From positions 1-29,661 of IMG/VR virus record IMGVR_UViG_3300024256_000047: DNA of 29,661 nt, one strand, 5' to 3'. Made by a program: the position numbers and the translations under genes. Below are positions 1-29,661 of this stretch, one piece after another (within the stretch, counting starts at the first letter, position 1; each line of letters opens with the position of its first letter). Source of the stretch: a virus. A model generated the notes under the pieces. That model saw only the letters and a list, made by a program, of their open reading frames with translations. It made no database searches and was not told the origin of the DNA.

Positions 1-58
1 ATTCGACGATGACGTGCGTATCTCGCTGCATTACCCACTCGCTGCAATGTTCAGGTAA
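1..58 (+). CDS. 3' end of a truncated gene
   Basis: An open frame enters from the left edge (first full codon at position 2) and ends at TAA 56-58, leaving 18 residues that end in PLAAMFR. It is followed after 27 bases by the next gene with a clear ribosome binding site. Too little remains to assign a family. That this is coding is inferred from the open frame and the tight spacing only. Confidence 0.4.
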   Translation, partial: FDDDVRISLHYPLAAMFR

Positions 59-85
59 ACTCAATAACTATAAAGGGATAGAACA

Positions 86-322
86 ATGAAGAACGTAACT
101 AAGCACACCGGAAAACTGGAAGTCATAGGTCGGTCGAATAATAATGGGCGTAATAGTAACCCTCGCTATATTGTACGCTTCGACGGGTGCACAGCTCATA
201 CAGCTATCGACTCCATGCTAGGGTACTCAATCACTAACTATGATGGGAAAAAAGTTAGCGCATTAATCGGTACATATTATGGCACCGTTACAATCGAAAA
301 CGTAAAAGAGGTTAAATCATGA
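86..322 (+). CDS. Small early phage protein, unknown function
   Basis: A 78-residue protein with alternating hydrophobic and polar residues that suggests a small beta-rich fold. No motif, signal peptide or membrane segment is visible. The start is set by an AAAGGGA ribosome binding site about 9 bases upstream. The stop overlaps the next ATG in an ATGA arrangement, so the two genes are translationally coupled. It belongs to a run of short, tightly packed genes typical of a phage early region. I do not recognise the family. Confidence 0.7.
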   Translation: MKNVTKHTGKLEVIGRSNNNGRNSNPRYIVRFDGCTAHTAIDSMLGYSITNYDGKKVSALIGTYYGTVTIENVKEVKS

Positions 323-582
323 AACACTGGCATAAAAGAGTAGCGGTTGGTAGCTTTTTCGATCTTAGTGAAGCGGATCAGGCCGCTGAGTGGAGGGACG
401 ACGACAACGCGGAAGAGCTTGCTTTTTTGATAGCAAAGGATGGAGAGTATTGGAATTTGGATTCGTTCACGCGGGCTGAAAGCGGCCGATATGATGGCGT
501 GATGACTGTTACCAATACAAGTGCGATTGGTTGTGTATTTTCTAGTTGCGGCGATAGCGCTGTTTTGCAGTGTTTTGGATAA
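319..582 (+). CDS. Small acidic early protein, unknown function
   Basis: An 87-residue protein, acidic in the first half (a DDDNAEE run near residue 28) and with three Cys near the C-terminus (GCVFSSCGDS). There is no recognisable domain. It is coupled to the preceding gene by a 4-base ATGA overlap. It is followed within 14 bases by another gene whose leader is nearly the same as that of the gene at 86. A longer frame on the opposite strand here (378-695) has no ribosome site and conflicts with these coupled genes, so I treat it as a shadow. Confidence 0.65.
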   Translation: MKHWHKRVAVGSFFDLSEADQAAEWRDDDNAEELAFLIAKDGEYWNLDSFTRAESGRYDGVMTVTNTSAIGCVFSSCGDSAVLQCFG

Positions 583-595
583 AGGGGATAGAACA

Positions 596-823
596 ATGAA
601 TAATTATAGAGTAGACAGAAACGATAGTTTAATAGTCCCATGTGGCATGAATTCAATCTTGTATATTGGAGAGAATAGAAACAAAGCCAACTCAATGTTT
701 AAACGCGCGTCAATTGGGTTAGATATGTGGAGCAATGAAAACAATGGCTATGGCGTTTTGTTTTCAAAATGGGATGATAAAAAGAATGATTATATTGTAT
801 TAGAAAGCAAGGGAATAGAATGA
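596..823 (+). CDS. Small early protein, unknown function
   Basis: A 75-residue protein beginning MNNYRVDRND. I chose ATG 596 over the in-frame ATG at 521 because an AAAGGGGA ribosome site sits directly upstream of 596. The 521 start would overlap the preceding gene by 62 bases without a ribosome site. The sequence includes GLDMWSNENNGYGVLFSKWDD, which looks like a compact beta-rich domain. No family is recognised. The stop overlaps the start of the next gene. Confidence 0.65.
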   Translation: MNNYRVDRNDSLIVPCGMNSILYIGENRNKANSMFKRASIGLDMWSNENNGYGVLFSKWDDKKNDYIVLESKGIE

Positions 824-1017
824 TGATCAAAGTACATAATGAGTTTCACAACACAGACTACACAATCAGACAGTCTGATTATAGCTCATTAGATGATGTT
901 CTTTATTATGCGCAGTTTGGTGGACACAAGAAGGCTAAACAGATTGTTTCACGCATGAATAGAAAGCTGTGTCCACATAATCGCACGACATGCGGATGCG
1001 CACCGTGGATGAGATAG
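820..1017 (+). CDS. Small early protein with C-terminal cysteines
   Basis: A 65-residue protein starting at a tandem ATGATG that overlaps the previous stop codon. The last 15 residues contain three Cys and one His (LCPHNRTTCGC), which might bind a metal, but the spacing matches no named zinc finger that I can identify. It overlaps the next gene by 28 bases. Function unknown. Confidence 0.6.
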   Translation: MMIKVHNEFHNTDYTIRQSDYSSLDDVLYYAQFGGHKKAKQIVSRMNRKLCPHNRTTCGCAPWMR

Positions 1018-1406
1018 ACAGACTAACACCCGACCAACTCAATCGCCTTGCAGCTAAGGCACAGTGGAAGTTAAAGAAGCGTGAATTCGGAGATCATTAC
1101 GACACTGTAGATGCGGTTGATTATTGGATTGAAAAGAAAAAGATATGGCTTAGTGAATACGACCCCTGTCACAACGGTCAGCAAGCGATGGATCTTCAGA
1201 AGAGATTTCATGTAGATGTAACTTACACGTATTCTATAGATGAAGTTCATGATGAATTAGATGAGTCCGAATGGGTTGAGGCAGTAGTGTATCTGCAATC
1301 TTGTGATTCGCCGAGTATTCGCAGCTCTACACCAGAGCGAGCAATAACACTGGCAGTAATTGCATCGAAGTATGGGACGGAGATTGATGAAGGAGAGTTG
1401 GAATGA
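990..1406 (+). CDS. Early protein, possibly NinX/DUF2591-like at its C-terminus
   Basis: A 138-residue, charged protein. Its end (residues about 115-138, with TPERAITLAVIASKYGTEID) resembles the closing segment of the phage NinX/DUF2591 family, in which a conserved 'ASKxGDEV' stretch is usual. This is a recalled similarity and weak. The N-terminal half is Lys/Trp-rich and unassigned. No good ribosome site precedes ATG 990, and ATG 996 or GTG 1005 are equally possible starts. The stop overlaps the next ATG (ATGA). Confidence 0.55.
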   Translation: MRMRTVDEIDRLTPDQLNRLAAKAQWKLKKREFGDHYDTVDAVDYWIEKKKIWLSEYDPCHNGQQAMDLQKRFHVDVTYTYSIDEVHDELDESEWVEAVVYLQSCDSPSIRSSTPERAITLAVIASKYGTEIDEGELE

Positions 1407-1507
1407 ATAAAACTAAAGATTTGTTAAACCTTGTATCAGCTGTACTAGCTTTTATTGCGCTCACGACTTTAATTGTTATGTGTGTATGGTTTAAGTTCAA
1501 TGACTAA
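1403..1507 (+). CDS. 34-residue single-membrane-segment peptide
   Basis: A very short gene beginning MNKTKDLLNLVSAV. Residues about 9-29 form one uninterrupted hydrophobic segment (LVSAVLAFIALTTLIVMCVW), so the product should be a small inner-membrane peptide. The start is supported by a GGAGAG ribosome site and an ATGA overlap with the preceding gene. Small membrane peptides in phage early regions often act on the host envelope or in superinfection exclusion, but nothing here shows a specific role. Confidence 0.6.
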   Translation: MNKTKDLLNLVSAVLAFIALTTLIVMCVWFKFND

Positions 1508-1550
1508 AAGGGAGGAAAGAAAATCTTATAACAGACATAGGTAATTCTAG

Positions 1551-1580
1551 TTGTACATAGTTCAACTTTAGGTGCATTAT
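1551..1580 (+). promoter_or_regulatory. Promoter P1 (TTGTAC-N18-CATTAT)
   Basis: The -35 is TTGTAC at 1551-1556 and the -10 is CATTAT at 1575-1580, with an 18-bp spacer identical in length to three other promoters in this window. The -10 is the weakest of the four. An alternative box, TATATA, begins 3 bases further on. It should drive the gene at 1630. Confidence 0.5.
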
Positions 1581-1584
1581 ATAC

Positions 1585-1605
1585 GTACATATTAAATATG
1601 TGTAC
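1585..1605. promoter_or_regulatory. Imperfect palindrome next to promoter P1, operator-like
   Basis: GTACATATT and AATATGTGTAC form an inverted repeat around a single A, with two extra bases in the right arm. It lies 4-25 bases after the -10 box of P1, where a bound repressor would block transcription start. GTAC is also the core of the -35 box in this promoter family. The operator role is inferred from position only. Confidence 0.3.
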
Positions 1606-1629
1606 ATTAATTAAATTAAAGGATAAATC

Positions 1630-2133
1630 ATGAGTATTAAAAAGGCATACGTTGGTATCATTGAGTTGTTGGAAGCTAATAAGGATAAGAAGGTTAGTTC
1701 TGTTCTAAAAGAAGCCGTTGCTATGGCCTCAGCTAAAACTGGTGGCGGCGCTTCTGCAGCTAGCACAGTTCTTCGTGATGCTAAAAATACTGTCGTAGCT
1801 ATCTTCTGTTACTATCATAAGCAGTGGGAACCAGTTACTGGTGACAATGCGGTAGAGTATGGCAAGAAAGCAACATCTGCAACAGGCTTGAACAATATGT
1901 GCAAAGAAGGTACTGCAGCATGGGGCAAGCAGAATCGTGACGCTAAGACCGCTAATGCCAAGTTGCTTTCTGAAGTAGCTGCAGGTAATGTTAAGCCTGA
2001 AGGTATTAAAGCAGCTCAAGAGACTATCGAGAAAGCTCGTAAGGTTGTTGCTGCACGAGCTGACAAGGTTGGCTACAATAACATTACAGCAGCTGCTAAG
2101 GCTATGGGTGTTGAAGCTCCAGCAGTTAGTTAA
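1630..2133 (+). CDS. Ala/Lys-rich phage protein of unknown function
   Basis: A 167-residue protein, mostly helical by composition, with a Gly/Ala-rich stretch at 36-46 and a central aromatic cluster (IFCYYHKQWEPV, about residues 58-69). The TGLNNMCKEGTAAWGKQNR part resembles conserved unnamed proteins I recall from other marine-type phages, without known function. It stands alone between its own promoter (1551-1580) and a strong terminator (2192-2233). That arrangement suggests separate and probably high expression. No catalytic motif, signal or membrane segment is seen. A GGA ribosome site precedes the ATG. Confidence 0.75.
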   Translation: MSIKKAYVGIIELLEANKDKKVSSVLKEAVAMASAKTGGGASAASTVLRDAKNTVVAIFCYYHKQWEPVTGDNAVEYGKKATSATGLNNMCKEGTAAWGKQNRDAKTANAKLLSEVAAGNVKPEGIKAAQETIEKARKVVAARADKVGYNNITAAAKAMGVEAPAVS

Positions 2134-2191
2134 TTCTGTAAGAACGTGTAGTTCACGTTACGGATAGATCAGCCTCGAAGCCTGATTGATT

Positions 2192-2233
2192 AACCTCTAG
2201 TGATAACCTCCCTTCGGTTGCTAGAGGTTTTTT
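2192..2233 (+). terminator. Rho-independent terminator
   Basis: AACCTCTAG at 2192-2200 pairs perfectly with CTAGAGGTT at 2221-2229. The right arm runs into six T (2228-2233). The loop holds a possible AACC/GGTT inner stem around CTTCG. It closes the single-gene unit that begins at promoter P1. A smaller hairpin (AACGTG/CACGTT, 2143-2159) lies just before it. Confidence 0.85.
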
Positions 2234-2279
2234 ATTGCTTAGTGAATAAGATTTATCTATATAAAATAAGACATTCATA

Positions 2280-2309
2280 TTGTACCTTTATTGATTGATT
2301 TAATATAAT
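2280..2309 (+). promoter_or_regulatory. Promoter P2 (TTGTAC-N18-TATAAT)
   Basis: TTGTAC at 2280-2285 and a perfect TATAAT at 2304-2309 are separated by 18 bp. It starts 47 bases after the terminator and 30 bases before the next ATG, so it most likely drives the 2339 gene and the primase-helicase. Confidence 0.75.
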
Positions 2310-2338
2310 AATGATTCACATAGTATAAGGAGAAACTA

Positions 2339-2719
2339 ATGACACGTACATTTGTACAGTCTTCACGAGGTCGTAGACTGCTCTTGCCCCGTGAAGCGAT
2401 GATAGAGCTGCATAAACGCTGGACAATGGGAGTACCTATGACTAGGCTTATTAAAACCCTAGACGTTGATATAGCTCATTTAGTTCTGACTAAACTGATT
2501 AAAGCTTATGACCAGTCACTGCAAGAAAAACCTGATATAGCTACAGTTATGCAAGCATCGCTATTCCCTATTTGGTTAGACAATGCTGAATACCAGGATA
2601 CCTCTGATTATTGGGCTAACGCCTTGCAACAGACACCAGTAGAAAAGAAGTATGTTGGTTACTTCCCCTTAGGTCATTGGGAGAATGGAGATACAGAGGG
2701 GCGTAATGAAATCAATTAA
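2339..2719 (+). CDS. Putative helix-turn-helix-type phage protein
   Basis: A 126-residue protein with a basic N-terminus (SSRGRRLLLPRE). It is followed by a helical segment at about 20-60 whose spacing (ELHKRWTMGVPMTRLIKTLDVD) looks like a helix-turn-helix as used in resolvase- or transposase-type DNA binding. This is a pattern impression only. A good AAGGAGA ribosome site lies 5 bases before the ATG. The 3' end overlaps the chosen start of the primase-helicase by 14 bases, so it may be a replication-associated DNA-binding protein. Confidence 0.65.
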   Translation: MTRTFVQSSRGRRLLLPREAMIELHKRWTMGVPMTRLIKTLDVDIAHLVLTKLIKAYDQSLQEKPDIATVMQASLFPIWLDNAEYQDTSDYWANALQQTPVEKKYVGYFPLGHWENGDTEGRNEIN

Positions 2720-5000
2720 ACCTTTTATTGACGCAGGGTTTAACACTGTGCCGCTTAAAGGTGAGCTAAAACGTTTGGAGTCAGGAAAGAAAACAACGCC
2801 AATATTTGAGGCTGATTGGAAGCATAAAGCACTAGTTAATAGAAATGAAAAAGTAACTACTATAGGAGGTATGTTAACAGGCGAGATAAATGGAATTATA
2901 GCAGTAGATTGTGATGATGGACCTACTTGGACATTGTTCAATACCCTTGATATAGACTATACGTTTAAATTTGTATCTAAAGGTAAAGAAGGTGGGACGA
3001 TAATATACAAACAGCCCATAGATTTAAAGACTAGCTTCAGCATAAGAAATGAAGAGCTGAACTTAGACTTCTTTAGCGAGCAAGGATTTGTGTATCTACC
3101 AACAGAAAGTAATGAGTCTAAAGTAGCTTGGGATATTAATAATGTAGATGATTTGCCAGAGTTAAAAGAACCTCCAGCATCTACGTTAGCTTTGATTAAG
3201 AATCTTTACATACAATACACATTAGGTAAAGGTACGATACAGAAAGAAGTTAATCAGACTAACACTAGTACATCATATTTAGCTCCGCTTGTAAAGATAT
3301 TAGTTCAAGAAGGTAGAGTTATACCACGTATATTTAGGATTCTAACACCTAAAGACTTTAGAGACACTACTGAATATATAGCTAATGGTTATTTGAACCC
3401 TAAAGAAGTAGCAGATGGACGTGGCAGTGAATATTTGTCTAAAGTATCAGCTATACTAGGTTCAGACCCCTCAATAGATGAAGAGCTCTATGTTAAAGCT
3501 ATGGAACTAATCAATACTTTGTGGGACAATCCTATGGAGTCTGACAAGTTTGACAATACTATAGTGTTTCCTATGATTGAAGGCAAAGCTCAGATCAATG
3601 GTGAGCGTATATGGAAGTATGATGCTCATTGGGAGACTCGTGGTCTACGTGTGCATACTAAGCGCTCTGAAGTTGTTGACGTATTTTATGACGAAAAGAA
3701 GCAGAACTATTTCTTATCTAACCAGTTAACTGGTAAGCACATGAAATTTAATAAAGAGGCAGAACTATTCCAGCACCTAGAAGTAGTTAGTGCAGTTGCA
3801 TTAAAACGTGCTGAAGTTAAGTCAGTTATGCCTTTAGTTAATACAACGATAAGACCAGAACTACCTCCAGGATTCTTTGAGGAAGATGATATAGGTAAAG
3901 AGACAGCATACAACTTATTTCAGCAGTCAGTACCACTAGGAATAATCAATAACCCTGATTCATACAAACCCCTATATAAAGAACCTACAACGATTCTAAA
4001 CTATCTAAACACGCTCATACCAGACAAAGTACAACGACGATACGTATTGCGCTTCTTGAAAACAAAGTTCACCACGTTCGCATACAGTCCCGTTGTGTTG
4101 TATTTTTTAGGTATATCAGGTTCAGGTAAAGATACATTTGTTTCACTATTAGAGCAAATCCTAGGTGAGGAGAATGAGTACATAGCTAAGCCTTCTGCTA
4201 ATGAATTTATCGAAAAGCATAATGGTTGGCTGATTGATAAGTATTTTGCACAATTGGATGAGTACGGCGACCAGCTACAGATATTCTCACAAAAACAAGA
4301 AGCTCTAGGCAAGATTAAATCGTATACAGGAAAGAAGGTTATACAGATAAGACAAATGAGAGCTGATGGATATGCTTTAAAGCATGCTATAACATTCATC
4401 TTAACTGCTAACACTAATCCATTAGTTATTGATGAAAATGACAGACGTATTCTATTGATCGAGACCCCTAATATTCTTAGAGAAGCTGATTGGATTCAAG
4501 CTGAAGGTGGTATGACGTTAGTTATTGATAAACTTCAGACAGAGATTAAAGACTTTGCTTATTATCTAGCTACAGAAGTAGAAGCATTAGCTATGGATGA
4601 GTATAATAATCCTCCTTTATCTGGGTCTAAGGTTAGACTAATTGCTCAAATGCTACAGCCAGCAGATAAACTCATATTTAGCTTAAAACATCAATTAGTT
4701 GAATCGATACTAGATATGATCGAGGAAGCAGATTTTAATCCTTTTGATAGTATTAAAGATGTGTCAGAAAATGGCTTACATGAGCTGTTAATTAACGCAT
4801 ATCCCGATCAACAAATAAGTAAAAAGTCTTTATCTATTGCTATTAAGAAATATGGTATTAATAAGTTACCAACGACTAGGAGTGGCGTTAAAGACTATCG
4901 TTGTATTTTTTCTACTGTTTCATCTGCGTTAATTAAACGAGAGTTTGAGGATCAAGAAACAGATAGTGGAAATGCTATTAATAGCATGCCTGAGATATAG
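2706..5000 (+). CDS. Primase-polymerase / SF3 helicase fusion
   Basis: A 764-residue replicative primase-helicase. Residues 1-170 look like a bifunctional primase/polymerase (AEP, Prim-Pol) domain with a DCDD motif at 68-71 and a later LDFF acidic position near residue 120. Residues about 430-610 form an SF3/D5-type helicase core: Walker A GISGSGKDT near 468, Walker B FAQLDEYGD near 514 and sensor ILTANTNP near 566, followed by DENDRR. I chose ATG 2706 because AGAGGG lies 5 bases upstream; ATG 2685 has its GGAG too close. The third metal-site motif of AEP primases (sxH) seems altered: the expected His position reads GGTIIYK. It probably opens and primes the origin. The fusion type is clear; the specific family is not. 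Confidence 0.85.
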   Translation: MKSIKPFIDAGFNTVPLKGELKRLESGKKTTPIFEADWKHKALVNRNEKVTTIGGMLTGEINGIIAVDCDDGPTWTLFNTLDIDYTFKFVSKGKEGGTIIYKQPIDLKTSFSIRNEELNLDFFSEQGFVYLPTESNESKVAWDINNVDDLPELKEPPASTLALIKNLYIQYTLGKGTIQKEVNQTNTSTSYLAPLVKILVQEGRVIPRIFRILTPKDFRDTTEYIANGYLNPKEVADGRGSEYLSKVSAILGSDPSIDEELYVKAMELINTLWDNPMESDKFDNTIVFPMIEGKAQINGERIWKYDAHWETRGLRVHTKRSEVVDVFYDEKKQNYFLSNQLTGKHMKFNKEAELFQHLEVVSAVALKRAEVKSVMPLVNTTIRPELPPGFFEEDDIGKETAYNLFQQSVPLGIINNPDSYKPLYKEPTTILNYLNTLIPDKVQRRYVLRFLKTKFTTFAYSPVVLYFLGISGSGKDTFVSLLEQILGEENEYIAKPSANEFIEKHNGWLIDKYFAQLDEYGDQLQIFSQKQEALGKIKSYTGKKVIQIRQMRADGYALKHAITFILTANTNPLVIDENDRRILLIETPNILREADWIQAEGGMTLVIDKLQTEIKDFAYYLATEVEALAMDEYNNPPLSGSKVRLIAQMLQPADKLIFSLKHQLVESILDMIEEADFNPFDSIKDVSENGLHELLINAYPDQQISKKSLSIAIKKYGINKLPTTRSGVKDYRCIFSTVSSALIKREFEDQETDSGNAINSMPEI

Positions 5001-5032
5001 AGTAAACTTATTGCTAAGATAGAATACTTTGA

Positions 5033-5062
5033 TTGTACATTGTTTAATTAAGTTGATATGAT
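5033..5062 (+). promoter_or_regulatory. Promoter P3 (TTGTAC-N18-TATGAT)
   Basis: TTGTAC at 5033-5038 and TATGAT at 5057-5062 are 18 bp apart. It lies between the primase-helicase and a set of small genes leading to the Dda-like helicase. The -10 box sits inside a perfect inverted repeat. Confidence 0.7.
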
Positions 5063-5074
5063 AATCATATCAAC
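5052..5074. promoter_or_regulatory. Perfect inverted repeat over the -10 of P3, operator candidate
   Basis: GTTGATATGA (5052-5061) and TCATATCAAC (5065-5074) are perfect 10-bp arms around TAA. The left arm covers most of the -10 box, so a dimeric repressor bound here would occlude RNA polymerase. Alternatively it forms a hairpin in the leader. No repressor gene is identified in the window. Confidence 0.55.
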
Positions 5075-5094
5075 AATATGAATGGAGAAATAAA

Positions 5095-5274
5095 ATGGCA
5101 ACTTTGCTAGTAACAAAAAGAAGTAATAACGGTAAACTATATGCAGCTAAAGACTCTGAGGTACGCACGATTGCATATATCTATGATGACAATAGTGTTA
5201 AAGATAACATCGGTGATATATGGACTGTAGCTAAGTGTAGCACAGCTCAAGCCGATCTCGTAACCGTTAGTTAA
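5095..5274 (+). CDS. Small protein, unknown function
   Basis: A 59-residue protein (starts MATLLVTKRSNNGK). It is the first gene after promoter P3. The start is set by TGGAG 7 bases upstream. The leader GGAGAAATAAAATGG is repeated almost exactly before the next gene. The sequence suggests a small beta-rich fold and has one Cys. No family is recognised. Confidence 0.65.
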   Translation: MATLLVTKRSNNGKLYAAKDSEVRTIAYIYDDNSVKDNIGDIWTVAKCSTAQADLVTVS

Positions 5275-5285
5275 GGAGAAATAAA

Positions 5286-5432
5286 ATGGAACAACCTATG
5301 CTGGACCATATTACTGATGAATGGCGAGATCCTGATGATATAGAGCTAGTTGAGGGCTGGATAGACCACAAAGAGAATCAAGCCGATATTGACTATACAG
5401 ATGCAGAAGTTAAGGAGTTAAACTTTGACTAG
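5286..5432 (+). CDS. Small acidic protein, unknown function
   Basis: A 48-residue, strongly acidic protein (many Asp and Glu, e.g. WRDPDDIELVEGW). It has an AAGGAG ribosome site 7 bases upstream. Its last codons overlap the TTG start of the next gene by 8 bases. Small acidic phage proteins sometimes mimic DNA, but this is only a composition remark. Unassigned. Confidence 0.6.
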   Translation: MEQPMLDHITDEWRDPDDIELVEGWIDHKENQADIDYTDAEVKELNFD

Positions 5433-5616
5433 ACAATATGAGTACAAAGCTGGCAATGTAGATGGATTCAGGAGGTCTATTTCAGCAAGAAGAACTAAAG
5501 TAGCAAAAGACTTAGCTAAAATGCCTCAGAATCAAGCGTACGCTGCTGAACTTTTATACTTTGAAAGAGTATTAGCAGATATTAAAAACTATAAGGAAAA
5601 AGTAAATGGATCCTAA
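5425..5616 (+). CDS. Small basic helical protein, TTG start
   Basis: A 63-residue basic protein rich in Arg/Lys and Ala (RRSISARRTKVAKDLAKM), predicted mostly helical. The start is TTG at 5425, supported by AAGGAG 7 bases upstream; no ATG in frame lies nearby. It overlaps both neighbours slightly, as expected for a coupled operon. Unknown function. Confidence 0.6.
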   Translation: MTRQYEYKAGNVDGFRRSISARRTKVAKDLAKMPQNQAYAAELLYFERVLADIKNYKEKVNGS

Positions 5617-5800
5617 TATACCTGAATCTCTTATAGCTCAGAAAAGAATAGAGCCTTATTCAATCTGTGATATTTGTAGACGACATAGTTCTGACTTAGC
5701 TTATGGTGCTTGCACTGAGTGCAGGGCTAAATATAATATAACTAATGTAGCCCCTGCACCAGCTTGGAAGAAGTTATTAATGCCTTGGAGGCACAAATAA
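5606..5800 (+). CDS. Small zinc-ribbon-like protein
   Basis: A 64-residue protein with two Cys pairs, CDIC near residue 21 and CTEC near residue 36, spaced as in a small zinc ribbon or treble-clef knuckle. It ends with a basic, Trp-rich tail (PAWKKLLMPWRHK). It overlaps the previous stop by 11 bases and its TAA shares one base with the ATG of the helicase. It is probably a DNA- or protein-binding accessory of the replication module; no direct evidence shows the partner. Confidence 0.65.
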   Translation: MDPNIPESLIAQKRIEPYSICDICRRHSSDLAYGACTECRAKYNITNVAPAPAWKKLLMPWRHK

Positions 5801-7128
5801 TGAGTGAAGTATTAACAATGTTCGAAGCCTTTATGGCTGACGAAAAAGCATGGGATATGTATATTACAGGTTCTGCTGGCACAGGTAAAACAACAAGTCT
5901 GCATGAGCTAGTGGCATATTGCGAAGAGAACGATATTGCTACATTAACTACAGCATTTACCCATAAAGCATGTGGTATTCTGGCTAATAAGTTACCTGAT
6001 AAAGCTGCTATAAGTACATTACATAGTTTTCTTAGAAAGCGTCCAGCTATTAATGATCAAGCCACTAGAGTTAAAGATATTCAACTTAGTAAACAGCAAG
6101 GTAAACCTCAAGTATTTAACGTTCTATTCTTAGATGAGTATTCTATGGTAGGTGAAAAAGACTGGGCTGATCTTCAAGCGGTACAAGATCCTAACTATAC
6201 TGGTATACCTCTAATGAAGGTAGTTTATATCGGCGATCCTAATCAATTGCCACCAGTAGGTGATACACCTGTAGTTCATCTTAAAGATCCTTATTGGGTT
6301 AAACTGACTAAAGTCCATCGCCAAGCGGAAGATAATCCTTTAATGATTCCGCTAAATCAATTAGTTAGTTTTATTGAGGGCACTGCTGAACCTACTACAT
6401 TGATTGAGTCTGAATCATTTCTTCGTGGACAAAACCTATATGATGCCTGGTCTGAACGAGAGACAACGGATACAGTTTTACTTGCCTATACAAATAAACG
6501 TGTTCAGGAGCTCAATGAGGCGATCGCAGAACGATGTGAACCTGAAGCAGAAGATATCTTATTTAGTCCAACAACAAGAAGTACTTATGGCTACTTCAAT
6601 GGCATAACTCCTGATAAAGTACGAAATATAGTACAGCCATGGAATGGTTTATTAGAATTTAATAGTAAGTATAGAACACTAGAATTCTTAGTGTCTATGG
6701 AAGGTATTAAATTTGCTGACGTATTTAACTATGAAGAAGACGAAGCACAAACTGTAGCTTATGTCTTTGGTCATTATGACTATAAGCTTAAGTTAGAAGA
6801 GCTAGGTCATATCGCAGCAGAGACTAATAAGATTATAGATGAAAGTTTCCATTGTAGTCCAGCTGCTTGGGCTAGATCAAATGCAAGACATCCATTAGCT
6901 AGAGCAAGATCAAAAGCATGGCGAGAGTATTTAACGTTCAAAGATTCTGTTATATGTTTAGACTTCCCTTATGCTATGACTGTGCATAAAAGTCAAGGTA
7001 GTACTTATGATACAGTTATTTTAGACTCCCAAGACTTAGCTAAATGTTCAGAGCATAATTATACCTTGTACCTTAAACTAATGTATGTAGCTATCAGTAG
7101 GGCAAGTAATAAAGTAATAACTAACTAA
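5800..7128 (+). CDS. Dda-like SF1 DNA helicase
   Basis: A 442-residue protein, close in length to T4 Dda. Walker A GSAGTGKTT is near residue 24, a DEYSMVG Walker B near 111, GDPNQLPPVG (motif III) near 147, and the C-terminal TVHKSQGSTYD (motif V) and YVAISRAS (motif VI) near 392 and 429. Together these define the RecD/Dda branch of SF1. ATG 5800 was chosen over the in-frame ATG 5764 because GGAG lies 10 bases upstream and the previous TAA overlaps it. It is expected to unwind DNA 5'-3', clear bound proteins and help start replication or recombination. Confidence 0.9.
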   Translation: MSEVLTMFEAFMADEKAWDMYITGSAGTGKTTSLHELVAYCEENDIATLTTAFTHKACGILANKLPDKAAISTLHSFLRKRPAINDQATRVKDIQLSKQQGKPQVFNVLFLDEYSMVGEKDWADLQAVQDPNYTGIPLMKVVYIGDPNQLPPVGDTPVVHLKDPYWVKLTKVHRQAEDNPLMIPLNQLVSFIEGTAEPTTLIESESFLRGQNLYDAWSERETTDTVLLAYTNKRVQELNEAIAERCEPEAEDILFSPTTRSTYGYFNGITPDKVRNIVQPWNGLLEFNSKYRTLEFLVSMEGIKFADVFNYEEDEAQTVAYVFGHYDYKLKLEELGHIAAETNKIIDESFHCSPAAWARSNARHPLARARSKAWREYLTFKDSVICLDFPYAMTVHKSQGSTYDTVILDSQDLAKCSEHNYTLYLKLMYVAISRASNKVITN

Positions 7129-7177
7129 TGATTTACCGTGCTAGCCGGTCGCTAGTAATTTTAATGGAGTAGTAAGC

Positions 7178-7546
7178 ATGAGTGAAGAAAAGCAGGAACA
7201 AGAGCAACCGCAGCAAAACATCCCTTTGTTTGAGCTGAGTCCTAATGGTATACCTAAGTTTAATGCAGATTGGGAGCAGACGTTACTAGCCTACGCTAAT
7301 CATAAGCCTGAAGATGTCCCTATGCTACACTTAGCTAGGCATCTTTTAGCAACTCAGCAGCATCTGCAAGGCATGCTTAAGGATCAGGTAGTGACAGCTA
7401 TTCGTCTTTTAGCTAAAGCTTTTGAAGTAGAAGAAGCTGATATCGTAGATATGATTGTAGCCAAAAAGTACGCGACTAAAAAGGATCTTACAGCGCGCTT
7501 AGCCCCTCCTGAAGAAATAGCTAAGGAAGCAGCTAACGATAAGTAA
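7178..7546 (+). CDS. Conserved-type phage protein next to SSB, unknown function
   Basis: A 122-residue helical protein with a Gln/Glu-rich N-terminus (EEKQEQEQPQQN) and a Lys/Ala-rich C-terminus. No catalytic motif is visible. A TGGAG ribosome site lies about 11 bases upstream. It sits between the Dda-like helicase and the SSB promoter, so it may be a replication accessory. I cannot name a family. Confidence 0.7.
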   Translation: MSEEKQEQEQPQQNIPLFELSPNGIPKFNADWEQTLLAYANHKPEDVPMLHLARHLLATQQHLQGMLKDQVVTAIRLLAKAFEVEEADIVDMIVAKKYATKKDLTARLAPPEEIAKEAANDK

Positions 7547-7573
7547 TTATTAGGAATATATAAAAGATTCTAA

Positions 7574-7603
7574 TTGTACAACGGTTAATCAATTATATAT
7601 AAT
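7574..7603 (+). promoter_or_regulatory. Promoter P4 (TTGTAC-N18-TATAAT)
   Basis: TTGTAC at 7574-7579 and a perfect TATAAT at 7598-7603 are separated by 18 bp. The -10 lies in the self-complementary stretch ATTATATATAAT. The leader to the SSB start is about 80 bases, much longer than at the other promoters. Confidence 0.75.
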
Positions 7604-7613
7604 AGATGTTCAA

Positions 7614-7635
7614 GTTTCGGAGTAACCCTCCAAAC
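7614..7635 (+). other. Small hairpin in the SSB leader
   Basis: GTTTCGGAG and CTCCAAAC pair as 8 bp with one bulged C around a 5-base loop. It has no T tract, so it is not a terminator. It could stabilise the mRNA or serve as an autoregulatory site for the SSB, but only the pairing is seen. Confidence 0.35.
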
Positions 7636-7689
7636 GTTCTGTAGTATGACGATATATGCTACCATTAAAGAAAATATAAAGGAAACATT

Positions 7690-8316
7690 ATGTCAACAGC
7701 AGTAAAATTTCATTCTCCTAAAGGTGACCTTCAATGGGTAACCTATGAAGGTGAAGGCAAGGAGAATATGAGTGGTAAACTACAGTATGTAGCAAATGTA
7801 GTTGTAACATCAGAAGTCGCAGCAGATCTCATTGCTACGTTAGAAGCTTTTTGGGAAGAGAATAAACCTGCCGGGTTTAAGAAAGCACCAAAGTCTATGG
7901 GTTATTACCCTGAAGTAGAAAAGAACCCTGAGACTGATGAATGGGATATTGAAACTGGTCGTGTTAGTTTCGCATTCAAAACAGGTGTTGAATATTCTGA
8001 TGGTAAACCCAAAGTTATCAATATCCATAACGCTAAAGGTAATCAAATTAGCCTAGGCGGTCGCAAGATCGGTAATGGTTCTATTGGTATTATTGGTGGT
8101 GCAATGGGTGTCTACGAGAATAAACAAAAAGGTAAAGTCCTTGACGCTGGTGTCACACTTTATTTGAACTCTATTCAAATTACTAAATTTGAAGAGTACA
8201 AAGATGGTGATACTTTTGAGGCTCAGGAAGAAGATGGTTTTGAAGGATTTGATGATTCTACAGAACAATTCGCTGACCAATCTATGCAAGACAACTCTGC
8301 TAAACCTAAGTTGTAG
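7690..8316 (+). CDS. Single-stranded DNA-binding protein, T7 gp2.5-like
   Basis: A 208-residue protein with a beta-rich core of about 165 residues ending in LYLNSIQITKF, followed by an acidic tail (EAQEEDGFEGFDDSTE). This is the layout of T7 gp2.5-type SSBs, in which the tail binds the polymerase and helicase. Unusually, the protein does not stop in the acidic stretch but continues to a C-terminus ending SAKPKL. An AAAGGAAA ribosome site precedes the ATG. It lies just before the DNA polymerase gene, as expected for a partner. The family call rests on overall pattern, not on a catalytic motif. Confidence 0.7.
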   Translation: MSTAVKFHSPKGDLQWVTYEGEGKENMSGKLQYVANVVVTSEVAADLIATLEAFWEENKPAGFKKAPKSMGYYPEVEKNPETDEWDIETGRVSFAFKTGVEYSDGKPKVINIHNAKGNQISLGGRKIGNGSIGIIGGAMGVYENKQKGKVLDAGVTLYLNSIQITKFEEYKDGDTFEAQEEDGFEGFDDSTEQFADQSMQDNSAKPKL

Positions 8317-8325
8317 TCCTCTATA

Positions 8326-8358
8326 CTCCACTATCCTAGTTAGTTTAGGGTAGTGGAG
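8326..8358 (+). terminator. Hairpin between SSB and DNA polymerase, possible weak terminator
   Basis: CTCCACTATCC and GGGTAGTGGAG pair over 11 positions (one G-U) around an 11-base loop. It is followed by ATTTAAC rather than a true T tract. It may be an attenuator that makes SSB mRNA more abundant than polymerase mRNA, or an mRNA-processing or stability element. Confidence 0.5.
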
Positions 8359-8378
8359 ATTTAACTAAGGAGGGCTTA

Positions 8379-10088
8379 ATGATAAAAGTACCTTATAAAA
8401 TAGTAACACTGCAAGAAGTATTCAAACAACTCAATTCAATAGAAGAGCTATATTTCGATACTGAAACTGATGGGCTATATGGAACTATCGAATTAGCGCA
8501 ATTCTTTCAACCTTGCTGGGATGAAGTGCTATTAGTACGTAAACCTAACCCTTTTGATCTAGTAACTATTCTAGGTAATACTACTATAGTTATGCACAAC
8601 GCAAGTTATGATATTAGTACACTACAAGATCAACTAGGTAAAGTTTACTATTGTCCTTCATCTATTGAAGACACCTTTTATTTAGCTCGACTACATTATT
8701 ACACTAAAGAAAAGTTTTCACTAGATAAAGTAATGACCTATTGTCTAGGCTATGATCCTTATGAAGTACAAGACCTGAATAAGACAGTACTACAAAAGTC
8801 TAATTGGTCTGGCGAGCTATCTGAAGATCAATTACTTTATGCAGCAACAGATGTATTTTATTTACCTGCTGTGTACTCACAGGTATCAGAGCAAGAAGAA
8901 ACTTATAGCTATAAGCTTGATATACACACCTTAAAGCATTGTCTAAATTTCCAGAATAACGGAATGCCCGTAGATCAAGGTGAGTTACAAAAAGCATATA
9001 AAGAGAATCTAGCTAGGATAGCTGAGATAGATCTACCAATTAATAGTAACAGTTGGAAGCAAGTTAGACCTTACATAGATCATGATGAATCTGACGATTT
9101 AGCACTCATTAAACTAAAGCTACAAGGTAATGAGAGAGCTGGAGCTGTGCAAGAGACTAGAAAGACTATTAAGCAAAATAGTTTTTTATCTAAATTCGAT
9201 CATACTAGTGCAGATGGTAGAATTTATGGTAAGTTCTTACCTAGTACTAGGTCAGGTCGTTTAGCTTCTAAAGATCAAAACCTTCAACAAATACCACGTA
9301 AGTTAAAGAAAGTCTTTGGTTACTCTACTGAAGATGACCGAGTACTAATCTATTCAGATTATGCTCAACTAGAATTACGCTGTATCTGCGCTATTACAGC
9401 TGAGCACAGAATGGAGAAATTATTCAGAAGTAATGAAGATCTTCATGGCTATACTACTAAACTAATCTTTGGTGAAAACTTTGCCCCTGAAGAAAGACAA
9501 TTAACTAAAACAGGTAACTTTAGCTTGCTTTATGGTTCTAGTCCTAGGACTTTTGGTAGCATTCTTTTAAAGCAAGCTGAGCTATGGTGGGATGAACACA
9601 AGCTAAAGATCTTTAAAAAGAACTGGCTTAATCTCTGGCCTGCTATTGCTGCATGGCAAGAAGCTGGCATTAGTGCTTGGCGTAACGGAATACCTTGGGC
9701 AACTCCTATGGGCAGAAGATATGTAGCTAAGTTAATGACGGATCAGCTTAATATCCAGAACCAAGGATTTGGTGCAGAAGTGGCTAAACTAGCTTTACAC
9801 TATATGATGCCAAAACTACGTGAACTAAGCCCTGAAATTAAGCTTATTAACTTTATTCATGATAGTTATATCTTAGACTGCCCTAAAGATGAAGAGCTAT
9901 GGAAAGCGGCAAGTAAGATCGTTGCTGAATGCATGCAAAAAGCTTGGTTTGCGTCTACTCAAGGAGTTAAGATTAAAGATTTACCCATGCCTATTGAAGT
10001 CTTTGTAGGTTATAACTGGGGCCGTATTGAAAAAGACTACTTATATAAGTATGAACTAGAGGGAATGACACATGCGAAAGATTTTTAG
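8379..10088 (+). CDS. Family A DNA polymerase with 3'-5' exonuclease
   Basis: A 569-residue replicative polymerase, shorter than T7 gp5 (704). The exonuclease domain carries D27/E29 (FDTETDG), N74/D78 (NASYD) and Y154/D158 (YAATD), so proofreading residues are complete. Polymerase motif A is SDYAQLELR (D327). Motif B has R373, K377, F381 and Y385 (the Pol I 754/758/762/766 positions). Motif C is HDS at 494-496 instead of the usual HDE. F381 at the 762-equivalent position is the form seen in E. coli Pol I. A strong AAGGAGGG ribosome site lies 6 bases upstream. The 3' end overlaps a small frame starting at 10072. Function as replicase is secure. Confidence 0.95.
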   Translation: MIKVPYKIVTLQEVFKQLNSIEELYFDTETDGLYGTIELAQFFQPCWDEVLLVRKPNPFDLVTILGNTTIVMHNASYDISTLQDQLGKVYYCPSSIEDTFYLARLHYYTKEKFSLDKVMTYCLGYDPYEVQDLNKTVLQKSNWSGELSEDQLLYAATDVFYLPAVYSQVSEQEETYSYKLDIHTLKHCLNFQNNGMPVDQGELQKAYKENLARIAEIDLPINSNSWKQVRPYIDHDESDDLALIKLKLQGNERAGAVQETRKTIKQNSFLSKFDHTSADGRIYGKFLPSTRSGRLASKDQNLQQIPRKLKKVFGYSTEDDRVLIYSDYAQLELRCICAITAEHRMEKLFRSNEDLHGYTTKLIFGENFAPEERQLTKTGNFSLLYGSSPRTFGSILLKQAELWWDEHKLKIFKKNWLNLWPAIAAWQEAGISAWRNGIPWATPMGRRYVAKLMTDQLNIQNQGFGAEVAKLALHYMMPKLRELSPEIKLINFIHDSYILDCPKDEELWKAASKIVAECMQKAWFASTQGVKIKDLPMPIEVFVGYNWGRIEKDYLYKYELEGMTHAKDF

Positions 10089-10398
10089 ATTCTTTAATAA
10101 GGGTACAATAAGAGCTGCTAAGAGCTGCTAAGTAGCTAAGCGTAAAAGTAAGCCACGCAGGTCTAAGTCAGATGCCATGGGAGCTGGTATAATGCGAATG
10201 AACATGCTTGTAGATCGTGGTATTAGGCTTAATCCTATAGTTCATACCTACACCAAACGGAACAAAGGAGATAGCAGAAGCTTGGCTAGTTTAGCTAAAT
10301 TAGCTATGATGAAGCCTTTACGTTATATCTTTGGCGGTCCATCTAGTGCTAAGAAGCATAACTTTAGTTATCAACCGTATAGAAAAGGAGTTAAATGA
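10072..10398 (+). pseudogene. Small basic protein, frame interrupted by one TAA
   Basis: A frame starts at ATG 10072 (MRKIFRFFNKGTIRAAKSC), with an AGAGGGA ribosome site inside the end of the polymerase gene. It is broken by a single TAA at 10129-10131 in a 10-bp tandem duplication (AGAGCTGCTA twice, 10111-10130). The same frame then stays open for 89 more codons to 10398, beginning with a very basic stretch (VAKRKSKPRRSKSD). The first ATG after the stop is 10177, giving 73 residues, but it has no ribosome site. Either the gene is broken, or the 73-residue protein is made by reinitiation or readthrough. The family is unknown; the basic composition suggests nucleic-acid binding. Confidence 0.45.
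10111..10130. repeat. 10-bp perfect tandem duplication
   Basis: AGAGCTGCTA occurs twice in direct succession and the next bases AG begin a third partial copy. It lies exactly where the 10072 frame is interrupted, so replication slippage is a likely cause. Removing one copy still leaves a stop (TAG), so a single slippage event does not fully explain the break. Confidence 0.8.
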
Positions 10399-10589
10399 TG
10401 CAGTTACTTGAAACACAATGTAAGGGTATATCTGTAGCTATAGTTGTTAGACGAATAAGAGGCATTAAGACACACCCAAAAGGTGGTTGTATTATTGCTA
10501 CTGGTCCTCATGAAGATGACTATTGGCACTCAGATGAAACGTTTGAAAAAATTATGACAAAATTGGAGTATATAAGTGAAGACATTTGA
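10395..10589 (+). CDS. Small protein before the TS-fold enzyme, unknown function
   Basis: A 64-residue protein starting at ATGATG with an AAAGGAG ribosome site. It has two Cys and a C-terminal acidic half containing HEDDYWHSDETFEKI. It overlaps the GTG start of the thymidylate-synthase-fold gene by 14 bases, so the two are coupled. No family recognised. Confidence 0.6.
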   Translation: MMQLLETQCKGISVAIVVRRIRGIKTHPKGGCIIATGPHEDDYWHSDETFEKIMTKLEYISEDI

Positions 10590-11388
10590 AAATCAGTATA
10601 AAGAACTAGTTGGAAGGCTCATGCGACATGGAGAGGTTAAAGAAGGTCGTAATGGCAGAACTAAATCCATGTTCGCAACAACTCTAGAAATTGGCGGACT
10701 TGATAAAGGTTACTTTCCTTTATTGACAGGTCGTCAGATGTATTATAAGGGTGTATTAGGTGAACTAGCTGCTATGCTTCGAGGACCTACTTGTGTGGAT
10801 GATTTTGAAAAATTCGGTTGTAATTATTGGGGTCAATGGGCAGATGATAGTGGTCAACTTAAACTGGACTATGGAAACGCTTGGTTAGATTGGAATGGGA
10901 CTAATCAGCTTGATATGCTTCGCGATAGCCTTAAAAATAATCCTAACGATAGAAGAATGCTGGTTACTGGCTGGAATCCAGAAAACCTCGCTGATCTTAG
11001 TTTGCCTTGTTGCCATATCTTGTATCAGTGGCATGTATCTGTTGATGGGAAGCTGAATATGATTTGGTATCAACGTTCTGCTGATACTATGGTAGGTATA
11101 CCTTCGGATGCTATCTTAGCTGCAACATGGAATATTCTTATAGCCAATGAGGTAGGCTTAACACCTGGTAAAGTAACTATGGTTTTTGGTGATACCCATA
11201 TTTATGAAGAGCATTGGGATACAGTTAAGGACTACTTAGACGTTTGTAAGAAACTTTATAGAGTGCTTCCACCTAAGTACGAACTAATTGCAGAAGCTGG
11301 GATGCCTATTGAAGAGTTCCTACCTACCATGATAGATATCCGTGAATACAAGCATGGACCTAAACTTAGTTTCGAGGTAAAAGCATAA
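10576..11388 (+). CDS. Thymidylate-synthase-fold dNMP (hydroxy)methylase, probably dCMP-specific
   Basis: A 270-residue, full-length member of the ThyA / dCMP hydroxymethylase family, which uses methylene-tetrahydrofolate to modify C5 of a pyrimidine nucleotide. Visible are R127 of the phosphate site (NDRRMLV), catalytic C146 (LPCCHILYQW), R167 and D170 (YQRSAD), and H208 and Y210 (GDTHIY). The decisive position is 178: E. coli ThyA has N177 in LGLPFN, while here the sequence is VGIPSD. T4 gp42 dCMP hydroxymethylase has Asp (D179) at this place, and changing this Asn to Asp in thymidylate synthase is known to favour dCMP. The likely product is therefore 5-hydroxymethyl- or 5-methyl-dCMP; I cannot tell which. 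Start is GTG 10576 with GGAG 7 bases upstream. A sequence search would probably label it thyA. Confidence 0.85.
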   Translation: MKTFENQYKELVGRLMRHGEVKEGRNGRTKSMFATTLEIGGLDKGYFPLLTGRQMYYKGVLGELAAMLRGPTCVDDFEKFGCNYWGQWADDSGQLKLDYGNAWLDWNGTNQLDMLRDSLKNNPNDRRMLVTGWNPENLADLSLPCCHILYQWHVSVDGKLNMIWYQRSADTMVGIPSDAILAATWNILIANEVGLTPGKVTMVFGDTHIYEEHWDTVKDYLDVCKKLYRVLPPKYELIAEAGMPIEEFLPTMIDIREYKHGPKLSFEVKA

Positions 11389-11750
11389 TGGATGAAGTAA
11401 AAAGAATATGTACGTGGAATGCTAAGCGGTATGAGCAAGAGTTTAATAAAGAACTAGCTATGAATCTTCTTAGGGAAGAACTATTAGAGTTTTATCATGC
11501 GAAAGAAGAGGTAGATGAACTTGATGCTTTATTAGATCTTGTATATGTAGCTTTCGGAGCTATGTGGAAAATGGGTTTAAGTAGTGAACAAATCATAGAG
11601 GCGCTCAAAGTAGTATGCAACAGTAATGAAAGTAAGAGTGAAGAAAAAGTTGCTTCACACGTTAAAGCTAATATAGATAAAGGGGCAGGTTTTATTCGAC
11701 CTGAACCAGTATTACAAGAAATTTTAGACAGGAGAGAAACTAATGACTGA
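11388..11750 (+). CDS. All-alpha NTP pyrophosphatase (MazG-like), candidate dCTPase
   Basis: A 120-residue protein of the MazG/HisE/dCTPase class. The first helix pair carries REELLEFYHAKEEVDELDALLD (about residues 29-50), supplying the EExxE and downstream acidic metal ligands, followed by LVYVAFGAMWKMG as in phage members. Such enzymes cut nucleoside triphosphates to monophosphate and pyrophosphate. Its ATG shares one base with the TAA of the preceding enzyme, so the two are made together. A dCTP-cleaving role, as for T4 gp56, would fit the predicted dCMP-modifying partner, but the substrate cannot be read from the sequence. Confidence 0.75.
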   Translation: MDEVKRICTWNAKRYEQEFNKELAMNLLREELLEFYHAKEEVDELDALLDLVYVAFGAMWKMGLSSEQIIEALKVVCNSNESKSEEKVASHVKANIDKGAGFIRPEPVLQEILDRRETND

Positions 11751-12165
11751 TGTAGGACTAGTAACTTGCGATACTTGTAGGTTTGATAAACAAGCAAAAA
11801 GAGACTTAGAATGTGACAGTTGTGCGCAATGTTCTAACTGGATGAGCCAACGTATTAGTTTTGAAGAGGGAGAAACACTAACATTTCATGAAGAAGGCGT
11901 AGCCGTTCCAACTATTGATAATACGCTAAAAGAGCGTGGTTCTCGTTATGGTACGCTAGAGCAAAATGGTCTTGTTGGGCAAGGCATGAAACGTTTTGCA
12001 CGATTAGGAGTTAATTGGGATATCCTAACTGATGGACAAAAAGAGTCCATTGAAATGATCTGTCACAAGATTAGTCGTATAGTTAATGGAGATCCAAACT
12101 ATAAAGATTCCTGGCATGACATTATTGGCTATGCTAAACTAATTGAAGACAAACTGGAGGATTAA
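11743..12165 (+). CDS. Zinc-ribbon plus DUF6378-like phage protein
   Basis: A 140-residue protein. The N-terminus has four to five Cys (CDTC at 9-12, then CDSCAQC at about 24-30), likely a zinc knuckle. From residue about 60 the sequence NTLKERGSRYG and then IEMICHKISRIVNGDPNY plus DSWHDIIGYAKL match the pattern I know as DUF6378, a phage domain of unknown activity often found with nucleotide-metabolism genes. It starts 8 bases before the end of the pyrophosphatase gene with an AGGAG ribosome site. A role in nucleotide metabolism is suggested only by its neighbours. Confidence 0.7.
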   Translation: MTDVGLVTCDTCRFDKQAKRDLECDSCAQCSNWMSQRISFEEGETLTFHEEGVAVPTIDNTLKERGSRYGTLEQNGLVGQGMKRFARLGVNWDILTDGQKESIEMICHKISRIVNGDPNYKDSWHDIIGYAKLIEDKLED

Positions 12166-12166
12166 G

Positions 12167-12691
12167 ATGAATGTAATGATTGATGTAGAAACTATGGGAG
12201 TACGTAGTAATGCTGCTATCATAGCTATAGGTGCAGTCAAGTTCGATAAATCTTCTATATCACCAGATACTTTTTATCGCGTTATAGACTTACAGTCATG
12301 TATGGATGCAGGATTAACTGTTGATGCTTCGACTATTCTATGGTGGATGAAACAAAGTAAGGAAGCTAGAGAAGAATTTACTAGCAATCTCGTTCCTGTT
12401 TATTCTTTAACTATGGTATTGCAAGACTTTATGGCTTGGCTTAGCTCTTTTGGTGACATCGAAGCAATATGGGGTAATGGAGGTAACTTTGATAATGTTA
12501 TCTTAGCTTCTGCATGTCAAGCTGTAGGAATTGAGCCATGGGATTTTTGGCAAGACCGATGCTATCGTACAGCTAAGTCTTGCTACCCTGAGTTGGATTA
12601 TAAGTTTGAGGGCACGCCTCATAATGCTTTAGATGATGCTACTAGTCAAGCTAAGCATTTAATTAAACTTTGGAGTTTAAATGAACATTAA
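12167..12691 (+). CDS. DEDDh 3'-5' exonuclease
   Basis: A 174-residue RNase T/DnaQ-superfamily exonuclease resembling the Rv2179c-like (DUF5051) group. Motif ExoI is MIDVETMG (D and E near residues 5-7), ExoII is in GGNFDNV near 108, and ExoIII is HNALDDA near 150-156, giving the His type. I chose ATG 12167 because GGAGG lies 6 bases upstream; the in-frame ATG 12143 has no ribosome site. It overlaps the next gene by 11 bases. Members degrade single-stranded RNA or DNA; which one here is unknown. Confidence 0.85.
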   Translation: MNVMIDVETMGVRSNAAIIAIGAVKFDKSSISPDTFYRVIDLQSCMDAGLTVDASTILWWMKQSKEAREEFTSNLVPVYSLTMVLQDFMAWLSSFGDIEAIWGNGGNFDNVILASACQAVGIEPWDFWQDRCYRTAKSCYPELDYKFEGTPHNALDDATSQAKHLIKLWSLNEH

Positions 12692-13511
12692 AATTAACAA
12701 TACAGATATTCGTATTCGTCCTTCATCGATAGATAACTTTGTTAACTGTCCATTACAATGGGCTAAAGTCTTCTTAGAAGGTCGTACGTCTATTCCTGGT
12801 GCTCGAGCAGCTATCGGTACGGCTATTCATAAATCTGCAGAAGTAATGTGGAATGATGCTATAGTTAAGCAGACAGTAGACACAAATAAGAATTGGTTAG
12901 TTGATGCAGCTATTGAAGAATTCACTGAAATAGACAAACAAGATGAACTATACTATGACCAAGGTGAAGACACAAATACTGCTCAAAGTACTATCGTGCA
13001 AGGTGTGCATGCTTTTATTGACGACATTGTTCCGTTCACTCCTATACCTAAAGCAGTTGAAAAATTTTTGGAGGTGCAAATTAGTGGAAATCCTATTATC
13101 AGTGCTATTGGTGGTACTATTGACTATCTTACTGACAGCGTTATCGCGGATGTAAAAACTTCTAAGCGTAAACCAGTAGTATCTAACTATACAACACAGC
13201 AGTCTATCTATAAATATTTAGCTATGGAGCATGGTTATAATATTGAGCATAGTCTTATTCAAGGTGTAGTACTTAAGAAAGTACCAGAAGGACATATCCT
13301 TGAAATGGAGCCTAAGATTGACCAAGCTAAATTCTTAGTTAATCAAATGCTTAGCGTAATGGCTTTAGCCGCAACAGATACAGTGCCACTAGAACTACTA
13401 TTTAGAGGGAATCCTAAGTACTACTTGTGCTCTCCTAAATATTGCGCTTTCTTTAACGAATGTGACTATGCTAAAGGAGAGATACCTTGTCAGAACAAAC
13501 CAGTTCTGTAA
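12681..13511 (+). CDS. Cas4/RecB-like PD-(D/E)XK nuclease with Cys cluster
   Basis: A 276-residue nuclease of the RecB/Cas4 type. The N-terminus has RPSSIDNFVNCPLQW with C23 and the motif I His in GTAIH (about residue 50). The core is GGTIDYLTD then ADVKTSK (D and K of the active site), followed by QQSIYKYLA (motif Q). The C-terminus has C250, C255 and C261, which with C23 can hold a 4Fe-4S cluster as in Cas4 and AddB. No CRISPR array or cas gene is present. It lies next to an exonuclease and an SF2 helicase, so it probably acts in end processing or recombination, or degrades host DNA. Confidence 0.85.
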   Translation: MNIKINNTDIRIRPSSIDNFVNCPLQWAKVFLEGRTSIPGARAAIGTAIHKSAEVMWNDAIVKQTVDTNKNWLVDAAIEEFTEIDKQDELYYDQGEDTNTAQSTIVQGVHAFIDDIVPFTPIPKAVEKFLEVQISGNPIISAIGGTIDYLTDSVIADVKTSKRKPVVSNYTTQQSIYKYLAMEHGYNIEHSLIQGVVLKKVPEGHILEMEPKIDQAKFLVNQMLSVMALAATDTVPLELLFRGNPKYYLCSPKYCAFFNECDYAKGEIPCQNKPVL

Positions 13512-14698
13512 TGGTCCCATATAGCTATCAAGAGCAACTAAGCCATGATGCCCTAGAAATACTTAGGGCTCATGGCATAGTTTATTTAGCTATGGAGGAG
13601 CGTACAGGAAAGACATTAACAGCTATACTAGCATGCGAGAAATCTTCAGTTAGTAGAGTATTAGTTATAACTAAAAAGAAGGCATTAGCAGGATGGCAAG
13701 AAACATTAAATGCATTTCCTCATATGAAACAATACACAGTAACTAATTACCACCAAGCTAAAAAGTTTTTAGACCCTTCAATATTTGACTTAATAATACT
13801 AGATGAATCACATAACTATATATCAGGCTTTCCTAAAGTCTCTAAACTATGGAAGGACATTGCTAACCTTACTGAAGAGAAGCCTATTATTTATATATCG
13901 GCTACGCCTTATGCACAAGGTCCTCACCTTTTGTACCATCAGTTTGCTCTTAGCACTTGGAGTCCTTGGCGTAAGTATTCTAATGCTTATAGCTGGTTTA
14001 GAACTTATGGGCTTCCCAATACGATCTGGCTTAATAGCAGACAAGTAGAGCAGTATAATAAAGTAAAGAACTCAGAAGTATTGCTTTGTTGCGAGCATTT
14101 ATTTATTACTAAAACCCGTAAAGAGTTAGATTTTATGCAAGAACCAGTAGATAGTTTACACTATATCCAATTAAGTGAAAAAACTAAAGAGCTCTATAAT
14201 AGACTGCAAAAAGATCGTATTCTAGAAGAGTTAGACCTAGTAGCTGATACAGTTATGAAGCTTCGAGTCTCTTTGCATATGCTAGAAGGTGGTGTAGCTA
14301 AGATAGATGGTGTAAACCGAGTATTAGCTAATGAAGAGAAGATCGACTATATTAAAGCAATTTGGGGTGACCATAGTGACTTAGTTATTATGTACAACTA
14401 TATCAGTGAAGGTGTTAAGCTAAAAGAGCAATTTACTAAAGCCGTTATATTACAAGCTACTAGCTTTGCAGAAGGTGTTGACTTATCGCATATTCGTAAT
14501 CTAGTCATATATAGCCAAGATTTTTCAACAGCTAGACATACCCAAAGGAGAGCTAGACAAGCTAATAAAAATAGGACCGATCCAATAACAGTACACTATA
14601 TACTAGTTAAAGATGCTATATCAGACCAAGTATATAATACTGTTACTGAAAAGAAACAAAACTTTGTTGACAGTGTATTTGAAAGGAATATAATCTAA
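13487..14698 (+). CDS. SF2 DNA helicase/translocase (SNF2-like)
   Basis: A 403-residue SF2 enzyme. The N-terminal part has the Q-like SYQEQLSHDA, Walker A MEERTGKT near residue 38, Walker B LIILDESH near 104 and YISATP (motif III) near 137. The C-terminal lobe has AEGVDLSHIRN (motif V) and HTQRRARQ (motif VI). Start is TTG 13487, supported by GGAG 7 bases upstream. ATG 13511, overlapping the previous TAA, is the alternative but lacks a ribosome site. The 24-base overlap with the nuclease gene suggests the two act together, as in other phage Cas4-like/helicase pairs. Likely roles are branch migration or fork remodelling. Confidence 0.9.
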   Translation: MSEQTSSVMVPYSYQEQLSHDALEILRAHGIVYLAMEERTGKTLTAILACEKSSVSRVLVITKKKALAGWQETLNAFPHMKQYTVTNYHQAKKFLDPSIFDLIILDESHNYISGFPKVSKLWKDIANLTEEKPIIYISATPYAQGPHLLYHQFALSTWSPWRKYSNAYSWFRTYGLPNTIWLNSRQVEQYNKVKNSEVLLCCEHLFITKTRKELDFMQEPVDSLHYIQLSEKTKELYNRLQKDRILEELDLVADTVMKLRVSLHMLEGGVAKIDGVNRVLANEEKIDYIKAIWGDHSDLVIMYNYISEGVKLKEQFTKAVILQATSFAEGVDLSHIRNLVIYSQDFSTARHTQRRARQANKNRTDPITVHYILVKDAISDQVYNTVTEKKQNFVDSVFERNII

Positions 14699-15924
14699 TG
14701 GAATTACTAAAAAAGTTAAAGGCAACAAACAGTAGAATAGAGAAAGAGCTAATTCTGCACTCAGCCAATAAAATGGAAAAGCTGGTACTAGCCTATGCGT
14801 ATAATCCTTACTTTGTTTATCATCAAAAAGAACTAGGTGAAATTGATTGGGACTGGTTAGAAGAACCAGAGGATTTAATGTTTGGATTATTAGAAGTGCT
14901 AAGAACCAGGCAAATAACAGGGATGGCTGCATACGATAAAATACAAGAGTTTGCAGCAGATTTTGGAGACCTAATTAAGTTAGTTGTACGTAAAGATCTA
15001 GAGTGTGGTATAACTGCTACAACTATTAATAAAGTTTTTCCTGGTTTAGTTCCACAGTTTAAAGTGCAATTAGCTAAAGAAGTACCATTAGACAAAGTTG
15101 AATTTCCTGCTTTAGCTCAGCTAAAATATGACGGTGTACGTCTAGTGTGTTTAGTCGATGGAACTAAGGTAGAGTTTAGAACACGAAGTGGTAAGATAGT
15201 ATGGTTGCCTGAATTTGCGAATCTTGTAAGGAGTTCATTCTCGGAAGCTAGGTTTATTCTTGATGGTGAAATAACTAGCCTATCAGGTAAAATGGAAGAT
15301 CGAACTAAAGTATCAGGTTGGATTAATTCAGCTATGCACGGTACACAAATAGATGAGACTAAACTAAAGTTTACAGCATTTGATGCAATGGACTACGCTG
15401 ACTTTATGTCAACCAAGTGTACTTGGGAATATACGTATAGATTTAATCTAGTAAGAAAGTTGATTAATACGATTAACAACCCTTACATTCAATTAGCCGA
15501 GACTACCCCAGTAAACAATATTAATCAAGTAGAAGCGCTATATGCAGATAAGCTCTCTCAAGGTTTCGAAGGTCTAGTTCTTAAGTCTAGTTCACATCTT
15601 TATTCATTTAAGCGTTCTAAAGATTGGATAAAAATGAAAGAGATAAAGTCAACAGAACTAGTATGTATTGATGTACAAGAAGGAACAGGTAAGTACGAAG
15701 GAAGCATCGGTGCTTTGATTTGCCAAGGTACAGTAGATGGCAAACAGGTTAGAGTTCGTGTAGGTTCTGGCTTAACTGATAAAGATAGAGACCAGTCACC
15801 TAGTTCTTACATTGGTAAAGATATAGAAGTCAAATACAATACAACTATTCAAGACTCTGTATCTAAAGAGTGGTCACTTTTCTTGCCAAGATACGTAGGT
15901 ATTCGATTTGACTTAGTTACCTAA
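14698..15924 (+). CDS. ATP-dependent DNA ligase
   Basis: A 408-residue ligase. The adenylation motif I is LAQLKYDGVR (active Lys near residue 142), with motif Ia-like FRTRSGK, motif III LDGEI near 187, motif IV EGLVLK near 290 and motif V DWIKMK near 310. An OB-fold region follows. The N-terminal 135 residues are a helical domain as seen in longer viral ligases. ATG 14698 shares one base with the previous TAA; AAAGGA lies about 10 bases upstream. It seals nicks in lagging-strand replication and recombination. Confidence 0.95.
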   Translation: MELLKKLKATNSRIEKELILHSANKMEKLVLAYAYNPYFVYHQKELGEIDWDWLEEPEDLMFGLLEVLRTRQITGMAAYDKIQEFAADFGDLIKLVVRKDLECGITATTINKVFPGLVPQFKVQLAKEVPLDKVEFPALAQLKYDGVRLVCLVDGTKVEFRTRSGKIVWLPEFANLVRSSFSEARFILDGEITSLSGKMEDRTKVSGWINSAMHGTQIDETKLKFTAFDAMDYADFMSTKCTWEYTYRFNLVRKLINTINNPYIQLAETTPVNNINQVEALYADKLSQGFEGLVLKSSSHLYSFKRSKDWIKMKEIKSTELVCIDVQEGTGKYEGSIGALICQGTVDGKQVRVRVGSGLTDKDRDQSPSSYIGKDIEVKYNTTIQDSVSKEWSLFLPRYVGIRFDLVT

Positions 15925-15934
15925 GAATATCGAC

Positions 15935-16023
15935 CTCCTGTGTGCTCCGTGATCGAGTTTAATTTAGAATCTAATATGGTTATCAGGGCCTATATTTGGA
16001 TTCGACCACGGACCATACAGGAG
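15935..16023 (+). other. Long two-stage hairpin between ligase and VRR-NUC genes
   Basis: Arms at 15935-15956 and 16002-16023 pair over 22 positions: 19 Watson-Crick, one G-U and two mismatches. The interior folds again: GAATCTAATATGG (15968-15980) pairs with CCTATATTTGGATTC (15989-16003) with one bulge and a 8-10 base loop. The 141-base gap it fills has no open frame of note. There is no T tract after it. It may be a structured RNA, an mRNA-protecting element or a DNA cruciform. Confidence 0.7.
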
Positions 16024-16065
16024 ACCAGATAAAATCAAATAATCTTTATAAATCAAGGACTTAGG

Positions 16066-16365
16066 ATGAATGAACAACAATTACAGAAGAAAATACAAGA
16101 CTATCTTAAGAAGCAAGGAGTATATTGTTTCAAGACTATCAGCACTAATAGATCGGGCATACCAGATATTATTGCATGCGTACCGCCACTAGGTACTTTC
16201 CTTGCTTTAGAAGTTAAAGTAGGTAAAAATAAACCCTCAGCTTTACAACTTCACCATGTAAATGAAATTAATAAAGCTGGGGGCAAAGCACACGTTGTAT
16301 GGTCGCTAGAAGAAGTAAAAGATCTACTTGAACAAAATGACTTTATCTCCGACATTAAATCCTAA
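16066..16365 (+). CDS. VRR-NUC family nuclease
   Basis: A 99-residue stand-alone VRR-NUC protein of the PD-(D/E)XK superfamily. The active site is GIPDIIAC (D34) and ALEVKVG (E49, K51), followed by PSALQ (Q61), all in the usual order and spacing. Small phage members act as structure-specific nucleases, e.g. on Holliday or flap junctions. An AAGGA ribosome site precedes the ATG. It is the last + strand gene and its last 42 bases overlap, tail to tail, the last gene of the - strand. Confidence 0.85.
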   Translation: MNEQQLQKKIQDYLKKQGVYCFKTISTNRSGIPDIIACVPPLGTFLALEVKVGKNKPSALQLHHVNEINKAGGKAHVVWSLEEVKDLLEQNDFISDIKS

Positions 16366-19020
16366 AAATCCTTTATTTTCTAACTTTTGCTCAAGTCCAG
16401 GAATGCCACGAATTGCCTCTGGAGTTATTTCTTCTAGTCCAGTGACTTGTTTAATAGCTTCAGAATCGGCGATTCTATGGGGATGCACTTCTTCAGTAAC
16501 GACCTTGACGCCTTCCTTACCTTTAGCCTGTGCAGCAGCTGCCTTGTGTTCTGTACCATAGTATACCCCTTTACCTAGTTCACCAGTTGTTTTAGCTTTC
16601 TTAGTACTATCTGTGGCAGCTCGATAAATCTTAACTTTAGGCGCAGCAAGATCTTTTTGCCCAAACTTAGCATAAGTAATAGCTAGCTCATTTATTTTAT
16701 CTGCCATAGCTGGATCTTCTCCAAGGCTTTGAACTAGAGAATTAATATCTTTGGCATTTAGTGGATTCTCAAGTACCTTACCTGTTTTAGTTACTAGAGC
16801 TAATGCGCGACCTTTTTGAGTGGGAGCCAATCGTTTAATCCCATTAAATATGCTACTAGCAAATTCATACTTTGCTCTCATTACAGGATCAACTGTTAAG
16901 AAACTTTGGAACTTAGGGATTGAGATATTTCCAGACGCTTTAGCTAAGTTAACGTCATTACGCCATACCTCAGACATTTCTTTAACCGCTCGCTTAAGCT
17001 GACGAGCTTCAGGTGTAGAGAATGCTATACTATCTAGTTCTTTAGCTAGCATAGGGAAATGAGTTGCTCTCGTCTGTCCTTCTAAACCCGCAGTAAACTT
17101 ATTAGTTAAATGATCTAATACAGCCCCCTCCATATTAACCCTAGCTTTTTGAGGCAGCTTAGAAATTAACTGCATAAAAGTACCATCAGGAGAAGTAATT
17201 TTATTCGACAATTGTTTAACTAGTTGCTTAGGCTCCATACCTTTAGACTGCAGAGCTTTAGCTAAAATATTCTCTTCTAATGCAAACATCTTAGCATATT
17301 CAACATTAGCTTTCTTCCACGCCGTCTTCCAAGCTGAGGCATTAGTAAGATGCTTTCCAGTAGTAGTAGAAATTTCTTTATCTATTTTACTTAGCACATG
17401 ATCAATACCAGCACGATCTATTGCAGAACTAAGCTTTTTATTAAACTTAAAATTATTAATAGTTTGGCGTAGTTCTAACAAGTTCTCAAAAGACCTCAGG
17501 TTCTCATCTAAAGTAATAGCGGTGCCTTCTGGTAGTATACGCTCTCCTGTTGCGTCTAGTGGAGTCGGACGAACTGGAGTAGCTACCTCTGTACCTTTTT
17601 TAGTTACTGTCTTTTCTGCTTTAGTTCCTAGTAGTCGAGCTTTAGCTATACGCAGTTTAAACGCCTCAAGAACAGTAGGATTAGTTATCTTACTTTCTAT
17701 CTTATCAAGTAAAGGTCTAATAGCTAAGTTTTCATAATCAAACTGATAACTAGATGGTACTTCTTCAACTGCTTTATTCTTAGTAGCAGCGTAAAAGCTT
17801 TTAACTTTACCTTGATATGCACCTAACTCATCTTTAAGTACAGTAGCTACATTAGTTGAGCTTAGCTCTTTAGAACTAGCTAACAAGTTTTCAGCACGGT
17901 CTGAAATATTTCTAACTACTCGTGCACTAGCAGTAGGATCAATAGCCATAGCAGGTGCAGCAAATGTTTCACCACCTGGCTGTGTCATACCAATAGCTTC
18001 AATTTCCTGGGCGGCTTTAGACTTAGGCAAATCGCCCGTAGTATGCTTCTCAAATAGTTCAACGATCTCATCTACTTGAGTCTGGTCCAAACCCATGATA
18101 TCTTTTAATGCTCTACGAGCACCTGAGCTATCACCACCAGAAACAAAGTCCCAAGCTTTCCTAACTCCTTTAGCACCTAGGTTAAATGCTGGACCTAGTA
18201 TAGCAGTAAACGTAGCATCATCAATACCTGCTTGTTTCATCTGGTTAAAGACTTTAGCTGTGCTTAAATCATCTACTTGTTGCAATGCTTTAGCAGCAGC
18301 ATTAATATCAGCTCCTCTACCCGCCGCTGCACCTAGGGCACCAAATACAGCAGCACCAGCAGCTTTAATTGGGAGCGGACCTGGTATAGCCGCACCCCGA
18401 CTAGCGCCAGCAATAGCTCCACCAAGTTCATACTTACCTGCTTCTACTGTATCAAAGAAGTCTACGTCGAGAGGTTCAAATGCTCCTTCGGCTGTAAACT
18501 GACCTACTTCATTAGTCTCAGGATTAAACTGCACAGGCAAGCCATATTTCTGAGCTATGGCCGCAATACCCATGTTTAGCTTGGTCTGGTCACTACTAGC
18601 TTTAGCCATAGCTTCAGGAGAAAATCCACCACGTATCATAGTTGGTATGTCCATGCTTTCTCTAGTTAAAGCATCAGCAGTAGCAGTAAATTCTGATAAA
18701 TCCATTTCTCCTTCTTCTGGTATCTGTGCGTCATCAAAGAATACACCCATAGTACGTTGTACCATATCTTGCCCACGTTGCACAGTATCTTGTATACTAA
18801 AAGGCTCTTGTGGTTCAGGTTCAGCTACTTGTACACTTTTACGACGCTCAATTTCTTGCGTCATAATACTAGAGATAAACTGGTTAGTCTCATTAGGATC
18901 TAGGTTAAACTTTTGAACTAAACCCGCAGATATATCTTGTGGGCTCATGTCTTGATCTAACGCTTGGATAACAGTATCAGGGTTAATTTGATCTATACTG
19001 TAAGGTGCATTTTCTGGCAT
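16324..19020 (-). CDS. Large ejection-type virion protein with C-terminal ADP-ribosyltransferase-like domain
   Basis: An 898-residue protein, last gene of the structural operon. Residues 1-120 are acidic and helical. A hydrophobic Gly/Ala stretch near 198-235 could insert into a membrane. The middle is helical and Lys-rich. Residues 796-898 look like an ART fold: IYRAA (R800), GKGVYYGTEHKAAAA (816-829), then VTEEVHP and a final GFLGFNVGDKVILF. This order resembles phage and toxin ADP-ribosyltransferase domains of the 'GkGvYf...A' type. The catalytic triad is not certain. Position after portal and ejection genes, and size, suggest it is injected with DNA, as T4 Alt is. A GAGGT ribosome site supports the start. 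ART call moderate; ejection role inferred. Confidence 0.65.
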   Translation of the reverse strand: MPENAPYSIDQINPDTVIQALDQDMSPQDISAGLVQKFNLDPNETNQFISSIMTQEIERRKSVQVAEPEPQEPFSIQDTVQRGQDMVQRTMGVFFDDAQIPEEGEMDLSEFTATADALTRESMDIPTMIRGGFSPEAMAKASSDQTKLNMGIAAIAQKYGLPVQFNPETNEVGQFTAEGAFEPLDVDFFDTVEAGKYELGGAIAGASRGAAIPGPLPIKAAGAAVFGALGAAAGRGADINAAAKALQQVDDLSTAKVFNQMKQAGIDDATFTAILGPAFNLGAKGVRKAWDFVSGGDSSGARRALKDIMGLDQTQVDEIVELFEKHTTGDLPKSKAAQEIEAIGMTQPGGETFAAPAMAIDPTASARVVRNISDRAENLLASSKELSSTNVATVLKDELGAYQGKVKSFYAATKNKAVEEVPSSYQFDYENLAIRPLLDKIESKITNPTVLEAFKLRIAKARLLGTKAEKTVTKKGTEVATPVRPTPLDATGERILPEGTAITLDENLRSFENLLELRQTINNFKFNKKLSSAIDRAGIDHVLSKIDKEISTTTGKHLTNASAWKTAWKKANVEYAKMFALEENILAKALQSKGMEPKQLVKQLSNKITSPDGTFMQLISKLPQKARVNMEGAVLDHLTNKFTAGLEGQTRATHFPMLAKELDSIAFSTPEARQLKRAVKEMSEVWRNDVNLAKASGNISIPKFQSFLTVDPVMRAKYEFASSIFNGIKRLAPTQKGRALALVTKTGKVLENPLNAKDINSLVQSLGEDPAMADKINELAITYAKFGQKDLAAPKVKIYRAATDSTKKAKTTGELGKGVYYGTEHKAAAAQAKGKEGVKVVTEEVHPHRIADSEAIKQVTGLEEITPEAIRGIPGLEQKLENKGFLGFNVGDKVILFK

Positions 19021-19037
19021 TACGATTACCTCGGAGG

Positions 19038-20534
19038 TTATTTAGTCCATTCTGGAAATTGAAATTCTTCTTGTTGGGTGGCAGCGCTAGTAGGGGCACC
19101 TAGCACAGCATAGCGATAAAAATCAGTTTTAGCTTTAGAAAAATCTAGTATAGCATAGCGAGAACTATCCAAGTTAGACTTAGTTGGGTCTAATATAGCG
19201 TAGTCGACTTTTTTCTCTAGCGCAAAGCGAGGTAAAATATATTGGGATTGCGTGCCAGAAGATTCTATTAATTCTTGCCTATAATCTTGTATCTTTACTG
19301 CGTTATAAGGATCTTGCTGAAAAACTTCTACTGCTTCTTCTAAAGTTGAAGCTTTTTTATTAGCAATGTACTCATTGGAAAGAAAGTCTCTAAACCTACG
19401 CTGTTCCTTCATTTCACGCAGTAGCTCTGCAGGATTGTCAAGAGACTTTGGAAGTTTTGGAAGTTCTGTAGCAGCTAGCACTTTAAATTCTGCGCCTGTC
19501 TCTTTTGCGATTTTTTTAAACAGACTAGGCACTTGTCTTTCATACTGATGCTTTTGCACTCCTTCCCCTCTAACTAAACCAGGATGTCCTTTAATAGGTA
19601 TTGCTATTTGGGTGAGCCCTTTATCTTTAGCCACTAATATCTCTTGCTCGATAGCTTTACGTAGCCAATTCTTTTTAAGCGGTGCTGAGGGAGCCATCTT
19701 AATAAGTTCATTTTCTCGTCTTACCCAATCACTTGCCGCTTTCCATAAACGTGTTCGTTCGTCCACTTTAGCGTAAAACTTTAGCGCTATATCCGGGTTT
19801 GTTATATTTTTATCTACTTCTTTACTTAGTAAGTCGCTTTCCTCTTTGAGCCGCTTGCTCTCCGCATCGAACCCTTTTAGTTGTTGCCGAATTACTTGAA
19901 GTTCTTTTACCTCTTCTGCAACACGATAACCTTCTTGCGAGCCTTTCTGATGTCTAAAGCTCTGTATCTCTTCAATTACATGGGTATCGCCTACTTCTTC
20001 TTTAGCTGACCAAGGATACTTTTGTTTCGCAGAAGCTCCAATAGGCCTTTGAGTAGTCCTAGTATGCATCAAATAATTTTGCGCACTAGGAGTAGCTTCA
20101 GTAAAGTGAGGATCTCTAAAACCCTCAGCTTTAGGTGAGGTAAAGCTATAAAGGTTCTCAGAATACCCAAAGTCTTCTATTGCTTCTAAAGGGTCCTCGA
20201 ACCCTTTAGACGTTATTTGGGTATAAGTAGAATGGCCCTCTTCTGCAGCGCTTAATAAATCACGTTCTGTGCGAGCAAATTTATCGCTTCGCATACTGTC
20301 AATGCCTATTAGCTCGTGCTTACCTAGTCTATTAAGTCCTCTTGGGTCTTTAGCCACCCTTTCTAGCACATCTTTCATACCAGAGTGTTCTAGCTCTTCT
20401 GGCTTAACACCACGCTTAACTAATGCATTGTATACTGAAGAGGTAGCTGTTATGAAATCTTCTGGTAAGTCTTGAAGAACTTCACTAAGTTTAGAAAGTG
20501 CCTTTGCTCCGTGTTTAACTAATGTACCAGCCAT
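19038..20534 (-). CDS. Virion-associated protein with a polyvalent-protein-type 'EEIQS' domain
   Basis: A 498-residue protein between the portal and the ART-like gene. Residues 155-345 match a pattern found in giant polyvalent phage proteins: YLMHTRT, VIEEIQSFRHQKG (186-198), APLKKNWLRKAIEQ (284-297), and GVQKHQYERQVPSLFKKIAKE (325-345), in the usual order. The activity of that domain is not known to me. A helical insertion (205-270) splits it. The C-terminus has three related repeats (YAILDP, YAILDF, YAVLGA; 445-480). Its GAGG ribosome site lies inside the end of the portal gene. It is probably a minor capsid or ejected protein. Confidence 0.65.
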   Translation of the reverse strand: MAGTLVKHGAKALSKLSEVLQDLPEDFITATSSVYNALVKRGVKPEELEHSGMKDVLERVAKDPRGLNRLGKHELIGIDSMRSDKFARTERDLLSAAEEGHSTYTQITSKGFEDPLEAIEDFGYSENLYSFTSPKAEGFRDPHFTEATPSAQNYLMHTRTTQRPIGASAKQKYPWSAKEEVGDTHVIEEIQSFRHQKGSQEGYRVAEEVKELQVIRQQLKGFDAESKRLKEESDLLSKEVDKNITNPDIALKFYAKVDERTRLWKAASDWVRRENELIKMAPSAPLKKNWLRKAIEQEILVAKDKGLTQIAIPIKGHPGLVRGEGVQKHQYERQVPSLFKKIAKETGAEFKVLAATELPKLPKSLDNPAELLREMKEQRRFRDFLSNEYIANKKASTLEEAVEVFQQDPYNAVKIQDYRQELIESSGTQSQYILPRFALEKKVDYAILDPTKSNLDSSRYAILDFSKAKTDFYRYAVLGAPTSAATQQEEFQFPEWTK

Positions 20535-20536
20535 AG

Positions 20537-22366
20537 CTATGCACCCTCGTTAGTATTCTGAGGTAGTTTAAGATCTTGACTTCCAGGTTGACCCCCAAGA
20601 CCCTGAGCACCCTGCATAGCCTGCATTTGTGCTTGTTGGTTCTGAGACAGCATCATAGCAGTTTGCTCGAATATACCAGAGATCTCAGGAGAATATTTAG
20701 TCTTCATAGTTCTTAGGCCTAAGCTAGCAGCTTGCATAAATCCTGCTGGATTAGTTTGAGCTAACATCTGACCTACAGGACCAGCCAAAATAGACTCTAA
20801 CATTAACTGAGTCTTTTCATCCTCATCATTATAGCTAACAGACTCTACAGATATGTCTACATTTGTGAATGCAATCTCAGTGCTTTCTTCAGGTATAGGA
20901 GCTACTATATAGTTACCATCACTATCGATCTCACGTTCACCTGAAGCTGGATCAATTACAAACTCAAAAGCAAATTCCATCTCTGGCTGTCCATTAGGTC
21001 CAATACGACCTGTAGGCATTTGCATAGGCTGATTTACTGCAACCCAACGATCACCAGAAATCTCGTCAGCTATACGGATAACCTGGAATGCAGTATAATA
21101 CTGCTTCATTAGATTAACTATATCCCAACCTAGTAGTTGGTAAAACTGGTCAATACGATTAGTCAGATAACGTAAAGCTACTACTGTTGCATTCTGCTGT
21201 AGTTTAACCTTACGACCTGAATCAGAAGCATAAGCCATGCCTAAGAAACTATCATTAATACTTAAGATACGCTGGATACGATCTAGAGCTTTATCAATAA
21301 CCACATACTGGTTAATGATCTCTTGATTCATATTCTCTATCTTAATACCTTGTAAATCTCTAACCGGTATTACTGCATTAACTCTGTTGAACGCATCGAT
21401 AAACTCTGCCATATCTTCTACAGCATTATTTTCAATGAAAGCTTTCTGTGTATTAACCATCAACTGTATTTTAATCAGTGCTTGGTTGATAGCTTTCTGA
21501 GTCTCAACTACCTCTCTAAAGATTCCATAATGCTCAGTATTGTCTGAAGTATGTAGTTTTTGCACACGATAAGGGAATCGTACTTCTTTATATGTAATCT
21601 CTTTACGTTCTAGTTCTACGTCACCAGACCAGAAGATAGACCAAGTCTTATCCTCATCGTCTGTGATAACAGTATGAACTATAAGATAGTTATCGAAGAC
21701 TTTATAACGGCCTGTGAACTCACCATTATATGTGGCGCTGAACTCAGACTCGTCTAGCCCTAAATGATTCTCATAAGCAAGTAACTCTTCTAGCTTTTCT
21801 TTACCAAAGAGCTTAACCACTTGATCATCACTCAACCAGCGATAGCGATGTAAGAAGCGCGCATCAGAGTAGTCCTCAAGACGACTTAGAGGATCTAGAA
21901 CAATCTCGCTATCAGGTACATGGTTAATACTGATCTGTCTGATATTACGACCAAAGACATCTTTTTCACCTGTGTCTTCTACATCGATATAGCTACACAT
22001 AATACCAGAGACTAAACCAGATAGCTTTAGCTTATCGCCTTCAGTATCGAAGTTATTAACCCGCATAGTATGCTTAACTAGATCATTGAGCACAGACGCA
22101 GTAGGGATATCATTCATCTGTTCTGGGCTAACTTTAACGGTGTTAAGCACAGTAGAATAGTAACCTATAAGCATACGAGCAAATAGTTTAATGACATTAA
22201 AAGTCTCTACGGGTTGACCACGATTTTTTAGAACCGCAATTTGTTCATCTGTATACTGTCTGTTATGGTACATATTCCAGACTTCACGTGCCTCTTCACG
22301 AGATTCTTCATAAGCTTCATAACCTATTTTAAGAGTGTCCTGTAGGGTGGTAATCTTTGTGTCCAT
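20537..22366 (-). CDS. Portal protein, P22-like
   Basis: A 609-residue portal. The N-terminal part (YEESREEAREVWNMYHNRQ, then RGQPVETFNVIKLFARMLIG) and the central ILSINDSFLGMAYASDSGRK region with following helical stem match the P22/T7-like portal pattern. The last 60 residues are Gln/Met/Gly-rich, as in many portals and likely disordered. It forms the dodecameric ring at the vertex through which DNA is packaged and ejected. Its ATG shares one base with the TAA of the preceding gene. Terminase and capsid genes, which normally accompany a portal, are not adjacent. Confidence 0.9.
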   Translation of the reverse strand: MDTKITTLQDTLKIGYEAYEESREEAREVWNMYHNRQYTDEQIAVLKNRGQPVETFNVIKLFARMLIGYYSTVLNTVKVSPEQMNDIPTASVLNDLVKHTMRVNNFDTEGDKLKLSGLVSGIMCSYIDVEDTGEKDVFGRNIRQISINHVPDSEIVLDPLSRLEDYSDARFLHRYRWLSDDQVVKLFGKEKLEELLAYENHLGLDESEFSATYNGEFTGRYKVFDNYLIVHTVITDDEDKTWSIFWSGDVELERKEITYKEVRFPYRVQKLHTSDNTEHYGIFREVVETQKAINQALIKIQLMVNTQKAFIENNAVEDMAEFIDAFNRVNAVIPVRDLQGIKIENMNQEIINQYVVIDKALDRIQRILSINDSFLGMAYASDSGRKVKLQQNATVVALRYLTNRIDQFYQLLGWDIVNLMKQYYTAFQVIRIADEISGDRWVAVNQPMQMPTGRIGPNGQPEMEFAFEFVIDPASGEREIDSDGNYIVAPIPEESTEIAFTNVDISVESVSYNDEDEKTQLMLESILAGPVGQMLAQTNPAGFMQAASLGLRTMKTKYSPEISGIFEQTAMMLSQNQQAQMQAMQGAQGLGGQPGSQDLKLPQNTNEGA

Positions 22367-24072
22367 TATTTAATCCACTGTAACTGGTCAAAAGGAGTAG
22401 TATCAGATCCTAAGTCAACACTAGGTTTTACTTGCTCACTTATCGGTTTACTTGCATTCTCAATTAGGTCTAAACGCTGATCTAATGCACCGATAATCTC
22501 ATCTACACGTTCTTGGCTGACACCAAGACGAACTTTAGCAGTATAAGGGTTACCTAGTCTAGCTATTGTATCTAGCTTAGCCTTAACCTGGCCTACAGAA
22601 GTACGCAGCTTAGTTATTACTGGACCTAACTGCTGACCTAATGTACCGAATGCTTGGTTGAATGAGGTAATCTCTGCAGGAGTTAACGCTGCACCATAAA
22701 GTGCATGACGCACACTATTTCTAAACGTGTTGTATGAAGCAGTAGCTTCTGTACCTTCCACGTTATCTGTCATATACTCTCTAATACCTTTCAAGAAGTT
22801 ATCAACAATGCCAGTCTCTCTACTAGTTAGCTTAGCACTAGGCTCACCTAAAGATAACAATGAGTTGATATCTTGCATACTCTTTTTATCAGCTGAGCTA
22901 AGTTCAACTCCTGCCAATTTCTCCATACGCTCAACATTACCTATGGCCTTGCGGAAGTTCTTTGGTTCATTGAAATCAGTAGCAAAGAACTGATCCTCTC
23001 CTCCAAAGTCTTCAACCATTTTAGTTCTAGCTTGTTCTGCTGCGTCTAGTTCTTTAATATCAGAAGGTACATACTCTCTAGGCGATGTCTGTTGTTCTGC
23101 ATAGTCTACGGCAGCTTGACCTTCTAGACCTAGTCTAGACTGAGCATACTCTATAAGCTGCTCTTTATCTCTTACTTTAGGACTGACTGCAGGTTCAGGC
23201 GTTTTACGCGCCTCATCCCTACGAATAATCTCATCTGTAGAAACCCCTTCAGCTTCTGCACGTAGTGCTGCATTTTGCGCATAAGCAGTAGATACAGGAT
23301 CTTTAGACTTTAGTAGACCTTGAATAATGTTATACCTAGTCTCTTGAGGATTTAATCCCCCTCGTACATTCTCAGGAGTATTTTTATATATGAAGTTTAC
23401 TTTCTGTTCAAATGCCCCTTGGTTCATCTTCTTTTTAGTGCTATCTAAACGCTCTTGTAAGATACTGGACTTAGTGCTAGATAGTCTTTTTAATGCACCA
23501 GTATCTCTGGTCATAGAAGCTACAGAACCAATAGACCACTTTTGTCCATCTGAAATCTTAAACCAGTAGTTATCCATACCAGCTTCTTCACGATCTTCAG
23601 GACTATCTGCCCAAAATAGAGGTAATCCTGCTTCTTTAAGCAGCGCTCTATCATGCTCCCAATCAATAGCTGATACTTGCTGTACACCACGACTAGACCA
23701 TAACTGTCTTAGTGTATCGTTATTATTTAACATATTCTGTAGATCAGTAGCATCTCCAGACTGTGTAAAATCCATGATAGCTTGATCAGAATCAACTAGA
23801 GCTAGCTTATTACGTGTAGCTGCATTTTGTTGCTTTTGAAATTCTAGCTCTTGTAGTAGCACTTCATCTTGTGCTCTTCCTACTTGTGAACGTTCTAACT
23901 GTCCTCCAGCACCCATGCTGTAACCAGCTTTAGCCATATCAAGTACTAGTTGATCACGTTTAACTTTGGCCTCTGCCCTACTTGTTATCTGCTTAGCTTT
24001 AGCTTCTTCAGTCTTAGCTGTATTTGCAGCAGACGTAGCATAGGCTTTAGCGAAACTTTTACCGAAACTCAT
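22366..24072 (-). CDS. Internal virion / DNA ejection protein (helical)
   Basis: A 568-residue protein, almost entirely helical and charged, with an Ala/Lys/Gln-rich N-terminal coiled region (residues 1-110). No enzymatic motif is found. It lies between a P22 gp7-like small ejection protein and the portal, the usual place of the second or third ejection protein in podoviruses. The start has TAGGAG 6 bases upstream. Assignment is from position, size and composition; no signature motif. Confidence 0.6.
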   Translation of the reverse strand: MSFGKSFAKAYATSAANTAKTEEAKAKQITSRAEAKVKRDQLVLDMAKAGYSMGAGGQLERSQVGRAQDEVLLQELEFQKQQNAATRNKLALVDSDQAIMDFTQSGDATDLQNMLNNNDTLRQLWSSRGVQQVSAIDWEHDRALLKEAGLPLFWADSPEDREEAGMDNYWFKISDGQKWSIGSVASMTRDTGALKRLSSTKSSILQERLDSTKKKMNQGAFEQKVNFIYKNTPENVRGGLNPQETRYNIIQGLLKSKDPVSTAYAQNAALRAEAEGVSTDEIIRRDEARKTPEPAVSPKVRDKEQLIEYAQSRLGLEGQAAVDYAEQQTSPREYVPSDIKELDAAEQARTKMVEDFGGEDQFFATDFNEPKNFRKAIGNVERMEKLAGVELSSADKKSMQDINSLLSLGEPSAKLTSRETGIVDNFLKGIREYMTDNVEGTEATASYNTFRNSVRHALYGAALTPAEITSFNQAFGTLGQQLGPVITKLRTSVGQVKAKLDTIARLGNPYTAKVRLGVSQERVDEIIGALDQRLDLIENASKPISEQVKPSVDLGSDTTPFDQLQWIK

Positions 24073-24081
24073 TTTATTCTC

Positions 24082-25035
24082 CTAGCTAAAAAAGGACGCT
24101 ATTTGTGCAGAACCTGCAGCTGATCCTGCATAACTGCCGCCAAGCGTACCTAATAGATCTCCTAGACCTCCGCCTTGATATCCAGCTTGTGCACCATAAA
24201 TACTAGCACCACCAGAGATATAGCTACCGGCTAAGTTGCCATGAATATTTGCTAGTCCACCTTGCGCTTGTCCTAGTGTACCGTAACCTTGCTGAACTAA
24301 CTGACCTCCAGATAGCTGAGCACCTGCTACGCCACCAAAGGCTCCTTGGGTGAGTTGGCCTGCTTGCAATGCTTGTTGCCCTGCAGATTGAAACGCTGAG
24401 CCGACTGTGCCTTGTTGCTGTGCAATTGTACCCAACATAGCAGAGCCTTGACCTAAACCAAGACCTAAGAATTGCTGTTTCTGTGCCATAGCTCGTTCTT
24501 CACCAGTAGCTCTAATGCCTGCTTCAGTTATAGCTTTTTGACCTGCTAAACCTGTTTCAGCCGCCGCTTCAATACCACTGCCAGACAAACCTCGTTGCTC
24601 TAGTGTCTTACGCAATGCGGCCTGGTTCTTCTGGAATGCTTGCTGAGTCGACTGTAAACCTTGCGATATAATCTTTTCTGGTCCTAACTGTTTATAGTAG
24701 TCCCCAATGTTTTCTTGGAGGTTACCATAAATAGCATCCCAGTCTGCGTACTGCTGTTGTTGGAAAGCTAAACCTTCTTCTTGGATTGTAATACCTCGTT
24801 CGCCAAGAGCAACGTTCCTTTCTTCAATAGCTTGAGCAGCTGTAAGAGCTTCTAGCTGTGTAGCAGTACTAGCTGCAGCAATACGCTCAGCTGATGCTAT
24901 CTGTTCTCTAGCAGTTTCTTGTTGTATTTCAGCTACTTCTACTGCGTGCTCTCCAGAAACTTGCGCTGCACCTGCATAGTCTGGTGCAGGAGGTGGATCA
25001 TTACTGCCAAAGATCGAATCAACTATTCCGCCCAT
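24082..25035 (-). CDS. Small ejection-type virion protein (Gly/Ala/Gln-rich)
   Basis: A 317-residue protein. It begins MGGIVDSIFGSNDPPPAPDY, a typical opening of podovirus injection proteins. Residues 20-130 form a long Ala/Glu/Gln coiled coil, and the last 120 residues are Gly/Ala/Gln-rich with GxxxG-like spacing (QAGQLTQGAFGGVAGAQ), able to form a channel or membrane-active segment. Its AAGGAG ribosome site lies in the end of the acetyltransferase gene, which it overlaps by 13 bases. Role as pilot/ejection protein inferred from these features. Confidence 0.7.
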   Translation of the reverse strand: MGGIVDSIFGSNDPPPAPDYAGAAQVSGEHAVEVAEIQQETAREQIASAERIAAASTATQLEALTAAQAIEERNVALGERGITIQEEGLAFQQQQYADWDAIYGNLQENIGDYYKQLGPEKIISQGLQSTQQAFQKNQAALRKTLEQRGLSGSGIEAAAETGLAGQKAITEAGIRATGEERAMAQKQQFLGLGLGQGSAMLGTIAQQQGTVGSAFQSAGQQALQAGQLTQGAFGGVAGAQLSGGQLVQQGYGTLGQAQGGLANIHGNLAGSYISGGASIYGAQAGYQGGGLGDLLGTLGGSYAGSAAGSAQIASFFS

Positions 25036-25469
25036 ACTAACTCCTTTCTGTACCTTGTCATCTTAGGTGTGTATTCATATCGTTCCATCATAGCTATACC
25101 TTCGGAAGTAACTCCGTCTGCTTCAATAGCTTTGAATCCTAGTGCTTTAATTAGTTCTTCTATTTGATCAATAAGCAACTTAACTCCTGATCTATACCGT
25201 GGCTCAACATACAGTCCTGCCCAGAAGTACGTTTCTTGCGTCATTGCATAACCTGTCATAAACCCTACAAGAGTATGCGAATTAGTATCAGCATTGTAGA
25301 CATACAGACCTTGCTTTATTGAAGCTGGTGCCCTAATCACTGTTAATAAAGCTTCAGTAGAAGCCATGACAGAGTCTACAGAAAAAGGCGAGCTTAGCAC
25401 CATTTTATGGTGTAGTGCAGCGAGGAGAAAAAACTCCTCTTCACTAATATCTTTTATTGAATAATCCAT
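25023..25469 (-). CDS. GNAT-family acetyltransferase-like protein
   Basis: A 148-residue protein with the GNAT layout: a central strand (TLVGFMTGYAM, YFWAGLYVEP) followed by RYRSGVKLLIDQIEELIKALG in the place of the acetyl-CoA loop and helix, then IEADGVTSEGIAMMERYEY and a final strand. The canonical Q/RxxGxG/A loop is only partly kept (RYRSGV). Similar proteins sit among structural genes of many podoviruses, with unknown substrate. ATG 25469 has no clear ribosome site and follows a TATAAT box by 6 bases. Confidence 0.75.
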   Translation of the reverse strand: MDYSIKDISEEEFFLLAALHHKMVLSSPFSVDSVMASTEALLTVIRAPASIKQGLYVYNADTNSHTLVGFMTGYAMTQETYFWAGLYVEPRYRSGVKLLIDQIEELIKALGFKAIEADGVTSEGIAMMERYEYTPKMTRYRKELVWAE

Positions 25470-25475
25470 ATCTAC

Positions 25476-25484
25476 ATTATATCA
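25476..25484 (-). promoter_or_regulatory. Possible extended -10 promoter upstream of the GNAT gene
   Basis: On the - strand TGATATAAT (extended -10, TGnTATAAT) ends 6 bases before the ATG of the acetyltransferase gene. No -35 box is found at 17-18 bp. A transcript starting here would have almost no leader. A small inverted repeat, GCATATAA/TTATATGC (25501-25523), lies upstream. The call rests on one box only. Confidence 0.3.
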
Positions 25485-25515
25485 TATTTTTGCTTTTATA
25501 GCATATAAAATAAGC

Positions 25516-25713
25516 TTATATGCGCTTTGCTTTAACTAATGAAGCGATGTAATCTGCCTGGTTTAATAGAAATCTACGCAAGCTTAAACTATTAGCGACA
25601 TCAATGGGTACTTCAGGAACCACTACAAAAGCGTTGCTATCAGAGTTGTCCTCCAACTTAGCTATTCTAGCTTCTAACTGTTTAATTTTGTCAAGAGTTT
25701 CTTTATCTGCCAT
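25516..25713 (-). CDS. Small coiled-coil protein, structural operon
   Basis: A 65-residue protein. The first 25 residues form a heptad-like coiled coil (LDKIKQLEARIAKLED). The second half ends in a basic helix (LVKAKRI). It overlaps the stop of the preceding beta-rich protein by 11 bases and has a TAGGT ribosome site. It could be an assembly or oligomerisation factor; unassigned. Confidence 0.65.
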   Translation of the reverse strand: MADKETLDKIKQLEARIAKLEDNSDSNAFVVVPEVPIDVANSLSLRRFLLNQADYIASLVKAKRI

Positions 25714-27199
25714 TTTGTCTACCTAACACTTTATACTCAATAGAGTTAACTTGCCCTACTCCTGTTATCCTAAACTGGATAGTACTACCTCTTTCAGCTG
25801 GTTGAGGTATGTTGATGTCCTTAACACCTTTACCATTTAAATTAGTATATTTAACTGAAAGACCGTCGATAAAAATCTCTAGCGTCAACTGACCTGATAT
25901 GTGTATGTATACATTCTTGTATATTTTAGTCTGAGCTATATCTCCTTCTGTTAGTTCAGGAGACTTCCATGTCATTGTCTTAGGATTAGCTGAAGTAAAT
26001 AGTGTATTAACATAGCCACTGATAACTGCGTATAAAGTATCGTTAAATGCTCCTACCCTACTAAAAGTACCTGTAAACTCTTTATACAAAGGCTCAAATC
26101 TTATATCAAATGCAATTAACTTATCTGCTAGGGCTAGATAATATACATCATCATGTACTGTAGCATTAAGTGGTGTTACAGATAACTTACCTAATTTAGG
26201 TCTAGAAATAACTTCTACTAGACCACCTCTAGTAATGCATAAACCATCATTAGACAGCCAGATTAGCATACCCTTTAAAGTAGCTATAGTGGCGTGCTCA
26301 ACACAACCTTGATTAGCGTCAAAAATATTACTCTCAAAGTCCGTTGGGGTTAATCCTGTAACTATATAAGTAGTCAAATCTGTAAATACAGCTAAACCTG
26401 TAGGGGTGGAACCAATACCTGTGATATCTGCCGCATAGTCGATAAAATCAAGCTCACCCCAAGCGTATGGAGTAGCGATAGGAGTAAAGTATAGCTTAGA
26501 ACCTACAGCACCAAATAATACGCCATTATGTTCTACTAGATATCTTAGTCCTGTTGGAGCTTCATGGTAGTTCTGTGAGTCTAAGATATGACCATCTACT
26601 GCTGTATCAGCTATGTTATCTGAGTACGTAGTAGTCCCTTCATTAATAGTAGTAACTAGAGTATACTGTGTTAATGTACCGCCTAAACGATAGATCCTTA
26701 CTTTATCCACTTGAGGATCTGCAGACGTAGGAATACTGGTTAAATCTACTTGCTGACTAGCAGGAGCAACTGAACTAGACGCAACACTAGGTTGAGATTC
26801 TACGCCGGTTGAGTCGTCGTAGAAAGTAACTACATAAGTATAAGTACCTGTAAGAACTCCAGCAGCTCCTGTAGCTACAGAAGGTGCACTTGCAGGTTTA
26901 GTTATACCTAATTGATATGTGTTAGTTCCATCATAAACTTTAGCTGAAGCACTAGCTTCTGTCCAGTATAGTTTATCCTTGTATTCTACATACTCTCTAG
27001 CAGTAGCAGAACTTAACCAAGCAGAATTGAAGTACCAAAAGTAAGGATCTACAGCCTCACCTATATTAGTATTTTTATTTACTGGTTTTAATACTCCAGT
27101 AGAGCTATCAATGTCAGAATACTCTACTGCCTCATTTAAAGCTAATAGATGAGGTTCCATCCTGGTGTTTAATCCACCATTAAATGTACTAATCTGCAC
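25703..27199 (-). CDS. Beta-rich neck/tail virion protein
   Basis: A 498-residue protein beginning MQISTFNGGLNTRMEPHLL, an opening I associate with podovirus virion-stabilisation or tail-tube-type proteins. Residues about 80-155 have a fibronectin-III-like look (GTYTYVVTFYDDSTGVESQPS). The middle (LYFTPIATPYAWGELDFIDY, then GLAVFTDLTTYIVTG) resembles beta-propeller repeats of such neck proteins. The start is GTG 27199. It lies between the lysis genes and the ejection genes. It is probably a neck, adaptor or tail component; the exact role is inferred. Confidence 0.65.
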   Translation of the reverse strand: MQISTFNGGLNTRMEPHLLALNEAVEYSDIDSSTGVLKPVNKNTNIGEAVDPYFWYFNSAWLSSATAREYVEYKDKLYWTEASASAKVYDGTNTYQLGITKPASAPSVATGAAGVLTGTYTYVVTFYDDSTGVESQPSVASSSVAPASQQVDLTSIPTSADPQVDKVRIYRLGGTLTQYTLVTTINEGTTTYSDNIADTAVDGHILDSQNYHEAPTGLRYLVEHNGVLFGAVGSKLYFTPIATPYAWGELDFIDYAADITGIGSTPTGLAVFTDLTTYIVTGLTPTDFESNIFDANQGCVEHATIATLKGMLIWLSNDGLCITRGGLVEVISRPKLGKLSVTPLNATVHDDVYYLALADKLIAFDIRFEPLYKEFTGTFSRVGAFNDTLYAVISGYVNTLFTSANPKTMTWKSPELTEGDIAQTKIYKNVYIHISGQLTLEIFIDGLSVKYTNLNGKGVKDINIPQPAERGSTIQFRITGVGQVNSIEYKVLGRQNGR

Positions 27200-27200
27200 G

Positions 27201-27341
27201 TTATTTCTCTTTTATTAGAACCATGTTGTAGGCAGCGTTGTAACCGAACTTGTTTAGTGGCTTAACTCTGTCATATCTATACCTAGCTATCTCTAACTCT
27301 GGAGTTAAGAATAAACTACTGTGCGGTCTTGTCACGTCCAT
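27201..27341 (-). CDS. 46-residue structural-operon protein, unknown function
   Basis: A short gene that begins MDVTRPHSSLFLTPELEIAR and ends NMVLIKEK. It exactly fills the gap between the endolysin gene (1 base away) and the neck/tail gene (1 base away). An AGGT ribosome site lies 9 bases upstream of the ATG. The tight fit in the operon and the Arg/Tyr-rich amphipathic middle support it as real. No family recognised. Confidence 0.65.
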   Translation of the reverse strand: MDVTRPHSSLFLTPELEIARYRYDRVKPLNKFGYNAAYNMVLIKEK

Positions 27342-27342
27342 T

Positions 27343-27801
27343 TTATTTACCTAAAGCTTTGTTGTAGTTGAAAATAAACTCTTCTTCTGTACCCTTACCT
27401 AGTTTAGTATTATAGTAAGTTTTCCAATACGCGGCTAACCCTTCTAAGTCAGTTGCTTTGGGTAATGGTTCAGGTCTTCTTGAATAAACTAACCGTGCTA
27501 TCATAGTAGCATACTTAAGATCAGTAACTAAGTTAGCTTTATCTTTCATTCCTATAGGAGAGACTTTTCTAGCTATGTCTAAGTTGTAGTCTAAATAGCT
27601 ATCCCAGATATCTTTATGCGTAGCTTGCTCTATCTGAAATATGCCTAGCGCAGGACCATCTAACTGCTTAAAGTACGTGCCGCCCTTAGACTCTTGAATA
27701 GCTGTACCTAATAGTAGCTCTTCTGCATCTTCACTCCACATACCTAGTCTCATCAGTGAAGGTCTAATGATCATGCTCCTTAGGTGAGGTATATGAATCA
27801 T
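27343..27801 (-). CDS. Lysozyme/SLT-like endolysin
   Basis: A 152-residue peptidoglycan hydrolase of the lytic transglycosylase/goose-lysozyme type. The likely catalytic Glu is E37 in GTAIQESKGG. It is followed by ALGIFQIE (51-58), the usual GxxQ motif, and AYWKTYYNT near 128-136. No signal peptide or membrane segment is seen, so it should depend on the holin to reach the wall. ATG 27801 overlaps the holin stop (ATGA), so holin and endolysin are coupled. It could instead be a virion-bound hydrolase, but the position next to the holin favours lysis. Confidence 0.8.
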   Translation of the reverse strand: MIHIPHLRSMIIRPSLMRLGMWSEDAEELLLGTAIQESKGGTYFKQLDGPALGIFQIEQATHKDIWDSYLDYNLDIARKVSPIGMKDKANLVTDLKYATMIARLVYSRRPEPLPKATDLEGLAAYWKTYYNTKLGKGTEEEFIFNYNKALGK

Positions 27802-28196
27802 GGTCGATGCACTCTCTTGTACTTCTCAATAGTACGCATACCGCCAAGACCGAGCATTCCAAGCAGTACCGGCATCATCTCACCTAGATTTAGTTGAGGC
27901 AGCTCGGGTAGTACAACTCCAGTAGCAAGTAGAACAAACATAAGTATTGGCTGAATAACATAATGGTAAGCAAATGCAGACACGCAAACCCAACCCACTG
28001 CGGGCCGCCATCCACCAACAAACAGACTGCCACTCTTTGCTTCAGCCTGGTTAGTCGCAATCTGAGCCAAGGCGATCTCTTGCGCATGGTTCTCAGCCAT
28101 TGTGGCAATACTGTGTGCAAGCTCATTCTTCTTATCTTTGTCTTCAACAAACTTACCGATCAGATCACTAACTGGCCCTATCAATGCTTGTATCAT
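27798..28196 (-). CDS. Holin, 3-TM family
   Basis: A 132-residue protein with the pattern of Holin_3TM: a cytoplasmic helical part (residues 1-50), the signature SLFVGGWRPAVGWVCV near 56-71, a hydrophobic segment AYHYVIQPILMFVLLATGVVL (76-96), and a last hydrophobic part around PVLLGMLGLGG. It ends in a basic tail (EKYKRVHRP). It makes the inner-membrane lesion that releases the endolysin. It overlaps the endolysin gene by 4 bases. Confidence 0.85.
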   Translation of the reverse strand: MIQALIGPVSDLIGKFVEDKDKKNELAHSIATMAENHAQEIALAQIATNQAEAKSGSLFVGGWRPAVGWVCVSAFAYHYVIQPILMFVLLATGVVLPELPQLNLGEMMPVLLGMLGLGGMRTIEKYKRVHRP

Positions 28197-28207
28197 AGTA
28201 GTATACC

Positions 28208-28510
28208 TTATTTTTTACTATGGCTAATTAAAGCTCTATTAATGAGTTTATCTAGTTTAACACTTATACCTTTCATATCGTCTCTTAGCTGATCTAATAC
28301 ACGTCTAGTATCAGCTCTTTCATTACTCATATTATTTTTTAATGCTTGTATCTCAACTTCTTGCTTTTCTACTTTAGTGTCAATAGCGCTGACATAGGCA
28401 AAACCAGTAACAATGAAAGCTAGTGTTGAAATCATATGTCCTACCGATATATTTTTATCTAGGTGCCACTGACCGTCTGTGGCTCTACGCTGCGGTTCTT
28501 CTTTTGACAT
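28208..28510 (-). CDS. Membrane-anchored coiled-coil protein of the lysis cassette
   Basis: A 100-residue protein: a polar N-terminus (EEPQRRATDGQWHLDK), one membrane segment at about 23-42 (GHMISTLAFIVTGFAYVSAI), then a long charged coiled coil (IDTKVEKQEVEIQALKNNM...). This is the topology of an inner-membrane spanin or a holin partner, but no outer-membrane lipoprotein partner with a lipobox is seen here. The start is ATG 28510, overlapping the previous TGA by one base; GTG 28513 is an alternative. Confidence 0.7.
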   Translation of the reverse strand: MSKEEPQRRATDGQWHLDKNISVGHMISTLAFIVTGFAYVSAIDTKVEKQEVEIQALKNNMSNERADTRRVLDQLRDDMKGISVKLDKLINRALISHSKK

Positions 28511-28818
28511 CACTTTTTAGCCTTAAACAAGTTGAAATAAAACTTTCTACGATATGAAGTAAATAATGATAGTATCAATGATAGTACCCCACCTATAGGT
28601 GCTGCAGAGAACGCATAAATATTAGCCCTCAGTTCTCTTTTCCAGTACCCATCAAAGATAGGATCTCTAACGTGGTAAAGCTCGTGCATTGTTACATGCG
28701 CTTTAACTAAATTAGGTAAATCTTTCTTAACCCATATCTCTTTTGTATCATAACTAGACCACCCCCAGTCACCTTCGACTGTTGGATGATCTGAATCATG
28801 AATAACTATATCAAGCAT
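28510..28818 (-). CDS. HExxH metallopeptidase-like protein with membrane segment
   Basis: A 102-residue protein with a zinc-protease motif, HELYH (45-49), and a downstream ELRAN (E62) in a place suited to the third ligand, as in the ImmA/IrrE-M48 type. A hydrophobic segment follows (about 70-88, PIGGVLSLILSLF) and a basic tail (RRKFYFNLFKAKK). It is first of the lysis gene run and overlaps the next gene. It may act on an envelope protein at lysis, or anchor in the membrane for another purpose. There is no strong ribosome site, and a 15-codon frame ends inside its start. Confidence 0.6.
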   Translation of the reverse strand: MLDIVIHDSDHPTVEGDWGWSSYDTKEIWVKKDLPNLVKAHVTMHELYHVRDPIFDGYWKRELRANIYAFSAAPIGGVLSLILSLFTSYRRKFYFNLFKAKK

Positions 28819-28858
28819 TCCAAGGCATCCACTTCTTTGCGGTCTTGAGAGCGGCCAT
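28811..28858 (-). CDS. Possible 15-residue leader peptide
   Basis: A tiny frame (MAALKTAKKWMPWNA) starts 2 bases after the stop of the preceding gene. Its TGA lies 8 bases inside the metallopeptidase start (ATGCTTGA). That gene has no good ribosome site, so coupling through this peptide would explain its translation. Low certainty, since frames this short occur by chance. Confidence 0.25.
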   Translation of the reverse strand: MAALKTAKKWMPWNA

Positions 28859-28859
28859 G

Positions 28860-29102
28860 CTATGCAGCCTCTTCTACTTCTTCAGTCAATGCGTCCATAA
28901 TCTTGATCTGCTTATTCAGTTCCGAACTCCAGAAAGCCTTGCCACCTTCAAGTTGTGAGAGGTTGAACTTAGATCGTTCAATCTTGTTATTCAGATCTGA
29001 TACATGGTTCACGCACTGCACTACCTCTGGGGATAGCTCTTCTATGTTGTACTCAATATCATTGATAGTGATAGTCTTAGGGTTGTTTTCATGTTTTCCC
29101 AT
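28860..29102 (-). CDS. DUF6447-like small phage protein
   Basis: An 80-residue protein. A short N-terminal beta part (KTITINDIEYNIEELSPE) is followed by a coiled coil (VNHVSDLNNKIERSKFNLSQLE). This is the layout of small proteins (DUF6447 type, as I recall) that follow tail-fibre genes in many phages; their role is unknown. AAGGAA lies 9 bases before the ATG. Confidence 0.65.
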   Translation of the reverse strand: MGKHENNPKTITINDIEYNIEELSPEVVQCVNHVSDLNNKIERSKFNLSQLEGGKAFWSSELNKQIKIMDALTEEVEEAA

Positions 29103-29133
29103 TTTGCTATTTCCTTTTGTGGTTAAAAATTAG

Positions 29134-29433
29134 TTACTCAACAGACCAAGGCATACCACTTGCCTTAGTGGGGGTTAGATCTTCATCAATCTTAGCCTGT
29201 AGACTTGCTTCAATAGCTGGTATATCAAGCTCTGCCTCTACCCATCCAGCCACCTGTGTCTCTGTCAGATCATCAAAAGGTGTATAACCTTCTGCTTCTG
29301 AGTCAGGGGTGAAGTTGATGGTTCCATTGTTACGCTTAGAGATACCGTCTTGCTCTAGGGCTATGGAGTAGTGAACGATAGTCACACCATTGTCGGGTAG
29401 GTTGCGTTCGAGGTTGTTGATTAAGATTGTCAT
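29134..29433 (-). CDS. DUF7936-like small phage protein
   Basis: A 99-residue protein (starts MTILINNLERNLPDNG). It has a beta-rich first half (VTIVHYSIALEQDG) followed by FTPFDDLTE-type residues (YTPFDDLTETQVAGWV) and an end KASGMPW, which I recall from the family named DUF7936. I chose ATG 29433, with AGGAG 9 bases upstream and overlapping the previous TGA. A start 54 bases earlier would lie in the preceding gene. Function unknown; usually near tail-fibre genes. Confidence 0.7.
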   Translation of the reverse strand: MTILINNLERNLPDNGVTIVHYSIALEQDGISKRNNGTINFTPDSEAEGYTPFDDLTETQVAGWVEAELDIPAIEASLQAKIDEDLTPTKASGMPWSVE

Positions 29434-29661
29434 GCTGCTTGCTCCTGTTGGAATGCTTGATAAGCTGCTATTACTTCTGGTGTCCACACCGCAGTAGCAA
29501 TAGCAGATACCTTAGAGTCTTGGTCTGTTAAGTCTTGACCAGGGTTAAGTACGTGTCTGTGGAATACTGATGATAATACAGCACCATCTTCTAATACTCG
29601 TGTTGCTGTGCGTACTTGGATAGTACCGTTTTCTAAAGTCTCAATTTTATCTACTACTGTT
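29430..29661 (-). CDS. 3' part of a tail-fibre-associated small protein (cut by window edge)
   Basis: An open - strand frame runs from the right edge to TGA at 29430-29432, giving 76 residues from VVDKIETLENGTIQVR to AAYQAFQQEQAA. The middle (RVLEDGAVLSSVFHRHVLNPG) is of a kind seen in short proteins next to phage tail-fibre genes. It overlaps the next gene by 4 bases (ATGA). The start lies outside the window. Confidence 0.7.
   Translation of the reverse strand, partial: TVVDKIETLENGTIQVRTATRVLEDGAVLSSVFHRHVLNPGQDLTDQDSKVSAIATAVWTPEVIAAYQAFQQEQAA

Follow-up and report, generated by a model that had tools for sequence, protein, structure and literature searches.

The window analysed here, i.e. 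the whole stretch of DNA under study, is a virus record of 29,661 bases, which is incomplete (29.7 kb, versus approximately 41 kb in relatives). Its early genes form a block on the plus strand, comprising a primase/helicase, a Dda-like helicase, a ssDNA-binding protein, a family-A polymerase, a thymidylate synthase (TS)-like gene and an NTP-pyrophosphatase, and continuing with an exonuclease, a PD-(D/E)XK nuclease, a helicase and an ATP-dependent ligase. Late genes are located on the minus strand. Four features of the early block are relevant here:

8379..10088, plus strand: family-A DNA polymerase, preceding the TS-like gene within the early block
10576..11388, plus strand: TS-fold candidate dCMP C5-methylase (GTG start, 270 aa; Asp178 codon GAT at 11107-11109)
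11388..11750, plus strand: MazG/DR2231-like all-alpha NTP-pyrophosphatase, candidate dCTPase, overlapping the stop of the TS-like gene and with an intact EExxE motif
11743..12165, plus strand: DUF6378 protein, next in the operon (PF19905, E=3.2e-5, below Pfam's cut-off)

Elsewhere in the window, an 898-aa protein (16324-19020, minus strand), which is a probable virion protein, ends with approximately 110 residues (YRAATDS...GKGVYYGTEHKAA) resembling by eye an ADP-ribosyltransferase-type domain; Pfam returned no match.

The 270-aa product of the TS-like gene (hereafter the query) matches Pfam Thymidylat_synt over residues 6-268 (E=3.8e-59) and PHROG 160 (E=2.4e-69). Its AlphaFold2 model (pLDDT 94.7) superposes on E. 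coli TS with a Z score of 34.5 and an rmsd of 1.4 A over 258 residues, and can be aligned as far as residue 264, the last residue of the E. coli enzyme. MAFFT alignments with E. coli ThyA, T4 gp42 and SPO1 gp29 indicate that the query retains E63 (E58 in E. coli), W85 (W80), Y99 (Y94) and R126/R127, as well as C146, R167, D170, H208 and Y210. With a PF00303 match, the TS fold and the catalytic Cys, Arg, Tyr, Glu and His, this protein is a member of the TS/pyrimidine (hydroxy)methylase superfamily. An earlier sequence-only reading of this DNA had claimed that the core ThyA residues are kept while E. coli N177 is replaced by D178, and had proposed alignment with ThyA, T4 gp42 and the SPO1 enzyme as a check. 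These alignments bear it out, as D178 falls on E. coli N177 and T4 D179 with no gap around the site, and the two motifs it had pointed out, GRNGRTKS and WxxWAD (WGQWAD in the query), are both present. The query thus departs from canonical TSs, in which Asn at position 177 (E. coli numbering) serves dUMP, and carries the Asp that characterises dCMP-directed members of the superfamily.

Relatives were gathered from annotated phages and IMG/VR, resulting in an alignment of 85 clade members, some of which are near-copies (65 members in the non-redundant set). We refer to members with Asp at position 177 as D-type and to those with Asn as N-type. Asp is found in 82 of the 85 members (62 of the 65 non-redundant ones), many of which are just 38-62% identical to the query, and Asn in the other three. 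In the nine canonical TSs compared, namely E. coli ThyA and eight from phages, the residue is always Asn. In addition, two other contigs (L009 and L010) carry the query's gene at 99-100% identity, Asp included, so that the residue is not a read error. Asp178 results neither from chance nor from sequencing error.

The clade forms a single group (branch support 100/100) located near canonical TSs on the tree. It includes phages of approximately 40-48 kb, such as Edwardsiella KF-1, Vibrio VPMS1, Pseudoalteromonas PH1, Dickeya Amaethon and Pelagibacter Kolga, along with many IMG/VR contigs. A tree joining the clade with the enzyme of phage AXL1, which we used as a stand-in for the Xp12 enzyme, costs 1.84 log-likelihood units and is not rejected (AU p=0.44); the independent switch to Asp suggested by the sequence-only reading is thus only one possibility. 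With T4 gp42, SPO1 gp29 and M6 gp58 included, the tree was uninformative, the program having flagged very long branches. Bacterial genomes provided just two matches, located on 37-43 kb contigs of metagenome bins, which are probably viral contigs. Clade members are annotated as 'thymidylate synthase' or, once, 'pyrimidine hmase', just as the sequence-only reading had anticipated in supposing that annotators would call the enzyme thyA. Finally, each of 47 records contains exactly one TS-family gene above the cut-off, and these phages thus have no separate TS of the TS family.

The gene immediately downstream of the query encodes a protein matching PRA-PH (E=8.8e-8) and phrog_671 (E=2.1e-15), the model of which (pLDDT 91.8) is an all-alpha NTP-pyrophosphatase. 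Its closest fold match is DR2231 (Z 9.8), followed by dCTPases (Z about 7), one of which was solved with 5-methyl-dCMP. It combines the fold and the EExxE motif expected of a dCTPase. As such Z values are modest for helical bundles, the fold does not fix the substrate: DR2231, the nearest solved relative, was crystallised with dUTP analogues, and the fold also fits other MazG-like enzymes.

The same association is common across relatives. Among the 76 D-type loci with enough downstream sequence, 66 have an NTP-pyrophosphatase gene close to the TS-like gene, the stop codon of which usually marks the start of the pyrophosphatase, as it does in the window, and a motif alignment shows EExxE to be intact in nearly all of them. 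A search of whole records for PRA-PH agrees with this distribution and adds two records (L021 and L022); in about ten D-type loci, no pyrophosphatase was recognisable. A dCMP deaminase is encoded nearby in 51 of the 76 loci (fused to PF18909 in PH1, KF-1 and L034), a DUF6378 protein in 21 of them, and in many relatives the TS-like gene is preceded by that of a family-A polymerase. No dCMP deaminase was found in the window, an incomplete record. Its DUF6378 protein has an N-terminal Cys cluster (CDTC...CDSCAQC) and lies about where several relatives have their dCMP deaminase, sometimes fused to PF18909. In the subgroup of Pelagibacter phage Kolga (L008; e.g. L068, L074, L085, L087, L089 and L093), the Asp enzyme and the pyrophosphatase are present with no family-A polymerase upstream; the enzyme-pyrophosphatase pair is thus not confined to one type of genome. 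A Tad2-like (Thoeris anti-defence) domain (E=3e-23) was also detected in one early protein of the set formed by KF-1, PH1, VPMS1, Amaethon, ctXG1253 or the window (alignment A2).

Five lineages (L014, at 6792-7424, L019, L041, L063 and L083) carry, adjacent or close to the TS-like gene, a dNMP-kinase-like ORF whose similarity to phage deoxynucleoside monophosphate kinases (phrog_139, E 1e-9 to 1e-10) is weak but clear. No mononucleotide kinase was recognised in the window, KF-1, PH1, VPMS1, Amaethon or ctXG1253; weaker phrog_139 matches (E 1e-5 to 5e-3) were discounted, as they fall inside 731-800 aa primase/helicase frames. Both the kinase-like ORFs and the window pyrophosphatase match parts of the phrog_38514 profile, which suggests that kinase and NTP-pyrophosphatase are joined in a single protein elsewhere. 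Dihydrofolate reductase (DHFR) is rare in the clade (D-type L034, L035 and L014, and N-type L017), and its presence in the three D-type records is expected if dihydrofolate is made. An ORF annotated as 'bifunctional dihydrofolate reductase-thymidylate synthase' (L004:329-1339, minus strand; ct1fd225, MW202744) has neither a TS nor a DHFR domain and was rejected as a mis-annotation. Taken at face value, the neighbouring genes would cover the needs of base replacement, namely destroying dCTP, modifying dCMP and re-phosphorylating the product, which is the pathway expected for cytosine replacement.

From the residues and gene company described above, we predict that the substrate of the enzyme is very probably dCMP. 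The product, 5-methyl-dCMP or 5-hydroxymethyl-dCMP, is a separate matter. The signature proposed for hydroxymethylases combines two positions: the third residue before the catalytic Cys, which is Asp (or Glu), and the second before Tyr, which is Ser (or Thr, in the wider definition of the T4 type) (Park et al. 2019, PMC6400193). The Asp is needed for hydroxymethylation, as the D145N mutant makes none, and T4 gp42 has no C-terminal tail of the TS type (PMC6400193). In the clade, the residue three before Cys is Leu in all 85 members (Leu143 in the query), as in TS, and the residue two before Tyr is Val, Leu or Ile in all 85 and Ser in none, so that the T4-type combination is absent throughout. 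The former residue is Asp in three characterised hydroxymethylases, T4 gp42 (acting on dCMP), SPO1 gp29 and M6 gp58, the last two being from uracil-modifying phages. It is Asn, not Leu, in the enzyme of AXL1, an inferred 5-methylcytosine phage. The C-terminal tail is also of the TS type in the query, its model aligning to the last E. coli residue, and the equivalents of Trp80 and His147 are retained in the clade.

Because Leu three before Cys and the TS-type tail are both kept, 5-methyl-dCMP is favoured, and we regard it as the likely product, a reading that depends on few residues. The rival that fares best is a dCMP hydroxymethylase in which the exocyclic methylene is attacked by water, yielding 5-hydroxymethyl-dCMP, with a water-activating residue different from that of T4. 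Such an enzyme would share with T4 gp42 the Asp at the base-selecting site; characterised hydroxymethylases belong to the same superfamily; and pyrophosphatase, deaminase and kinase company matches the hydroxymethylcytosine pathway of T4-type phages. Besides the residues and tail just described, which speak against it, no carbamoyltransferase (PF16861) was found in 44 records, and the 25 commonest families listed for 77 early proteins do not include a glycosyltransferase; nothing found thus points to subsequent modification of a hydroxyl group, and we consider hydroxymethylation unlikely. The sequence-only reading had proposed a dCMP (hydroxy)methylase: its cytosine part is supported, as Asp is found clade-wide, the neighbours fit and the same residue marks cytosine modification in PMC8670742, and between the two products it had left together, the absence of the proposed hydroxymethylase signature and the presence of the TS-type tail make methyl the likelier.

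An ordinary TS that tolerates Asp and still uses dUMP would account for the overall closeness to canonical TSs, the conserved His147 and the Asn found in three clade members. It sits poorly with an Asp maintained in 82 of 85 members at such low identities and with the finding that the Asn-to-Asp change moves the preference of the E. coli and L. casei enzymes towards dCMP (cited in PMC8670742). Also informative are the Asn members themselves. They are placed separately on the tree (L017, L033 and L086), and all three are predicted to be without a working pyrophosphatase: none was recognised anywhere in the 46.8-kb record of L033, nor between the TS-like gene and the nuclease gene in L086, and in L017, the TS-like enzyme of which has Asn again, the catalytic EExxE of the pyrophosphatase (7545-8006) has become DTVSK. 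The association between Asn and pyrophosphatase loss gives a Fisher's p of 0.01 when relatedness is ignored, and is not significant once relatedness is counted, with just two to three independent pairs and hence no power. As independent pairs are few and L086's Asp relatives likewise have no pyrophosphatase gene, the coupling is suggestive only. Overall, an unaltered TS activity appears improbable. More improbable still is a cytosine route to thymidylate (dCTP to dCMP, 5-methyl-dCMP and then dTMP via the deaminase adjacent in many clade members), in which 5-methyl-dCMP would serve as an intermediate, either instead of or in addition to being a DNA precursor: the frequency of deaminases near D-type genes, their fusion to PF18909 in three records and the absence of a second TS from all 47 records would suit it, but no deaminase was found in the window, cytosine-modified phage contigs have this deaminase company as well (PMC8670742), and replacement accounts better for a kinase and a dCTP-removing enzyme.

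Our preferred reading, which we hold to be fairly likely, is therefore that of a dCMP C5-methylase built on a nearly unchanged TS, in a phage with much or all of its cytosine as 5-methylcytosine. Asp178 would hold cytosine and protonate its N3, Cys146 would add to C6, and methylene-tetrahydrofolate would supply the one-carbon unit at C5. As the query retains Leu143, Trp85 and the closing C-terminal tail, all of the TS type, hydride transfer would then finish the reaction, yielding 5-methyl-dCMP and dihydrofolate, instead of the water addition that leads to 5-hydroxymethyl-dCMP. The adjacent NTP-pyrophosphatase would convert dCTP to dCMP, both feeding the methylase and keeping plain dCTP out of DNA. 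Phosphorylation of 5-methyl-dCMP towards the triphosphate would fall to a kinase, which some of the related phages encode themselves, and the family-A polymerase would need to use the modified dCTP. The outcome would be 5-methylcytosine DNA resisting many restriction enzymes, as in Xanthomonas phage Xp12, and the altered cytosines would probably hide phage DNA from bacterial defences, a strategy already known from other phages. As for virion DNA itself, we predict substantial cytosine replacement with a slightly better than even chance.

If this is true, a lineage of small phages, with cultured members infecting Edwardsiella, Vibrio, Pseudoalteromonas, Dickeya and Pelagibacter, is methylated at cytosine across the whole of its DNA, and its members have wrongly been annotated as carrying thyA. 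This would matter for restriction, type IV defence and phage therapy, as well as for amplification bias in viromics. The lineage would also provide natural dCMP methylases that depart from TS chiefly in the base pocket, and its natural reversals to Asn would allow comparison. Our search for literature on restriction digests of KF-1, VPMS1, PH1, ETP-1 and Amaethon DNA provided no usable paper.

The central idea, that Asp177 marks cytosine modification, has been published: in the MetaGPA study of 2021, this residue distinguishes cytosine-modified contigs among 433 environmental TSs (PMC8670742). TS, PRA-PH and dCMP deaminase domains co-occur in these modified contigs, and ligase domains are among the strongest associations (PMC8670742). 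Our clade shares with them Asp177 and the company of PRA-PH, dCMP deaminase and ATP-dependent DNA ligase. However, position 147 is changed as well in the modified contigs (PMC8670742), some of which have a carbamoyltransferase, whereas the clade keeps His147 and none was found; the clade may thus be of a different type from that dominating the MetaGPA data.

Among known pathways, a close parallel is that of Xp12, in which 5-methylcytosine replaces cytosine. Its kin, Stenotrophomonas phage AXL1 (PMC9206674, PMC7653180), encodes a TS, an NTP-pyrophosphatase, a dCMP deaminase and a DHFR (PMC9206674). As in our clade, the TS-family gene adjoins the NTP-pyrophosphatase and dCMP deaminase genes and a methyl product is favoured, and AXL1 gp63 has the base-selecting Asp of the query. 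The two proteins are only 28% identical over 148 residues, and gp63 differs by Asn-Val-Pro-Cys, by Pro at position 147 and by another stretch between W80 and Y94. T4 gp42 also combines the TS fold with an Asp for cytosine recognition, its partners in T4 being a dCTPase and a dNMP kinase; unlike it, the query does not have the Asp145/Ser94 pair but has retained the C-terminal tail of TS, and on the tree (with very long, flagged branches) a large distance separates gp42 from the clade. Finally, engineered TSs with this Asn-to-Asp change (L. casei N229D and E. coli N177D) act as dCMP methylases (cited in PMC8670742). The query, with the same substitution on a TS scaffold, looks like a natural version of them, differing by Ser177 in place of Phe176 and Pro-Cys-Cys in place of Ala-Pro-Cys. 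With respect to these systems, the present analysis adds a delimited clade that includes cultured phages, the operon of this clade, residue-based arguments for methylation over hydroxymethylation and natural reversals to Asn.
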